Below are positions 1 to 64,000 of a stretch of DNA of 64,000 bases, piece after piece. The DNA comes from Lysinibacillus sp. FSL W8-0992 (GTDB taxonomy: Bacteria; Bacillota; Bacilli; Bacillales_A; Planococcaceae), in assembly GCF_038008685.1 (NCBI RefSeq), contig NZ_JBBOZQ010000001.1:124001-188000 (forward strand), read 5' to 3'. Each line of letters opens with the position of its first letter. The stretch's first letter is position 1. A program made the position numbers and the translations under genes. The notes under the pieces were generated by a model. It had not been told where the DNA came from and did no database searches. It saw only the letters and a list, made by a program, of their open reading frames with translations.

Positions 1-782
1 AATGGTCCACCTTGGATACCTGGGAAGACAGATTTATTTAATTTTTGCTCCCATTCTTTTGACGCAAGAATTAAACCACCACGTGGTCCACGTAATGTTT
101 TATGTGTTGTAGATGTAACAAAATCAGCGTAAGGAACTGGTGATTGGTGCTCTCCAGCAGCTACTAGCCCAGCGATGTGCGCCATATCCACCATAAAGTA
201 AGCTCCTACTTCGTCTGCGATTTCACGGAATTTTGAGAAGTCAATTTCACGTGGGTATGCAGATGCACCAGCTACAATTAGTTTTGGTTTGTGTGCTAAC
301 GCTTTTTGACGAACGTCTTCATAGTCGATTACATGTGTATCTTCTGTTACACCATACTCTACGAAATTATAAAGGATACCTGAGAAGTTTACAGGAGAAC
401 CATGTGTTAAGTGACCACCATGTGAAAGGTTCATTCCTAGAACTGTGTCACCTGGTTGTAAAATTGTATGGTATACAGCCATGTTTGCTTGTGCACCAGA
501 GTGCGGTTGTACGTTAGCATATTCTGCACCGAAAAGTTCTTTCACACGATCACGTGCAATATCTTCTACTACGTCTACGTGTTCACAGCCACCATAGTAA
601 CGTTTTCCAGGATAACCTTCAGCATATTTGTTAGTAAGAACTGAACCTTGTGCTTCCATTACTGCTTCAGATACAAAGTTTTCAGATGCAATTAACTCGA
701 TATTCGCTTGTTGACGTTTTTTCTCAGCTAAAATCCCATCTAATACTGCTTTGTCTTGTACTGCTAATTTTTCGTATGCCAT
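1..782 (-). CDS. glyA: serine hydroxymethyltransferase, N-terminal part (runs off the window)
   Basis: PLP enzyme that interconverts serine and glycine and charges tetrahydrofolate with a one-carbon unit in the cytoplasm. About 260 codons are present, and the 3' end lies beyond position 1. The translation begins [10 protein letters not shown] and contains the family blocks [24 protein letters not shown] and [15 protein letters not shown]. The PLP-binding lysine is in [13 protein letters not shown], near residue 228. The ATG at 780-782 follows a strong AGGAGG ribosome binding site. It lies downstream of ywlG and rpiB on the same strand, as in Bacillus subtilis. No frameshift or unusual residue is seen in the visible part. 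Confidence 0.97.
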
Positions 783-844
783 GTTTGAAAAAGCCTCCTA
801 AGTATAATCGTTATTTACATGTACCTCTGACAACAGAAGTAGTG

Positions 845-1387
845 TTATTTATATACAGCACGTTCGCCACCAATTAGTTTTGGACGTGTTGTTGCTACTG
901 TGACAACCGCTTCTCCTACTGATCGCACTGATGTACGAACTGGAACAGCTACTTCTTTTAAATGCATGCCAATTAACGTTTGGCCTATATCAATACCTGC
1001 ATGTGCGCGTATTGCCTCTACAACTACCGGGCTTTCCAATTTTGTATAAGCATACGCTGACATCGATCCACCCGCAGTGCGAACAGGAATAACAGCCACA
1101 GGTTCATAGCCCAACTGTTCTGCAACTGAAGCTTCCATCGTAATAGCTCGATTTATATGCTCACAGCCTTGGAATGCTAAAAATAATTGATGTTTCTTTG
1201 CAAATGCCTGCAATGGCGCAAAAATTGCTTCTGCTGTTTCAAGTGCACCTGCTGTGCCAATTTTCTGACCAATCACTTCAGACGTAGAGCAACCTACGAC
1301 AAAAATAGTCTTTGGTCGCAGTACTACTTGCTCTTCGAATTCACTGAGTAACTGAGTCAATTGCGTTTGTATTTGTTGCACAACCAT
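845..1387 (-). CDS. ywlG: TIGR01440/DUF436 family protein (YwlG)
   Basis: A 180-residue protein of the conserved YwlG family, whose biochemical role is not established. It is recognised from its glycine-rich blocks (VGCSTSEVIGQKIGTAG, VRTAGGSMSAYAY, DIGQTLIGMHL) and from its place between rpiB and glyA. The open frame extends 28 codons further upstream, but the ATG at 1385-1387 is preferred: it has an AAGGGG site in front and matches the usual family length of about 180. The upstream extension runs through a hairpin that looks like the rpiB terminator. Probably cytoplasmic; no signal peptide or membrane segment is seen. Confidence 0.88.
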   Translation of the reverse strand: MVVQQIQTQLTQLLSEFEEQVVLRPKTIFVVGCSTSEVIGQKIGTAGALETAEAIFAPLQAFAKKHQLFLAFQGCEHINRAITMEASVAEQLGYEPVAVIPVRTAGGSMSAYAYTKLESPVVVEAIRAHAGIDIGQTLIGMHLKEVAVPVRTSVRSVGEAVVTVATTRPKLIGGERAVYK

Positions 1388-1440
1388 TAAGCTCAGCCCC
1401 TTATTTTGATGTCTTCTATTTACGTTAGGCGTCAAGCTAA

Positions 1441-1468
1441 GGTAAAAGTGACAGTGCAAGACTGTCAC
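1441..1468 (-). terminator. hairpin after rpiB, possible weak terminator
   Basis: Read on the minus strand, GTGACAGT and ACTGTCAC form a perfect 8-bp stem with a 5-base loop, followed by TTTT. It lies 43 bases past the rpiB stop. The short T-tract suggests partial termination before ywlG. Confidence 0.5.
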
Positions 1469-1510
1469 CACCTATTTGTTTTTGCGTTAACGGCTGAAGA
1501 CGTTCTTGTA

Positions 1511-1948
1511 TTACTGTTCTAATTCAGCGATTTTTTCTACGCGGCGTGTATGACGCCCGCCTTCAAAATCAGTTTCAAGCCATGTTTGCGCGATTTCACG
1601 TGCTAGGCCTGGACCAATTACGCGCTCACCCATCGCTAAAATATTTGAATCATTATGGCAACGTGTTGCCTTTGCACTAAATACATCATGCACTAATGCA
1701 CAACGAATGCCTTTTACTTTGTTCGCAGCGATGGACATGCCAATCCCTGTGCCACAAATTAAAATGCCTTTATCAAATTCCCCGTTAGCAACACCTTCAG
1801 AAACTGGCTTTGCATAATCAGGATAGTCTACTGAATCCGCAGATTGTGGACCAAAATCTTCGTAGCTAATATTAAGCTCATCTAACAGTTGCATAATCTC
1901 ACGACGTAAATTATTGCCTCCGTGATCAGAAGAAATTGCTATTCTCAC
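1511..1948 (-). CDS. rpiB: ribose-5-phosphate isomerase B
   Basis: Interconverts ribose 5-phosphate and ribulose 5-phosphate in the non-oxidative pentose phosphate pathway (YwlF of B. subtilis). The 145 residues match the usual RpiB/LacAB length. The N-terminal SSDHGG substrate-binding block, the catalytic cysteine in ILICGTGIGMS (about residue 65) and the HNDSNILAMGERV block are intact. Translation starts at a GTG (1946-1948) with GAGGGAAC upstream. The arrangement rpiB-ywlG-glyA on one strand is conserved in Bacillaceae. RpiB and the LacA/LacB sugar isomerases share a fold, but the neighbourhood favours RpiB. Confidence 0.95.
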   Translation of the reverse strand: MRIAISSDHGGNNLRREIMQLLDELNISYEDFGPQSADSVDYPDYAKPVSEGVANGEFDKGILICGTGIGMSIAANKVKGIRCALVHDVFSAKATRCHNDSNILAMGERVIGPGLAREIAQTWLETDFEGGRHTRRVEKIAELEQ

Positions 1949-2282
1949 TGGGTTCCCTCATTTCGAAATATAGTCAACATTAGTTTACCACTTCTCTTTC
2001 AAGAATAACATGATTTTTGTTGCAATTTTATGCTGATTTCTCCTAAAAGACGAACATTTCTTGTATTTATATTGAAAAACGTTCATTTTTAAGTACTATT
2101 TCTGTGGATAATGTGAATATCCTGTTAATAAATTCGGATAATGGTCTTTTGTTGTAATATTCCCTCTTCTGAAGTTTTTCTACCTTTTCAACTATAGTGG
2201 ACATACTATTTCAATATTTTTTCATTTGTTCCTGTTAATAACGTTCAAGCTTCCTGTCAACGAGTATTTGGTCAATCCATAG
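1949..2282. other. AT-rich intergenic region upstream of rpiB
   Basis: The region contains one perfect DnaA-box sequence (TGTGGATAA at 2103-2111) and presumably the rpiB promoter. No reading frame with a ribosome binding site, RNA gene or repeat was recognised. Confidence 0.4.
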
Positions 2283-2322
2283 AAAAAACTGTGGACAAGC
2301 TCTTTTTTAAGGCTGTCCACAG
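2283..2322 (-). terminator. intrinsic terminator after the chemoreceptor gene
   Basis: On the minus strand, CTGTGGACA pairs with TGTCCACAG and is followed directly by six T. It lies about 40 bases beyond the chemoreceptor stop codon. Confidence 0.85.
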
Positions 2323-2360
2323 TCTGTCATTTACATGTATTATTTAAATGCTTTTTCTTA

Positions 2361-3644
2361 CTATGCTTCTCTATCAAATTGTAGAATCATTTTATGCAAC
2401 GCTTCGGATTGTTTTTTCAAGTCTTGTGCAAGTTGTTCTACTTGTTCAATTGCATGTGCTTGCTCTTCTGTTGCACTGCTCACTTCTTGTGCACCAGCCG
2501 ATGTTTCTTGAGCAATGGCTGCTACTTCTTGTGATTGTCGAGCAGTTGTTTCAATATTGTGCATTTGTTTTTCAATTAATGAAGAAATCTCTACAATCGC
2601 GTTTGCCATTTCATGGACACTTGATGACATCCCTTCAACCGCAGTCGTAGTTTCAGAAACACGCGCTGCCTCTTTAGTCGCAAATGATACTTGTTGATTC
2701 ATTTGTTTCACAACAACTTCAACATTATGTTGCATTGATTGAATAAGAGTCGTAATTCCTTGTACAGCCTTTGCACTTTCATCGGCCAAGCCACGAACCT
2801 CTTCTGCCACAACCGCAAAGCCTTTGCCATGTTCTCCTGCACGGGCAGCTTCGATAGATGCATTTAATGCTAGTAAATTTGTTTGTGCCGCAATATCACC
2901 TACTAAACTAATGATACGCTCAACTTGTCCAGCATTGTCTTCTAATGTACGAATACTTTCTAGTGCTTCGTTGTTGCCAGCTGCAATTTGTTGAATGCTA
3001 TTGACTAACGTTTCAATCGCTTTTGTTGTATTAGTTAAATTATGTAAAATCTCTTTCGATTGTACTGCTGACTGTTCCGCTCTAGTATTCACTTCTGTTG
3101 CTAATGTGCGTACATCTTCAATCGCCTCTGCTGTATCTTGTACTGCTGTAGCTGAAGCTTCTGCTCCTGCGGAAATATGTTTTACCGTCACCGCAATACC
3201 GTCTGCTTTCTTTGTCGCAACAGCGGTTTCATCGGATAACTTGATAATCGATTGATTTGTTTGTTGAAAGTTTTGATCGATACTTTCTACCATGTGGCGT
3301 AAATTTAACACCATTTGTTGGAATGCTACTGCCACTGAACGAATCTCATCATTCGTTTTTGGCATCACTACATCCTCACCAATTTTTCCTTCTGCTACGC
3401 GTGTAGCAGAGTATTCAAGTCGCTGTAACGGCTTAATTAAAATAACGCTGAAAATTGCCGCTAAAATACCTGACCATATAATCCCTAATAAATAAGTAAT
3501 CACTTCAAATAGCTTACGATTAATTTCTGGGAAAAAAGTAGGTTGTATAAATTCAATGAATACAAAGCTGATACTATACGTGATCAGTGCAAGAATACTT
3601 ACAAATAATACTAGTTTAAGTCGTAAGCCAAACTGTTTTTTCAT
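2361..3644 (-). CDS. methyl-accepting chemotaxis protein with a minimal sensor region
   Basis: Chemoreceptor of 427 residues. Two hydrophobic segments (about residues 9-31 and 43-66) are separated by only about a dozen residues, so there is almost no extracellular ligand domain. A HAMP linker ([17 protein letters not shown]) follows, then a full cytoplasmic signalling coiled coil with the conserved tip [19 protein letters not shown], which couples to CheA/CheW. The ATG at 3642-3644 is chosen because GAGGGG precedes it; the in-frame TTG four codons upstream overlaps the ywlE stop region. It lies 8 bases after ywlE. The short outer loop suggests sensing of membrane state, energy or an internal signal; the ligand is unknown. 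Confidence 0.92.
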
Positions 3645-3652
3645 AGTGCCCC

Positions 3653-4093
3653 TCAATTCTTCTCAAGTATTTTAACTAACTGTTCTACTAATTTCTCTAG
3701 TTCTGTAAATGTTTCTTCATAAATAGCTTTATTTCCGCCGTAAGGGTCTACAACATTCTCTAAACTTCCTTCGTTCGCATATTCTTTCAGTGTAAAAACT
3801 TTTTTTTCTGTGTTCGGGTAGTAAGCGATAATAGTATCTCTGTGCGCTGTCGTCATTGTTAAAATTAAATCGGCCCACTCTATTTCAGCCATAGATAATT
3901 GTGTTGCTGAATGTTGATGTGTCATATTCGCTTCATTTAAAACTTGCTGCGCATGTGCTGACATTTCAGCGTTCGGCATTGCATAAATACCAGCAGAACG
4001 AACCTGAACATTGTTGATTTGCTTATGCTTTAAAATAACCTCTGCCATCGGACTGCGACAAGTATTTCCGGTACAAACAAATAATATATTCAC
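3653..4093 (-). CDS. ywlE: low-molecular-weight phosphatase, protein-arginine phosphatase YwlE
   Basis: A 146-residue member of the low-molecular-weight tyrosine phosphatase fold. The P-loop is [13 protein letters not shown] (CX5R) and the general-acid aspartate is in VDPYGGN. A threonine sits between Asn and Cys in the loop (CTGNTCR), the residue reported to give B. subtilis YwlE its preference for phospho-arginine, so it probably reverses McsB arginine phosphorylation. The open frame extends upstream over the neighbouring gene, but the GTG at 4091-4093 follows a strong AAGGAAGGTGAT site and gives the normal length. It is 17 bases after ywlD, in an operon-like arrangement. Confidence 0.93.
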
Positions 4094-4110
4094 ACTTATC
4101 ACCTTCCTTA

Positions 4111-4608
4111 TTATTTTCGGAGCGCTAAAATACTCATAATGATAAAAACAAATCCTGCAATAATTTGAATTTTGTTTCCAAAAAAAACCTGACTTCTGCG
4201 TGCTATAACTAAAGCCCCATATGCGCAAATGAAAGCACTCATTCCAGCACTAATAATAAAAATTGTTTTTTCTAAGTTAAGCATACCAAAAGAAACACTT
4301 ACTGAAAAGGTATCTAGGCTAGCAGTCACAGCTAATAATACAGGTGAAATGGTTATTTTCTCATTTTTGTTGGAAGACAAAAGTAAATGTAGACCAATGC
4401 TAAATAATAGAATACAGGAAATCCATTGACCCCAATCTAATAAAAAACGCACTAAGTAATTTCCTAATTCAAAGCCGAGTAGTGGAAAAAGCATATGTAA
4501 TGTTGCTGTCCACATTGACAAAAATAATCGATATTTAACATTTGGAATTAATACAAATAAACCGACGACATCGACAGACGTTAAAATACCTGCAAGAATA
4601 CCCTGCAA
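4111..4608 (-). CDS. ywlD: MntP/YwlD-like membrane protein, putative manganese efflux pump
   Basis: A 165-residue integral membrane protein with about six hydrophobic segments, built as two similar halves each with an aspartate-bearing segment (TSVDVVGLFV near residue 11 and TASLDTFSVSVSFG near residue 95). This layout is that of the MntP/YtaF cation-efflux families. Position next to ywlE and ywlC matches B. subtilis ywlD. The start is a TTG (4606-4608) preceded by AAGGAGTG. Manganese as substrate is inferred from the family only. Residues VDVVGLFV in the first half are less typical than in confirmed MntP proteins. Confidence 0.7.
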   Translation of the reverse strand: MQGILAGILTSVDVVGLFVLIPNVKYRLFLSMWTATLHMLFPLLGFELGNYLVRFLLDWGQWISCILLFSIGLHLLLSSNKNEKITISPVLLAVTASLDTFSVSVSFGMLNLEKTIFIISAGMSAFICAYGALVIARRSQVFFGNKIQIIAGFVFIIMSILALRK

Positions 4609-4742
4609 GAATGCACTCCTTCGCTTCCTAATATTTTATCATTTTATGCTCGGAAATACAGTATTATCATAATGAACGATAAGACATTTTCCATATTATA
4701 AAATCCTATTTTTAAATGATTAATAGAGAATTGTTTGTGACT

Positions 4743-5095
4743 TGTTTGAGTGCCTGACACTTTAAATTGTAAAAACCCACTTCGCTTTCCGTGGGCACAG
4801 AGTAAGCCGCAACCCTCGCTAGCGCGCGGTTTGTTGCGTCTTACTACTTGTGCTGTTCCCGCAGGAGTCTACGTGGATTTTTACTTAGTTGTTATGCTAA
4901 TACGGTAAATTGTTTGTGTGCCTGGCACTTTAAATCGCAAAAATCCACTTCGCTTTCCGCGGGCACAGAGTAAGTCGCAACCCTCGCTAATGCGCGGTTT
5001 GTTGCGTCTTACTACTTGTTCTGTCCCGCAGGAGTCTACGTGGATTTTTACTTAGTTGTTATGCTAACACGGTAAATTGTTTGTGTGCCTGGCAC
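4743..5095. repeat. two tandem copies of the GTGCCTGGCAC-tagged palindromic repeat
   Basis: Three tags (about 18 bases, TGTTTG.GTGCCTG.CAC) begin at 4743, 4911 and 5078, giving periods of 168 and 167. Between tags lies an imperfect palindrome of about 120 bases: AAAATCCACTTCGC near one end pairs with GTGGATTTTT at the other, and GTAAG.CGCAA pairs with TTGCGTCTTAC in the centre. The two copies are nearly identical, which suggests a recent tandem duplication. Related copies occur at 18.5, 45.6, 49.4 and 54.6 kb. Confidence 0.9.
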
Positions 5096-5101
5096 TCATA
5101 T

Positions 5102-5133
5102 AAAAAAACCCATCTTATATAGATGAGTTTTTT
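5102..5133. terminator. bidirectional terminator-type hairpin after ywlC
   Basis: An almost perfect palindrome (ACCCATCT, a short loop, AGATGAGT) is bounded by A-runs on one side and T-runs on the other. It can terminate ywlC transcription on the minus strand and would also work on the plus strand. Confidence 0.75.
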
Positions 5134-5149
5134 ATTATAGTCTTATTAA

Positions 5150-5254
5150 ATCGCCGGGAAACTTGGGAGAATCGCCGGTTGAAGTTCTTGAAACGCCGAT
5201 AAGAAAGTTGAAATCGCCGATACTTAGTGCAAAATCGCTGATAGATCCACTAAT
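5150..5254 (-). repeat. five-unit array with exact 21-bp period (ATCGGCGAT family), copy 1
   Basis: The plus strand shows ATCGCCG-type cores beginning at 5150, 5171, 5192, 5213 and 5234, each exactly 21 bases apart, with the remaining bases of each unit variable. On the minus strand the core reads ATCGGCGAT. The array starts at the ywlC stop codon, in the direction of ywlC transcription. The last unit has CGCTG in place of CGCCG. A second five-unit array of the same family is at 62700-62804. Confidence 0.85.
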
Positions 5255-6288
5255 TAAAGTGAATACCATTTGCCACCAGCCGCTTTTTCAAGTCTGTTCA
5301 TAATAGCAGCGCCTACACCTTCTGTAGATGTCGTCGTCACTAGAATAACGGTAGCTTCTGTTTTATCACATGCTCGTAACGCATGATATAGTGCCGCGCC
5401 CATCTCTTCTTTACTACCTGCTTCACCAATTGAAAAGTAATAATCTATGTTAATATGCTTAAAGCTCTCAGGTGCTAGAAGTGCTACTTTATGATGTTGG
5501 GCTTGAAGTTGTTGTATGGCTTGCTGTACTTTTTGTTCATCACAGTCTATTAAGTATACGGGTGCATTAGGAGCATAATGCGTATACTTCATGCCTGGAG
5601 CTTTCGGCGTCTCTTCCATTGTCTGCTCCATTTTAGTCGGTTGAATAACCGGACCTATTACGGACTCTAACATTTCCTTTGTAATGCCACCCGGACGTAA
5701 TATAACTGGTGGTTCATGCGTAACATCTAGCACAGTTGATTCAAAGCCAATTCCTGTAGAACCTCCATCTAAAATATACGGTATGTACCCTTCTAAATCA
5801 TCTTTTACATGAATCGCTTCTGTTGGGCTTGGTTTCCCGCTACGATTCGCACTTGGAGCAGCAAGTGGTTTTTGAATTTGCTGTAATAATGCTAGTGCAA
5901 CTGGATGATCCGGCATACGAATTCCGACAGTCTTTAATCCAGCTGTCACACTTTCTGCCAGAACATTTGGCTTTACTGGCATAATGAGTGTAAGAGGACC
6001 TGGCCAAAATGCATCCATACATTTTTTTGCGAGCTCAGAAATATGTTCGATATAAAGATTAACTTCCTCTTTCGTTCCTATGTGGACAATAAGTGGATTA
6101 TCTGAAGGACGCCCTTTTGCCTTAAATATCTTTCTGACTGCATCATCATTTGTAGCGACTGCACCTAAACCGTAAACCGTTTCTGTTGGAAATGCCACAA
6201 CCTCTCCAGCATTTAAGATATCCACAGCTTGTGCATAAGTTATTTGACTATTCACATTACTATCCACAATCTTACACACGGTTTCCAT
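5254..6288 (-). CDS. ywlC: threonylcarbamoyl-AMP synthase (Sua5/TsaC family)
   Basis: Makes threonylcarbamoyl-adenylate from threonine, bicarbonate and ATP for the t6A37 modification of ANN-decoding tRNAs. The 344 residues give the full two-domain Sua5 form: an N-terminal YrdC/TsaC domain (GEVVAFPTETVYGLGA, KGRPSDNPL, APSANRSGKPSPT) and a C-terminal Sua5 domain (about residues 230-344, starting near APGMKYTHYAP). The start is ATG 6286-6288 with GAAGG upstream. Near-perfect DnaA-box sequences lie just upstream and over the first codons. The neighbours ywlD and spoIIR match B. subtilis. Confidence 0.95.
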   Translation of the reverse strand: METVCKIVDSNVNSQITYAQAVDILNAGEVVAFPTETVYGLGAVATNDDAVRKIFKAKGRPSDNPLIVHIGTKEEVNLYIEHISELAKKCMDAFWPGPLTLIMPVKPNVLAESVTAGLKTVGIRMPDHPVALALLQQIQKPLAAPSANRSGKPSPTEAIHVKDDLEGYIPYILDGGSTGIGFESTVLDVTHEPPVILRPGGITKEMLESVIGPVIQPTKMEQTMEETPKAPGMKYTHYAPNAPVYLIDCDEQKVQQAIQQLQAQHHKVALLAPESFKHINIDYYFSIGEAGSKEEMGAALYHALRACDKTEATVILVTTTSTEGVGAAIMNRLEKAAGGKWYSL

Positions 6289-6698
6289 ATGAAAAACCTT
6301 CTTTCAATCGTTGTTTTTTTCTGAATTATCCACATTTTGTTCATAACTTATCAATAATTGTGTATAAGTTATCTGAATTTGTGCACAATTACTCAAAAAA
6401 TCCTTTTATCCATTCCCAAATAAAGAATGTTACATGTTCTTTTTCTTCTGCCTTTTCTTCCTCTTTTTCCGGTTCACAAATAGACGGGAAAATGCTACAC
6501 CACCAGTTATCACCACGTGCATCGCCAATTTTCACGACAATCGAATGGTACATATTTTGTGGATAAAACATCGCATCTTGTCTCTTCGGCGGAAATAAGT
6601 TATCCCCAAGTAACACTTGTGTACGCAATTGTGGATAATTTTCTTTTAATTCTGCTTCAATACTCTCTTTTAATATAACAAAATTATTATTATCCACA
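6260..6698. promoter_or_regulatory. cluster of DnaA-box sequences over the ywlC/spoIIR junction
   Basis: Perfect TTATCCACA 9-mers (either strand) are at 6328-6336, 6558-6566, 6630-6638 and 6690-6698. One-mismatch forms are at 6260-6268, 6361-6369, 6382-6390 and 6600-6608. Only scattered single boxes were noticed elsewhere in the window (for example 2103 and 8004). The density suggests a DnaA-binding cluster. Some boxes lie inside spoIIR codons. Confidence 0.6.
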
Positions 6699-6970
6699 TT
6701 TGTAGTTGAACCTACTTGTATTAAATAAGGTTTTAAATCTTGGACAAGTTGTTCTTTTTCTAGCTGATCATCTGTTGTGTTGCTATTAGCTATAACTCTT
6801 ATACGAAAATCGTTTTCTTGTTCATTATTCGTAGCTTCCTTTGCAGAACCTATTAATGATGGAATATATAAAATACATAGTTGTAAAGCTATCGCCATAA
6901 TTACTAGTCTAGTAAAAGCCAGCACAATATTTAGTTTTGGAAATCTAACAATCTTGTATTCGTTTAACAT
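6389..6970 (-). CDS. spoIIR: stage II sporulation protein R
   Basis: Forespore-made signal protein that is exported to the intermembrane space and triggers SpoIIGA to process pro-sigma-E in the mother cell. The 193 residues begin with a hydrophobic export segment (about residues 14-40). The SpoIIR core follows: FRIRVIANSNTTDDQ, LLGDNLFPPK and YHSIVVKIG followed by GDNWWCSIFPSIC. A lysine/glutamate-rich tail near the C-terminus is lineage-specific. ATG 6968-6970 follows GGAGGG. A sigma-F-type promoter overlaps the end of prmC. A hairpin (6979-7009) pairs CTCCTT with the AAGGAG of the ribosome binding site and could limit translation of longer transcripts. Confidence 0.95.
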   Translation of the reverse strand: MLNEYKIVRFPKLNIVLAFTRLVIMAIALQLCILYIPSLIGSAKEATNNEQENDFRIRVIANSNTTDDQLEKEQLVQDLKPYLIQVGSTTNVDNNNFVILKESIEAELKENYPQLRTQVLLGDNLFPPKRQDAMFYPQNMYHSIVVKIGDARGDNWWCSIFPSICEPEKEEEKAEEKEHVTFFIWEWIKGFFE

Positions 6971-6990
6971 AAAAATCCCTCCTTGCTCAA

Positions 6991-7020
6991 CATTGTTGTC
7001 AAGAAGGAGATTCTTTATAC
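6991..7020 (-). promoter_or_regulatory. sigma-F-type promoter for spoIIR
   Basis: On the minus strand GTATA (7016-7020), a 15-base spacer and GACAACAATG (6991-7000) match the sigma-F consensus GYATA-15-GGNNANAHTR at all defined positions but one. The -35 overlaps the prmC stop codon. Transcription would start only a few bases before the ribosome binding site. Confidence 0.65.
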
Positions 7021-7872
7021 ATCAATTTCACAAAAAACCATGCGAGGTTTTCCATTAATATCTTTTTCAACGGTAACAGTAGCTTGTGGAAAACTTTCTT
7101 TAAAAAATTTCGCTACTTGCTCTCCTTGTGTATAACCAATTTCAAGACCGATCAAAGATGGTTTATTCATCAGTGCTGGGAGCTGTTGTGCTAATTTGCG
7201 ATATAAAATAAGCCCATTTTCTTCTGCAAAAAGTGCACTATGCGGTTCATGCTCTAGTACGATGCTAGACATGTCCTTCGCTTCTTCCATTGCAATATAC
7301 GGAGGATTAGATAAAACAATATCAAACGTTTCTCCAACGAGGGGTGCTGTTAAATCACCTAGACGAAAATCGATATCCGCCTCAAGTAGTTGTGCATTTT
7401 TTTGTGCCGTTGATAATGCTGCTGCAGATAAATCCGTTGCCACTACTGTTAGCTCAGGACATTCTAGCTTCATAGAAATAGCAATAGCACCACTACCTGT
7501 CCCGATATCTGCTAGCTTTATTGTTTTCTTATTAAATAATTGTTTGATGCGATTGCTTGTTGCTAGCACTAACTCCTCTGTTTCAGGTCTTGGAATGAGC
7601 ACCGATTCATCCACAATAAATGTACGTCCATAAAATTCTTCACTGCCGATACAATACTGTACAGGTCGTCCACTAGCATGCTCTTCAATCAGTTTTATAA
7701 ACTGTTGACTTTGCTCTACTGTTAACGAATCTTGTAAGTGTAGCATAACACCCGAATACGATGTGCCCAGTATATGTTGCATCACAATACGACCCGCGGT
7801 TTCTTCACGTCCATTATCCACTAAAAAAGAAGAAGCCCAATCAAGGGCCTCCATCACATTTTTATAGGTCAT
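7015..7872 (-). CDS. prmC: peptide chain release factor N5-glutamine methyltransferase
   Basis: Methylates the glutamine of the GGQ motif of release factors RF1 and RF2 using S-adenosylmethionine. The 285 residues contain an N-terminal helical domain, the SAM-binding [14 protein letters not shown] block, and the catalytic NPPY motif (LSNPPYIA, about residue 190). The ATG at 7870-7872 lies inside the last codons of prfA (11-base overlap), so the two are probably translationally coupled and the substrate and modifying enzyme are made together. The sigma-F promoter of spoIIR begins at its stop codon. Confidence 0.96.
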
Positions 7873-8938
7873 CGTTAAGTCGCTCTAACTTAGATGCTTG
7901 CTCTTCTAAGATTAGTGTATCAATGATTTCGTCCAGTCTTCCTTCGACGATTTGATCAAGCTTTTGAATCGTTAAACCAATACGATGGTCTGTCACGCGG
8001 TTTTGTGGATAATTGTATGTGCGAATACGCTCTGAGCGATCGCCTGAGCCTACTGCTGATTTACGTGTTGCGTCGATTTCTTTTTGCGCTTCCTGTAAAT
8101 ACTTATCAGCTACACGCGCACGAAGAATTTTCATCGCCTTTTCACGGTTTTTAATTTGTGAACGTTCATCCTGCATCGATACAACAACACCTGTTGGTAA
8201 GTGGGTCATACGTACAGCAGACATCGTTGTATTTACCGATTGCCCACCTGCACCTGATGACGCAAAAGTATCTACACGGATATCTTTTTCATGGATTTCA
8301 ACATCTACCTCTTCTACTTCAGGTAAGCATGCAACTGTCGCTGTTGAAGTATGAATACGTCCTTGTGATTCTGTTGCTGGTACACGTTGTACGCGGTGCG
8401 CACCGTTTTCAAATTTGAATTTTGAATATGCGCCTTGCCCGTTAATCATAAAAATTACTTCTTTATAGCCGCCCATTGGGTTAGGCGTTGCTTCCATAAT
8501 GTCGATTTTCCAGCCTTGTGTCTCCGCATAACGAGAATACATACGGAATAAATCTCCTGCGAAAATATTCGCCTCATCACCGCCAGCTGCTCCACGAATC
8601 TCCATAATTACGTTTTTATTATCATTCGGGTCTTTTGGAATTAATAAAACACGTAGACGTTCTTCCAGCTCTTCTTGCTGTGCTTTTAACGAGTTGAATT
8701 CTTCCTTTACCATCTCGTGCATGTCAGGATCTTTTTCGTTATCTAACATTTCACGTGTATCCACTAGTTGCTCTTTCACGCTTTTATATTCACGATAAGC
8801 ATCAACTGTTTCCTGAATATCCGATTGTTCCTTTGAATATTCACGTAATTTTTTACTGTCGTTTACAATATCCGGATCACTTAAAAGCTCATTTAGCCTT
8901 TCATAACGATCTTCTACTGCTTGTAGTCTATCAAACAT
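7862..8938 (-). CDS. prfA: peptide chain release factor 1
   Basis: Recognises UAA and UAG stop codons and triggers peptide release. The 358 residues include the tripeptide anticodon PAT ([11 protein letters not shown], about residue 185) and the GGQ catalytic loop ([11 protein letters not shown], about residue 230). The frame opens with a GTG three codons upstream, but that GTG lies inside the GAGGTGAAG ribosome binding site, so the ATG at 8936-8938 ([12 protein letters not shown], the usual RF1 start) is chosen. It is followed by overlapping prmC. Confidence 0.97.
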
Positions 8939-9188
8939 GGGCTTCACCTCTATTTAGTTCATTTATCTATATCCAGTAGGAATCCGCCTCCATTAAAGAC
9001 AGCGAGACGTATTTTTTACTCTATTCACTAATCATTCCGCCTACAATAGAGTCTGACTAAGGATTTGTTTAGGCGTAATAGTCATGCATTATTTCCACTA
9101 CTTAGTATAAGGAAAATTCCGCATGTATGCTACATTTTCTTCGGAAGATTGCTTAATATCATCAAGCCATTTTCCGATTAAAGCTAAT

Positions 9189-9761
9189 TCAAAGTGGTGG
9201 ATGTGCGTGGCATTTGCGGCAAACAGGATAGTAAGAATCATTACCGCCAATTTTTATTTGATCGCCTGTATACACAGGTTTGCCATTTTCATCGACACGC
9301 AAATTCATTGTTGCTTTTTTATGACAGAACCAGCAAATCGTTTTCATTTCTTCAATTTTATCTGCATATGTAAGCATGTACTGACTACCTTCAAATAATT
9401 CATTTTGGAAATCATTCTTCAGGCCAAAGCCCATGACAGGGATGTCTAGTTGGTCGACAATATTAGCTAATTGTAGCACATGTGCCTTTTTTAAAAACTG
9501 CACTTCATCTACAAGAACACAGTAGGGTTTTACAACATTTTTTTTTACAAGTTCAAAAATATCCGTATCCTCATAAATTGGAATGGCTTCTTGTCGTAAT
9601 CCTACTCGACTTGAAACAAAACCTACCTCATCTCGTGTATCAAGCCCAGATGTAAACATCATGACAGGCTTTTCCTGTTCTTCATAGTTATGTGCAACTT
9701 TTAAAATTTCAATTGATTTGCCACTATTCATCGCGCCATGTTTATAGTATAGCTGTGCCAT
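9189..9761 (-). CDS. tdk: thymidine kinase
   Basis: ATP-dependent phosphorylation of thymidine for pyrimidine salvage. The 190 residues are of normal type II length. The P-loop GAMNSGKS is at residues 9-16, the Walker B/DEVQFL block near residue 88, and a structural zinc site uses CWFC and CRKC near the C-terminus. ATG follows GGGAGAAG. It lies between rpmE and prfA as in B. subtilis. Its leader contains a long-range inverted repeat. Confidence 0.97.
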
Positions 9762-10010
9762 TGTATCTTCTCCCTCTCTATTTGCAATTATGGATTTTGA
9801 AAGGAATTATTTTAGCAATTAGCTTAAACGCTTGCACCATAGTGTTAATCTTTATACCGAACCTATTGTCAGTATCGAATGGATTTGCGCTAGCGCTAGC
9901 TTAAGCACATTTCAAAATCCGGTCTTTGTTTTATATTGAACGTTACGTGCAACGTTGTGAAAGATACAAATGCGTCGAGACGCAATGAACGCATGCACTT
10001 TTTATATACT
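9762..10010. other. tdk upstream region with inverted repeats
   Basis: GGATTTTGAAA (9792-9802) is repeated in inverse as TTTCAAAATCC (9910-9920), and a perfect 12-base palindrome GCTAGCGCTAGC is at 9889-9900. These could fold the tdk leader. Only weak support was seen for coding in either direction. Confidence 0.4.
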
Positions 10011-10011
10011 G

Positions 10012-10047
10012 AAAAAAATACCTGCCAAGCACATGCTTGGCAGGTAT
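10012..10047 (-). terminator. strong intrinsic terminator of rpmE
   Basis: ATACCTGCCAAGC pairs with GCTTGGCAGGTAT around a 4-base loop, followed on the minus strand by seven T. Confidence 0.95.
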
Positions 10048-10057
10048 TAAACTAACA

Positions 10058-10261
10058 TTAGTTTTTAAGACCGTATTTTTTGTTGAAACGATCCACGCGA
10101 CCATCAGCAGACGCGAATTTTTGACGGCCAGTGTAGAATGGGTGACATTCGTTGCAGAACTCGACAACGATGTTTTCTTTAACTGAACCAGTTTTGAAAG
10201 TGTTACCACAAGAGCAAGTTACTGTTGCTTCTTTGTAGTCTGGATGAATTCCTTGTTTCAT
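10058..10261 (-). CDS. rpmE: 50S ribosomal protein L31, zinc-binding type
   Basis: A 67-residue ribosomal protein of the large subunit. It keeps the zinc ligands of the C+ form (CSC at residues 16-18 and CNEC at 36-39). In Bacillaceae this form is used under zinc sufficiency and replaced by the zinc-free YtiA paralogue under starvation; the paralogue is not in this window. ATG follows GAGAGGAG. In B. subtilis the next upstream gene is rho, whereas here the iron block lies between the two. Confidence 0.97.
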
Positions 10262-10369
10262 ATTCGTTTTCTCCTCTCGCCCTGAACCATCTGGAACAGA
10301 GTATTATCGAACTGTACCTTACATAGCCCGAATATGTCGGCTACATATGTACACGTTGCATACTTTTGA

Positions 10370-10399
10370 AGTATAGCATAGTTATTTTATTTTTTTCAA
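10370..10399 (-). promoter_or_regulatory. sigma-A promoter of rpmE
   Basis: TTGAAA (10394-10399), an 18-base spacer and TATACT (10370-10375), with a TGC extended -10 on the minus strand. The leader to the ATG is about 100 bases. Confidence 0.65.
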
Positions 10400-10431
10400 G
10401 CAATAAATATTGAAAAACTATATTACAATTT

Positions 10432-11481
10432 TTAACCACGAACTTCGCGATAATCGTTATCTACTAATCCTATTTGTTTATTGCGCTCTTTAAATCGAAT
10501 ATTATGTGATGATACATACGCCACTTTTGGTGCATCTGGCTCTAAAAATAATTTTGCACTATTTAACGCTAAAATGCCATCCGTAAACGCACCTGCAATT
10601 AATCTTACTTTACTAGGATGATCGATAAAATCACCTGCTCCGTAGATGCCTTCTATATTGGTTTCACGCTTCTCATTGACGATAGCTACTCCATCTTGAA
10701 TTTCTAATCCCCATTCCTCAAGAGCTCCATAATCACATTTTAAGCCATGATTAACAACAACCGCATCTACTTGCACTCGTTCCATTTCATCTGTTTCTTT
10801 ATTCATAATTGACACATACTGTATTACATCACCATCACTATGTAATTGCACCACTTCGTATGGTGTTTTAACATTGACAGAGGATTCTCGCATACGTAAG
10901 ACATTTTTTTCATGACCACCAAATTCATCACGACGATGGACAATTGTTACACTAGCAGCGATAGATTCTAGCTCATTCGCCCAATCCACTGCGGAATTGC
11001 CACCACCTGAAATAAGTATATGTTTGTTGCGGAAAATGTCTAATTCTTGCACAGTATAATGTAAATTCGTTACTTCGTAGCGGTCTGCTCCTTCTATTTC
11101 AAGCTTTTGCATTGAAAGTACACCATAACCAACTGCTAATATTATTGCTTTAGAATAATGCTTCTCTCCTGATGCTGACGTTAAAATAAATGTTCCATCA
11201 CTCTGTTTTTCTAATTTTTCTATCTTTTGATTTAAAACAATTGTTGGATCAAACGTTTTTGCCTGTTGGATAAGTTGCTGAATTAACTCCTCACCTAATA
11301 TAGGCTTTACCCCACCAACGTCCCAAATCATTTTTTCAGGATAAATAAGCATGCGTCCACCTAGTTGAGAGCTAAATTCTATAATTTTCGTTTTTAAATC
11401 GCGCATCCCGCTATAAAAAGCTGTATATAATCCTGCTGGTCCACCTCCAACAATCGTTACATCATACAATTCTTCTGGCAT
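10432..11481 (-). CDS. thioredoxin-reductase-like ferredoxin--NADP+ reductase
   Basis: FAD/NADPH oxidoreductase of 349 residues related to B. subtilis YumC. FAD binding: [16 protein letters not shown] near the N-terminus and GIYGAGDF near residue 290. NADPH binding: [14 protein letters not shown] about residue 160. The CxxC of thioredoxin reductase is absent, which places it with type 2 ferredoxin-NADP reductases. The ATG at 11479-11481 has GGGGAG upstream; the frame extends 19 codons further without a site. A Fur-like box precedes it and it is the last gene of the siderophore block, so reduction of imported ferric siderophore, perhaps through ferredoxin, is a reasonable inference. Confidence 0.85.
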
Positions 11482-11538
11482 GTCGTTCTCCCCTTTTCTA
11501 CTAATAAAGTTTGCATGTCCTATTCTTCCTAAGAACAA

Positions 11539-11553
11539 TGATATTCATTCTCA
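11539..11553 (-). promoter_or_regulatory. Fur-box-like site before the reductase gene
   Basis: TGAGAATGAATATCA on the minus strand resembles the 7-1-7 Fur operator TGATAATNATTATCA with two mismatches. It lies about 60 bases upstream of the reductase ATG, in the gap after the permease gene. Confidence 0.6.
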
Positions 11554-11576
11554 ATTAACAATATGAGCAATCTATT

Positions 11577-12611
11577 TTATTCCTTTAATCGCGCTAATAA
11601 ATATAAAAAATATGGTGCCCCAAAAACGGCTACAACAATTCCAGCTGGTATTTCTGAAGGCTCTAAAATAGAGCGACCTATCGTATCGGCCAATAACACT
11701 AAAAAGCCACCTAAAAGTGCCGCAGTAGGAAGCATAAATTGATGGTTTGCTCCCACAAGTTGCCGAGCAAGATGTGGTGCAATTAATCCTACAAATCCAA
11801 TACCGCCACTAACAGAAACACTAGCTCCAGCCAATCCAACTGATGCAGCTAATAACCAACGACGTTCTTTTTCAATAGAAGCACCTAATCCAATCGATGT
11901 TATTTCGCCCAGATTTAATATGTTTAAAACTCGAGATTTTGAATAGATAAATGGTAGTAAAATTAATAACCATGGTAATAAGGATAGGACAAACCTCCAA
12001 TTCGAGCCCCAAATACTACCCGCTAGCCATGTAGCCACAAATTGATAATTTTCAGGGGTAAGACGAAGTGTTAATACAATCATTGCTGAACTAATGCCAG
12101 CGGCCACCGCAATTCCCGTTAAAATTAGACGCATTGGTGTGATACCTTCATAGCGTTTATAAGACAGTGTATAAATTAACAATGCTGTTATCCCTGCACC
12201 CAAAAAGGCTAGTACTGGCAGTAAATATACGGGTGCTGATTTAGTCGTTGAGAAAAAGGAAATATACAGCATTACAGCTAGCCCAGCACCCGCATTAATG
12301 CCTAAAATACCTGGATCTGCTAATGCATTTTTTGAAATGCCCTGTAAAACAGCACCTGCCATAGCTAAACCCATTCCTACTAAAACACCAATTACAATTC
12401 TAGGAAGCCTAAATTGAAATAATATTAATTGCTGTTGCGCATCGCCCTGCCCAAAAAGAGTACTTATTACTTCCCATGGTGTCAGTTTAATTACGCCAGT
12501 ATTCATACTAATTACAAAGGTAATTACTATTAAAACAATCAGTGTAGCTATTATGAGGAAATTTTTTCTTCTAACCTTTTGCTGATTTTGTGTTAAAAAA
12601 TTGTTACTCAC
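11577..12611 (-). CDS. FecCD-family iron-siderophore permease
   Basis: A 344-residue inner-membrane permease of the BtuC/FecCD/FhuG family. It has about ten hydrophobic helices and the family blocks FRLPRIVIGVLVG, GAVLQGISKNALADP and GFVGLIAPHLAR. It should form a heterodimer with the preceding permease and be driven by the downstream-encoded ATPase of this block. Its ATG overlaps the stop codon of that permease by 4 bases (ATGA), indicating coupled translation. Which siderophore is carried cannot be read from the sequence; relatives transport hydroxamate or citrate-hydroxamate siderophores. Confidence 0.9.
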   Translation of the reverse strand: MSNNFLTQNQQKVRRKNFLIIATLIVLIVITFVISMNTGVIKLTPWEVISTLFGQGDAQQQLILFQFRLPRIVIGVLVGMGLAMAGAVLQGISKNALADPGILGINAGAGLAVMLYISFFSTTKSAPVYLLPVLAFLGAGITALLIYTLSYKRYEGITPMRLILTGIAVAAGISSAMIVLTLRLTPENYQFVATWLAGSIWGSNWRFVLSLLPWLLILLPFIYSKSRVLNILNLGEITSIGLGASIEKERRWLLAASVGLAGASVSVSGGIGFVGLIAPHLARQLVGANHQFMLPTAALLGGFLVLLADTIGRSILEPSEIPAGIVVAVFGAPYFLYLLARLKE

Positions 12612-13660
12612 AGTTCCTTTCCTCCTTTACGTGCTAAATAAAGAAAGAACGGAACCCCAATTAAAGCAATTAATGCACCAATCGGCGTTTCATATGGCGG
12701 ATTAATAGTACGCGCAACTAAATCAGCTAGTACTACGAGTAATGCTCCATATACTAATGAACAAGAGATAATCCATCGATAATCGTGTCCAACTATGTAT
12801 CTCGTAAAATGGGGAACAATTAATCCTACAAATCCAACAGCACCTACAACTGAAACTGCTGCTCCTGCTAAAATTAAAACAATTACCATCCCCCACACTC
12901 GCACGACAGCAGTTCGTTGACCAAGTCCTATCGCAATTTCTTCACCTAAGCTTAACAACGTAATAGAGCGGGATAGTATAAGCGCACCTATCATCGCAAT
13001 TAGTATCCATGGCGATAATATTTGAAGATGACTCCACATCGTCCCCGAAACACCCCCAGCATACCAAAATGCTAGGTCTTGTCCAATTCGGTAATAAAGT
13101 GCAATTCCTTCACCGAGCGCACCAAGTAAAGCACTAACAGCAGCGCCAGCAAGAACTAGACGCATCGGTGATAAGCCCCCTTTAGACAAGGAGCCCACAC
13201 CATAGACAATCGCAACACCGAGGCCTGCACCTACAAACGACCATAAAATTAAAAACATATAGGGCATGCCAGGAAAAAAGGCAAAGCAAACAGCGAGCAT
13301 AAATGCCGCTCCAGAATTCAATCCTAATAACCCTGAGTCTGCTAAAGGGTTGCGCGTCATACCTTGCATTATCGCACCAGCAACTGCAAAGCTTGCACCT
13401 ACTAACGCTGCTCCAAGTACTCGTGGTAAACGAATATCATGAATAATTTGATGTGTTGTTAATTCTGGTGAAAATTGTGTAATTGCCGTCCAAACAGTAC
13501 TTAATGAAATATCTGCTGCTCCTAAAGAAATGGCAAAGCCAATGGCAAATATTAATGCAATTACTCCTAAAATCAAAGCTACTATTCCGCGTATTGGGTG
13601 AGATTGTTTCTGTAGCTCATCTATATCGCTGAGCCCTTCTACTCCTGTCGACGCAGTCAT
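12608..13660 (-). CDS. FecCD-family iron-siderophore permease (partner)
   Basis: A 350-residue permease of the same family, with the blocks IRLPRVLGAALVG, GAIMQGMTRNPLADSG and GFVGLIVPHFTRY and about ten transmembrane helices. A hydrophilic N-terminal stretch of about 24 residues precedes the first helix. The ATG at 13658-13660 has a strong GAGGAGG site. It follows the ATPase gene by 33 bases. The two permeases are clearly paralogous but divergent, as usual for siderophore importers with two different transmembrane subunits. Confidence 0.9.
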   Translation of the reverse strand: MTASTGVEGLSDIDELQKQSHPIRGIVALILGVIALIFAIGFAISLGAADISLSTVWTAITQFSPELTTHQIIHDIRLPRVLGAALVGASFAVAGAIMQGMTRNPLADSGLLGLNSGAAFMLAVCFAFFPGMPYMFLILWSFVGAGLGVAIVYGVGSLSKGGLSPMRLVLAGAAVSALLGALGEGIALYYRIGQDLAFWYAGGVSGTMWSHLQILSPWILIAMIGALILSRSITLLSLGEEIAIGLGQRTAVVRVWGMVIVLILAGAAVSVVGAVGFVGLIVPHFTRYIVGHDYRWIISCSLVYGALLVVLADLVARTINPPYETPIGALIALIGVPFFLYLARKGGKEL

Positions 13661-13693
13661 TCTACTTCCTCCTCTTAACTTCCATTCCTCCGC

Positions 13694-14488
13694 TTAATCT
13701 TTCATGTTGTATAGCTGATAAGATAGACAAATTGGATTTTTACTATATGGACAGACAGCCATTTCTGCGTTGATATTGAATACTGTTTGTAAATTCTCCT
13801 TTGTCATTACTTCATGAGGGCTGCCACTTACGATTAATTTTCCGTCTCGCATAGCCATCATAAAATGAGAAAACCGAGACGCATGGTTTAAATCATGCAA
13901 AACCATAATAATCGTTCGTCCTTCTTCCCTATTGAGCTTTTCAAGCAATAATAAAATATCTAGCTGATGTGCTAAATCTAAATATGTTGTCGGTTCATCC
14001 AGTACTAAAATATCCGTACCTTGAGCCAATGCCATCGCAATCCATACTCTTTGACGTTGACCACCTGACAATGCCTCAATTGGACGATCGCAAAACTCTC
14101 TTAGTCCTGTCACATCAATTGCCCAATGAATATATTCATAGTCTTCCTTGCGCAATGTACCGAACCCTCCTTGATGAGGGAAACGGCCATATGATATTAA
14201 TTCAAAAACAGTTAATCCTCCTGGAGCACTTGCTGTTTGAGGTAAAATTGCCATCTTTTTTGCCACTTCTTTTGTCTTTAATTGATGAATGGCCTTACCA
14301 TCTAAATAAACAGCACCATCTTGTGTTCGTAATACACGCGCAACAGCCTTTAATAAAGTAGATTTTCCACAGCCATTTGGGCCAATAATTGTTGAGATTT
14401 GACCTTTAGGAATGGCAACACTTAAATCATCCACAATAAGCGTCGAGGAGTAACCAATCGCCACATGTTCGATCTCCAATACTGACAT
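13694..14488 (-). CDS. siderophore ABC transporter ATP-binding protein
   Basis: A 264-residue ATPase of the FecE/FhuC/YusV group. Walker A is GPNGCGKST, the signature is LSGGQRQR, Walker B is DILVLDEPTTYLD, and the switch histidine is in VLHDLNHA. The start MSVLEIEH (14486-14488) has AAAGGAAG upstream; the open frame extends another 22 codons into the previous gene. Its C-terminal PYSKNPICLSYQ resembles the tail of YusV-type ATPases, which serve several siderophore importers. Gene order ATPase-permease-permease on one strand supports one importer. Confidence 0.92.
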   Translation of the reverse strand: MSVLEIEHVAIGYSSTLIVDDLSVAIPKGQISTIIGPNGCGKSTLLKAVARVLRTQDGAVYLDGKAIHQLKTKEVAKKMAILPQTASAPGGLTVFELISYGRFPHQGGFGTLRKEDYEYIHWAIDVTGLREFCDRPIEALSGGQRQRVWIAMALAQGTDILVLDEPTTYLDLAHQLDILLLLEKLNREEGRTIIMVLHDLNHASRFSHFMMAMRDGKLIVSGSPHEVMTKENLQTVFNINAEMAVCPYSKNPICLSYQLYNMKD

Positions 14489-14507
14489 ACAAAACTTCCT
14501 TTCATTT

Positions 14508-16232
14508 TTATATTTGCAAACCAAATTGTGCTGTGTACAAACCGTAATAGGCATTTTTCATAGCCATTAATTGTTCATGTGTTCCTTCTTCTATAATTCC
14601 CTTTTTCGATACGACGACAATGCGGTCTGCATCCTTTATTGTCGCCAAGCGGTGTGCAATGACTAACGTTGTGCGTCCTTTGGAAAGTTCATGTAAAGCT
14701 TGCTGAATAGCCTGTTCTGTTTCTGTATCTAAAGCGGATGTTGCCTCATCCAAAATTAAAATTTTAGGATTTTTCAAGAAAATACGTGCTATAGATAATC
14801 GCTGTTTCTGTCCACCTGATAATTTCACGCCGCGTTCACCAATTAACGTATCCATACCATCTGGTAATGCTTGTATCATCTCTTCAAGCTGTGCTCGTTT
14901 TGCCGCATACCAAATATCTTCATCACTCGCCTGTAAATCTCCGTATGCAATGTTTTCTCGAATCGTACCATCAAATAAAAAAACATCCTGTTGCACAATG
15001 CCGATATGTGAGCGTAATGAATGAAGCTTAAAGTCTCGTATATCTATTCCATCAACTTTTATTGATCCTTCACTCACCTCATAAAAGCGTGGGAGTAAAC
15101 TACAAATGGTCGATTTCCCCGCTCCAGATGGACCAACAAGTGCTACTGTTTCTCCAGACTGAACTGTAAGATTAATATTATTTAATGTTCGTTCTGTATC
15201 GGTATAACCAAATGAAACTTGGTTAAATGTAATATTGCCATCAATAGACTCTATTAGCTTAGCTTTTGGGCGGTCTGCAATTTCTGGAGCTGTTTCTAAA
15301 AAATCAATATAGCGTTTAAAACCAGCCATGCCCTTTGGATAACTCTCAATAAACATATTTATTTTGTTAATTGGTCCAATTAAAATGCCAGATAAAAGAA
15401 TAAAAGCAATAAATTCACCATTCGTTAAATAGCCCTTTAAAACAAAGTATGCTCCGACAAATAGCGTAAATAATGATAAAACCTTTGTTAATATGCCATA
15501 AAGAGCTTCATTCCATGCCATCACCTTATAAGAAAACAATTTTGTTGCGCGGAATTTTTCATTATTCTTTTTGAAGCGGTTCTTTTCATGATCTTCATTT
15601 GTAAATGCTTGTACTACTCGAATACCACTGACGTTATTTTCTACACGGGCATTAAAGTCTGCAATATCGCTAAACATTTGATGAAATGCTTTCGACATAA
15701 GCTTGCCAAAAATAATAGTTAGCAAAAGAATAATTGGTACAAGAATAAAGATTAATAGCGTAAATGTAGGATCAATATAAAACATGACGCAAAAAGATCC
15801 GATTATCGTCATCATTGCAATAAACATATCTTCTGGACCATGATGTGCAAGCTCACCGATGTCCATTAGATCATTTGTTAATCGTGAGACAAGATGGCCT
15901 GTTTTATTGTTATCAAAGTAGCGGAAAGAGAGCTTTTGAATATGATTGAACGCTTCCCTTCTCATATCCGTTTCAATATTGATGCCAAGCATATGCCCCC
16001 AATACGAAACAATAAAATCTAAAATTGAATTAAAAACATACAACAACAGCAGCAAACCACTTGCCATCATTATCCACTTTAATTCACCATCTGGAAGAAT
16101 ATCATCAATTACTTTATTTAAAACTAATGGAAATGCCAGCTCAATTAGGGCAACTAAAATTGCACAGGAGAAATCTAATATAAATAATCCTTTATATGGC
16201 CTGTAATAAGTAAAGAAACGTTGTAGTAACAT
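14508..16232 (-). CDS. ABC exporter half-transporter (membrane domain fused to ATPase)
   Basis: A 574-residue protein with an N-terminal six-helix membrane domain (about residues 1-310, including the SFRYFDNNKTGHLVSRLTND block) and a C-terminal ATPase (Walker A GPSGAGKST near residue 370, signature LSGGQKQR, Walker B ILILDEATSALD, H-loop IAHRLATI). One gene only, so it probably works as a homodimer. It sits inside the iron block, 20 bases before the siderophore ATPase, so export of a siderophore or recycling of its empty form is possible. Drug or lipid export cannot be excluded. ATG follows TAGGAGG. Confidence 0.85.
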   Translation of the reverse strand: MLLQRFFTYYRPYKGLFILDFSCAILVALIELAFPLVLNKVIDDILPDGELKWIMMASGLLLLLYVFNSILDFIVSYWGHMLGINIETDMRREAFNHIQKLSFRYFDNNKTGHLVSRLTNDLMDIGELAHHGPEDMFIAMMTIIGSFCVMFYIDPTFTLLIFILVPIILLLTIIFGKLMSKAFHQMFSDIADFNARVENNVSGIRVVQAFTNEDHEKNRFKKNNEKFRATKLFSYKVMAWNEALYGILTKVLSLFTLFVGAYFVLKGYLTNGEFIAFILLSGILIGPINKINMFIESYPKGMAGFKRYIDFLETAPEIADRPKAKLIESIDGNITFNQVSFGYTDTERTLNNINLTVQSGETVALVGPSGAGKSTICSLLPRFYEVSEGSIKVDGIDIRDFKLHSLRSHIGIVQQDVFLFDGTIRENIAYGDLQASDEDIWYAAKRAQLEEMIQALPDGMDTLIGERGVKLSGGQKQRLSIARIFLKNPKILILDEATSALDTETEQAIQQALHELSKGRTTLVIAHRLATIKDADRIVVVSKKGIIEEGTHEQLMAMKNAYYGLYTAQFGLQI

Positions 16233-16269
16233 GGATGTACCTCCTAGTAAACATGCATTGTTGATGCTC

Positions 16270-16307
16270 TATTAAACGAAAGCTACCTAATTGCAAATCA
16301 GGTAGCT
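16270..16307 (-). terminator. hairpin between binding-protein gene and exporter gene
   Basis: AGCTACCT and AGGTAGCT form an 8-bp stem with an 11-base loop, followed on the minus strand by TTTCGTTT. It may terminate or reduce read-through from the binding-protein gene into the exporter gene. Confidence 0.6.
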
Positions 16308-16337
16308 CACCTCATGTGTTCTCCACATTTCTACTTT

Positions 16338-18245
16338 TTATTTTTCCTGAGACTTTGTATACTCTACTATTTTGTCAGCTAAATCTTCTGCTTGATGTAG
16401 TCCAGATAAAGGATCGGAAGCAAAATAGTATTCCGCTTCTAAAGGAATTGTTTTATTATTTTTGACAACATCAAGATTTGTCCAAGTTGGAGGGAGTTTC
16501 CCGTCTTTATTAAAGAAATTAATAACGAAGACGTAATCACCAACATAGTCACCGACTACTTCATAGGAGATTTCATAGCGCCCGCCATTTGATTCCTTTG
16601 TATCAAGTAGCTCCTGAATTTTTTCTTGTGGTTTTACACCAAGAATTTGATAAAGTGCTCGTCCACCTGACACACTGGAATTTCCAACAACAGTTGCATT
16701 TTTTTCAAATAAATCAAAAATCGTAAAAGTAGCACCTTCTGGAATAGCCGCATTTATTTTTTGTTGTGCTTGCGTTACACGATTTTCAAAATCTTTGACA
16801 AATGCGTCTGCTTCTTCCTGTCTTCCTAAAAATTCGCCCATTGCTTTGACTTCATCAGTAGCTGAATTATAGGCTGTATCAGAAAAAACGATTGTCGGTG
16901 CAATTTTTTCATATTTTTCAACATCTTCTGGATTCCATGTAATGATTAAATCTGGCTTTAATTCTAAAATCTTTTCTAATGATGCATTACCGTCTGTTCC
17001 GACATTCGTAATTTCTCCGTCTTTATAGTACGGTTTTAAAAATGCTGCATAGTTTAAATTGGCTGTGATTGCTCCTACTGGCACAACATCCAATGCAAGG
17101 ATTTGTCCCATATACCAGTCTGTCACAATACGCTGTGCTTTTACTGGAATTTCTACTTCTCGGCCACTGTCGTCCGTAATAGTTTTAGTCTCTGCTTCTT
17201 CTGTTTTAGGTACACTATCATTATTTTCAGCTGGTTGTTTTGTATCCTCACCACATGCTGCTAGTAAAACTAACAAACTTAGCAAAAAGGGCGTCTTTAT
17301 ATGTTTAAGCATTTTTTTCATCATGACTTCATTTTCCCCAATCTTAAATCGTTTTGCTTGCTCGAGCTGATTCTTATTGTATTGAAAATGATTCTCATTT
17401 GTAATAGCAATTTCGGACATAGCGGCTGTATATTTCAGCCTAAAAATAGTTGGCGCCATACTTGTCTCCTTTTTAAAGGCTCTACTAAAATAGTATTCAT
17501 CTTCATATCCAAGAGAAATAGCGATTTCTTTAATGTCATATTGATTGGCCATTAAATATTGTTTTGCGCGTTTAATTTTGAGTTGCTGCAAATAAATTTG
17601 TGGCCCTATTCCATAACGAGCTTTAAAAATGCGTAATAAATGTCGTGTACTAATTTGAAGTGAATCTGCTAGCGTTTGTATTGATAACGGCTCATGAATA
17701 TGTTCTTCTAAAAATAAACGTGCTAATTCTACCTTATCCATTTCATGTGGTTTACCTTGCCCTTCAGCAAGCTCTTGAAACACACGATAAATGAGCTCAT
17801 AAAAGGATGCTTTTACAAATACATGCTCATGAATAGAACCTGTCTGCCACTTGTTAAACATGTCGTGCAACAACTTTTGTATCACAATAGGATTAGCAGG
17901 TACACATGAGAACTCTGTTTGAAAAGGTTGATATTGCATTTGTAAATGTTGCATAAATGCATCAACATAAATGACGTCGCCTTTATAGTGAATTAAAAAA
18001 TAATTTAAAGGCTTTTTTGATTTTATATGTAGTGTTTGGGACTTTCCAATATGAAAAATGCTAAATTGTTGCACATGATAAGGATTATTTCCAATAATAA
18101 TTTCTGCTTCACCAACTGTGATGATTAATAACGAACTGTAATTCATTACTTCTTTTTTTTGCACCTCGTTGTTAAATACATATTCAATGTGTTTTACCTT
18201 GATATGTGCATTTTCCCATAGAAGCATGTAGGCATCATAATTCAT
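16338..18245 (-). CDS. AraC regulator continuous in frame with a siderophore-binding lipoprotein
   Basis: One open frame of 635 codons. Residues 1 to about 274 form an AraC-type regulator: N-terminal sensing region, then two helix-turn-helix motifs (SIQTLADSLQISTRHLLRIF and IKEIAISLGYEDEYYFSRAF). Residues 308-635 are a complete 328-residue siderophore-binding protein with its own start (ATG 17322-17324), a lysine-rich signal peptide and a lipobox LAAC (Cys331). Residues 275-307 look like translated spacer DNA and include a Fur box and a sigma-A-type promoter. B. subtilis Btr (YbbB) is a known AraC/binding-protein fusion but has no signal peptide in the middle. The two parts are probably two proteins, or a recent fusion. 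The main ATG has GAGGAGAA. Confidence 0.85.
   Translation of the reverse strand: MNYDAYMLLWENAHIKVKHIEYVFNNEVQKKEVMNYSSLLIITVGEAEIIIGNNPYHVQQFSIFHIGKSQTLHIKSKKPLNYFLIHYKGDVIYVDAFMQHLQMQYQPFQTEFSCVPANPIVIQKLLHDMFNKWQTGSIHEHVFVKASFYELIYRVFQELAEGQGKPHEMDKVELARLFLEEHIHEPLSIQTLADSLQISTRHLLRIFKARYGIGPQIYLQQLKIKRAKQYLMANQYDIKEIAISLGYEDEYYFSRAFKKETSMAPTIFRLKYTAAMSEIAITNENHFQYNKNQLEQAKRFKIGENEVMMKKMLKHIKTPFLLSLLVLLAACGEDTKQPAENNDSVPKTEEAETKTITDDSGREVEIPVKAQRIVTDWYMGQILALDVVPVGAITANLNYAAFLKPYYKDGEITNVGTDGNASLEKILELKPDLIITWNPEDVEKYEKIAPTIVFSDTAYNSATDEVKAMGEFLGRQEEADAFVKDFENRVTQAQQKINAAIPEGATFTIFDLFEKNATVVGNSSVSGGRALYQILGVKPQEKIQELLDTKESNGGRYEISYEVVGDYVGDYVFVINFFNKDGKLPPTWTNLDVVKNNKTIPLEAEYYFASDPLSGLHQAEDLADKIVEYTKSQEK
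17376..17404 (-). promoter_or_regulatory. internal promoter with Fur box ahead of the binding-protein part
   Basis: On the minus strand TTACAA (17399-17404), a 17-base spacer and TACAAT (17376-17381). The spacer contains TGAGAATCATTTTCA (17383-17397), a 7-1-7 Fur box with two mismatches. It ends about 50 bases before the ATG at 17322-17324, which has GGGGA upstream. This would give the binding protein its own iron-controlled transcript. Confidence 0.6.
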
Positions 18246-18284
18246 TGCGTTCTCCTCAACTAATAAGACATACCATCATTATAT

Positions 18285-18299
18285 TGATAATGATTATCA
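18285..18299 (-). promoter_or_regulatory. perfect Fur box upstream of the AraC/binding-protein gene
   Basis: TGATAATGATTATCA is the exact 7-1-7 Fur operator. A TATAAT (18278-18283) abuts it on the gene side, so bound Fur would cover the promoter. It lies about 40 bases upstream of the ATG. Confidence 0.85.
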
Positions 18300-18329
18300 A
18301 TTTCATTATACTTTTTAGAGCGCAAGAAA

Positions 18330-18805
18330 AAAACACCAATTACTATTATTAGTTAATGGTGTCAGAGTAGGGATAAACTTGCTTCGTTGATTTCCGCTAC
18401 AGGCGAACGCTTTCCACGGGCACACACGTAAGCCGCAAGAGTCGCTACGCGCGGTCTGTTGCGGCTTACGTTTTGTGCGTTCCCGCAAGAGTCGTCCGCT
18501 TCCGCTCCAATCAACTAGTAAAATTGTTTGAGTGCCTGGTACCTCCCATGGCGGAAATTAACGGCAGTAATCAAAACGAAAACACCATTAACTATTACTA
18601 GTCAATGGTGTCAGAGTAGGGATAAACTTGCTTCGTTGATTTCCGCTACGGTCGGACGCTTTCCGCGGGCACACCGTAAGCCGCAAGAGTCGTCTCCGCT
18701 CCAATCAACTAGTAAAATTGTTTGAGTGCCTGGCACCTCTCATGGCGGAAATTAACGGCAGTAATCAAAACGAAAACACCATTAACTATTACTAGTCAAT
18801 GGTGT
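18330..18805. repeat. tandem palindromic repeats plus three copies of a terminator-like hairpin
   Basis: A 249-base unit (terminator-like AACACCA..TGGTGT hairpin, a GTAAGCCGCAA palindrome, a GTGCCTGGTAC tag at 18525-18542, and a tail ending GTAATCAAAACG) is followed by a second unit of 194 bases (tag at 18719-18736) and then by a third hairpin. The second unit has lost about 55 bases, the right arm of the palindrome. The loss lies between two copies of CGCAAGAGTCG (18434-18444 and 18484-18494 in unit 1), as expected for slippage or recombination at short repeats. Confidence 0.85.
18775..18805 (-). terminator. rho gene terminator hairpin
   Basis: ACACCATT and AATGGTGT form the stem, followed on the minus strand by TTTTCGTTTTG. 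It lies about 10 bases past the rho stop. Near-identical hairpins recur at about 18592 and 18332. Confidence 0.75.
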
Positions 18806-18813
18806 CTGCATTT

Positions 18814-20097
18814 TTAAAGTAGCCCTTTACCTTTAGTGGCCTTTTTCATATCTTCATTTAACTTTTCGAAAAATTCTTCGTTTGATTTTGTTGTGCGTAT
18901 TTTTTTCAAGAAACGCTCTGCAAAATCTGGTGCATCTGAAAATGTTTTGCGAATTGCCCATAGTTTTTCAAGTTGTTCTGGTTCAAGAAGTAATTCTTCC
19001 TTACGTGTACCTGAACGACGAATATCAAGCGCAGGGAAAATACGACGCTCTGCTAGTTGTCGATCTAAGTGCAACTCTAAGTTACCAGTCCCTTTAAATT
19101 CCTCATAGATTACTTCATCCATACGTGATCCAGTATCTACTAAAGCTGTAGCTAAAATTGTTAAGCTACCACCTTCTTCGATATTACGAGCAGAACCGAA
19201 GAATCGTTTTGGTCTATGGAAGGCTGCAGGGTCAATACCACCTGAAAGCGTACGACCGCTCGGTGGAATAACTAAGTTATACGCACGTGCAAGACGCGTA
19301 ATAGAGTCCATTAAAATAATAACGTCACGTTTATGTTCTACTAAACGGCGAGCTCGTTCTAACACGATTTCCGCTACCTTAACATGATTTTCTGGTACTT
19401 CATCGAACGTAGAACTCACGACATCCGCATTAACAGAACGCTCAATGTCCGTTACTTCCTCAGGGCGCTCATCAATAAGTAAGACGATTAACTCAGCCTC
19501 AGGGTGATTCGTTGTAATGGCATTGGCAATTTCTTTAAGTAAAGATGTTTTACCGGCTTTTGGAGGCGCGACGATTAAACCACGTTGACCAAATCCTACT
19601 GGTGCTACTAAATCCATAATTCGTGTTGATAGATTGCTCTGTGTTGTTTCAAGCTTAATTTGACGATCAGGATATAACGGCGTTAATGCTGGGAAGTGAA
19701 CACGTTCTTTTGCTACTTCAGGGTCTTCTCCATTTACAGCATCAACCTGTAGTAAGCCATAGTAACGTTCATTTTCTTTAGGTGGGCGTACTTTGCCAGA
19801 CACCTTATCCCCATTACGAAGATCGAAACGACGAATTTGAGAAGCTGAAATATAAATATCTTCTTTACTCGGTGAGTAATTTATTGGACGAAGGAAGCCG
19901 AAGCCCTCTTGCGAAACAATTTCAAGTACCCCTTCCATAAAGAAATAACCCTCTTGTTCTGAACGCGTTTTCAAAATAGCAAAAATTAATTCCTTTTTCG
20001 TTAGTTTGCTATAATACGAAATTTTGTATTGGCGTGCGAGGGCGTAAAGCTCTTTTAACGTCATGTTTTCTAATTGAGCGATTGTCAATGCAGACAT
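18814..20097 (-). CDS. rho: transcription termination factor Rho
   Basis: Hexameric RNA-dependent ATPase that ends transcription of untranslated RNA. The 427 residues equal the B. subtilis length. An N-terminal helical domain is followed by the RNA-binding OSB fold (about residues 50-120, [17 protein letters not shown]), Walker [12 protein letters not shown], Walker [14 protein letters not shown], and the Q/R-loop region ([15 protein letters not shown]). The ATG at 20095-20097 (MSALTIAQ) with GGAG upstream is preferred over an in-frame ATG 12 codons earlier. glpX lies upstream on the same strand, as in B. subtilis. Confidence 0.96.
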
Positions 20098-20194
20098 ATG
20101 CACAACTCCAGTCTTTTTCAAAATATAATGCATGTATTGGGGTAAACATAGAAGTTTTAAGTAAAACTATGGATGGATTTAATGAAGAAGAAGG

Positions 20195-20223
20195 TACCTA
20201 GTGCAAATAAGTTGCACTAGGTA
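20195..20223. terminator. hairpin between glpX and rho
   Basis: TACCTAGTGCAA and TTGCACTAGGTA form a perfect 12-bp stem with a 5-base loop. On the minus strand the following sequence is CCTTCTTCTTC, pyrimidine-rich but not a T-run, so it may act partly or as an mRNA 3'-end structure for glpX. Confidence 0.55.
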
Positions 20224-20243
20224 TATTTTAGAAGAAAATATTA

Positions 20244-21200
20244 TTAATAGCTAGGTTTTTTATCAAGCGCGTGACGACCTTCTACAAATCGTACAGTACC
20301 TGTTTTCGCTCGCATAACAACTGAATGTGTTAATGCGTAAGCTCCTTTGTACTGAACACCTTTTAAAAGCTCACAATCTGTAACTGCAGTTGCTGCAAAA
20401 ATTGCATCGTCACCTTTTACTAAGTCATCTAAGTAAAGAACTTTCTCTACATCTACGCCCATTTTTTTACAGCGTTCTAACTGATCTTCGTCTTCTGGCA
20501 CTAATTTGGCCTGGAAGTCTCCGCCTAGGCATTTTAATGCAACAGCTGAAATAACACCTTCTGGTGCGCCGCCCATTCCAAACATAATGTCGATGCCTGT
20601 TTCATCGAATGCTGTGTTAATAGCAGCACCTACATCTCCATCTTGAATAAATTTAATACGTGCTCCCGCTTCACGAATCTCATCTACTATTGCTTGATGG
20701 CGAGGGCGATCTAATAGAGTAGCTACTACATCAGAAATATCTTTATTTTTTGCTTTTGCTACTTGTAATAAATTATAAGTAACAGAGGCATTAATATCAA
20801 CTTTTCCTGCAGCTTCTGGCCCTACAGCGATTTTCTCCATATACATATCTGGTGCATTTAACAGATTACCCTTATCAGCAATTGCTAATACAGTCATTGC
20901 ACCATTTGTACCTTTTGCTACTATATTTGTACCTTCTAAAGGATCGACTGCTATGTCTACTTGAGGACCGCCATTACGAAGGCCAAGTTCTTCACCGATA
21001 TAAAGCATTGGCGCTTCGTCCATTTCACCTTCCCCAATAACTACTGTAGCATGCATTGGAATCGTATCGAACATTGAGCGCATTGCTGTCGTTGCTGCAT
21101 CATCTGCCTCAATTTTCAAACCGCGACCCATCCATTTCCCGGATGCGATTGCTGCTGCCTCTGTTACTCGTACTACTTCCATCGATAAACTACGTTCCAT
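20244..21200 (-). CDS. glpX: class II fructose-1,6-bisphosphatase
   Basis: Hydrolyses fructose 1,6-bisphosphate in gluconeogenesis. The 318 residues contain the metal-binding and catalytic blocks [22 protein letters not shown] and [10 protein letters not shown]. The start [16 protein letters not shown] (21198-21200) has GGGAGG upstream; the frame extends nine codons further without a better site. Between murA and rho as in B. subtilis. Confidence 0.96.
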
Positions 21201-21296
21201 TGTTGTTTTGCCTCCCGTTATCGGCATGTTTCATTGTGCCGAAACATTCAAATTACCTTTATTGTAACATAATTGGCTCGAAACTTTTAGCTCACA

Positions 21297-22583
21297 TTAT
21301 TCCTTTGCCTCTGCAACACTGACCATAATTGTTTCACGTCGAATATCTGCGCCTAAGTCACGTAATTTTTCAATAAGTGAGCTATAGCCACGTTCAATAT
21401 GATAGATATCGTGAATTTCAGTTTCACCTTCTGCTAATAGTCCAGCTAATACTAATGCTGCACCCGCGCGAAGGTCTGTTGCAGTTACGCTTGAGCCATG
21501 TAATTTACTTTGACCGGTAATTATCGCTGTATTCCCTTCTACACGTGCGTTGGCATTCATACGACGTAGCTCATCAATATGTTTAAACCGAGCCGAATAG
21601 ATCGTATCTGTAATTTTTGAGGAGCCAAATGCCTGTGTCATTAACACAGAAAGTGGTTGCTGAATATCTGTAGGGAATCCAGGATACACAATCGTCTTAA
21701 CATCAACTGCCTGCAATGTAGATAGGTCTGTTTTTGGAACAAAAATGCTTTCCTCACCTATATCAATCTTGACGCCCATTTCACGAAGTTTTGCAGTAAT
21801 TGCCTCTAAATGTAGCGGAATTACATTGTCTATCGTAATGCCGTCGCCAACTGCTGCTGCCATAATCATAAAAGTTGCAGCTTCAATACGGTCAGGAATA
21901 ATTGTATGCTCCGTACCGTGCAGCTCATCAACACCTTCGATACGAATTACACTTGTACCAGCACCTTTAATATTGGCACCCATATTTGTAAGAAGTGTTG
22001 CTACGTCGATTATTTCAGGTTCTTTTGCTGCATTTTCAATAACCGTACGACCCTTTGCACGTACTGCTGCCAACATAATATTGATTGTAGCGCCAACACT
22101 TGCGACATCTAAATAAATTTTGGCACCAATTAATTCTTCTGCACGTAAATAAATCGCACCGTGCTCGTTTGTAATTTTAGCACCAAGTGCCTCAAAGCCT
22201 TTAATGTGTTGATCAATCGGACGCGGTCCTAAGAAGCAACCACCTGGCAAGCCAATGACAGCCTTTTTGAAGCGACCAAGCATTGCCCCCATTAAATAAT
22301 AAGAGGCACGGAGTTTTTTTACATTACCATTTGGCAAAGGTAGTGCAAGCATTTCGGAAGGATCAATAATCATTTTGCCATTCTCAAATTGTACTTCTCC
22401 ACCGATCTCTTCTAACAAGGCTTTTAAAGTCCAAGCATCTGAAATTTCTGGAATCCCTCCAATTGTCACTGGAGAGTTCGCCAAAATTGATGCTGGTATT
22501 AAGGCGACTGCACTATTTTTTGCACCACTAACTTTAATTGTACCTTTTAGACGATTTTCGCCTGTAATTTTATAAACATCCAT
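21297..22583 (-). CDS. murA: UDP-N-acetylglucosamine 1-carboxyvinyltransferase (MurA family)
   Basis: Transfers enolpyruvate from PEP to UDP-GlcNAc, the first committed step of peptidoglycan synthesis and the fosfomycin target. The 428 residues show the N-terminal [14 protein letters not shown], the catalytic cysteine loop [13 protein letters not shown] (about residue 117) and [12 protein letters not shown]. The start MDVYKITG (22581-22583) follows GAGGGAGAA. Position between transaldolase and glpX matches the second Bacillus paralogue (MurAB/MurZ) rather than the one near the atp operon. Confidence 0.95.
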
Positions 22584-22643
22584 TTTGCGTTCTCCCTCAT
22601 GATTGGAAAGTAATTTTAGCATTTGACTCACTTTATAATCTTA

Positions 22644-23294
22644 TTATTCACCTTTTCGCTTATTCCAATCCGCTAAAAATCCTTCAATTCCTTTTTCCGT
22701 TAATGGATGGTGGAAAAGTTGTTTTAACACTTTAAAAGGAGTTGTTGAAATATGAGCGCCCGCAAGTGCTGCCGCCGTTACGTGTTGAGGGTGACGAATA
22801 GATGCTGCAATAATTTGCGTTTCAATGTTATGGATTGTAAAAATATCTGAAATTGTTTCAATAAGCTCTACACCATTTAGACCAATATCATCTAAACGGC
22901 CGATAAATGGTGATACATATGTAGCACCCGCACGCGCAGCCATTAATGCTTGGTTTGCACTAAAAATTAGTGTTACGTTTGTTTTAATACCTTTGTTTGC
23001 AAAGAAGCGGCAAGCCTCTAAGCCAGCTGGTGTCATCGGTAATTTAACTGTGATATTCGGAGCAATCGCAGCTAACTCTAGACCTTCTTTAATCATTCCT
23101 TCAGCATCTAATGCAATTACCTCTCCACTTACTGAGCCGTCTACAAGCTCTGCAATTTCACGTAGTCGATCATGAAAAGAAACGTTTTCCTCTTTTGCAA
23201 CTAATGATGGATTTGTCGTAACACCCGATAAAATACCCCATGCGTGTGCTTCTTTAATTTCGTCAAAGTTTGCTGTATCAATAAAGAATTTCAT
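22644..23294 (-). CDS. transaldolase-like fructose-6-phosphate aldolase
   Basis: A 216-residue class I aldolase of the short transaldolase family (YwjH of B. subtilis). [15 protein letters not shown] starts the barrel, [10 protein letters not shown] binds substrate, and the Schiff-base lysine is in [10 protein letters not shown] (about residue 85). [11 protein letters not shown] is also conserved. Short family members can be transaldolases or fructose-6-phosphate aldolases; sequence alone does not decide. The ATG at 23292-23294 has TTTAGGAGG; the longer frame upstream covers the fbaA terminator and is not coding. Confidence 0.92.
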
Positions 23295-23357
23295 AATATT
23301 TCCTCCTAAACCGTATTTGTTTATATTTTTAATTTTTTTCAAAAAAGTTATTATGTC

Positions 23358-23399
23358 AAAAACAAGAGAAGGTCGATTGCTAGCATCAACACTTCTCTT
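23358..23399 (-). terminator. terminator of fbaA
   Basis: AAGAGAAG (23392-23399 as read on the minus strand) pairs with CTTCTCTT (23364-23371) and is followed by GTTTTTG. The loop is 20 bases, so efficiency may be moderate. Confidence 0.6.
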
Positions 23400-23444
23400 A
23401 TTATGTGTATTCATCTTTGCTTTTGTACAATATAAGAAGCTAAA

Positions 23445-24299
23445 TTATGCTTTTTGTGCACTTCCAAATTCACGGATTTTACCGACAACTGTTGTTTTAA
23501 TCGCTTCACGAGCTGGCGCTAAGAATTTACGAGGATCGTAAACATCTTTATCATTGTCAAGAATTTCACGAATCACTTTTGTAGCTGCGATTTGATTTTC
23601 AGTATTAACGTTAATTTTAGCAGTACCTAATGAAATTGAGCGTTGAATATCTTTTGTTGGAATACCTGTACCACCATGTAATACTAAAGGAAGATCTGCT
23701 AAGTTTGAGATTTCCTCCATTTCCTTAAAGCCTAAGTTTGGTTCTCCTTTGTAAGGACCATGTACAGAGCCAAGTGCTGGTGCTAGGCAATCAATATCTG
23801 TTAATTCAACCATTTTACGGCATTCTTCTGGATCAGCGTACATAATACCACCAATTACGCCATCCTCGTCCCCACCAACTGTTCCAAGCTCAGCTTCTAC
23901 AGAGACACCTTTGGCATGTGCATATTCAACTACTTTTGAAGTAGTTGCGATATTTTCTTCGAAAGGATGGTGTGAAGCATCAATCATAACAGAAGTAAAT
24001 CCTGCATCAATCGCTTCTTTACACTTTTCAAAGCTAGAACCATGGTCAAGATGAATAGCAACTGGAACTGTAATACCATAAGATTCCATTAATCCTTTTA
24101 CCATGTGTACTACTGAGATAAATCCACCCATATATTTACCTGCGCCTTCAGATACGCCAAGGATTACAGGTGATTTCTCTTCTTCCGCTGCTTGTAAAAT
24201 TGCTTGTGTCCATTCAAGGTTGTTGATGTTGAATTGACCAACTGCATAACCTTCTGCCTTTGCTTTAATTAACATCTCTTTCATAGATACTAATGCCAT
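23445..24299 (-). CDS. fbaA: class II fructose-bisphosphate aldolase
   Basis: Zinc-dependent cleavage of fructose 1,6-bisphosphate in glycolysis. The 284 residues carry [14 protein letters not shown] (zinc and catalytic site), EAELGTVGG, and the phosphate-binding LHGGTGIP and KINVNTENQ. Normal length for the Bacillus enzyme. ATG follows AAAAGGAGG. It lies between spo0F and the transaldolase gene as in B. subtilis. The spacer upstream holds four 83-base repeats, and the likely -35 lies within one repeat hairpin. Confidence 0.97.
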
Positions 24300-24350
24300 A
24301 CTAAAAATCCTCCTTTTAGGACTATTCTTTATACATAAATGTGCTATTTA

Positions 24351-24379
24351 ATCATAGCAAAAATATAAGCACCTGAAAA
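24351..24379 (-). promoter_or_regulatory. candidate fbaA promoter at the edge of the repeat array
   Basis: Minus strand TTTTCA (24374-24379), 17 bases, then TATGAT (24351-24356) with an extended TGC. The -35 falls in the first repeat hairpin, so array structure could affect fbaA transcription. Confidence 0.45.
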
Positions 24380-24689
24380 GAAATTTCAGGTGCTTATATT
24401 TTAGCACCGATAGCGGAGAGCAACGCAGCGACAGGTGCCCTTTTATCAAAAGCACCTGAAAAGAAATTTCAGGTGCTTATATTTTAGCACCGATAGCGTA
24501 GTCCTACGCAGCGACAGGTGCCCTTTTATCAAAAGCACCTGAAAAGAAATTTCAGGTGCTTATATTTTAGCACCGATAGCGTAGTCCTACGCAGCGACAG
24601 GTGCCCTTTTATCAAAAGCACCTGAAAAGAAATTTCAGGTGCTTATATTTTAGCACCGATAGCGTAGTCCTACGCAGCGACAATTATCA
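24368..24689. repeat. four tandem 83-bp repeats with two hairpins each
   Basis: Units begin at 24368, 24451, 24534 and 24617, and the last one is cut off about 10 bases short. Each has hairpin 1 (AGCACCTGAAA, 5 bases, TTTCAGGTGCT) and hairpin 2 (GCACC ... GGTGC enclosing GCGTAG..TACGC). Units 2-4 appear identical; unit 1 differs in the inner loop (GCGGAGAGCAACGC). Read on the minus strand, hairpin 1 is followed by TTTTG and resembles a terminator. Confidence 0.92.
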
Positions 24690-24719
24690 TCAGCATCAAC
24701 TATTCGAGCATATGTAAAA

Positions 24720-24746
24720 AACAGGCGGTGTTTGCCACTGCCTGTT
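24720..24746 (-). terminator. spo0F terminator
   Basis: ACAGGC.GTG pairs with CAC.GCCTGT and is followed on the minus strand by six T. It lies just past the spo0F stop. Confidence 0.85.
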
Positions 24747-24748
24747 TA

Positions 24749-25108
24749 TTATGTGTTTAATGTTTTATTTACTGCATCACGTACTTCAAAAATATCAAAT
24801 GGCTTAGTAAAGTAACGAATTGCCCCTAATTCCAATGCTTCCTGTACTACATCTAATTCACCGTAAGCGGTCATCATAAAGACAGGTAATTGCGGCCATT
24901 TCTCTTTTAAACATTTTAAAATTTCTATGCCATCCATGCCAGGAATCTTCATATCTAGCAATACACAATCCATTGATTCTTCCTCTGCATAACGTAGTGC
25001 TTCAGCGCCATTAGCTGCTAAATATGTAACATAACCTTCTTTTTTCAAAACTTCATTTAATAGCAAACGAATTCCCTGCTGATCATCAACAATTAGTAAT
25101 CGTTTCAC
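24749..25108 (-). CDS. spo0F: sporulation phosphorelay response regulator Spo0F
   Basis: Single-domain receiver that carries phosphate from sporulation kinases to Spo0B. About 119 residues. The acidic pocket is IVDDQQG, the phosphorylated aspartate is in VLLDMKIPGMDG, the switch threonine in MMTAYGELD, and the lysine in FTKPFD. Start choice: the GTG at 25106-25108 has AGGGCGG in front and fits the Spo0F length; an earlier GTG (25142-25144) would add 12 unrelated residues. A sigma-H-type promoter lies upstream. Its divergent neighbour is ywjG, then pyrG, as in B. subtilis. Confidence 0.94.
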   Translation of the reverse strand: MKRLLIVDDQQGIRLLLNEVLKKEGYVTYLAANGAEALRYAEEESMDCVLLDMKIPGMDGIEILKCLKEKWPQLPVFMMTAYGELDVVQEALELGAIRYFTKPFDIFEVRDAVNKTLNT

Positions 25109-25166
25109 ATTGCATTCCGCCCTTTTTGAATTATTATTTTGCACAAAGATATCTATATTATGTATT

Positions 25167-25193
25167 ATTCTCCTTTTACAGCTTAATACCTTC
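25167..25193 (-). promoter_or_regulatory. sigma-H-type promoter of spo0F
   Basis: Minus strand GAAGGTATT (25185-25193), an 11-base spacer, and GGAGAAT (25167-25173) fit the sigma-H consensus RNAGGAWWW-11/12-RNNGAAT with one mismatch. The leader is about 50 bases. B. subtilis spo0F is known to use sigma-H. Confidence 0.65.
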
Positions 25194-25262
25194 TAGTATT
25201 ATAAATTATCTACTTTTGCTTTCTGCTTCACACATACATATAATATTGATTGAGGTGGAATC

Positions 25263-25793
25263 ATGTCAAAAATATTAACAACACAGCTGAGCGGATTATT
25301 ACAAAGAATAACACAAAGCGAAGAAGAATCTATTGAAGAAACAGCACGTTTACTTGCACAAGCAGCAATAGGCGAAGGAAATGTTTACTTTGCTTGTTTT
25401 GGCGAAATGCAAGTTGTCGAGTTAAATGCACTTCAAGGTGTTGAGCGTTTCGCTAAGCTACTCCCTTGGACAGAGCATACTGAAGTTAGTGAAGCCGATC
25501 GTATTTGTATTTTTACCCGTAGTGCACACGATCTGGAAGCTTTAGCTTTAGCAAAAAAATTGAACGAACACTTTATTCCATTTGCAGCCGTAGCTAGTGA
25601 AGTAGCAAATGCAGAAAATCCATTAGCCGATTTAGCGTATACATATATCTCTACTCGTATGCGCGGAGGATTGTTACCTAATGATTTAGGTGAGCGCATT
25701 GTTGTACCGCATGCAATAGCTGCCCTATTCATTTATGAAGCTATAAAAATCGCTTATGATGAAATGCTCGGATTTGATGATGAAGAGCTATAA
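25263..25793 (+). CDS. ywjG: DUF2529 family protein (YwjG)
   Basis: A 176-residue conserved protein of unknown biochemical role, recognised as YwjG by its place between spo0F and pyrG and by its sequence. Features: an alanine/glutamate-rich N-terminal helix, GEGNVYFACFGEMQVVE near residue 40, and VVPHAIAALFIYEAIKIAYDEML near the C-terminus. The alternating strand/helix pattern suggests a SIS-like (sugar isomerase) fold, but this is inference. ATG follows GAGGTGG. It is transcribed opposite to all its neighbours, as in B. subtilis. Confidence 0.88.
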   Translation: MSKILTTQLSGLLQRITQSEEESIEETARLLAQAAIGEGNVYFACFGEMQVVELNALQGVERFAKLLPWTEHTEVSEADRICIFTRSAHDLEALALAKKLNEHFIPFAAVASEVANAENPLADLAYTYISTRMRGGLLPNDLGERIVVPHAIAALFIYEAIKIAYDEMLGFDDEEL

Positions 25794-25990
25794 AGCTTCA
25801 CTATATAAAAATTAAACCGCTATACACAAAGGCATCGAGAAGTTCATTTTTGGTACCTTTTAGCATGCCTTAAAATGGAATTTTTTTAGAATGAAGCAGA
25901 AGATATCGACTCCTCGCTGAAACGTACATTTCCATGCTTTTAGCAATTCAGGAAGGTTATTGGCGATTTCCTTAGTGTTATTAAAAAATT

Positions 25991-26024
25991 GTAGGCAAAA
26001 TCAATATTTTTCGAGTTTGCCTAC
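25991..26024 (+). other. hairpin downstream of ywjG
   Basis: GTAGGCAAA pairs perfectly with TTTGCCTAC around a 16-base loop. No T-run follows. It lies just before the shared terminator of ywjG and pyrG. The rest of 25794-25990 shows nothing recognisable. Confidence 0.45.
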
Positions 26025-26027
26025 AGA

Positions 26028-26066
26028 CTAAAAGGATGCCTCGAAATAACGAGACATCCTTTTTAG
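26028..26066. terminator. bidirectional terminator between ywjG and pyrG
   Basis: AAAAGGATG.CTCG pairs with CGAG.CATCCTTTT, with T-rich sequence on the 3' side in both directions. It is placed between two converging genes. Confidence 0.9.
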
Positions 26067-26068
26067 TT

Positions 26069-28197
<2,129 letters not shown>

Positions 28198-28277
28198 CAA
28201 AAAAAACGCCCCTCCTGCATAGGTTTGCAGGGGGAGCGTATTATATACACGGTCTTTCTCCTTTTTTTAAGGAGCCC
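28198..28277 (-). promoter_or_regulatory. pyrG: pyrG CTP-responsive attenuator leader
   Basis: The predicted transcript starts GGGCTCC at 28277. A first hairpin CTCCTT..AAGGAG follows, then a terminator (28198-28239) in which GCTCCCCCTGCA pairs with TGCAGGAGGGGC before eight T. In B. subtilis, low CTP makes RNA polymerase stutter extra G residues after the initial GGG; the poly-G pairs with the C-rich terminator strand and prevents termination. All these parts are present. Confidence 0.85.
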
Positions 28278-28284
28278 AAGTAAA

Positions 28285-28313
28285 AGATTAAACGGAACCG
28301 TGAAATAAGTCAA
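28285..28313 (-). promoter_or_regulatory. pyrG promoter
   Basis: TTGACT (28308-28313), a 17-base spacer and TAATCT (28285-28290), ending 7 bases before the GGGC start. The -10 is weak but its placement relative to GGGC is right. Confidence 0.6.
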
Positions 28314-28362
28314 GAATTTTTAATACAAGTACAAAAGTAAGAAAATTCAAAGTGTATTTGTG

Positions 28363-28905
28363 TTACACTTCTTCCTCTTCTTCTTCTTCAAACTCTTCCT
28401 CATCTTCAATGAAATCTTCATCAATTTCATCCTCGATGTCTTCTATATCTTCTTCGTCGAAGTCAATATCTTCTTTTTCTCCATCGATATCTTCTTCTTC
28501 TTCTTCCTCTTCTTCAACGAACTCTTCATAATCCTCATCGAAGTCAATTTCATCTTCTTCAATATCTTCTTCTAAATCATCATCATCAAGAGTAGCTTTA
28601 GATTTTTTCTTGTGTGTTTTCACAGATGGAGCTGTTTCTTCTTCGATTTGTTCTACTTTAAACCATTCGCGTAAGCCCCAACCAGTTTCTTGATTAAATA
28701 AGAAACGTCCATCAACATTCATATCAGTGTAGAATTGTAGTAGGCGTGATTTAATTTCCTCATCACTATAGCCAACTAGCTCTTTAATAATTGTAAGCAG
28801 GTCATTAAATGACACTGAAGCACGTTTTTCAGTTAAAATTGCATAAGCTAAGTTAATTAACGATTCTTCCGCTAATTGTTCCTTTGTCATTTCACGAAAA
28901 TTCAA
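28363..28905 (-). CDS. rpoE: RNA polymerase delta subunit
   Basis: Auxiliary subunit of Gram-positive RNA polymerase that speeds recycling and reduces non-specific RNA binding. About 180 residues: a folded N-terminal HARE-HTH domain (about 1-90, with LLQFYTDMNVDGRFLF and GWGLREWF) and a disordered tail almost wholly Asp/Glu. The start is uncertain. The TTG at 28903-28905 has AAGGAAG at good distance; the GTG at 28912-28914 abuts that site; an ATG follows five codons later. The acidic tail gives long, meaningless frames on the other strand. Followed by pyrG as in B. subtilis. Confidence 0.94.
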   Translation of the reverse strand: MNFREMTKEQLAEESLINLAYAILTEKRASVSFNDLLTIIKELVGYSDEEIKSRLLQFYTDMNVDGRFLFNQETGWGLREWFKVEQIEEETAPSVKTHKKKSKATLDDDDLEEDIEEDEIDFDEDYEEFVEEEEEEEEDIDGEKEDIDFDEEDIEDIEDEIDEDFIEDEEEFEEEEEEEV

Positions 28906-29059
28906 TTCGTGCACTTCCTTCCTCTCATCACAATGGACGTTTTAAAATTAAATAGTGCTTTATTTTCGGAGCGCAGCTAAAAAAGACCGCACAAAAGTAA
29001 CTTTCCATACCATAAGCATAATACCCATTATATACAATGTTTTAGTCTCTTTGCTAGCT

Positions 29060-29218
29060 TCAATTACTGTTTTTTATATTACACATTTTTTTTATCCCTA
29101 GAAAAAATAAATAAATCGATAATAACAATAAAGGAATAGCGCCAATTTGCTTATTATACAGGAAAATAACTCCCAATACTAAAGCTAAAATAATAATGTA
29201 GTGAATTATTGATTTCAT
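29060..29218 (-). CDS. small membrane protein of 52 residues
   Basis: A short frame starting MKSIIHYIIILALVLG. It has two hydrophobic segments (about residues 4-21 and 25-42) joined by YNKQIGAI, and a basic tail (KKMCNIKNSN). It has its own promoter (TAGGCA, 17 bases, TATAAT at 29251-29256) and GAGGGGG about 11 bases before the ATG (29216-29218); a GAGG directly abuts the ATG. No family was recognised. It could be a small stress or membrane-regulating peptide, or a chance frame. The two-helix pattern and promoter argue for a real gene. Confidence 0.55.
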   Translation of the reverse strand: MKSIIHYIIILALVLGVIFLYNKQIGAIPLLLLSIYLFFLGIKKMCNIKNSN

Positions 29219-29250
29219 CCTCTACTGCGCCCCCTCTTTTTTACATTTCT

Positions 29251-29279
29251 ATTATAACGAAAATGAAAAGAAGTGCCTA
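29251..29279 (-). promoter_or_regulatory. promoter of the 52-residue membrane protein
   Basis: TAGGCA (29274-29279), 17 bases, TATAAT (29251-29256) on the minus strand. The -35 lies in one arm of the icmF terminator hairpin. Confidence 0.55.
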
Positions 29280-29298
29280 ATCGTATGACTAGACACTT
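29262..29298 (-). terminator. terminator of icmF
   Basis: AAGTGTCTA and TAGGCACTT form a 9-bp stem with one mismatch, followed on the minus strand by CTTTTCATTTT. Confidence 0.65.
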
Positions 29299-29369
29299 TA
29301 AAATACAGCAGCATGTCGGATAAACTAGCATTTACGTTCCACAAATTAGCAAATTAACATCTATTTGTT

Positions 29370-32300
29370 TTACATGTTGCGACGGAACTGTCCACCAACT
29401 TCATATAAAGCCTTTGTAATTTGTCCTAGGCTAGCTACTTTTACGGTTTCCATTAGTTCTTCAAAAATATTACCATTGTTGACAGCTACCTCTTGTAAGC
29501 GGGCAATTGCTGCTTCTGTTTGTCCTTCATGTTGTTGCCAGAACAATTGCAAATTGCGAATTTGCGTTTCTTTTTCTTCTGACGATGCACGTGCAATTTC
29601 CATGTTGTCGATTGCATCATCCGTTGGTGGATTCGGATTTAAGTATGTGTTTACCCCGATTATCGGTAATTCACCCGAATGTTTTAACATTTCATAATGC
29701 ATCGATTCTTCTTGAATTTTTCCGCGTTGATATTGTGTTTCCATAGCACCTAGTACACCACCGCGATCATTAATACGATCAAACTCCTCTAGCACAGCTT
29801 CCTCTACTAAATCTGTTAATTCTTCAACGATAAATGCCCCCTGTAATGGGTTTTCATTTTTCGCTAAACCATGCTCTTTCGTAATAATCATTTGAATTGC
29901 CATAGCTCGTCGTACAGATTCCTCTGTTGGAGTAGTTATTGCTTCATCATATGCATTTGTATGCAATGAATTACAATTGTCCTGCAATGCCATAAGCGCT
30001 TGTAACGTTGTACGAATATCATTGAAGTCAATTTCTTGTGCATGCAAACTACGTCCAGATGTTTGGACATGATACTTCAGCTTTTGAGCACGTTCATTTG
30101 CCCCGTATTTATTGCGCATAACAACTGCCCAAATACGACGAGCAACACGGCCTATCACTGTATATTCTGGATCTAATCCATTTGAGAAGAAGAATGATAG
30201 ATTTGGTGCGAAATCGTCAATATTCATACCACGACTTAAATAGTATTCAACATACGTAAAGCCGTTTGCGAGTGTAAACGCTAGCTGGGAAATTGGATTG
30301 GCTCCAGCCTCTGCAATATGATAGCCCGAAATGGAAACAGAGTAGTAGTTACGTACTTTTTTGTCGATAAAATACTGCTGAATGTCGCCCATCATTCTAA
30401 GAGCAAATTCCGTTGAGAAAATACATGTATTTTGCCCTTGGTCTTCTTTTAAAATATCAGCCTGTACCGTACCACGCACAACTTGTAATGTTTTCGCACG
30501 TGTCTCTGTAAATTCTTCAACTGTCAAAGGTCTACCAAGTTCTGCTTCACGCAGCTTTACTTGCTGATCAATCGCTGTGTTCATAAACATCGCCAAAATA
30601 ATTGGCGCAGGTCCATTGATTGTCATGGATACAGAGGTAGAAGGTGCACAAAGGTCAAATCCTGCATAGAGCTTCTTCATATCTTCAAGCGTACAAATTG
30701 AGACACCTGATTCTCCAACTTTTCCGTAAATATCTGGACGGTAATCTGGGTCCTCACCGTATAACGTAACCGAATCAAATGCTGTTGATAAACGCTTTGC
30801 ATCATCGTCTTTCGATAAATAATGGAAGCGTTTATTTGTTCGCTCTGGTGTACCCTCTCCAGCAAATTGTCGCTTCGGATCTTCACCTTCACGTTTGAAT
30901 TGGAACACACCTGCAGTATATGGGAATTCGCCTGGTACATTTTCACGATACACCCAACGTAAAATTTCTCCATAGTCAACAAACTTCGGTAGTACAACTT
31001 TCGGTATTTTTGTCCCTGAAAGACTCGTTGTTTTTAAAATTGTGCGAATTTCCTTATCGCGCACCTTCGTTACAAATTCATCTCCAGCATACGCTTCTTT
31101 CAAAGCTTGCCAATTATCTAAAATACGCTTAGACTCTGCTGTTAATTCATCACGGACACCTTCCGCTAAAGATGTAAGCGATGCGACAAGTGCATCATCT
31201 GGTGCCTTTTCTTTCACTGCTACGATGGCGCCCTCTAGTTGGAATAGGCGACGGGCAAATGCAACTTGTTGTTCTGTTTTTTTATGATATCCACGCACTG
31301 TATCTGTTATTTCGCGTAGATAATAACGGCGATCATTCGGAATAATAACATCCTGTTTTTGCGTTTTAGCAAATTGCTCATAGCCTGTTTCCCAGTCACT
31401 ACCTGTTTTTTCATTAATAATGTGAACTAATGCAGCAAATAAAGCATTCGTCCCTTTATCATTAAATTGACTAGCAATCGTACCGTACACAGGCATTTTA
31501 TCAATTGGCTCATCCCAAAGTTCTCGTGAACGTTGGTATTGCTTTTGCACTTGACGTAACGCATCTTCTGAGCCTTTTCGTTCGAACTTATTAATGGCAA
31601 TAACATCTGCAAAATCAATCATATCTATTTTCTCAAGCTGAGTCGGTGCACCAAATTCACTCGTCATAACGTACATGGATAGATCCGTGTAATTTGTAAT
31701 TTCTGCATCTCCTTGACCAATTCCGCTTGTTTCAACAATAATTAAATCATAGCCTGCTACACGCACGACATCTAACACATCGCCAATAGAAGCAGAGAGC
31801 TCTGTACGAGAACCACGTGTCGCCAAACTTCGCATATAAACACGGTTATTGAAAATGGCATTCATACGAATGCGGTCCCCTAGTAATGCTCCACCTGTTT
31901 TTTGCTTTGTTGGATCGACTGATAAAATCGCTACACGTTTATCCGGGAATTCTTTCAAGAAACGACGGATAAGCTCATCTGTTAAAGAAGATTTACCTGC
32001 ACCACCTGTACCTGTAATCCCTAAAATTGGTGTTCCTTTTGAGCGTTTACGTGCTTCCACTAACATCTTTTTCGTTTCTTCATCATCATTCGATTCAGCA
32101 GCAGTTATTAAGTTCGCCAATAATTCTGGTGTCTCTGTCGTTAAAGTATCAAGCTTTGCTAGATAGTCGCCTGTTGCAGTTGGAAAATCAGTTCCTTTAA
32201 TTTGCTCATTAATCATTCCTTGCAGCCCTAGAACTCGACCATCTTCAGGTGAGAAAATACCCGCAATGCCATAAGCATGTAATTCTTTAATTTCACGTGG

Positions 32301-32618
32301 CAAAATAACACCACCGCCGCCGCCATATATTTTAATATGCGGTGCCCCTTTTTCGCGCAGTAAATCAAACATATATTTAAAGTATTCCATATGGCCACCT
32401 TGATAAGAAGACAAAGCAATACCTTGAGCATCTTCTTGAATCGCAGCATTAACGACTTCTTCTACAGAGCGATTATGTCCTAGGTGGATAACTTCCACTC
32501 CGCTTGATTGTAAAATACGTCGCATAATATTGACCGAAGCATCATGTCCATCAAAAAGACTTGATGCTGTTACAAAACGTACGTGATTTTTTGGACGATA
32601 CACTTCTACCTTTGTCAT
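29370..32618 (-). CDS. icmF: fused isobutyryl-CoA mutase (IcmF)
   Basis: Adenosylcobalamin-dependent mutase that interconverts isobutyryl-CoA and butyryl-CoA, fused to its own G-protein chaperone. The 1082 residues comprise an N-terminal B12-binding domain (FDGHDASVN, then IYGGGGGVI), a MeaB-like GTPase (Walker [11 protein letters not shown] near residue 205, INKFERKGS), a linker, and the TIM-barrel mutase with [15 protein letters not shown] and [14 protein letters not shown]. Start at ATG 32616-32618 after GGGGG; the frame extends 13 codons further. Family members were often annotated as methylmalonyl-CoA mutase; domain order distinguishes IcmF. The B12 uptake and adenosylation genes are about 9 kb away, and beta-oxidation genes are adjacent. 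Confidence 0.95.
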
Positions 32619-32701
32619 ATGAAACCCCCACTTTCTCCCCTTAGTAAACCTTTTCATTGATGTTTAAGTTAATTTCAATTCATATTATTTTCAAACGCAT
32701 C

Positions 32702-32757
32702 ATTTTGCTCCATGCAGACACTTCCCGCAGGCAAGCACCGAGCTACTTCCGCTTCAC
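32702..32757. repeat. GCTCCATGCA...CAGGCA.GC degenerate repeat, copy 1
   Basis: GCTCCATGCA followed by CTTCCCGCAGGCAAGC and GAGC. A diverged copy with the same order of blocks is at 40931-40972. It has no obvious reading frame and lies in the icmF upstream region. Confidence 0.5.
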
Positions 32758-32850
32758 TTGTTCATATATCTTTTTAGAAAAACTACTTATGAAATTGACC
32801 CGTTTGTATGGTTTTGACGTTATTATGAGCTTTCTGCCATACAAAATCAT

Positions 32851-32892
32851 GAAAAAAATCGGTAATTGCAATGTCGCTTTATGCAATTACCG
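32851..32892 (-). terminator. terminator of the fadR-like gene
   Basis: CGGTAATTGCA and TGCAATTACCG form a perfect 11-bp stem, followed on the minus strand by ATTTTTTTC. Confidence 0.92.
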
Positions 32893-32912
32893 ACGAACCC
32901 CTTTGGAACTTA

Positions 32913-33545
32913 TTAAAACCCCTTAATGCCTGAAATGAACAATGTTGTTTGCATTTCGATATACTCGTCAAGTGAATGTTGACGATGAAGCGCCCATTTA
33001 CGGAACGCCCAGCTTTGTCCTTGAACAACTAAATTATTCGCTGCCAAATGAATTTGCTTATCAGTCATTGTTAGTTCCCCTGACTGCACACAGCGTTGCA
33101 ACAGCCTTTCAAAAGTGGCAACCATCTCAAACTCTTTACCGAAAACATAACGCTGTGCTTCTTTGGATAATGATTTCGTTTCCTGATACATAATTGTTAA
33201 TTCATCAACCATGCTATCAATTTGTAAAAAATACTCACGAATCATTTCTTTTAACTCTTCTATCGTACCTGCTTTTATTTCATAGCTTGATAGTCGCTCC
33301 ATCGCATGGTGGTAGATGCTATCACAGACGAGGTAAAGTACATCTTCTTTCGTACGAATATACTCATACAATGTACCAATACTAAAACCTGCTGCTTTTG
33401 CAATTTCTCTTGTTGTCGCACGATGGAAACCTTTTTCTTTAAATAATTTAATGGCACCTTGAATCATTTGTTCTCGGCGAATGGCAATGAGATTTTCGTC
33501 TTTCACGGTTGACTGGACTTGGGGCCTTTTGTTTTTTTCTGTCAT
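32913..33545 (-). CDS. fadR: TetR-family regulator, probable FadR
   Basis: A 210-residue TetR repressor. The N-terminal helix-turn-helix is TTREIAKAAGFSIGTLYEYI (about residues 43-62), followed by a helical ligand domain. In B. subtilis, FadR represses beta-oxidation genes and is released by long-chain acyl-CoA. The gene follows an acyl-CoA dehydrogenase gene with only three bases between stop and ATG, and a FadR-like operator lies before fadF about 7 kb upstream on the same strand. Assignment to FadR rests on this context; the sequence alone shows TetR. The ribosome binding site is weak, suggesting coupled translation. Confidence 0.8.
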   Translation of the reverse strand: MTEKNKRPQVQSTVKDENLIAIRREQMIQGAIKLFKEKGFHRATTREIAKAAGFSIGTLYEYIRTKEDVLYLVCDSIYHHAMERLSSYEIKAGTIEELKEMIREYFLQIDSMVDELTIMYQETKSLSKEAQRYVFGKEFEMVATFERLLQRCVQSGELTMTDKQIHLAANNLVVQGQSWAFRKWALHRQHSLDEYIEMQTTLFISGIKGF

Positions 33546-33548
33546 AAA

Positions 33549-34685
33549 TTATTTCGTCAACATACGTGAGATAACAAGACGTTGAATCTCTTGTGTACCT
33601 TCGTAAATCTGTGTAATTTTTGCATCGCGCATATAGCGTTCTACTGGATAATCTTTCGTATAACCATAACCACCAAAAACTTGAACCGCTTCAGTTGTGA
33701 CGCTCATTGCTGTATCACCAGCCATTAACTTAGCCATTGCCGATGCCTTACCATATGGAAGACCATTCGTCTCTAACCAAGCAGCTTGGTATGTAAGAAG
33801 ACGAGATGCTTCAATTTGTGTTGCCATATCAGCTAATTTAAAGGAAACACCTTGGTTTGCCGTAATTGGCTTACCGAATTGTACACGCTCTTTTGCATAG
33901 TCAACCGCAGCATCTAATGCACCTTGAGCAATCCCCACAGCCTGTGCAGCAATGCCGTTACGACCACCATCAAGTGTTGTCATAGCAATTTTAAAACCTT
34001 CTCCTTCAGCCCCAAGTAGGTTTTCTTTTGGCACACGGCAGTTATCGAAAATAATTTCTGTTGTTGGTGATGAACGAATCCCTAGCTTTTTCTCCTTTTT
34101 ACCAACAGAAAAGCCTTCGTAGCCTGCTTCAACGATAAAAGCAGAAGTACCGTTTTTCGCTTCTGGATCTGTTACAGCAAATACGATATATGTATCTGCT
34201 ACTCCACCATTTGTAATAAAAATCTTTGAACCATTTAAAATATAATCATCGCCATCACGTTTTGCATATGTTTTCATACCACCCGCATCGGATCCAGATC
34301 CTGGCTCTGTTAAGCCATAAGCACCGATATGTTTGCCCTCTGCCATTGGTCGAAGATATTTTTGTTTTTGTTCTTCATTGCCAAATTTATATAATGGCCA
34401 ACCAGCAAGAGATGTATGCGCAGATAATGTTACGCCTGTAGAAGCACATACACGCGATAATTCCTCAACAGCAATTACATAAGCAAGATAATCAAAACCT
34501 GCACCGCCGTATTCTTCTGGCCACGGAATCCCTGTTAAGCCTAACTCAGCCATTTTGTCGAAAATTGCACGATCAAATTCCTCATTTTCATCGCGCTCCG
34601 CTGCTGATGGTGCTACCTCGTTTAAAGCAAAGTCGCGAATCATTTCACGTAATTGTTCATGTTCTTCTGTTAATTGAAAGTTCAT
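33549..34685 (-). CDS. acdA: short-chain acyl-CoA dehydrogenase
   Basis: FAD flavoprotein that forms the 2,3-double bond of acyl-CoA and passes electrons to ETF. The 378 residues contain [16 protein letters not shown] and [14 protein letters not shown] (FAD and substrate), [12 protein letters not shown]-type helix blocks, and the catalytic glutamate in [11 protein letters not shown] near the C-terminus, the position used by short-chain and butyryl-type enzymes. Corresponds in place to B. subtilis acdA, next to fadF/rpoE. ATG follows AAAGGGG. Confidence 0.93.
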
Positions 34686-34783
34686 TGTCCATTTCCCCTT
34701 TAATTTTAATGAATTTCATCTAAGACTTCATTGGATTCCTAATAAACACGCGTGCACTAACTCTTTTACAATGGTGCTCTCTA

Positions 34784-35917
34784 TTAAATTAAATGTTTGC
34801 TAATAACGAGTTTTTGTATTTCACTTGTACCTTCGTAAATTTCAGTCACTTTGGCATCACGGAAATAACGTTCTACCGGATAATCCTCCGTATAACCGTA
34901 GCCTCCAAAAATTTGTACAGCTTCAATCGCTGTTTGTACGGCTGTACGTGAAGCGAAGAGCTTTGCCATCGAAGCTTCTGCTCCACATGGTAAACCTTTC
35001 GCACGTAAATCAGCTGCTCGATACACAAGCAGTTTTGACGCTTCCACGGCAGTCGCCATATCAGCAAGCTTAAAGCCAACTCCTTGTTGTGCTGAAATAG
35101 GTTTACCAAATTGCACACGCTCTTTGGCATAGCTAGTTGCTGCTTCAATTGCCGCTTCAGCGATTCCTAAAGCTTGTGCTGCAATTCCTATCCGTCCAAC
35201 ATCCAAATTAGCCATTGCTATTTTGAAGCCTTCCCCTTCCTCCCCAAGAAGGTTTCCAACTGGAATTCGACAGTTATCAAATGTTAATTGAACTGTACGT
35301 GAACCGTGTAGGCCCATTTTATGTTCATCCTTACCAATAATTAAGCCCGGTGTGCCCTTTTCAACAATAAATGCTGAGATGCCACGTGTTTTTTCAGCTT
35401 GATTGGTTGAGGCAAAAACGATATAAACATCCGCTTCGCCTCCGTTTGTAATAAATACTTTTGAGCCGTTAATAACATACTCATCACCATCGCGTATCGC
35501 TTTTGATTGTAGTGAGCCTGCATCTGAACCTGCGCTTGGCTCAGTTAAACAAAATGCGCCTAAATATTCACCCGCAGCTAACTTCGGAACATAACGCTTT
35601 TTCTGCTCATCATTCCCAAAATAAATAATAGGATTCGTACCTACTGAAGTATGTACTGATAATATAACTCCCATTACTGCACTAACTTTTGATAGTTCAT
35701 TGATAGCGATGATGTATGATGTAAAATCCATCGCAGAGCCACCTAGTTCTTCTGGCGTTGTGATCCCCATTAAACCTAGCTCACCCATCTGTTGCAGGAG
35801 TTCACGTGGAAACTCTCCTGCCTCCATACGTTCTACCCACGGTGCAATCTTCTCTTGTGAGAAACTTCGCACCATATCACGCATCATTAACTGCTCATCT
35901 GTAAATTGTAAATGCAT
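34784..35917 (-). CDS. acyl-CoA dehydrogenase, second copy
   Basis: A 377-residue paralogue of the neighbouring dehydrogenase, with [42 protein letters not shown] and the catalytic glutamate in EIYEGTSEIQK. Roughly half its residues match the neighbour, so the duplication is old. Substrate preference is not readable; together with IcmF nearby, branched short-chain acyl-CoA is possible for one of the pair. ATG follows AGAGGGGTGA; a 98-base spacer separates it from acdA. Confidence 0.92.
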   Translation of the reverse strand: MHLQFTDEQLMMRDMVRSFSQEKIAPWVERMEAGEFPRELLQQMGELGLMGITTPEELGGSAMDFTSYIIAINELSKVSAVMGVILSVHTSVGTNPIIYFGNDEQKKRYVPKLAAGEYLGAFCLTEPSAGSDAGSLQSKAIRDGDEYVINGSKVFITNGGEADVYIVFASTNQAEKTRGISAFIVEKGTPGLIIGKDEHKMGLHGSRTVQLTFDNCRIPVGNLLGEEGEGFKIAMANLDVGRIGIAAQALGIAEAAIEAATSYAKERVQFGKPISAQQGVGFKLADMATAVEASKLLVYRAADLRAKGLPCGAEASMAKLFASRTAVQTAIEAVQIFGGYGYTEDYPVERYFRDAKVTEIYEGTSEIQKLVISKHLI

Positions 35918-35979
35918 CTATAATGTCACCCCTCTATGCTGTCACGTAGCATTACATTTTAATTTGATTTAGCATTCAT

Positions 35980-36090
35980 CTTCTAGCTGAATCAAGTTAC
36001 AGTCCTCGGCGGTTGTCACAGATTTTAAAAAGCTTTTCGAATAACTCGAAAAATCTGGACAAAATTACGCCGAGACGTAAGTAATTAATC
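35980..36090 (+). repeat. GCTGAATCAAGTTA...GCCGAGA.GTAA palindromic repeat, copy 2
   Basis: Starts GCTGAATCAAGTTACAG, contains CTCGGCG and, about 70 bases on, CGCCGAGACGTAAGTAA, so CTCGGCG/CGCCGAG form inverted arms. An inner hairpin (AGATTTT..AAAATCT) lies between. It has the same ends and interior as the copy in the pyrG leader at 28085-28190. Confidence 0.65.
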
Positions 36091-36113
36091 TGAATCTTCC
36101 CATCCCCATAGGA

Positions 36114-36968
36114 CTATTCGTAAACGTAAAAGCCTCTTCCTGATTTTTTACCAAGCCAGCCTGCTGCTACATATTTCCGTAATAAAGGACAAGGTCTGTA
36201 CTTACTATCACCTAAGCCCTCATGTAAAATTTCCATAATTGATAAACATGTATCTAAACCGATAAAGTCCGCTAATGTTAAAGGTCCCATTGGATGATTC
36301 ATGCCAAGCTTCATCACATCATCGATTGCTTCCTTCGTTGCAACACCTTCATACAACGCATAAATTGCTTCATTTATCATTGGCAGTAAAATACGGTTTG
36401 CAATAAAGCCTGGGAAGTCATTTACTTCCACTGGTGTTTTGGATAGCTGTACAGTCATTCCTTCCACAGCTTTGTATACTTCGTCAGTTGTAGCTAAACC
36501 TCTAATAATTTCGACAAGCTTCATGACAGGTACTGGATTCATAAAGTGCATGCCAATCACTTGCTCTGGTCTATTTGTGACAGCTGCAATTTCTGTAATT
36601 GGAAGTGATGATGTATTTGTCGCAAGAATGGCGTGTGCAGGTGCAATTGCATCTAATTGCTTGAATATGGATTGCTTTACTTCCATGTTTTCAACAGCTG
36701 CTTCGATAATAATATCTACATCACTAGCATCCTCTAAATCTAGTGACATCTTGATACGACCTAAAATAGCCGTTTTTTCATCTTCGGTTTTACGGCCTTT
36801 TTCGACATCACGTGTTAAGTTTTTCGTAATAACGCCTATGCCACGTTCAAAAAACGGCTGTTTTATATCATTTAATAAAACATCATAGCCTGCCTGCGCA
36901 CAAACTTGTGCAATTCCTGAGCCCATTTGCCCAGCACCAATCACCATTACCTTTTGGATTCCCATCAT
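36114..36968 (-). CDS. 3-hydroxyacyl-CoA (3-hydroxybutyryl-CoA) dehydrogenase
   Basis: Oxidises 3-hydroxyacyl-CoA to 3-ketoacyl-CoA with NAD. The 284 residues contain the NAD-binding VIGAGQMGSGIAQVCA, the NTSSLPITEIA and GMHFMNPVPVMKLVE blocks with the catalytic histidine and glutamate, and GPLTLADFIGLD. Corresponds to the MmgB/Hbd family. Its ATG overlaps the last codon and stop of the thiolase gene, with AAGGGG in front; a second in-frame ATG follows directly. Part of the thiolase-dehydrogenase operon. Confidence 0.95.
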   Translation of the reverse strand: MMGIQKVMVIGAGQMGSGIAQVCAQAGYDVLLNDIKQPFFERGIGVITKNLTRDVEKGRKTEDEKTAILGRIKMSLDLEDASDVDIIIEAAVENMEVKQSIFKQLDAIAPAHAILATNTSSLPITEIAAVTNRPEQVIGMHFMNPVPVMKLVEIIRGLATTDEVYKAVEGMTVQLSKTPVEVNDFPGFIANRILLPMINEAIYALYEGVATKEAIDDVMKLGMNHPMGPLTLADFIGLDTCLSIMEILHEGLGDSKYRPCPLLRKYVAAGWLGKKSGRGFYVYE

Positions 36969-38170
36969 TCATGTCCCCTTTGTTTTGGTACTTCAATCAT
37001 GATTGCATCGCCTTGCCCTCCACCAGAGCAGATTGCAGCAATACCGATTCCTCCACCACGACGCTTTAACTCATGTGCTAATGTTAATATAATGCGAGCA
37101 CCAGAAGCGCCTATAGGATGACCAAGTGCCACTGCACCACCATTAACATTCACTTTTTCTGCATCTAGGTCAGCAAGCTGGTTACTAATAAGAGCCACTG
37201 CTGCAAAGGCTTCATTGATTTCAATGACATCGATGTCTGCTAATGTTTTACCCGTCTTTTTTAGCAAGTTATTAATAACGAGACCTGGTGTTTGCGGGAA
37301 ATTTTCCGGATCAATTGCAATCTCTGCATGCCCGATAATTACGGCAAGTGGTTCTCTTCCTTCACGCATTGCACGTTCTTCACTCATTACAACGAGTGCA
37401 CATGCTCCATCATTGACGCCAGGAGCATTGCCAGCTGTAATTGAACCATCCTTTTCAAAAGCTGGTTTAAGTTTAGCAAGCACATCCTGTGTAGTACCTG
37501 GTCTTGGCGCTTCATCAGTATCTACTATGAGCGGCTCACCTTTACGTTGTGCAATTTGTACAGGTACAATTTCCTCTGCAAAATAGCCTTGTTCGATTGC
37601 GGCAAGAGCACGTTCATGACTGCGAACAGCCCATGCATCTTGTTCTTGACGACTTAATGAAAATTCGATTGCAGCCTTATTGCCATAGCTCCCCATTGGT
37701 GGTCTTGCTTCATTAAAGGCACAAGTTAACCCATCATAAAGCATTCCATCTACCATTGTAGAATCGCCCATTCGTAGGCCAGTTCGACCATTTAGAAGAT
37801 AGTAAGGCGCGTTTGACATAGACTCCATACCACCAGCAATAATCACTTCTTCGTCCCCTAAACGAATTAACTGATCGGCTAAAGTTACAGCGCGCATCCC
37901 CGACGCACAAACTTTATTAATCGTTTCTGTTTTGACTGCTACAGGTAAATCTGCTTTTAGTGCAGCCTGTCTTGACGGTATTTGTCCTTGCCCACCTTGT
38001 AAAACGGTACCTAAAATTACTTCATCCACTGCATCTGGTGCTATATTTGCTCTTTCAAGTGCCCCTTTAATGGCAATCGCACCTAAATCACTTGCGTTAA
38101 GTGCGGAAAGTGATCCAGCAAATTTACCAAATGCCGTTCTTGCTCCTGCTAAAATTACAGCTCTATTCAA
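36965..38170 (-). CDS. acetyl-CoA C-acetyltransferase (thiolase)
   Basis: Thiolytic cleavage of 3-ketoacyl-CoA or condensation of acetyl-CoA. About 401 residues: the acylated cysteine in NKVCASGMRAV (about residue 88), the NEAFAAVAL block, GHPIGASGARI and the second cysteine in AICSGGGQGDA. The start is likely the TTG at 38168-38170 with AAAGGGGTG upstream; the GTG three codons earlier is part of that site. Overlaps the hydroxyacyl-CoA dehydrogenase gene. Role: last step of beta-oxidation, MmgA/AtoB type. Confidence 0.94.
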   Translation of the reverse strand: MNRAVILAGARTAFGKFAGSLSALNASDLGAIAIKGALERANIAPDAVDEVILGTVLQGGQGQIPSRQAALKADLPVAVKTETINKVCASGMRAVTLADQLIRLGDEEVIIAGGMESMSNAPYYLLNGRTGLRMGDSTMVDGMLYDGLTCAFNEARPPMGSYGNKAAIEFSLSRQEQDAWAVRSHERALAAIEQGYFAEEIVPVQIAQRKGEPLIVDTDEAPRPGTTQDVLAKLKPAFEKDGSITAGNAPGVNDGACALVVMSEERAMREGREPLAVIIGHAEIAIDPENFPQTPGLVINNLLKKTGKTLADIDVIEINEAFAAVALISNQLADLDAEKVNVNGGAVALGHPIGASGARIILTLAHELKRRGGGIGIAAICSGGGQGDAIMIEVPKQRGHE

Positions 38171-38254
38171 GTAAAACACCCCTTTTGTTTTACGTTTATC
38201 GATGAAGCATCAAAGCAATCTCCATTGACTGAACGCTCGCTCGACTCTTCCCGA

Positions 38255-38288
38255 TAAAAAAATGGGAGTTATTAAGCAACTCCCATTT
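38255..38288 (-). terminator. terminator after fadF
   Basis: AAATGGGAGTT and AACTCCCATTT form a perfect 11-bp stem, followed on the minus strand by a T-run. Confidence 0.9.
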
Positions 38289-38370
38289 CTAATTAATCTT
38301 ATTCTACAAAACAATTAATTATTGTGCAATTTATATTTTTCAGATAAAGAAAATATTTCTACAATAATTA

Positions 38371-40605
38371 TTATTTTTCTGCGTTTAACTCTTCATTCTT
38401 GTTTTGCTCCAGGGACTCCACTGAAGCTACTACCTCTTCTAGCATCTCTTCTGTTACTTCTTCATCACTCTCTGTCACTGCTTTAACTTTTTCACCAAAC
38501 ACAGAGCGCTCTAATAATTCTGCTACATCGAACGTACTAATCGTATCTTCAACCTCTTTTGCCTTCGTACCATCCTCTAACATCGTTAAACAGTATGGGC
38601 ATCCAGAAGAAATTACGGAAGCGTTTGTTGCTAAAGCTTGCTCTGTTCGCGCAACATTGATGCGATTACCTACATGCTCTTCCATCCACATTAAGCCACC
38701 ACCTGCGCCACAGCACATTGCCGTTTCGCGATTACGTTCCATTTCCACAAGCTTGACGCCTGGAATGCCTCGTAAAATTTCACGTGGTGCATCATACACA
38801 TCATTGTAACGACCTAAATAACAAGAGTCGTGGAATACAATTGTTTCATCCACTTCATGATTCAGTACTAAACGATTTTCCTCTATCAATTCATTTAGTA
38901 GTTCAGTATGATGATAAACCTCGCCTTTCCACCCAAAATCTTGATATTCATTTTTAAAGATATTGTATGCATGCGGATCAATCGTTACAATTTTCTTCAC
39001 ATCATTTTTCTCAAATTCATCGATATTTGCTGTCGCTAGCTCTTGGAATAAAAACTCATTTCCTAAACGACGTGGTGTATCACCAGAGTTTTTCTCTTTA
39101 TTTCCTAAAATAGCAAACTTCACGCCCGCCTCGTTTAATAGACGACAGAACGCTAGTGCAATTTTTTGTGATCGATTATCAAATGCACCCATAGAGCCTA
39201 CCCAGAATAAGTACTCCATTTCTTCGCCTGATTTTTTCAATTCTTTCACTGTCGGAATATTGATCGTTGGATCTAAGTCACGCCAGTTTTCTTTTTCTTT
39301 TCGATTTAGACCCCAAGGATTTCCTTGACGTTCTATATTTGTCATTGCGCGTTGAGCATCCGAGTTTACTTTTCCTTCTGTCATCGTTAAGTAACGACGT
39401 AGGTCAATGATTTTATCGACATGCTCATTCATAACTGGACATTGATCCTCACAGTTACGGCAAGTTGTACATGCCCAAATCTCTTCCTCTGTAATAACGT
39501 CACCGATTAATGAAGGACTATAAATATCCTCAATAACTGCACCTTCAGCACCAGCTGCCATCGCAAGTTGATTACCCTTTGTATTTGCAAAAAATTGATA
39601 TGGCACCCATGGTTTTTGCTTTGTTACAACCGCACCTGTGAACGTTAAATGATCTCGAAGCTTAACGATTAAATCCATTGGTGATAGCATTTTCCCTGTT
39701 CCTGTTGCAGGACACATATTTGTACAACGCCCACATTCTACACAAGAATATAAATCAAGCATTTGCTTTTGTGTAAAATCTTGAATACGTCCTACACCAA
39801 TAGATGGGATATCTTCTTCATTTTCAGCATTTTCACCTGCTTCTTCAAGTGCCTCGAAGTCAATCGGTGTCAATGTACCTGTGCGATCTAAACGATTCAT
39901 GTACACATTAAGTGGGCTGACAATCAAGTGGAAATGCTTCGATTGCGGCACATAAATTAAGAACGTTAGTAAAATTAATAAATGAGCCCACCATGAAATA
40001 TAGAAAATAGCTGCTGCTGCCGTTGCTGGTAAAAAGCCAAAAATAGCTGCAATGCTTGAAGCAATAGGCTCAGTATACGTTAAACCTTCTCCGTGCCAGA
40101 TAAGGCCCATACCGTTTGCTAATAATGTTGAAAGCATTAAGCCTCCAATAAAAATTAAGACAAGACCATTTTTCCAGCCTCGTTTTAGACGTACTAGTTT
40201 TTCTACATAGCGGCGATAAAATGCCCATACTACCGCTACTAAAATCATTAATACTACTAGCTCTTGGAAGAAAGTGAATACACTATAGAACATGCCAAGT
40301 GGTAAATGCGACCCAGGAGCTAACCCCTTCCAAATTAAATCGATGGCTCCTAACTGAACCATTAAGAAGCCGTAAAAGAACATAACGTGAATTAAACCAC
40401 TTTTAGGATCCTTTAATAGCTTATTTTGACCAAACACATTCACCATTAAATAACGAATACGTTCTTGGACACTTTCATCAAACTCAACCTTTTTCCCCAG
40501 TTGTACGAATTTATAGCGTGTTTTTAACAGATAGATAAATAACCCTACTGCATAAAGCACAACCACGATTGTTAGAACAATGTTTGCAATAACTAATGGA
40601 CTCAT
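38371..40605 (-). CDS. fadF: membrane Fe-S oxidoreductase FadF (YwjF), electron transfer in beta-oxidation
   Basis: A 744-residue protein. The N-terminal part has about six hydrophobic segments (residues 1-240, like a nitrate-reductase gamma/heme b domain). Two [4Fe-4S] clusters follow (CVECGRCTNMCP and CTTCRNCEDQCP), then two cysteine-rich CCG domains (HDSCYLGRYN with CCGAGGG, and SSGCPYCLTML). The tail is acidic. It probably passes electrons from reduced ETF, made by the acyl-CoA dehydrogenases, to menaquinone. ATG follows AAGGGGGG. A promoter with a FadR-like box lies upstream, and a terminator separates it from the thiolase gene. Confidence 0.92.
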   Translation of the reverse strand: MSPLVIANIVLTIVVVLYAVGLFIYLLKTRYKFVQLGKKVEFDESVQERIRYLMVNVFGQNKLLKDPKSGLIHVMFFYGFLMVQLGAIDLIWKGLAPGSHLPLGMFYSVFTFFQELVVLMILVAVVWAFYRRYVEKLVRLKRGWKNGLVLIFIGGLMLSTLLANGMGLIWHGEGLTYTEPIASSIAAIFGFLPATAAAAIFYISWWAHLLILLTFLIYVPQSKHFHLIVSPLNVYMNRLDRTGTLTPIDFEALEEAGENAENEEDIPSIGVGRIQDFTQKQMLDLYSCVECGRCTNMCPATGTGKMLSPMDLIVKLRDHLTFTGAVVTKQKPWVPYQFFANTKGNQLAMAAGAEGAVIEDIYSPSLIGDVITEEEIWACTTCRNCEDQCPVMNEHVDKIIDLRRYLTMTEGKVNSDAQRAMTNIERQGNPWGLNRKEKENWRDLDPTINIPTVKELKKSGEEMEYLFWVGSMGAFDNRSQKIALAFCRLLNEAGVKFAILGNKEKNSGDTPRRLGNEFLFQELATANIDEFEKNDVKKIVTIDPHAYNIFKNEYQDFGWKGEVYHHTELLNELIEENRLVLNHEVDETIVFHDSCYLGRYNDVYDAPREILRGIPGVKLVEMERNRETAMCCGAGGGLMWMEEHVGNRINVARTEQALATNASVISSGCPYCLTMLEDGTKAKEVEDTISTFDVAELLERSVFGEKVKAVTESDEEVTEEMLEEVVASVESLEQNKNEELNAEK

Positions 40606-40701
40606 GGTTGGTCCCCCCTTTTAGTTTGTCGTGAATTTTCTCTCTTTGTGTTAAATTTTCTAGCTCATACGTAAATGTATGATATTCCACCACTATATTC
40701 A

Positions 40702-40731
40702 CATTTTAATAAATGAGTGAGCATTCAGTCA
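40702..40731 (-). promoter_or_regulatory. fadF promoter with FadR-like operator
   Basis: Minus strand TTGACT (40726-40731), 18 bases, TAAAAT (40702-40707). The spacer holds TAAATGA-4-GCATTCA (40709-40726 on the plus strand), close to the B. subtilis FadR operator TGAATGA-4-TCATTCA. Repressor bound here would block polymerase. Confidence 0.65.
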
Positions 40732-40782
40732 ACATTAAAACAAAAATATTTCTGATAATTTTATATTCTTACATTTTATAAG

Positions 40783-40823
40783 AAAAAAAGCTACCCTGAA
40801 TTTTCCTTCAAAGTAGCTTTTTT
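40783..40823. terminator. bidirectional terminator downstream of the adenosyltransferase gene
   Basis: AAAAAAAGCTAC..TGAA pairs with TTCA..GTAGCTTTTTT. It lies on the minus strand after the adenosyltransferase gene and before the fadF promoter, and separates the B12 genes from the fatty-acid genes. Confidence 0.85.
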
Positions 40824-40930
40824 GTATATTAATTTAACGTAACTAGCACTTTTTCTTCCAATTACTAGTGTTCTCTGTAATATGTTTCATTTAAAATATT
40901 TATTTTTAAAAATGATTATTCACATCGGTA

Positions 40931-40972
40931 CGCTCCATGCAAATGCTTGCCACAGGCAGGCTCGAGCCACTA
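40931..40972. repeat. GCTCCATGCA...CAGGCA.GC degenerate repeat, copy 2
   Basis: GCTCCATGCAAATGCTTGCC, then CAGGCAGGCTCGAGC. It matches the blocks of the copy at 32702-32757 with scattered mismatches. It is located just past the adenosyltransferase stop. Confidence 0.5.
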
Positions 40973-40989
40973 TTGTTTAGAAAATCAAC

Positions 40990-41553
40990 TTATTTTTTAA
41001 ACACTTTCCCACTGCGAATATATTCAATATCAGGTAAATTTAAACGAGCATTAACAACACGTGCAGCGGCAAATAAATAGTCTGATAAACGGTTTAAATA
41101 CTTTTGCACAATAGTAGGTACATCTTGAACTTCTTTCATTAGCGTTACCATTTGACGCTCTGCTCGACGGGCAACAGTTCGTGCTATGTGTAATGTTGCA
41201 GCTGCAGGAGCCCCTCCTGGTAATATGAATCGCTCTAATGGGGGCGCTTCATCAGACAATGCATCAATACGCGCCTCCAATACTTCAATCGGTGCTTCCG
41301 CTAGCTTGTAATGACGCTCCTTCATAACATTGGCTAAATCTCCACCAGCATCAAAAAGTTCATGTTGAATTGTTTCTAAATCAACTAAAATGTCTTTAAA
41401 TAATTCGCGATCTAGTTCGCTCACTGCCTTGCCGATAAAAGAATTTAATTCATCAATTGCCCCGTATGTTTCAACACGTAGACTGTCTTTGTCGACACGT
41501 CCACCAATTAAGCTTGTTTTCCCTGTATCGCCTGTTTTCGTGTAAAGTTTCAT
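40990..41553 (-). CDS. cob(I)alamin adenosyltransferase, PduO type
   Basis: Transfers the adenosyl group of ATP to cob(I)alamin to make adenosylcobalamin. About 187 residues: ATP-binding YTKTGDTGKTSLIGG at the N-terminus, TYGAIDELNSFIG, and the helix block ARTVARRAERQ with the conserved arginines, then NRLSDYLFAAAR. The ATG at 41551-41553 lies 11 bases past AGGAG; a GTG four codons upstream overlaps that site. It follows the B12 importer ATPase gene by 14 bases and can supply coenzyme for IcmF (29.4-32.6 kb). Confidence 0.94.
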   Translation of the reverse strand: MKLYTKTGDTGKTSLIGGRVDKDSLRVETYGAIDELNSFIGKAVSELDRELFKDILVDLETIQHELFDAGGDLANVMKERHYKLAEAPIEVLEARIDALSDEAPPLERFILPGGAPAAATLHIARTVARRAERQMVTLMKEVQDVPTIVQKYLNRLSDYLFAAARVVNARLNLPDIEYIRSGKVFKK

Positions 41554-41567
41554 CCCTTTTTTCACTC

Positions 41568-43028
41568 CTATGCTTTATTTTTATAATTTTGTATCGCTTG
41601 TATCGTCGTCTCATAAACGCCTTTACCAATAATCTTACCGACATCTGTTATCGGCCCACCATAGCGCATTTCCTCACCCTTTTGCGTTGCCGCAATAAGC
41701 AAGCTATCTGTCGCAGTGCCCGTTGCAATTGTATCACTACGGTAATCGCGAATGTTTTCCATTTGCAATGCCTTTGTTTTTGCTTCATTTGCAGTCATCA
41801 ATGCTTGAAAAAATGCCTCTTCCGACAAACAACCATTGATGATGACCCATGTATTAATAGTACCAATATATGGCGTTTCCTGTCTTTCGTGTGTGCGAGA
41901 GACATCTACAGCATTTCCAACACCCGCAGTGACAACGACAAACACACTACCGAAAGAAGTGCTATATTCATTTAGTGCATAGAGTTGTGTAGGAACAGCA
42001 GTTAGCATGACAACCGTGCTAGTCGGCGAAAAATGCTCTCTTTGTAAAAAATCTGCGACCTCTTGTTTCACATCATTAACAACATAGTCTCCTGGTACAG
42101 AGCGATTCAATAGGCAGTCATACCACCCTATGCCAGGATTATGAACAGCTGAAGAAACTGTTTTTAGCGGGACATTTGATTTCAGTTGGATATAATCTGT
42201 TGTTACTTTAAAATCTTCTTTTACAATGACAGCTCGTTGCTGATATTCACTTGATGATGGCATGATTGTAATTTGCGGTTTAGGTATTTCTGGATGGGCA
42301 TAGGTTGTCACTCTTGCCTGATATACGTCCTCAATTTGAGACGCTATTAATACTTTATGTGGTGCACCTAAAGCGCGTACACAGCCACTTTCCATTAATA
42401 ACAATTCATCGCAATAGAGGGAGGCTAAATTCATGTCATGCAGTACCATAATAACAGTTAAACCACATTCAATCGCTTCCTTACGCACCATATCTAAAAT
42501 TTGACGTTGATGCGCAATATCTAGGTGATTTGTCGGCTCATCTAGCAATAATACTTCCGCTGCTTGCGCTAAAGCTTGTGCTACAAAAACACGTTGTTGC
42601 TCACCGCCTGATAGAAACTCCATGGATGTATGCTCATAGCGCGTGACGCCCGTTTGCTCCATGGCATATTGAACTGCTTGCTCATCCCTCTCTGACCAAT
42701 GAGAAAAAAAGCCAGTTTGATGTGGATAACGACCGAGCGATACTGCCTCACGTACTGTATTTGAAAATGCATTGGCATGTAATTGTGGTAGTACGGCCAT
42801 CTTTTTTGCCAACGTGCGCGGACTATATGTTTTAATATTTTTTCCATCCAATAAAACAGTCCCTGCCGTTGCTGGTAATACGCCACTAATTACTTTCAAT
42901 AATGTTGATTTGCCACTTCCATTTGGCCCTAAAATGCCAAGGACTTTCCCCTTTTCTACCGTAAAACTTACATCCTTAACGATTGGTACGTCCTCATAGC
43001 CACCTGATAGATGTTCAACGATAATCAT
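41568..43028 (-). CDS. btuD: cobalamin ABC transporter ATPase fused to a CbiZ amidohydrolase domain
   Basis: A 486-residue two-domain protein. Residues 1 to about 255 are a BtuD-type ATPase (Walker A GPNGSGKST, signature FLSGGEQQR, Walker B VLLLDEPTNHLD, VLHDMNLA). Residues about 290-486 match the adenosylcobinamide amidohydrolase CbiZ (VVVTAGVGNAVDVS, GTINTWVIINGCLSEEA, ATGTATDSLLIA). CbiZ removes the aminopropanol side chain from cobinamide so that it can be salvaged through cobyric acid. The fusion (also suggested by the longer B. subtilis YvrA) ties uptake to remodelling. Its start overlaps the btuC stop by 4 bases. Confidence 0.92.
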   Translation of the reverse strand: MIIVEHLSGGYEDVPIVKDVSFTVEKGKVLGILGPNGSGKSTLLKVISGVLPATAGTVLLDGKNIKTYSPRTLAKKMAVLPQLHANAFSNTVREAVSLGRYPHQTGFFSHWSERDEQAVQYAMEQTGVTRYEHTSMEFLSGGEQQRVFVAQALAQAAEVLLLDEPTNHLDIAHQRQILDMVRKEAIECGLTVIMVLHDMNLASLYCDELLLMESGCVRALGAPHKVLIASQIEDVYQARVTTYAHPEIPKPQITIMPSSSEYQQRAVIVKEDFKVTTDYIQLKSNVPLKTVSSAVHNPGIGWYDCLLNRSVPGDYVVNDVKQEVADFLQREHFSPTSTVVMLTAVPTQLYALNEYSTSFGSVFVVVTAGVGNAVDVSRTHERQETPYIGTINTWVIINGCLSEEAFFQALMTANEAKTKALQMENIRDYRSDTIATGTATDSLLIAATQKGEEMRYGGPITDVGKIIGKGVYETTIQAIQNYKNKA

Positions 43029-44026
43029 ACACGTACCCCCTTACTTCTACGCTGCTTATAAAAAATATAAGAAAAGACAGGTGCACCAATAAATGCAGTT
43101 ATAACACCTATCGGTAGCTCACGTGGGATAATTATCGTACGCGCCACTAAATCGCAAATGATCAGTAATGTTGCACCATTCAAAAAGGATAACGGCAATA
43201 AATGACGGTGATCTGAACCCCATATCATACGCGTCATATGCGGTACAACTAAGCCGACAAAGCCGATTGTTCCTGAAACAGCGACTGCCGCCCCAGTAAG
43301 CATGGAGCCGCCGACTAAAATTAAATATTTACTGCGCTTTACATTGACACCTAAATGCTTCGCGCGTTCCTCTCCATATAGCAGAACATTTAGCTCGCGT
43401 CTTTGCGTCCACAAAATAACAGAGCCAATGACAACAAATGGGGTAATCATTTGCACATACGGCCATCCCCGCATCGAGACTGAGCCTAGTAACCAGCCAA
43501 TCACTTGGCGGAGCTCCTCACCTGATAACGCAATCATTAATGAGATAAGTGAACCTAAAAATGAGCTGAAAATAACCCCCGTTAAAATAAGCGTCTCCAT
43601 TTTCAATGAACGGTCTACTATTCTGGCAAAGCTCATCACAGCTACCATCGTTAGTACAGCCCCTACCATACTGAGCGTTGGCAATGCATACAAACCGACA
43701 ACTGGTATAGAAATGCCGAAAAACAATGTCATGACAGCACCGACTGACGCTCCTGACGATACACCAAGCGTATACGGATCTGCTAATGGGTTTTTTAACA
43801 ATCCTTGAAAGGCTGCCCCTGCAATCGCCAACGATGCTCCTACAAGACCTGCGAGCAATACACGTGGCAAACGAATTTTCCATAAAATATTGGCAGCAGT
43901 TTCATCTGCCACTTTATTCCAAAATACTTCTAACGGAATATGAACCGAGCCTATTGATACGCCACACCAGATGCTAACGATAAGTAACGTAATGGCTGTT
44001 ACATAGGCAAAAACTGTTTTGCTCAC
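43025..44026 (-). CDS. btuC: cobalamin ABC transporter permease
   Basis: A 333-residue permease of the BtuC/FecCD family. It has about ten hydrophobic helices and the blocks IRLPRVLLAGLVGASLA, GAAFQGLLKNPLADPYTLG and GFVGLVVPHMTR. Overlaps btuF upstream and btuD downstream by 4 bases each, so the three are one translational unit. The cobalamin riboswitch before btuF makes B12 the probable substrate rather than a siderophore. Confidence 0.92.
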   Translation of the reverse strand: MSKTVFAYVTAITLLIVSIWCGVSIGSVHIPLEVFWNKVADETAANILWKIRLPRVLLAGLVGASLAIAGAAFQGLLKNPLADPYTLGVSSGASVGAVMTLFFGISIPVVGLYALPTLSMVGAVLTMVAVMSFARIVDRSLKMETLILTGVIFSSFLGSLISLMIALSGEELRQVIGWLLGSVSMRGWPYVQMITPFVVIGSVILWTQRRELNVLLYGEERAKHLGVNVKRSKYLILVGGSMLTGAAVAVSGTIGFVGLVVPHMTRMIWGSDHRHLLPLSFLNGATLLIICDLVARTIIIPRELPIGVITAFIGAPVFSYIFYKQRRSKGVRV

Positions 44027-44991
44027 TCGAAAGCCTCAGGATAGATGGCTTTCGCTAACTCTTCAAGCCCATCTGCTAACCGCGGGCCTTGACGACTTGT
44101 CGTATTTTCATCTACTTGCACAATAGCCTTATTTTTTACAGCTGTAATTGTATCAAAGCCTGCACGTTGTGGAATTTTCGTTAAAATATCGGGCACATAA
44201 TTATAAGTAACCACGATGACATCTGGATTTTTTGTAATAATTTGTTCTGCATCAATTTTGAACCAGCCATCCGTATCAGCCGCGATATTTTCGGCATGAA
44301 TCATCTCTAGCATCTCCTGCATAAATGTGTCCTTGCCAGGTGTGTAGATTTCTGGTTCATCTGACGTTTCTACAAAGACCTTTTTCGGCTTCACGTCCTG
44401 TAATTTTGCTTGGACTTCCTCAACCTTCGCTTTCATATTGGCAATTATTTTTTCTGCCTCTGGTAGCTTACCAGTGGCGCGACCTAATTGCTCAATCGTC
44501 GTATATGTCTCATTAAAATCACTAGCGTTTGTCACAACAAATACTTTAACACCCGCTGCTTCCAGTTGATCCATCGCTCCCCCTAAAGAAGCTATACCTG
44601 ATTCATGTGCAAAAACAATATCAGGCTGTAAAGCAATAATTTGTTCTATATTAAATTCCATACTGCCGACCTTTTCCTTGTCAGCTACCTCTGGCGGATA
44701 ATCATCATAATCATTTACGCCAACGATTTTATCATTTAAGCCAAGTTCAAATAAAATTTCTGTGTTACTTGGAATAAGAGAAATAATTTTCTCTGGCGGT
44801 GCTTCTAGTACAATATCTTTACCAGTAGCATCTGTTATTGTTAGCGGGAACGTTGCTTCGTCTAGCTGCTTTGTATCCTGTTGCTCCTGCTGTTCTGTTG
44901 TTGATTTGTCATTTTTCGGTTCTTCTCCACATGCTGCTAGAATGCCCATTGCTAAAAATGCTGATAACCCTATTTTCCAATACTTTTTCAT
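44023..44991 (-). CDS. btuF: cobalamin-binding lipoprotein
   Basis: A 322-residue extracellular solute-binding protein anchored by lipid. The signal peptide is followed by the lipobox LAAC (cysteine near residue 21) and an acidic, glutamine-rich linker. The BtuF-type core follows: IISLIPSNTEILFELGL, VGVNDYDDYPPEV and PDIVFAHESGIASLGG. It delivers corrinoid to BtuC. The ATG lies in a GAGGTC.. context, about 130 bases after the riboswitch terminator. Confidence 0.93.
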   Translation of the reverse strand: MKKYWKIGLSAFLAMGILAACGEEPKNDKSTTEQQEQQDTKQLDEATFPLTITDATGKDIVLEAPPEKIISLIPSNTEILFELGLNDKIVGVNDYDDYPPEVADKEKVGSMEFNIEQIIALQPDIVFAHESGIASLGGAMDQLEAAGVKVFVVTNASDFNETYTTIEQLGRATGKLPEAEKIIANMKAKVEEVQAKLQDVKPKKVFVETSDEPEIYTPGKDTFMQEMLEMIHAENIAADTDGWFKIDAEQIITKNPDVIVVTYNYVPDILTKIPQRAGFDTITAVKNKAIVQVDENTTSRQGPRLADGLEELAKAIYPEAFE

Positions 44992-45122
44992 TGTGAGACC
45001 TCCTTAGATTGTATGTGCATTTTTCAGCTCTGTTCACTTGATTGATCGATATAATGTTGGCATTTCTACCTGAACTTATTGCCTTTATGTTCTATTATTT
45101 ATCGTCAGTAGCTTTCCAAAAC

Positions 45123-45152
45123 AAAAAAACCTCTCGTCATCATAACGAGAGG
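45123..45152 (-). terminator. terminator of the cobalamin riboswitch
   Basis: CCTCTCG pairs with CGAGAGG around a 9-base loop and is followed on the minus strand by seven T. It is the expression platform for btuF; with ligand bound, transcription should stop here. Confidence 0.88.
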
Positions 45153-45159
45153 CGGTGCT

Positions 45160-45379
45160 TGCACAAATAAACCACCATCCTATCCTCGTAGGCTGCAATG
45201 TATCGTTCTATAAAGGCAGGTCTCCTGGCTCGTGCTCCAAATGCTTTTTCATGCCTTCCCAAAAAAATTCAGTGGCATAGATTGAAAAAACTCACACTTA
45301 CAGTGGCGGGACCGCATCGGAATTACACCGATTTCCCTTTTCACTTTACTTTAGTAAAGAACCTTTATAATATTCAGTT
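45160..45379 (-). ncRNA. cobalamin riboswitch (aptamer)
   Basis: Minus strand shows the conserved core AAAGGGAA, CGGTG.AATTCCGATGCGG, CCCGCCACTGT and the B12 box GAGCCAGGAGACCTGCC (plus 45215-45231). It starts shortly after a TATAAT with extended TG (45386-45391). Followed by an intrinsic terminator, then btuF-btuC-btuD-adenosyltransferase. The switch should turn the operon off when adenosylcobalamin is plentiful. Confidence 0.95.
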
Positions 45380-45459
45380 GATTTTATTATACATGAAAAT
45401 AGAAATAGATAACGATAAAAAAAGAGACCCTAAGTTAGTGTCTCTTGTTTATGATCATT

Positions 45460-45715
45460 GAATTCCGCTGCGTGCGGACACTTTCCACTTCAATCAACTA
45501 GTATAATTGTTTGAGTGCCTGTCACTACATAGAACCTAATATAATGTCGCGATCTAAATCGAATAAATCCGCTTCGCTTTCCGCGGGCGCACACGTAAGC
45601 CGCAAAGTCGCTACCCGCCTGGTTTGTTGCGGCTTACATTGCGTGCTTTCCCGCAGGAGTCTACGTGGATTTTTACTAATAATAAAATTTTCAAAATTGT
45701 TTGCGTGCCTGGCAC
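45460..45715. repeat. GTGCCTGGCAC-tagged palindromic repeat (one full copy plus a decayed copy)
   Basis: Tags begin at 45508 (GAGTGCCTGTCAC) and 45698 (CGTGCCTGGCAC), 190 bases apart. Between them is a palindrome with TCCGCTTCGCTTTCCGCGGG and ACGTAAGCCGCAA on the left, and TTGCGGCTTAC and CCCGCAGGAGTC on the right. Before the first tag (about 45463-45502), ATTGAATTCCGCT..AATCAACTAG is a shortened relative of the 18.4-kb form. The right tag ends at the stop codon of the next gene. Confidence 0.88.
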
Positions 45716-45718
45716 CCA

Positions 45719-47386
45719 CTACATAATTTCCGAAAAATATTGAACAGTTTTCATTGGTGCGCCTATTTCGCGCAATGCCCATGTATCTTCTAAATAAATA
45801 TCTGCTAGCTTTTCATACTTGCCACCAAATTGGACTGCCCATTCGACTGCCACTACACTTTCGTATAGATGAGCCATTTTTTCTGCTACGCCCTTTGCCT
45901 CATACGACTTCGTAGCCTCATCCAAACGACTAAAGACTTGCAATGTAGCTTCGATTTTCTTCAATTGCTCGCCTACAATTTGTACTAAGGAACAATCAGT
46001 TAACTTCGTCAAACGCTCGCTCATCACATGTACAAATAATTCATGGGCATTAAATTTATCTACTAAGCGAATTAGCTCAAGTGCTAAAATGTTAGCCGTT
46101 CCTTCCCACACCGTAAGTACTTGAGCATCTCTAAGTAAACGTGGTGTTACAAAATCTTCGATATAACCGTTTCCTCCATGCAATTCAATGGCTTCGCTTG
46201 CGTAATGTACCGCCTGTTCAGCCGTTTCTTTTTTCATAATGGCGATATTTAAACGATTAAGAATGATGTCCTCCTCGTTCCCCTGACCACTCGTTACCTT
46301 GTCATATAATTGAATAAGATCAAAAACAGTAGCGACCTCTACATGTAGCTTAGCAGCATATTTTCCTAATGTATCCTGAATCATTGGGTATTGAATTAAA
46401 GGTTGACCGAACGCATTTCGGTTTGTTACATAATGCTTCGCCTCTAAATAACCTCGACGCATAATACCAATGGAAGCAACAGCGTTACAAATTCGAGATA
46501 AATTAAGTGCCTCTAACATATAATAAATTCCTTTATTCGGCTCTCCAACGATATACGCTACTGCACCATCGAATTCCACCTCTCCTGATGGTACTGCTCT
46601 GACACCGAGTTTATCCTTTAAACGCCGAATGCGAAGGTGGTTAACCTTGCCGTCATCTTGACGCCAAGGTACAGCAAATAATGTTAAACCTTTCGAACCT
46701 GCTGAGGCGCCTTCTATACGTGCTAATACCATCGCCACACCACACATTCCAACATTTGATGCAAAGTACTTCTCTCCATACAAACGATAATGACTTCCTT
46801 CCTCGACAGCCTCTACAACATTTGCGCCGACATCTGAGCCTCCTTGCCGCTCCGTTAAAAATGTTGCTCCTTCATATAGCTCTGTATCCCCTGTTGCACA
46901 AACATGTGGTAAAAACCTGTCCTTCAACTCATCATTCGCATAATGATCAAGCAAATAAGCTGTTGCCATCGTTAAGGTAACTGGACAATAGAAGCCAGGC
47001 TCTGCATGTGAAAGTAAATAGCCTTGTGCAAAGCTATACACATAATTTCCCTTTCTACCTAACTGCGGAATTTCCTTATGCACATAGCCAACGATCCCTG
47101 TGTTATATGTTTCTTCAATCGTTTTTTTGTAGCCTTCATTGACCCAAATTTCCGATATATCCTCACCATAAGCATTGTATCGCTGCAGTTTGGGCTCTCC
47201 CTCTCTGTCCGTATGCTTCGCCCTCACGTCGATGTCATTTGCACAAAGCTCGCCGAAATCCTTTAACTCTCGCTTAGCATAGACTAGAAGTTCTTTATCT
47301 AGCATCATTTCTAGTAGTTTGTGTAGTGTTTCATCCTCTGTGAAAAAGTTAGTCGTCCGATTTGCATCTTGCTGTAATACTTTCAT
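45719..47386 (-). CDS. AidB-like acyl-CoA dehydrogenase
   Basis: A 555-residue flavoprotein, longer than ordinary acyl-CoA dehydrogenases through N- and C-terminal extensions, as in the AidB/long ACAD group. The core has FLTERQGGSDVGANVVE, YGEKYFASNVG and the catalytic-glutamate region VLTVWEGTANILALE (about residue 425). Substrate is unknown; co-transcription with an acyl-CoA synthetase and MerR regulator favours catabolism of an acyl-CoA over DNA repair. ATG follows GAGGTGAG. The gap to the upstream synthetase is two bases. The stop is reached immediately after the repeat tag. Confidence 0.88.
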   Translation of the reverse strand: MKVLQQDANRTTNFFTEDETLHKLLEMMLDKELLVYAKRELKDFGELCANDIDVRAKHTDREGEPKLQRYNAYGEDISEIWVNEGYKKTIEETYNTGIVGYVHKEIPQLGRKGNYVYSFAQGYLLSHAEPGFYCPVTLTMATAYLLDHYANDELKDRFLPHVCATGDTELYEGATFLTERQGGSDVGANVVEAVEEGSHYRLYGEKYFASNVGMCGVAMVLARIEGASAGSKGLTLFAVPWRQDDGKVNHLRIRRLKDKLGVRAVPSGEVEFDGAVAYIVGEPNKGIYYMLEALNLSRICNAVASIGIMRRGYLEAKHYVTNRNAFGQPLIQYPMIQDTLGKYAAKLHVEVATVFDLIQLYDKVTSGQGNEEDIILNRLNIAIMKKETAEQAVHYASEAIELHGGNGYIEDFVTPRLLRDAQVLTVWEGTANILALELIRLVDKFNAHELFVHVMSERLTKLTDCSLVQIVGEQLKKIEATLQVFSRLDEATKSYEAKGVAEKMAHLYESVVAVEWAVQFGGKYEKLADIYLEDTWALREIGAPMKTVQYFSEIM

Positions 47387-47388
47387 AT

Positions 47389-48891
47389 TTATCTCACCTC
47401 TTGTTCCTTCAAAGATTGTTTTAATATTTTTCCTGATGCATTTCTTGGTAGCGCTTCCACTTGTTCGAATAAGCGTGGAATTTTATATTTTGCTAGATGC
47501 TCCTCTAAATATATTTTTAGTGCACTATCATCAATCTCTGCCTTTGCAGCATACACTGCCTTTACGGTTTCTCCCCACTGCGGGTGAGGGACACCGATAA
47601 CAGCCACCTCAAAAATTCCTTCATAGCTTAAAAGTAAATCTTCAATCTCTTTTGGATAAATATTGACACCGCCCGAAATAATAACATCCTTTTTGCGATC
47701 GACAATCCAAATATAGCCGTCTTCATCTTTTCGAGCTAAATCTCCTGTTTTCAGCCAGCCATCTATAAACGCTGCCTTTGTTGCTACTTCATCCCTGTAA
47801 TACCCCAACATATTGCCTTCACCAAATAACACAACTTCGCCCACTTCATTCACTCCGACATCTTCCCCGCTGTCGTTAATAATACGAAGCTCCGTCCCTA
47901 GAGGTGCACGCTGACCGATACTCCCTGCCTTTTCTTCATGCTCTTGTCCGAACATTAAGGAACCACTTGGCCCAGCCTCTGTTAATCCATAAACACATGT
48001 TAGATTTTCTGTTTGGAAAGCTTTTTGTATATGGCGAATTTCATTTTGTGATAACGGTGCACCTCCGTAAACCCACCATTTCATCGAAGACAAATCCGCT
48101 GTTTGCAATCTCTTTGTTTGGGCAGTTAATAAATAGGCAACAGGAGCCCCGAAAAAATGCGTCGTTTTTTCGTGTTCAATCGAATCTATCAATAAATCTG
48201 GTGTAAATGTTGGCGTTAGTACATTTGTTGAGCCAACAAGTACGCCAGCCATTAAAAATAAATGCAATGGTGCTGAATGCGTTAATGGCATCATAAGGAG
48301 AATGCGACTTGTAGGCTTAACTTCCATTTCGACCGCAATCATCTGGGCTACAGTTAAAATATTACGATAGCTAAAAAGGACGCCCTTCGGTTTTCCTGTT
48401 GTGCCTGATGTATATAAAATCGTTGATGCATCGTCTTCATTTAGCTGACAATCTATTGGTTGTGTACTGGCATGTTGTATTAGCGTTTCATAATGAAGCC
48501 ACCCTGCCTCCACATGTCCTGTTTTAATTTTCAACGGCACGACATTGATATGCTCGACCGCAGCAAAAATAGCCTCATGCACTAAAATAGCTTTAGCCTC
48601 TGCATGCTGTGCAACATATTCAACCTCCTGCAATGTAAATTTTGCATTTACGGGAACGACAATTGCACCAATACGTTGAATCGCAAAATAGCTAACAACA
48701 AACTCTACAACATTTGGCATAAAAATAATTACTTTATCATCTGGACGAATACCCAGTTCTATCAAAGCATGACCGAGTCGAGTCACTTGCTCATCTAAAT
48801 CACGATAAGTCACTCTTCTTCCATGACAAACAACAGCTTCTTTTCCAGCATACTTTCGGGCATTTCGTGCTAACAAATTTGAACTATTCAT
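47389..48891 (-). CDS. acyl-CoA synthetase (AMP-forming)
   Basis: A 500-residue adenylate-forming ligase that activates a carboxylic acid to acyl-CoA. Motifs: ATP loop STILYTSGTTGKPKGVLFS (about residue 155), YGLTEAGPSG, the GWLKTGDLARKDEDGYIWIVDRKKD block near residue 385, and the C-terminal catalytic lysine in PRNASGKILK. Substrate chain is not readable; medium or branched acids are likely from context. ATG follows AAAGGGAGAG and overlaps the MerR gene by 8 bases. Confidence 0.92.
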   Translation of the reverse strand: MNSSNLLARNARKYAGKEAVVCHGRRVTYRDLDEQVTRLGHALIELGIRPDDKVIIFMPNVVEFVVSYFAIQRIGAIVVPVNAKFTLQEVEYVAQHAEAKAILVHEAIFAAVEHINVVPLKIKTGHVEAGWLHYETLIQHASTQPIDCQLNEDDASTILYTSGTTGKPKGVLFSYRNILTVAQMIAVEMEVKPTSRILLMMPLTHSAPLHLFLMAGVLVGSTNVLTPTFTPDLLIDSIEHEKTTHFFGAPVAYLLTAQTKRLQTADLSSMKWWVYGGAPLSQNEIRHIQKAFQTENLTCVYGLTEAGPSGSLMFGQEHEEKAGSIGQRAPLGTELRIINDSGEDVGVNEVGEVVLFGEGNMLGYYRDEVATKAAFIDGWLKTGDLARKDEDGYIWIVDRKKDVIISGGVNIYPKEIEDLLLSYEGIFEVAVIGVPHPQWGETVKAVYAAKAEIDDSALKIYLEEHLAKYKIPRLFEQVEALPRNASGKILKQSLKEQEVR

Positions 48892-49273
48892 CGTGCATCT
48901 CTCCCTTTAAAGTTAATAATTTCTCACTAAACATGCCATGTAATTGCAGTAATTCATTTTTCATTTGTGTAAGTTCGGCTATTTTACTATCAATTTCTTG
49001 AATTTTTTGATCTCCATATGCCACAGTACGTTCCAATTGTTGAATTCCTGAGCGATCAAAATCAAAAAGCAACACCATTTCCTTGATTTCTTCTAATGAG
49101 AAACCATAACGCTTCCCCCTAAAAATAAGCTTGAGCTTCGCCATTTCTTTTTTTGAGAAGGTGCGCTGATTCGTAGCCGAACGATGAGGACATAGAAGCC
49201 CAAGCTCCTCGTAATAACGAATTGTACGTGTAGACACATTAAATTGCTTCGCTACCTCCTGAATCGTTTTCAA
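48884..49273 (-). CDS. MerR-family transcription regulator
   Basis: A 129-residue regulator: N-terminal winged helix (IQEVAKQFNVSTRTIRYYEE), the RGKRYGFSLEEIKEMV block, then a long coiled coil for dimerisation. No cysteine pattern for metal binding is seen. The start is taken as the TTG at 49271-49273, with GGGGGAG seven bases before it; an ATG nine codons upstream lacks a site. First gene of a three-gene unit with acyl-CoA synthetase and AidB-like dehydrogenase. Resembles LiuR-type regulators of branched-chain acyl-CoA catabolism. Confidence 0.88.
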   Translation of the reverse strand: MKTIQEVAKQFNVSTRTIRYYEELGLLCPHRSATNQRTFSKKEMAKLKLIFRGKRYGFSLEEIKEMVLLFDFDRSGIQQLERTVAYGDQKIQEIDSKIAELTQMKNELLQLHGMFSEKLLTLKGEMHDE

Positions 49274-49301
49274 GCAAAGCTCCCCCTTCACAATTTTCAT
49301 C

Positions 49302-49332
49302 AGTATATCATTAACGTTAACGTAAACTTCAA
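49302..49332 (-). promoter_or_regulatory. MerR-type promoter with 19-bp spacer and palindromic operator
   Basis: Minus strand TTGAAG (49327-49332), 19 bases, TATACT (49302-49307). The spacer contains TTACGTTAACGTTAA (plus 49311-49325), a palindrome centred between the elements. Over-long spacers with a central palindrome are typical of MerR-controlled promoters. The operator resembles the ACGTTAACGT core of LiuR sites. Confidence 0.75.
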
Positions 49333-49382
49333 CAGAAAATTAGAAATAAACAGAAAAATTAATACACAAAGAAGTAAGTTCA

Positions 49383-49488
49383 GTGTCAGGCACTCAAACA
49401 ATTCTGAATTTTGCATAGAAACTCCTGCTTAGAACGCACGTAACGTAAGACGCAAAAAAACCAAAAGTAAGTGCCAGGCACTCAAACA
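49383..49488. repeat. truncated GTGCCAGGCAC-tagged repeat
   Basis: Two tags in reverse orientation (49383-49400 and 49471-49488), only 88 bases apart. The interior keeps one arm (AACTCCTGC, ACGTAA, GTAAGACGCAAAA) of the palindrome. Confidence 0.8.
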
Positions 49489-49501
49489 ATTTCCACCGAA
49501 T

Positions 49502-49531
49502 AAAAAACCCCGACACGTAATTGTGTCGGGG
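49502..49531 (-). terminator. terminator of argS
   Basis: CCCCGACAC pairs with GTGTCGGGG around a 6-base loop and is followed on the minus strand by six T. Confidence 0.95.
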
Positions 49532-49544
49532 TCTAATAATCATA

Positions 49545-51212
49545 TTACATTTTTTCAGGTGCAGATACGCCGATTAGACGTAATGCGTTAGCAATAGTAG
49601 TACGTACAGCCGTAATAAGTGCTAAACGTGCTTCTGTTAGCTCTTTATTCGAAGCATCTAACACTTTTTCAGCGTTATAGAAGCTATGGAACGCAGCTGC
49701 CGTATCTTGAATATAGTTGGCGATACGGTGTGGCGTACGGTGTTTTGCTGCATCCGCCACTACTTTCGGGAAATCACCGATTTTTTTCAATAAATCAATT
49801 TCTTTTTCAGCAGTTAACAGGCTTAAATTCGCTATTGATGTAGCAAAGCCTTGTTCAGTTGCTGAACGTAAAATTGAAGAAATACGCGCATGCGCATATT
49901 GAGCATAATATACCGGGTTTTCGTTTGATTGCGATACCGCAAGATCAAGGTCAAAGTCCATATGTGAATCACCAGCTGTTTTCACGAAGAAGTAACGTAC
50001 TGCGTCTAATCCTACTTCTTCAACAAGCTCACGCATCGTTACAGCATTCCCTGTACGTTTCGACATTTTAAATTTCTCGCCGTCTTTATATAACTGAACC
50101 ATTTGAATAACTTCTACTTCAAGCGTGTCACGGTCATAACCAAGTGCTTGAATAGCCGCTTTCATTCGTGGGATATAGCCGTGGTGGTCAGCTCCCCAGA
50201 TGTTAATTAGTTTATCAAAGCCACGGACAATTTTATCTTCATGGTAAGCAATATCAGGTGTTAAATATGTGAAAGATCCATCATTTTTTATTAATACACG
50301 ATCTTTATCATCGCCAAATGTTGTTGAACGGAACCAAGTAGCACCATCTTCTTCAAAAACATGGCCATTTGCTTTTAATTTATCTAATGCTACTTCGATT
50401 TTGCCGTTTTCATATAATGATGTTTCAGAATACCATACATTAAAATTCACGCGGAAATTCGCTAAGTCTGTTTTCAATTTATCTAGTTCTAATGCTAAAC
50501 CATGTTGACGGAAAAATGCAAAACGCTCTTCATCAGATTTTGATAAAATCGAATCGCCATGCTCACTCGCTAATTTACCTGCAATATCGATAATATCCTG
50601 ACCGTGATAACCATCTTCTGGCATATCTGCCGCAAGACCTAAAGCTTGCTTATAACGCGCTTCTAATGAATAAGCTAAGTTATTAATTTGATTACCAGCA
50701 TCGTTAATGTAGTACTCACGAGATACTGCATAACCAGCCATATCTAAAACATTACACAATGAATCCCCTACAGATGCTCCACGTGCATGACCTAGGTGAA
50801 GGTCGCCTGTCGGATTTGCTGACACAAATTCAACTTGTACTCTCTCACCAGCTCCTGCGTTTGAACGTCCATAATCTGCACCTTGCTCAAGGACAGCTGT
50901 TACAACACCTGTTAAGAAATCTTTACGGACAGTAATATTCATAAAGCCAGGACCTGCGATATCAATTTTCTCGATATCAGTACCTTCAGTTTCAAGGTTT
51001 TCTAAAATTGCTTCTGCAATCGCACGTGGTGGCTTTTTAGCTAGTTTCGTTAATTGCATTGCAATATTCGTTGCATAATCACCGTTTGCTTTATCCTTTG
51101 GTGTTTCTAAGTGAATCGTTAATTCTGTGCCAGCTTCAACTAAGCCAGCTTTTTCAACAGCCTGTGCAATCGCCGTCTTAATGGCTTGTTGTACTTGTTC
51201 TACTGCGTTCAT
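49545..51212 (-). CDS. argS: arginyl-tRNA synthetase
   Basis: Charges tRNA-Arg with arginine. The 555 residues are normal length. The N-terminal Add-1 domain is followed by the class I signature HIGH as HLGHARG (about residue 132), [20 protein letters not shown] and the KMSKS-type loop KMSKRTGN (about residue 370), then a C-terminal anticodon-binding helical domain. Two consecutive ATGs exist; the second (51210-51212) is about 7 bases from GGAGG and is preferred. The start overlaps the ywiB stop, so the two are coupled, as in B. subtilis. Confidence 0.97.
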
Positions 51213-51646
51213 CATTGTACCTCCGTAAATGTAATGTCTAATGTATAATTGCCAACATTTTGTCCACCCATTAGTAAATCATACTGCACATGAAAATCTC
51301 CACGCATTTCATGTCTAGTAAATAACATGTTTTTCGTTTGAGTCACGAGTGGCATCGAACCAAATTCACTTTCATAATGGCCTATTTGTTGTTCAAAAAT
51401 ATTGAGTGGTAAGCGCATTTTTACTGCTCCTGCGCGCATAATAAGTGCCAGTTCTTTGTCTAACTTCATCGTCGTGCGGATTGTTTTTTCATCCTGCATC
51501 TCTTCATATTTTAAATATAGGGAATCTGCTTTATTTATTAGCTGCCCATTTAACCACATTTCAAGGGTTTCGGACTCCCCATCAATCGGACGAATCGTCG
51601 AAATGAGCTTAATGTTCACCTGCGATTTTTCTTCGTTCACCATCAT
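51212..51646 (-). CDS. ywiB: DUF1934 beta-barrel protein (YwiB)
   Basis: A 144-residue conserved protein of unknown function, predicted as a small lipocalin-like beta-barrel. Alternating polar strands run throughout ([52 protein letters not shown]). It immediately precedes argS in B. subtilis too, and here overlaps it by one base or more. ATG follows AAGGGAGCG, with a second ATG directly after. No catalytic motif is seen. Confidence 0.9.
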
Positions 51647-51806
51647 GGACGCTCCCTTTTATTCTTTTTACTATAACCTTTTTATTATAGGATGAATGTC
51701 TACTTTATTTCAAGATAGAAGTGAGTATTGTTTTCAAGCATTGGCAGACAAAGTGAAAAGATTTACTATTATTTATAGATCTTCGAGAAAGGAACTACTA
51801 TTATAG

Positions 51807-52916
51807 ATGTTACTTCACATTTTTGTCAGCTTTTGTATTACCTTTACATTAATCATTTTAACGTATTGGCCATTTACACATCCGGCTCGAGGACAATCAC
51901 TAATTAAAGAATTTAAACCCATTTTGGTAGGTATTTCTTTTGGTCTAACAGGTCTTATACTAAGTGGCATTTCGTTAAACTATTTGAATGGAACACTCAT
52001 AAACATCCATATTGTCCCTCTTCTTTTTAGCGGACTTATCGGTGGCCCGTGGTCGATTGTTATTAGTGGCATAATCATGGCAATAGGAAGCTTAATCATC
52101 ATCCCTACACAAGAAGTACTATCGATAACAAGTTTATCAAATATTAATTTATTAGTAATTTCCATAGTTCTTGCGCTTTTTGCATTAAAAAAACCAATTA
52201 CTTTTCACACATTAACAGCCTATTTTTATAGCCTGACGATTGAAATCACTGTGATGTTAGTTCTTATCGTTACTTTACCAGCTATACTAAAAATAAAGAT
52301 TATATTAGGGTTCGTTGCCTATGCACTTTTTACATTTTTTACAATTTTCACTGTTATTAAACGTTTACAAGCGACAAGTGAAAAAGTACAACTCACCTAC
52401 CACCTTAAAGAAAAGGACTATTTAACGCAGCTCCCAAACAATTTGGCAATTCGATCCTTTGCGCAAGGTATGGTTTTAGAAACGGACCATTTTTCAGTGC
52501 TCCATTTTGACGTCGATGATATGAAAGAAATTAATATCAAGTATGGCCATCTAGCTGGTGATGGGGTTATTAAACAACTCGCCACAATCATTAATGACTA
52601 TGTAGAAGCTATAAACGGTATTGCTGCACGGGTTGCAGGGGAGGAATTTTATATTATATTAAAGGATGCCCCACCAGCTATTGCTCTATATCATGCCGAG
52701 AAACTGCGACATCAAATTGCACTTCATTCTTTCAACATCAATACTATGCAAACTACGCCATTAACGGTTTCCATCGGTATTAGCTCAAGTCCTGATAACG
52801 GTGTAGAGTTTGATGAACTTGCCATTATTGCTGCACAAGTTACAACCGATATAAAAGCTTTAGGTGGCAACAAAGTATTACACGCCAATAATATTGACTT
52901 CCGCACAGAAAACTAA
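51807..52916 (+). CDS. membrane GGDEF protein, probable diguanylate cyclase
   Basis: A 369-residue protein. The N-terminal part (about 1-190) has about six membrane helices, with IHIVPLLFSGLIGGPWSIVISG resembling the 5TM-5TMR_LYT sensor domain of LytS-like proteins. The C-terminal GGDEF domain (about 205-365) begins DYLTQLPNNLAIR, continues FDVDDMKEINIKYGHLAGD, and has AGEEF at the signature position (RVAGEEFYIIL). Alanine replaces the first glycine; metal-binding aspartates are kept, so cyclic-di-GMP synthesis is likely but not certain. No RxxD inhibitory site directly precedes the signature. The AAGGA site is rather far (about 13 bases) from the ATG. Single-gene unit with its own terminator. 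Confidence 0.85.
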   Translation: MLLHIFVSFCITFTLIILTYWPFTHPARGQSLIKEFKPILVGISFGLTGLILSGISLNYLNGTLINIHIVPLLFSGLIGGPWSIVISGIIMAIGSLIIIPTQEVLSITSLSNINLLVISIVLALFALKKPITFHTLTAYFYSLTIEITVMLVLIVTLPAILKIKIILGFVAYALFTFFTIFTVIKRLQATSEKVQLTYHLKEKDYLTQLPNNLAIRSFAQGMVLETDHFSVLHFDVDDMKEINIKYGHLAGDGVIKQLATIINDYVEAINGIAARVAGEEFYIILKDAPPAIALYHAEKLRHQIALHSFNINTMQTTPLTVSIGISSSPDNGVEFDELAIIAAQVTTDIKALGGNKVLHANNIDFRTEN

Positions 52917-52934
52917 TATTTGGTCTAATACACG

Positions 52935-52970
52935 AGAATCTGCGAAAGTAACGCAGATTCTTTTTCTTTT
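52935..52970 (+). terminator. terminator of the GGDEF gene
   Basis: AGAATCTGCG pairs with CGCAGATTCT around a 7-base loop, followed by TTTTCTTTT. Confidence 0.95.
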
Positions 52971-53069
52971 CCCCTCCACTAATAGTCGTTGACAGTTATT
53001 CATTATAACACTACATTTATATTATAATTTCAGAATTTTCAATCTAATAATAGAAATGAGGATTGCTGT

Positions 53070-54011
53070 ATGTTAACACTTGAGAATATCCAAGCTGCTA
53101 AAATGAAAGTTGCCCCTTATATTTATGAAACACCTGTTGTTCGCTTACATGGACTCGATGAACTATTAAATTGCAATGTTTCGATAAAAGCCGAAAATAT
53201 GCAAAAAACAAACTCCTTCAAATTGCGTGGTGCTCTGAATAAACTGCTCTCGATGCCACTTGAACAATTACAACAGGGCGTTGTTGCGGCATCGTCAGGT
53301 AATCATGGTAAAGGTGTTGCCTTCGCAGCTAAACTATTAAATATTCCGGCAACAATCGTTTTACCAGATTCAGCACCAAGTATTAAAGTTGAAGGTATTC
53401 GAGCATTAGGTGCAAACGTTGTACAATGTAAGCTTGCTGAAAGACACGATATAACGGAAAAACTTAGCTTAGAACACGGCTATGCCATCATTCATCCTTA
53501 TGATGATTATGACATTATGGCTGGTCAAGGAACGGTAGGATTAGAAATTTTAGAGCAATTTCCTCAAACTAGTGCAATCGTTATACCAATTGGCGGTGGT
53601 GGGCTAATAAGTGGTGTCGCGACTGCGGTAAAATCTTTAGCACCTCATATTAAAATCATCGGCGTGGAACCAGCTGTTGTATCACGCTATGCTGATAGTT
53701 TAATTGCCGGTGAAAGATTACTTTTAAAAGAGCAAAAGTCTATGGCAGATGCACTCTTAACTTTACAACCTGGCGAGCGAAACTTTCCGATTGTTCAAAA
53801 GCTTGTCGATGATATTGTTCGGGTAGACGAGGCTTCTATTGAAAGCGGGATGAAAACATTACTACTAGCAGGCAAGGTAATGGCTGAACCATCCTCTGCT
53901 ATTGGAATCGGGGCAGCTCTTCAAGGGAATTTACCTATTACTAAAAATGATCATGTTTGCTTCCTTATTTCAGGCGGCAATGTTGGGTTAAATCAATTAC
54001 ACAATTTATAA
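53070..54011 (+). CDS. PLP-dependent threonine/serine dehydratase-like enzyme
   Basis: A 313-residue fold-type II PLP enzyme. The PLP lysine is in NSFKLRGALNKL (about residue 51), substrate contact ASSGNHGKGVA, and the phosphate-binding glycine loop IPIGGGGLISG. It lacks the C-terminal ACT regulatory domain of IlvA, so it resembles catabolic threonine dehydratase, serine racemase or related amino-acid ammonia-lyases. Substrate cannot be told from sequence. ATG follows ATGAGGATTG. The next gene starts 34 bases downstream and is probably co-transcribed. Confidence 0.88.
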   Translation: MLTLENIQAAKMKVAPYIYETPVVRLHGLDELLNCNVSIKAENMQKTNSFKLRGALNKLLSMPLEQLQQGVVAASSGNHGKGVAFAAKLLNIPATIVLPDSAPSIKVEGIRALGANVVQCKLAERHDITEKLSLEHGYAIIHPYDDYDIMAGQGTVGLEILEQFPQTSAIVIPIGGGGLISGVATAVKSLAPHIKIIGVEPAVVSRYADSLIAGERLLLKEQKSMADALLTLQPGERNFPIVQKLVDDIVRVDEASIESGMKTLLLAGKVMAEPSSAIGIGAALQGNLPITKNDHVCFLISGGNVGLNQLHNL

Positions 54012-54045
54012 GGAGGCTACCATTTAAAGTACGAAGGTGAGCTAT

Positions 54046-54588
54046 ATGATTAAAATTGATACATTTATTGCAATCGAAACAAAAAGTTTCTATTCACATA
54101 CGGTTGAACAACTCCAACATGAATTTACTAGTATTCAAAGTAAAAATGCGCTACAAATTATCTCAAAAAATCTAACGCAAAGTAAAGGTCATTTTTTACA
54201 CGGGGCTATTATTGTAGAAATTGATGGTGTTCAAATTACGTCGTTGTTTGATTGGGATGATTGTGACTTAATATGGCCAGGGTTTTTAACAATGGTTATT
54301 GATTATTTACATGATGGTTTTGGTGAAACTGCTATATCATTGAATGATATTCAATGGACTTTAGAAAAAATTATTACGAAGCCAAATCATTTAGTAATTT
54401 TTTCTTCAAAGCATGGTATGGGAAAAATCATTAAAGGTGTTTGCAACGAAAATGACTTTCTTCAAGCAGTCTTGCTCAGCGCACATCAATACCTGTCGTT
54501 AAGACAACAAGATACGCGAACACAAACTTTAAATGGCATGGCTGGAAAATACAATTATCTTAAGTGCCAGGCACTCAAACAATTTTGA
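54046..54588 (+). CDS. hypothetical protein with a repeat-derived C-terminus
   Basis: A 180-residue soluble protein not recognised as any family. It begins MIKIDTFIAIETKSFYSHT; an acidic, tryptophan-rich centre (FDWDDCDLIWPG) and predicted helices follow. No signal peptide, membrane segment or catalytic motif is seen. The ATG at 54046-54048 has AAGGTGAG just before it; an in-frame GTG three codons earlier lies in that site. Its last nine codons (KCQALKQF and stop) are the tag of the 170-bp repeat family, so the original C-terminus was probably replaced. Follows the dehydratase gene by 34 bases. Confidence 0.65.
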   Translation: MIKIDTFIAIETKSFYSHTVEQLQHEFTSIQSKNALQIISKNLTQSKGHFLHGAIIVEIDGVQITSLFDWDDCDLIWPGFLTMVIDYLHDGFGETAISLNDIQWTLEKIITKPNHLVIFSSKHGMGKIIKGVCNENDFLQAVLLSAHQYLSLRQQDTRTQTLNGMAGKYNYLKCQALKQF

Positions 54589-54754
54589 AAACTTTATTAC
54601 TATCAAAGTAAAGATCCACTGAAACTACTAAGGGAACGCACGTAACGTAAGCCGCAACCAACCACGTGTTGGGAGGTTTGCGATTTACAACGTTCCCACG
54701 GAAAGTGAAGTGGATCTTTACAATATAGAAGGCTAAGTGCCAGGCACTCAAACA
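54564..54754. repeat. GTGCCAGGCAC-tagged palindromic repeat overlapping a gene end
   Basis: Identical tags AAGTGCCAGGCACTCAAACA at 54562 and 54735 (period 173) flank a palindrome with AAAGATCCACT..GGAACGCACGTAA on one side and CGTTCCCACGG..AGTGGATCTTTA on the other. The orientation is opposite to the 4.7-kb copies. The left tag supplies the stop codon of the preceding gene. Confidence 0.88.
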
Positions 54755-54793
54755 ATTTAAATAAAAAATAAGGCTAGCTCATAGCTAACCCCA
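54747..54793. repeat. 47-bp direct repeat flanking the SLH gene, left copy
   Basis: Matches 58127-58173 at 43 of 47 positions in the same orientation. It comprises the end of a repeat tag (CTCAAACAATTTA), ATAAAAAAT, and the GGCTAGC..GCTAACCCCA hairpin. The 3.3 kb between the copies contains only the SLH surface-protein gene and its flanks. Confidence 0.75.
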
Positions 54794-54805
54794 CTCTCTT
54801 TTTTA
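54772..54805 (+). terminator. hairpin with T-run downstream of the repeat
   Basis: GGCTAGC pairs with GCTAACC (one mismatch) and is followed by CCACTCTCTTTTTT. It would end transcription of the hypothetical gene and repeat on the plus strand. Confidence 0.6.
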
Positions 54806-54809
54806 GGTA

Positions 54810-54851
54810 ACTTAATAAAGAGCATCCGCAATGCAAACTGTGGATGCTCTT
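54810..54851 (-). terminator. terminator of the SLH gene
   Basis: AAGAGCATCC pairs with GGATGCTCTT around a 14-base loop; TTTATT follows on the minus strand. Confidence 0.75.
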
Positions 54852-54916
54852 TCGCCTTTAAGCTGTATCAAAACTTACTAAAAAGAATAATTTCTTTGCG
54901 ACCAAACGAATGGTTG

Positions 54917-57853
54917 TTACAAATGAAGTACTCTGTATAAGAAAGCAACAAACTGCGCACGTGTTACAGGTTCATTCGGTCTGAAACTGCCATTATCCCC
55001 TAACGCAATCCCATAATTTTCGAGAATGGCAATGTAATCATGAGCCCAATGTGTTGTAGGAACATCTTCGAAATGACTTGTCCCTTCTGAAGTCAATCCA
55101 AATGCCAACACTATTATTTTCGCCAATTGCGCACGTGTTAATGATTCGCTTGGATGGAAGAATCCATTGGACCCGTCTATAATCCCTGCCTGCTGCAACT
55201 TCATAATGCCCTCATAGTATGGATGATTTGCTGCAATATCATTAAATGGTGTTATCTCGCGACTTGGTACTAACTCAAAAGCACGAGCGATAATAATTGC
55301 AACATGCTGACGTTGAATTGAATCATTTGGACGGAATGTTCCGTCTGGGTAGCCATTGATTATTCCACGCATTGCTATATCCTCAATCATTTCTTTTGCC
55401 CAGTTTGTAGAAATATCACTGAATGTTATTGTTGGTGTTGGATTTTCGGGTACTTCAGGTTCTGTAGGCTTTTCTGGCTCTACTGGAATTTCTGGTGTTG
55501 GTTTAGGATTTGGTTTTGTTTCCGGCGTTGGAATATATCCACCACCTCCACCTGATGAACTATTTTCTATCCACTTCGCATATAGCGTTGTATTCCCTAC
55601 TACCGTATCTTTGGTAAAATCCCACGAATTAACAAGAGTAACCTCTTTATACCAACCACCAAATGTATAACCTAGTTTTGTCGGTACAGTTGGTTCTGTT
55701 ATTTTTCCATTGTATGATACATTTTGAGGCGTGACACCACTGCCTCCATTTGATTCAAATGATAATGTATAACGATTAACTTTCCACAAGGCATATAATG
55801 TGACATTGGAGGCATTAATAGTAAACTTGTTATTTGCCACATAGTTTATCCCACTGCCATCTGCTTTTGTATTCCAACCATTAAACGTAAATCCAGTCCT
55901 TACTAGATTGCCAGTATTATCAGATACTGTAACGCTATGTCCATTTTCATAAGTTTGACTATTGACTGGTGCTTGTCCTCCAGTTGCTCCGTTTCCGTCG
56001 TATTTTACTGTATATTTAATCGGAGCTGTTTTATTAATACTGAATGTTACGGTAATTGAGTTACCAGCGTCATCCGTAACTACGAGCACATAGGAGCCTT
56101 CCGCGTCCACAGACATCCCACTCACAAACGATTGCCCATTTAGTGTTGCAGTACCTTCGTTAAATGTAATGGTTTTTGAGGAATTGTAACTTCCTCCTTC
56201 CGCTACACCGCTGACAATTGGGGCGGTCTTATCGATAGAAAATGCAATGGTTGTAGTATTACCAGCGCTATCCGTAACAACAAGTACATAGGAGCCTTCC
56301 GTGTCTACAGACGAGCCGCTTGTAAAGAAAGTGCCGTTCAATTTTGCTGTACCTTCATTAAAAGTTATTGTCTGGTTAACATTGTAGCTCGCTCCGTTTG
56401 TTACACCATTGACAACAGGGGCAATCGTATCCAGAGTGATACTGTTTTGAGCTAACCCTACATTGCCCGCACGATCAATTAAACGTACATACACCGTTTT
56501 ATTTCCATCTCCCGCTGGTAATGTATAGCTTTTAGTTGGACTAAAGGCTTCGACACCCGACCAAGAACTATTGTTACTAGAAAACTGTACTCCTACTACA
56601 TCTGTCACACCACTGTCTAAGGATAAATTAAGCGTTACAACACGATTCGTTGTATACGGATTCCCATTATTGATATCAACAGAGCCTGTTGGTGCTACCG
56701 TATCCAGTGTTATAACTCTTTGATATTCTGGAGAGTCATTTCCCGCTCCATCAACAAGCTTAAAGGACAATATTTTTTCTCCGTTAACAGTTCCTATAGC
56801 AAGCATAAAGTTTGGTACGTAAGGCATTTGTGCAAATGGATTTCCATTAACCGAATAACGGATATGCGTAATATCATTTACACCCACATTTGGCGTTATT
56901 GAAACGGATACACCTGTACTATTCGTATATTGGTTACCTTGATTTACAATTACCGTCCCTGTCGGAGGGGTCTTATCAATTTGGAATTGGATGTTTTTTG
57001 ATTGGCTACCTGCTGAAACTGTTAATGTATATGAACCTTCAGCAGTAATCTGTGTCCCACTTGTAAATGGACTTCCATTCAAAGTTGCTGTGCCAATGTT
57101 GAACTGTGGCGTTACACTCGTGCTGTATAGGCCACCATTTTGAACTCCTGTTACCTGAATTTCGACATTTTCGGAGTATGTAATAATTAAATATGGACCC
57201 AGACTACCGCCCTGCATATTTGATTCCGTCATTTTTATATAATGGTCCATAGATAGTATTCCGTTTTGAGCAGCTTCTTGAGCAGTCATTCCTGAAAGAA
57301 TAAAGGTTGCTCTAGAATCAGCTTTCGTGGACTCCTCTGATATATAGCTAGTAAAATCAAATGGCGCTAGCGTAGGTTTAAGCATCGTGACATTATTGGC
57401 TAGAATTCTTGTTTGGGTAGATCCTGAAGTAGGAGCTGGTGGTGATGTTATCCCAGTATCTTGAATCCAGTTATGATTAGTACTTGTAGAAACTTTTAAT
57501 GAAAAATTAGTAGTTGCTTGGAGAGTACCACCTGTTACAGGAATATAAAGATTTGCACTTTCAACCTTATACCCTACAGGAATGGGTGGTAACTGAAACT
57601 TAAGCAATACTTGAACCTCCAAAGGCGTACCATATGTTCCCTGAAAGCCTACATCAAGATATCCCAGGTTCCCATCCTCATAAGTAAATCCAGCATCAAT
57701 ACCTTTGTATACCATTGTCGTGTCCTCAGTTGCATAAATTGGTACCAAACTGTTATTGGCAAATGCTTCATCTTGATTACTAAAAATAAAGATTATGCCC
57801 AAACTAACTACCAAAGGCAATAAATTAACAATCGAAGCTATTTTCTTTCTCAT
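54917..57853 (-). CDS. secreted SLH-domain surface protein with Ig-like and InlB-type repeats
   Basis: A 978-residue exported protein. A signal peptide (about 1-33, cleaved near AFAN) is followed by a beta-rich domain of about 200 residues. At least four Ig-like modules with recurring ITFNEGTATLNG and EGSYVLVVTD..GN blocks come next, then two InlB_B (Listeria-Bacteroides) repeats (GFTFNGWNTKADGSG and GYTFGGWYKE). A Gly-rich and Pro/Glu-rich linker precedes three SLH modules (each with a DGTFRPN.. or NGSFRPNEPVTRAQF-type core) that bind pyruvylated cell-wall polymer. Probable role: adhesion or S-layer-associated surface function. The ATG at 57851-57853 has AAGGGAG. The gene is bracketed by 47-bp direct repeats and interrupts the argS-speB region. 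Confidence 0.9.
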   Translation of the reverse strand: MRKKIASIVNLLPLVVSLGIIFIFSNQDEAFANNSLVPIYATEDTTMVYKGIDAGFTYEDGNLGYLDVGFQGTYGTPLEVQVLLKFQLPPIPVGYKVESANLYIPVTGGTLQATTNFSLKVSTSTNHNWIQDTGITSPPAPTSGSTQTRILANNVTMLKPTLAPFDFTSYISEESTKADSRATFILSGMTAQEAAQNGILSMDHYIKMTESNMQGGSLGPYLIITYSENVEIQVTGVQNGGLYSTSVTPQFNIGTATLNGSPFTSGTQITAEGSYTLTVSAGSQSKNIQFQIDKTPPTGTVIVNQGNQYTNSTGVSVSITPNVGVNDITHIRYSVNGNPFAQMPYVPNFMLAIGTVNGEKILSFKLVDGAGNDSPEYQRVITLDTVAPTGSVDINNGNPYTTNRVVTLNLSLDSGVTDVVGVQFSSNNSSWSGVEAFSPTKSYTLPAGDGNKTVYVRLIDRAGNVGLAQNSITLDTIAPVVNGVTNGASYNVNQTITFNEGTAKLNGTFFTSGSSVDTEGSYVLVVTDSAGNTTTIAFSIDKTAPIVSGVAEGGSYNSSKTITFNEGTATLNGQSFVSGMSVDAEGSYVLVVTDDAGNSITVTFSINKTAPIKYTVKYDGNGATGGQAPVNSQTYENGHSVTVSDNTGNLVRTGFTFNGWNTKADGSGINYVANNKFTINASNVTLYALWKVNRYTLSFESNGGSGVTPQNVSYNGKITEPTVPTKLGYTFGGWYKEVTLVNSWDFTKDTVVGNTTLYAKWIENSSSGGGGGYIPTPETKPNPKPTPEIPVEPEKPTEPEVPENPTPTITFSDISTNWAKEMIEDIAMRGIINGYPDGTFRPNDSIQRQHVAIIIARAFELVPSREITPFNDIAANHPYYEGIMKLQQAGIIDGSNGFFHPSESLTRAQLAKIIVLAFGLTSEGTSHFEDVPTTHWAHDYIAILENYGIALGDNGSFRPNEPVTRAQFVAFLYRVLHL

Positions 57854-58126
57854 ATACAAACTCCCTTTCTATTAAATTTTCTAAAATCACTACGGTAATA
57901 ATTTAAATTGAATTCCAATTTATTTCCTCAATCGCTTTTTTCTCCTTGTTTAATCCTTTATTTTCATGGCATACACATTATTCAAATGACATAAAATCTC
58001 CCTCAATATTTTACTATTTAAAATATCTTTTTAATTATAAAAGGGAGTCTCTATTTAAAATACTGACAAATGTTAATATTTCACTATTAACATTTGTCTT
58101 TTGGGGTGCCAGTCACTCAAACAATT
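57854..58126. other. AT-rich upstream region of the SLH gene with a 14-bp palindrome and a repeat tag
   Basis: GACAAATGTTAATA (58065-58078) and TATTAACATTTGTC (58085-58098) form a perfect 14-bp stem with a 6-base loop. Directly after it is a solitary tag GTGCCAGTCACTCAAACA (58106-58123). The SLH promoter should be in 57870-58060 but no convincing pair of hexamers was chosen. No coding frame with a ribosome binding site. Confidence 0.6.
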
Positions 58127-58173
58127 CTCAAACAATTTACATAAAAAATGGGGCTAGCTCATCGCTAACCCCA
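58127..58173. repeat. 47-bp direct repeat flanking the SLH gene, right copy
   Basis: Counterpart of 54747-54793 with four mismatches. Here the hairpin arms are perfect (GGGGCTAGC..GCTAACCCC), and it serves as the speB terminator on the minus strand. Confidence 0.75.
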
Positions 58174-58174
58174 T
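58142..58174 (-). terminator. terminator of speB
   Basis: ATGGGGTTAGC pairs with GCTAGCCCCAT around a 5-base loop (one G-T type mismatch) and is followed on the minus strand by a T-run. Confidence 0.88.
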
Positions 58175-58210
58175 TAAAACCGCTTCATATCTACTAATAC
58201 AAAGCTCCTA

Positions 58211-59083
58211 TTATTTTACCCAGCCTAAAATCATTTCTCGTAATAATTTACTCGCTGTGTTGGCTGTCATTTCTGATGTGTCATAAATTGGTGCAACTTC
58301 AACTAAGTCAAAGCCTACAACGTTCACGCCACTTGCAGCAATTGCATGAATTGAAGCTAGTAACTCTTTAGATGTAATACCTCCACAATCTACCGTACCT
58401 GTACCAGGCGCATGCGCTGGATCTAGTACGTCGATATCAATTGTAACGTATACATTACGTCCCGCTAATGTTGGTAGCACTTCTTTTAACGGCTCTAGTA
58501 CTTCAAATTTTGAAATATGCATGCCGTTTTCCTTCGCCCACTCAAATTCTTCCTTCATACCTGAACGAATACCAAATGAATAGACATTTTTTGGTCCAAT
58601 ATGCTCTGCAATTTTACGAATTGGAGTTGAATGTGAAAGTGGCTCCCCTTCATATTCAACACGTAAATCTGTATGCGCATCAAAATGAATGATTGCTAAG
58701 TCGTCGTATTTTGCAGAAACTGCCTTCATAACAGGCCAAGATACTAAATGCTCGCCGCCCATGCCGACAGGAATTTTACCGTCTTCTAAAAGCTTCACAA
58801 TGAATTTCTCAATTTCATCTAAAGAACGTTGTGCATTACCAAACGGTAACGGAATATCCCCTGCATCGAAATACTTCACTTCTTCTAACTCGCGATCTAA
58901 ATATGGACTATACTCTTCTAGTCCAATTGATACTTCACGAATACGTTGAGGGCCAAAACGTGAACCTGGGCGATAACTAACTGTCCAGTCCATCGGCATG
59001 CCGTAAATAACTGCTTGAGCATCCTCATATGTAGGATGACTTTTTATAAAAACATTCCCTGAATAAGCTTCATCAAATCTCAT
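58211..59083 (-). CDS. speB: agmatinase
   Basis: Hydrolyses agmatine to putrescine and urea; manganese enzyme of the ureohydrolase family. The 290 residues contain the metal ligands in GMGGEHLVSWP, IIHFDAHTDLR and TIDIDVLDPAHAPGTG. Normal length. ATG follows GGAGGC. In B. subtilis speB is preceded by speE (spermidine synthase); here the next upstream gene is the PBP gene in divergent orientation and no speE is present, so the pathway may stop at putrescine or use a distant speE. Confidence 0.95.
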   Translation of the reverse strand: MRFDEAYSGNVFIKSHPTYEDAQAVIYGMPMDWTVSYRPGSRFGPQRIREVSIGLEEYSPYLDRELEEVKYFDAGDIPLPFGNAQRSLDEIEKFIVKLLEDGKIPVGMGGEHLVSWPVMKAVSAKYDDLAIIHFDAHTDLRVEYEGEPLSHSTPIRKIAEHIGPKNVYSFGIRSGMKEEFEWAKENGMHISKFEVLEPLKEVLPTLAGRNVYVTIDIDVLDPAHAPGTGTVDCGGITSKELLASIHAIAASGVNVVGFDLVEVAPIYDTSEMTANTASKLLREMILGWVK

Positions 59084-59331
59084 ATTTTGCCTCCATTAAT
59101 ATCTGAACTTCCTATGAAATTCAGTTTTTATATTTGTTACTTATTGAGGACTTACAGGTTTGTAATGAAACCTCATTTACTCAATCCTCGTATACATTAT
59201 TGGAACGACTAGCAAATTTCAATTAAAATCTACAAAGTGCAATACTTTTGTCGAAAGCTAGCGTTTCATATCAGTACAAAAAAAGTATAGATGTTTTTGA
59301 ATAAAGTGCAATAGTTTTTGCTTAGAATTCC

Positions 59332-59361
59332 GATTAAAGAAGAATATTCAGACACATACTA
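59332..59361 (+). promoter_or_regulatory. candidate forespore (sigma-G/F-type) promoter before the PBP gene
   Basis: GATTA (59332-59336), 18 bases, CATACTA (59355-59361). The -10 fits the sigma-G pattern CATNNTA and the -35 fits GHATR at four of five positions. It lies about 34 bases before the ATG. The rest of 59084-59331 is AT-rich; nothing else was recognised there apart from the implied speB promoter. Confidence 0.4.
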
Positions 59362-59394
59362 AACTCAAGTTGTTAGAAAACGAGGTGAAGTCGG

Positions 59395-61449
59395 ATGAAA
59401 AGAAAAATCTATCAACGTAAGCAAAAGCGTGTGAAGCGTTCACGCAAAGCGCTTACACTTTTTGTCGCCTTTGCATCTGCAATAGTAGTAGCATTTATTG
59501 CACTACGCGTCTATGTTCAAGTGGCTGGTGCACCGCCATTAACTGTACCGAAAGCCTCTATTTTCTTAGATGAAAACGAGAACCAAATTGGAGACCACTT
59601 TACGAATGAACGTCGCTATTGGGTTGGTCTTGATGAAATATCACCCTATTTAGTAAAAGCAGCAGTGGCCGTTGAAGATAAAGACTTTTACAAACATAGC
59701 GGTTTTGACTTTTCTCGTATTGCTGGTGCCGTATTAGTTGATATTAAAGCCGGAAGTAAAGTTCAAGGGGCAAGTACTATCACCCAACAATATGCTCGAA
59801 ATTTATATTTATCTCATGAAAAATCATGGACTCGAAAAGCAAATGAGGCGTTGTATGCTTATAGATTAGAAGTTTTTTATAACAAGGACGAAATATTAGA
59901 AGGTTATTTAAACACTGTATATTATGGACACGGAATGTACGGAATCGAAGCGGCTAGTCGTTATTATTACGGGAAATCTGCAAAAGACTTGACGCTAGCA
60001 GAGGCTGCTATGCTTGCAGGCGTACCTAAAGGTCCAAGTATATATTCGCCAATCGCCAATATTGAAAAAGCTACTAATCGCCAGAACGTAATCTTGAAAC
60101 TGATGGCAGACCAAGGAGCAATAACGCAAGACGAAAAAACACGTGCTGAGGAAGAGCAGCTTGTCTTAAAGAATGATATGTGGGTTGCTTCCAAATCTGT
60201 TGCACCTTATTTCTTAGATGTTGCTTGGCAGGAAGCAAGTGAAATTTTAAAAGCAAAAAATCTGGACATTAGCGAAGGTGGTTGGACTATTCAAACAACA
60301 CTTAACCTTGGCCACCAAAAAGCTGCGGAAGAAGCAGTAGCTAAAAATATGCCCGCTAATGATCTGCAAACAGGATTTGTTAGTATGCAATCTAAAACAG
60401 GCGCCGTCACAGCACTTGTTGGCGGTAAGGATTATGCCACTAGCTCCTTTAACCGCGTAACACAAGCAAAACGTCAACCGGGATCAACCATTAAGCCGGT
60501 TTTATATGCAGCAGCATTAGAAAATGGCTATACGCCTTTAACGTTTTTAGATGTAGGACAAACAACGTTTACTTATGATAATGGACGTGGGACCTACTCT
60601 CCTAAAAACGTAAACGGTCAATTTGCCGACCATGATATGTCGTTGGCACAGGCCATTGCGATTTCCGATAATATTTATGCAGTTAAAACATTAGAAGATA
60701 TCGGATTTAAAGCATTTCATAATATGGCGGACCGCTTTGGAGTAACGATTGGTACGAAGGACAATTTATCGCTTGCTCTTGGAACAATGGAAACGACACT
60801 GTACGAAATGACAAATGCGTATAATATTTTAGCGTCAGAAGGTCAAGAAACAGCTCCAACAACTATTATCTCCATTAAAAATGCCAATGGAGACATTATT
60901 TACGATAATAAGAACGTAGAAAAACAGGATGAAACGGTGATTTCAAAAGAAAATTCCTATATTCTAACAGAAATGATGACTGGCATTTTCGATCCTGTAT
61001 TTAGTGATTACTCTCCTGCTACAGGGATTGGCATTCGTTCACGCATGACTCATACGTATGCTGCAAAGTCTGGCTCGACAAATAGTGATCAGTGGCTTAT
61101 CGGATTTACACCAAACTTAACGGCTGGTGTTTGGAACGGCTACGATCAAGGTAAAAACCTTTCTACGAAAGAAGATACAGCTGCTACAAAGCAAATATGG
61201 ATTGACTTTATGGAAAGCGTAAATAAAGGTACTAAAAACGAGGACTTCTTAAAACCAAAAGGTGTGAAAGGCGTGGTCGTAGATATTGAAACAGGAAAGC
61301 TCGCTACAGATGCGTGCCCTAAACAACGTCTCGTTTATTTAGATACCAAAGATGTACCAACTGAAAAATGTACTAACTTTGATATTCTGGATAGCAATAC
61401 GTGGGGAGAATTTTGGAATATGATTCCGTTCTTCAAAAATAAACAATAA
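59395..61449 (+). CDS. class A penicillin-binding protein (PbpG/PBP1a-like)
   Basis: Bifunctional peptidoglycan glycosyltransferase and transpeptidase of 684 residues. A short basic cytoplasmic tail and one membrane anchor (about residues 20-42) are followed by a GT51 domain (AAVAVEDKDFYKHSGFDF, GASTITQQYARN). The transpeptidase has the SxxK serine in GSTIKPVLY (about residue 365), SDN in AISDNIYAVK, and KSGST near residue 560. The location beside speB and ywhD matches B. subtilis pbpG (ywhE), a forespore PBP; a sigma-G-like promoter fits. ATG follows GAGGTGAAG. Confidence 0.93.
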   Translation: MKRKIYQRKQKRVKRSRKALTLFVAFASAIVVAFIALRVYVQVAGAPPLTVPKASIFLDENENQIGDHFTNERRYWVGLDEISPYLVKAAVAVEDKDFYKHSGFDFSRIAGAVLVDIKAGSKVQGASTITQQYARNLYLSHEKSWTRKANEALYAYRLEVFYNKDEILEGYLNTVYYGHGMYGIEAASRYYYGKSAKDLTLAEAAMLAGVPKGPSIYSPIANIEKATNRQNVILKLMADQGAITQDEKTRAEEEQLVLKNDMWVASKSVAPYFLDVAWQEASEILKAKNLDISEGGWTIQTTLNLGHQKAAEEAVAKNMPANDLQTGFVSMQSKTGAVTALVGGKDYATSSFNRVTQAKRQPGSTIKPVLYAAALENGYTPLTFLDVGQTTFTYDNGRGTYSPKNVNGQFADHDMSLAQAIAISDNIYAVKTLEDIGFKAFHNMADRFGVTIGTKDNLSLALGTMETTLYEMTNAYNILASEGQETAPTTIISIKNANGDIIYDNKNVEKQDETVISKENSYILTEMMTGIFDPVFSDYSPATGIGIRSRMTHTYAAKSGSTNSDQWLIGFTPNLTAGVWNGYDQGKNLSTKEDTAATKQIWIDFMESVNKGTKNEDFLKPKGVKGVVVDIETGKLATDACPKQRLVYLDTKDVPTEKCTNFDILDSNTWGEFWNMIPFFKNKQ

Positions 61450-61525
61450 TGCGCAACCTTTTTCTCGAATAATCGTTTTATTTTATTGAAAAGCTCTCGA
61501 CAAAGTTATAGACATAAAGCGAAAA

Positions 61526-61587
61526 AAGAAAAGCTTTCTCTTCCCCGGAGACGTGTCCGTGGGAACAGAAAGCTTTTCTTATTTTTT
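61526..61587 (+). terminator. terminator of the PBP gene
   Basis: AAGAAAAGCTTTCT pairs perfectly with AGAAAGCTTTTCTT (14 bp, 27-base loop containing a smaller CC..GG hairpin), followed by ATTTTTT. Confidence 0.85.
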
Positions 61588-61796
61588 GGCCCGGGAAAGG
61601 ATGAGAATCATGGGGCATTTGGCTTGGGTTTGGGTTGTCAAATGTCGCATAGCCCTCATCACATTCTTGGAACCAAGTGTCCTAGCTTACTAAAATGTAA
61701 GCTCTGAATCAAGTGTACTTTTTTTCATATCTACTTTCAACCTAATATCGAAAGCGATTGCAAAATGTCACAGATTGTTCAATCATTGATAGTCTT
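61588..61796. other. intergenic region between PBP gene and ywhD
   Basis: Contains a GGGTTTGGGTT stretch and a small hairpin (AGCTTAC..GTAAGCT near 61684) followed at distance by a T-run (about 61719), a possible ywhD-side terminator. No gene recognised. Confidence 0.35.
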
Positions 61797-62312
61797 TTAT
61801 ACAAATAAGTCTTGACGTAATTGATTGTCACTGCGCTCCCAAAGTTCCGGATTTAGTTCCGCTAAGAAAGAAGCTAACACTTTTTTAGAGGCTTCATCCA
61901 TATGATCAACAATAATTTGTCGTTTCATCGACTTATCCATCTTATTCACGTGGTCAGCTAAAATTTTATAACCACGACGTTTTTCACGATTTACTACCAT
62001 TTCACATGCAGTTACACCTGCATAGTAAGGGCCGTCTGCTTTATGATCAATTGTTACCCATATTAACCAGTAAGGTTTTCCACCCTCTGAATCAGCACGA
62101 TCTGTCGTAAATTTGATGCCTCGTTCTATATCGCTACGTGCATGCATCGCACCTACTTCAACTGAAGCCTTACCTTCTTCTATATCAATAATGACCGGTG
62201 ATACGTTTTCTAACGAAAGCGAACCAATACCATATCCTTTATGGCCATCTGTCGGGTCATTTTTTATAATCGTAAAGCCCATTTTTTGTTTCGGTTTCTC
62301 TTCATTTGCCAT
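61797..62312 (-). CDS. ywhD: YwhD family protein
   Basis: A 171-residue conserved Bacillaceae protein of unknown function, recognised as YwhD from its sequence and position between pbpG and ywhB. Conserved-looking blocks are GYGIGSLSLENVSPVIID, EVGAMHARSDIERGIKF and GPYYAGVTACEMVVNREKRRGYK. It has no signal peptide or membrane helix, is rich in charged residues, and is probably cytosolic. ATG follows GGAGGG. Confidence 0.9.
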   Translation of the reverse strand: MANEEKPKQKMGFTIIKNDPTDGHKGYGIGSLSLENVSPVIIDIEEGKASVEVGAMHARSDIERGIKFTTDRADSEGGKPYWLIWVTIDHKADGPYYAGVTACEMVVNREKRRGYKILADHVNKMDKSMKRQIIVDHMDEASKKVLASFLAELNPELWERSDNQLRQDLFV

Positions 62313-62437
62313 ACTTTAATTCCCTCCATTCTGCTATTATAAAGTAAAGCATATTCTTGCGCTTTTGTGCATAAGTAAGAAGTTTATTATTTCTTATAAA
62401 CTAACTATACAACATAATTCAAAAAGGAGGCACTATT

Positions 62438-62623
62438 ATGCCATACGTAACAGTAAAAATGATTGAAGGTCGTACAGAAGAACAAAAACGCGCACTAGTA
62501 AAAGAAGTAACAGAAGCCGTTTCACGCACAGTAAACGCACCAGTTGAAAACGTAACAGTTTTTATCGAAGAAATGTCTAAAAACCATTACGGCGTTGCAG
62601 GCGTCCGCTTCAGCGATAAATAA
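62438..62623 (+). CDS. ywhB: 4-oxalocrotonate tautomerase family protein (YwhB)
   Basis: A 61-residue subunit of a hexameric tautomerase. Proline follows the initiator methionine (MPYVTVKMIEGR) and becomes the catalytic N-terminal base after methionine removal. Arginine 12 and the basic KRALVKEVTEAVSRT helix are as in the family. Physiological substrate in Bacillus is not known. ATG follows AAAAAGGAGG. A strong terminator follows directly. Confidence 0.94.
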   Translation: MPYVTVKMIEGRTEEQKRALVKEVTEAVSRTVNAPVENVTVFIEEMSKNHYGVAGVRFSDK

Positions 62624-62629
62624 TAATCC

Positions 62630-62660
62630 GGGTAGAGCAACATACCGCTCTACCCTTTTT
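62630..62660 (+). terminator. terminator of ywhB
   Basis: GGGTAGAGC pairs with GCTCTACCC around an 8-base loop and is followed by six T. Confidence 0.95.
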
Positions 62661-62699
62661 TAGTATAAATAAATTTACCGTATTTAATATCAGGGATTT

Positions 62700-62804
62700 A
62701 TCGGCGATATACATAGGTTTACCGGCGATTCCTCGTGTTCTTTCGGCGATTAACATTAATTTATCGGCGATTTCATGGAGTCTATCGGCGATTCTTAAAT
62801 ACTA
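62700..62804 (+). repeat. five-unit array with exact 21-bp period (ATCGGCGAT family), copy 2
   Basis: CGGCGA cores begin at 62702, 62723, 62744, 62765 and 62786, each exactly 21 bases apart; outside the core the units differ. It runs in the direction of the following sortase gene and ends a few bases before its ribosome binding site. Same core, period and unit number as the array at 5150-5254. Confidence 0.88.
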
Positions 62805-62825
62805 AAGGAAGTGATCCTACAAAAT

Positions 62826-63494
62826 ATGAAAATAATCAAAATGACACTACTCATTTGTATGCTAATTATCGGTTTATTACTTATTTTTATCAATCCTATC
62901 CAGAATGCAGTTATCGCTCATTTAAGTAAACAGCTAAATACGACTGATTACAGTGCAGAAGAGTTGCAAATGAACAATAATGCAAGTGCAAATTTTGAAT
63001 TCGAAGATGTCCAATCTTTGTCCATCGCAGAAGTTTTAAAAGCACAGACACAGATTGATCATTTACCTGTCATCGGAAGTATTGCCATACCTAATGTAGA
63101 CATGCACCTTCCTATTATCAAAGGAGTCGGCAACGCTTCTCTTGCAGTCGGAGCAGGTACCATGAAGTCTAATCAAACATTAGGACAAGGCAATTACGCC
63201 TTAGCTGGTCATTATTTTGAAGAAAAAAATATATTATTCAGTCCATTATATAAAGCAAACATCGGTGATGTAATTTACATAACGGATTTGGAAAATATTT
63301 ATGAGTACAAATTAACAATAAAAAAAGTGATTGCAGCAACAGATGTGTATGTCATTGATGATATCCCAAATCAAACTGTTTTGACCCTTATTACATGTGC
63401 GGATAATGGCACAAAACGCCTTGCTATCCAAGCAGATTTTGTGGAGCAATATCCATTGAATAATGCTCCTGCAAAACTATCGGAAGCTTTTTAG
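62826..63494 (+). CDS. class A/D-type sortase
   Basis: Membrane-anchored cysteine transpeptidase of 222 residues that attaches surface proteins to peptidoglycan. An N-terminal membrane anchor (about residues 5-25) is followed by a linker and the sortase barrel. The catalytic histidine is in LAGHYF, the cysteine in TLITCADNG, and the arginine in KRLAIQAD. The start ATG (62826-62828) lies 10 bases after AAGGAAGTGAT, which matches the ideal site at all but one base; the GTG at 62811 is inside that site. The converging neighbour ends in an LPQTD sorting signal and is its likely substrate. Confidence 0.92.
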   Translation: MKIIKMTLLICMLIIGLLLIFINPIQNAVIAHLSKQLNTTDYSAEELQMNNNASANFEFEDVQSLSIAEVLKAQTQIDHLPVIGSIAIPNVDMHLPIIKGVGNASLAVGAGTMKSNQTLGQGNYALAGHYFEEKNILFSPLYKANIGDVIYITDLENIYEYKLTIKKVIAATDVYVIDDIPNQTVLTLITCADNGTKRLAIQADFVEQYPLNNAPAKLSEAF

Positions 63495-63503
63495 TATAGA
63501 AAT

Positions 63504-63531
63504 ACCCCCAAGACTTCATTGTCTTGGGGGT
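63504..63531. terminator. shared terminator between sortase and substrate genes
   Basis: ACCCCCAAGAC pairs with GTCTTGGGGGT around a 6-base loop; TTATTATT follows on the plus strand and TTTC on the minus strand. It lies between converging genes. Confidence 0.88.
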
Positions 63532-63543
63532 TATTATTGTACA

Positions 63544-64000
63544 TTATTTCATTTCTGCATTACGACGACGCAAGAAGAACAATGCACCTAAAACAAGCAT
63601 GACACCTGTTAGAGTAAGGGCTGTTTGATTTGCTCCATCTGTTTGTGGCAGTTTACCTTGTGCTTTTAATTGAGCTTCCAAACGTCTCGCATCTTCCTTG
63701 ATTTTATTAATATCAAGTGTTTTTGCAACATTCGCCTGATCCTCTTTTGATAAATTATTATATTTATCAAGGAAATCCTTATACGCACCTAGTGTGTCTT
63801 TATTTGCAGTAGAAGGATTGTATGGCGGTAAGTTTTTACCTTGATCAATAACATCTTGGACAGATGGTTTAGACGTTTCTGGTTTTCCAGGTGTCGTTGG
63901 ATTTTTTGAATCTGTTGACGGATTTTCTGGATTACCTGGGTCAACTGGATTTGTTGACGGATTATCTGGATCCACTGGTTTCTCTGGATCTGGTGTTGGC
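63544..64000 (-). CDS. LPXTG-type cell-wall anchored protein, C-terminal part (runs off the window)
   Basis: Only the C-terminal 151 or so residues are present; the frame stays open to the window edge. Order: a proline-rich repeat of P-x-(D/N)-P type (about 45 residues visible), a helical segment (LGAYKDFLDKYNNLSKEDQA), then LPQTD, a hydrophobic helix and the basic tail RRRNAEMK. This is a sortase sorting signal, except that Asp replaces the usual Gly after LPxT. The apparent start at 63975 is a GTG inside the proline-rich repeat, not a true start. Converges on the sortase gene. Confidence 0.88.
   Translation of the reverse strand, partial: PTPDPEKPVDPDNPSTNPVDPGNPENPSTDSKNPTTPGKPETSKPSVQDVIDQGKNLPPYNPSTANKDTLGAYKDFLDKYNNLSKEDQANVAKTLDINKIKEDARRLEAQLKAQGKLPQTDGANQTALTLTGVMLVLGALFFLRRRNAEMK

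Follow-up and report, generated by a model that had tools for sequence, protein, structure and literature searches.

A single open reading frame appears to yield two proteins in soil bacteria, by way of a putative iron-controlled promoter that lies inside the coding sequence, and the arrangement appears to be widespread among relatives. The frame joins an AraC-type regulator to a FhuD-like siderophore-binding lipoprotein and was found in a 64,000-nucleotide stretch of Lysinibacillus sp. FSL W8-0992, the whole of which is referred to below as the window. Our preferred reading, to which we assign a probability of roughly 0.7, is one frame with two promoters and two products, in which the regulator probably switches on a promoter that lies within its own gene. 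Comparative sequence analysis establishes the frame, its domains, their family-wide conservation, the DNA-level signals, and the operon.

Frame, domains, and predicted lipoprotein

The frame runs on the minus strand from an ATG at 18245 to a stop at 16338 and comprises 635 codons. The end coordinate of 18299 given in the initial annotation includes an upstream Fur box, and the frame itself begins at 18245. It is divided as follows.

16338..18245, minus strand: single frame of 635 codons, made up of AraC regulator, linker, signal peptide with lipobox, and FhuD-like siderophore-binding domain
17430..18245, minus strand: AraC half, about residues 1-272, with HTH_18 at 192-269
17325..17429, minus strand: linker, a predicted dual-coded regulatory region, about residues 273-307, of low AlphaFold confidence
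16338..17324, minus strand: predicted free lipoprotein, a 328-aa precursor starting at Met308
17253..17264, minus strand: lipobox LAAC (L328-A-A-C331)

The AraC half matches Pfam HTH_18 at residues 192-269 (E 6.9e-21), and the second half matches Peripla_BP_2 at residues 386-602 (E 8.1e-20; 71.7 bits versus a curated cutoff of 27.5). The latter is closest to FhuD2/FhuD, both by sequence (PDB 4fna, E 1.6e-30) and by Foldseek (5fly, E 9.4e-17), and its ligand is probably a ferric hydroxamate. The signal peptide, which was called in the window from pattern and hydropathy without a signal-peptide predictor, begins at Met308/309 and ends in LAAC331. M308 is identical in all 14 aligned members, and basic residues precede the hydrophobic core in the window and its orthologs. 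The Pfam matches, Met308, and LAAC331 confirm the initial annotation of an AraC protein followed, within the same 635 codons, by a binding protein with its own start, signal peptide, and lipobox. In the AlphaFold model, residues 1-270 have pLDDT values of 74-93 in 10-residue blocks and residues 273-350 fall below 50; the model thus gives no indication that structural constraint conserves the linker. The pTM of 0.41 for the full fusion is uninformative on domain packing.

An open frame across the Bacilli

The fused frame is the prevailing state among relatives. In a genus sample, 20 of 32 genomes contained a match with E no higher than 1e-60, and 18 of them hold a full-length ortholog. All 18 frames are open, namely, that of the window and 17 others at 69-91% identity to it. 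One further genome (G012) gave matches at 30-32% identity only. A decayed ortholog in another (G026; L142, 6445-7110) retains AraC fragments and a perfect upstream Fur box, followed by an exporter gene; the SBP was not found at that locus.

When a class sample of 398 genomes was searched with the ortholog alignment, 53 had a match, and at least 40 of the 398 hold a long fused frame without stops, distributed over 10 genera and five families (three best candidates were scored per genome, and the figure of 40 comes from a reading of the results table). Because alignment-based searches favor fusions, the AraC half alone was used as a profile in 23 genomes chosen for having hits. At 155 bits or more this profile gave 87 matches, 83 of them in open frames of 588-742 aa, as judged by length and not inspected singly. 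The four others lie in G072 (369 aa, split), G026 (decayed), G549:C34 (302 aa, partial), and G383 (297 aa, partial). Below 155 bits, AraC matches fall partly in frames of about 270-310 aa and partly in shorter long frames (528-606 aa). The architecture is common to Paenibacillus, Cohnella, Brevibacillus, and Neobacillus.

The initial annotation had suggested that the fusion was still forming, through disappearance of the araC stop. With 18 of 18 orthologs open, 83 of 87 AraC matches in frames of fused length, and several Bacilli families represented, this suggestion is not borne out, and a read error is rejected on the first two of these counts. A stop at the junction in relatives, with a read error in the window, was looked for and found in none of the 18 orthologs. 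In the wider set of junctions described below, which was selected for open frames, neither the lack of a stop in all 143 junctions nor whole-codon length differences upstream of the internal start were counted as evidence.

Several other arrangements occur in the family. At L144 (G072) and at L145, in the window's own genome (C1, about 1.05 Mb), araC and the SBP are split into a gene pair with Fur boxes between the two; such pairs may represent an ancestral or a re-split state. One locus (L131; G065:C279:9000-21000) is a tandem array of AraC-SBP fusion genes, with matches at 11695, 13698, 15590, and 17545 and an SBP-only match at 10552, and tandem pairs of such genes are also present in several Lysinibacillus genomes. 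At L052 and L053, the linker and SBP resemble those of the window and the AraC half is much more diverged (28% identity in L052), which suggests that the AraC halves were swapped at the junction. A plasmid search matched 1087 records, none of which had one place covering 80% of the query.

Survey of junctions

HMMs of both halves, run over the retrieved loci, identified 167 distinct fused frames. In 12 of these the halves abut or overlap (Btr-like fusions, plus fragments), and the remaining frames represent 143 distinct junctions, in which a gap of 59-113 residues separates the halves; the frame is 560 aa or longer for 139 of these. A lipobox of the strict pattern is present in 132 of the 143 junctions, and in 138 when T or A at -3 is counted by eye (L115, L117, L121, L122, L127, and L129). 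The best 13-residue mean hydropathy exceeds 2 in 140 of the 143. Five junctions lack a lipobox: L186, L204, and L206 have no comparable hydrophobic signal, and L036 and L037 have a degraded hydrophobic segment minus the Cys.

A second retrieval, from a named genome collection that partly overlaps the first genome set, added 34 new junctions from Paenibacillus, Cohnella, Brevibacillus, and Neobacillus. All 34 have a lipobox and a Fur box of at least 11/14 in the same reading phase. It also yielded 11 direct or short-gap fusions. The Paenibacillus members L275-L278 and L297, with a gap of 24-25 residues, are intermediate between the nested and abutting classes. At L050, a divergent HTH-SBP fusion with abutting halves (3489-4655, a 389-residue frame) adjoins a fusion of the nested type.

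Predicted control signals within the coding sequence

The linker of the window contains the following putative start signals.

17399..17404, minus strand: -35 of predicted internal promoter P2, TTACAA, identical across the 18-ortholog alignment
17383..17397, minus strand: internal Fur box TGAGAATCATTTTCA, 12/14, inside the P2 spacer
17376..17381, minus strand: -10 of predicted internal promoter P2, TACAAT, from pattern and alignment
17332..17342, minus strand: Shine-Dalgarno-like GGGGA region before the internal start, from the sequence

A TTACAA-17-TACAAT promoter with a Fur box in its spacer had been annotated between the two domains and is indeed present at 17404-17376. A plain promoter scan of 14400-18900 returned 17 promoter-like sites versus 17.8 in shuffles and did not single out P2; such a scan does not decide whether P2 is a chance promoter, and comparative tests argue against chance.

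Among the 18 orthologs, synonymous codon identity reaches 0.985 in 12-codon windows over residues 281-293, compared with an average of 0.621 beyond the junction (sd 0.065, maximum 0.859). Of the 143 junctions, 126 contain a Fur box scoring 12/14 or better, a score attained by none of the 1230 control windows (150 nt each) taken from these ORFs. At a threshold of 11/14 the number rises to 139, with L036, L178, L204, and L206 falling below it. The reading phase of the box is identical in 142 of the 143, usually read D-N-H-Y-Q. Hexamers at the exact -35 and -10 places around the Fur box score a mean of 7.4 of 12 versus 3.6 at control positions in the same ORFs, and scores of at least 9 of 12 are reached in 16 of 57 cases versus 42 of 30269 controls. 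The Shine-Dalgarno score ahead of the first internal Met averages 5.19 of 7 (n=57) versus 3.47 for 769 other Mets, and an in-frame Met lies between Fur box and hydrophobic core in each of the 139 junctions whose Fur box scores at least 11/14. By these comparisons, the linker DNA carries signals beyond protein coding and is under non-coding selection.

A second Fur-controlled promoter is predicted at the start of the frame. P1 consists of ATGAAA (18306-18301) and TATAAT (18283-18278) separated by 17 bp, and its spacer contains a 14/14 Fur box. From 200 nt upstream of the open frame to 100 nt inside it, a Fur box of at least 12/14 is present in 113 of 136 cases.

A 22-bp direct repeat upstream of P2

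AraC proteins usually bind direct repeats separated by roughly two turns of the helix. Upstream of P2, 37 of 57 representatives have a direct repeat (6/7 or better) spaced 22 bp, versus 4.0 (sd 1.9) after codon shuffling, and no other spacing between 14 and 33 exceeds 10 of 57. Stricter redundancy removal leaves the 22-bp repeat in 28 of 39 linkers, with other spacings from 16 to 29 at 8 or fewer. Elsewhere in these ORFs, windows show the repeat in 1-9 of 56-57 cases when the spacing is 22 and in no more than 13 when it is 20-24, and in 20 new linkers from named genomes the 22-bp repeat occurs in 10 and other spacings in at most 6. Since 22 is not a multiple of 3 and the copies are read in different frames, the repeat is a DNA feature and not a protein repeat. 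It most likely serves as the operator for the AraC half, and it is the one hint that the fusion would activate import genes on binding a ferric siderophore. Both the repeat and the extent of the family go beyond the initial annotation. The candidate half-sites in the window are as follows.

17433..17440, minus strand: candidate AraC operator half-site 1, GGCTGAAA, within the last codons of the AraC half
17411..17418, minus strand: candidate AraC operator half-site 2, GTCCGAAA, with its start 14 nt ahead of the -35

These half-sites match at 6 of 8 positions at 22-bp spacing, which is weaker than in L072 or L148 (8/8). Twenty of the 57 representatives fall below 6/7, and other Lysinibacillus-type genes score 5-7. 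The distance from the best repeat to the -35 ranges from 11 to 95 nt, most commonly 32 and 35, unlike one fixed geometry. The motif TCCATTG taken alone is modestly enriched (32 of 57 versus 10.7 shuffled), at a varying distance. P1 has no excess of 22-bp repeats (7 of 45, similar to other spacings), and a candidate AraC operator there was dropped for this reason.

Operon context and members without a signal peptide

The frame heads a set of genes on the same strand.

18285..18299, minus strand: Fur box of P1, upstream of araC, perfect 14/14
14508..16232, minus strand: ABC exporter-like ATPase/permease, the next gene, 574 aa, named from sequence reading
13694..14554, minus strand: FhuC/FecE-like ATPase, named from sequence reading
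12608..13660, minus strand: FhuB-like permease, named from sequence reading
11577..12611, minus strand: FhuG-like permease, named from sequence reading
11539..11553, minus strand: Fur box between fhuG and the reductase gene, 12/14
10432..11538, minus strand: ferredoxin-NADP reductase type 2-like protein, named from sequence reading, with relatives in other loci

The operon thus contains importer genes (FhuC-, FhuB-, and FhuG-like, 11577-14554) on the strand of the frame. Fur boxes of at least 12/14 number three in the 64-kb window versus 0.7 expected, and all three lie within this operon. The exporter-type ABC protein (14508-16232) is situated within a siderophore uptake operon and has the same position in L138, L139, L141, and L146. 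Upstream of the gene, at 18330-18700 of the window, are two near-identical stretches around gtgtcagagtagggataaacttgcttcgttgatttccgcta, with terminator-like hairpins close by.

Members that lack the signal peptide (L186/L319, L204/L317, and L206/L318, from genomes G284, G549, and G320) stay fused, with both domains recognizable. At each of these loci (L317-L319), an independent SBP gene with a lipobox intervenes between fusion and fhuBG, and no SBP gene was found in that interval in the signal-peptide-bearing L321, L329, L330, L141, or the window. An SBP gene at this position in the signal-less members would be predicted if the importer ordinarily relies on the nested lipoprotein while the fusion performs a distinct task. 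This comparison covered homologs, at E 1e-4, of proteins encoded in the window, and with L335 set aside, no fhuBG relative was found in 12 of 19 neighborhood stretches (L320, L322-L328, L331-L333, and L336). Two genomes, G020 (L146) and G065 (L334), have an additional SBP downstream of fhuG. In the Lysinibacillus members L036 and L037 (G014 and G022; operons L139 and L138), the lipobox Cys is lost and a Lys lies in the hydrophobic core, and no other SBP was found in either operon. This loss without replacement counts against a two-product reading, as do the additional SBP genes of G020 and G065, the neighborhoods in which no fhuBG relative was found, and the split pairs at L144 and L145.

Proposed mechanism and alternative explanations

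In the mechanism that we favor, P1, with a Fur box in its spacer, would drive the full-length fusion of AraC and lipoprotein, which would act as a one-component siderophore sensor in the manner of Btr. P2, likewise with a Fur box in its spacer, would give a shorter mRNA from the linker onward, including the downstream genes, on which Met308 would start the free lipoprotein. That lipoprotein would act as binding protein for FhuBGC, the importer whose genes lie downstream. Fur would close both promoters when iron is plentiful, and the sensor, with a ferric siderophore in its own binding domain, would activate P2 through contact of its AraC half with the 22-bp repeat. As the specificity domain is encoded once, sensor and importer would share it. 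The proposal in the initial annotation that one frame has two outputs is well supported at the sequence level, and it is from sites in the sequence that we infer P2 activity, binding by Fur and AraC, and the two proteins; the fusion-in-progress part of that proposal did not hold. The soluble fusion sensor suggested there is no more than a possibility, given the internal signal peptide of the fusion. The fusion would be either cytosolic, as Btr is, or membrane spanning with the binding domain outside, with or without lipobox cleavage. By the criterion of a single membrane helix, a hydrophobic segment is present in the fusion, but it doubles as the lipoprotein signal.

A variant of this explanation, which we regard as a real possibility short of even odds, makes the full-length fusion a transmembrane sensor anchored by the internal signal sequence, with AraC inside and the binding domain outside. 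Signal peptidase II would perhaps later cut at the lipobox, leaving a tethered regulator and a surface lipoprotein, and P2 would only boost the lipoprotein. The hydrophobic core (140 of 143 junctions), the lipobox (138 of 143), and the preceding basic residues in the window and its orthologs are consistent with this variant, and the low-confidence linker model is what might be expected of a flexible tether. However, the free lipoprotein needs a signal peptide anyway, so its retention is no proof of use in the fusion, and the members that have lost the signal peptide are still fused. Less likely than not is a combination of the two, in which the regulator would bind an operator inside its own gene and the fusion would at the same time span the membrane as a siderophore sensor, open to cleavage by signal peptidase II at its internal lipobox. 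In such a self-targeting nested gene, one coding sequence would match the specificity of sensor, receptor, and importer.

The remaining explanations each discard one product or the age of the fusion. If only the separate products mattered, the frame would be open by accident of shared descent and its read-through product would be functionless. The split pairs at L144 and L145 are compatible with this, but 83 of 87 AraC matches lie in frames of fused length, and the other two frames of the surveyed junctions average 2.5 and 6.2 stops (in a set selected for open frames). Fusions without a signal peptide also keep both domains recognizable, and we consider the explanation improbable. Conversely, the fusion alone might matter, with P2 unused and the lipobox a relic, as the three members that keep the fusion minus the signal peptide, two of them also minus a recognizable Fur box, would allow. 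Its chances are slim given that the Fur box, promoter, Shine-Dalgarno sequence, and start codon are conserved at the DNA level, that the lipobox is kept in 138 of 143 junctions, and that several operons have no other SBP. No support was found for a read error or for a fusion that arose recently when the araC stop codon was lost. The 18 open orthologs and the fused frames in at least 40 of 398 class genomes, 10 genera, and five families leave this explanation with virtually no probability.

Relation to known systems

Within the portions of the literature available, the closest described regulator to the window's fusion is Btr.

Btr (YbbB) of Bacillus subtilis is reportedly an AraC/FeuA-like one-component regulator, in work attributed to Gaballa and Helmann in 2007. 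The two share a layout in which an AraC half is followed by a siderophore-binding domain on one chain, beside ferric siderophore import genes. The window family differs in its gap of 59-113 residues with a predicted Fur-controlled promoter, internal start, signal peptide, and lipobox. Btr is not known to have a signal peptide between its domains, whereas the fusion in the window has one at residues 308-331. Direct fusions with abutting halves occur in the same survey (L189, L191-L194, and L197-L199). Against the NCBIfam model for Btr (NF049932), the window's fusion scores 75.6 bits versus a cutoff of 900, with the best stretch in the AraC half (residues 33-271).

The second half resembles FhuD2/FhuD (PDB 4fna, 4b8y, and 5fly) in sequence and fold and has a Gram-positive-type signal peptide and lipobox; FhuD2/FhuD is encoded by a separate gene, whereas here the domain is in frame with a regulator. 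As described in the accessible text on in-frame N-terminal proteoforms (PMC11005335), an internal start can give a second protein with a different location, as is proposed here. To such cases the present family adds a predicted promoter with a Fur box and a probable operator, both embedded in coding sequence and conserved from family to family. If the signal sequence anchors the fusion, its topology would be like that of the ToxR kind of transmembrane transcription regulators, in so far as the available text covers them (PMC10269533). The present fusion differs from that kind in its AraC-type DNA-binding domain and lipobox, and the word AraC does not occur in the main text of PMC10269533.

The ortholog in Lysinibacillus sphaericus 2362 (L031/L237) starts at 4354697 of the chromosome. 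In the accessible part of PMC5467902, its P1 Fur box is listed in Table 3 at 4354641-4354655, and the gene is listed as encoding a hypothetical protein that has domains for Fe3+-hydroxamate transport. The internal Fur box is missing from Table 3 as far as the table is shown. In the literature searched, much of it available in part and with most subscription journals outside it, no AraC-SBP fusion with an internal lipobox or promoter was reported.

Implications

If the two-product reading is true, one coding sequence is used twice, as a sensor domain and as a transport receptor, and induction and import would be matched to the same siderophore. The control region, which likely consists of AraC operator, Fur box, promoter, and ribosome site, would then sit within protein-coding sequence. 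At such loci, annotation can leave the receptor of an importer hidden, as may be the case for the L. sphaericus ortholog in the accessible part of PMC5467902. Because split, nested, and signal-less forms coexist in the family, the origin of Btr-like fusion sensors becomes directly testable.
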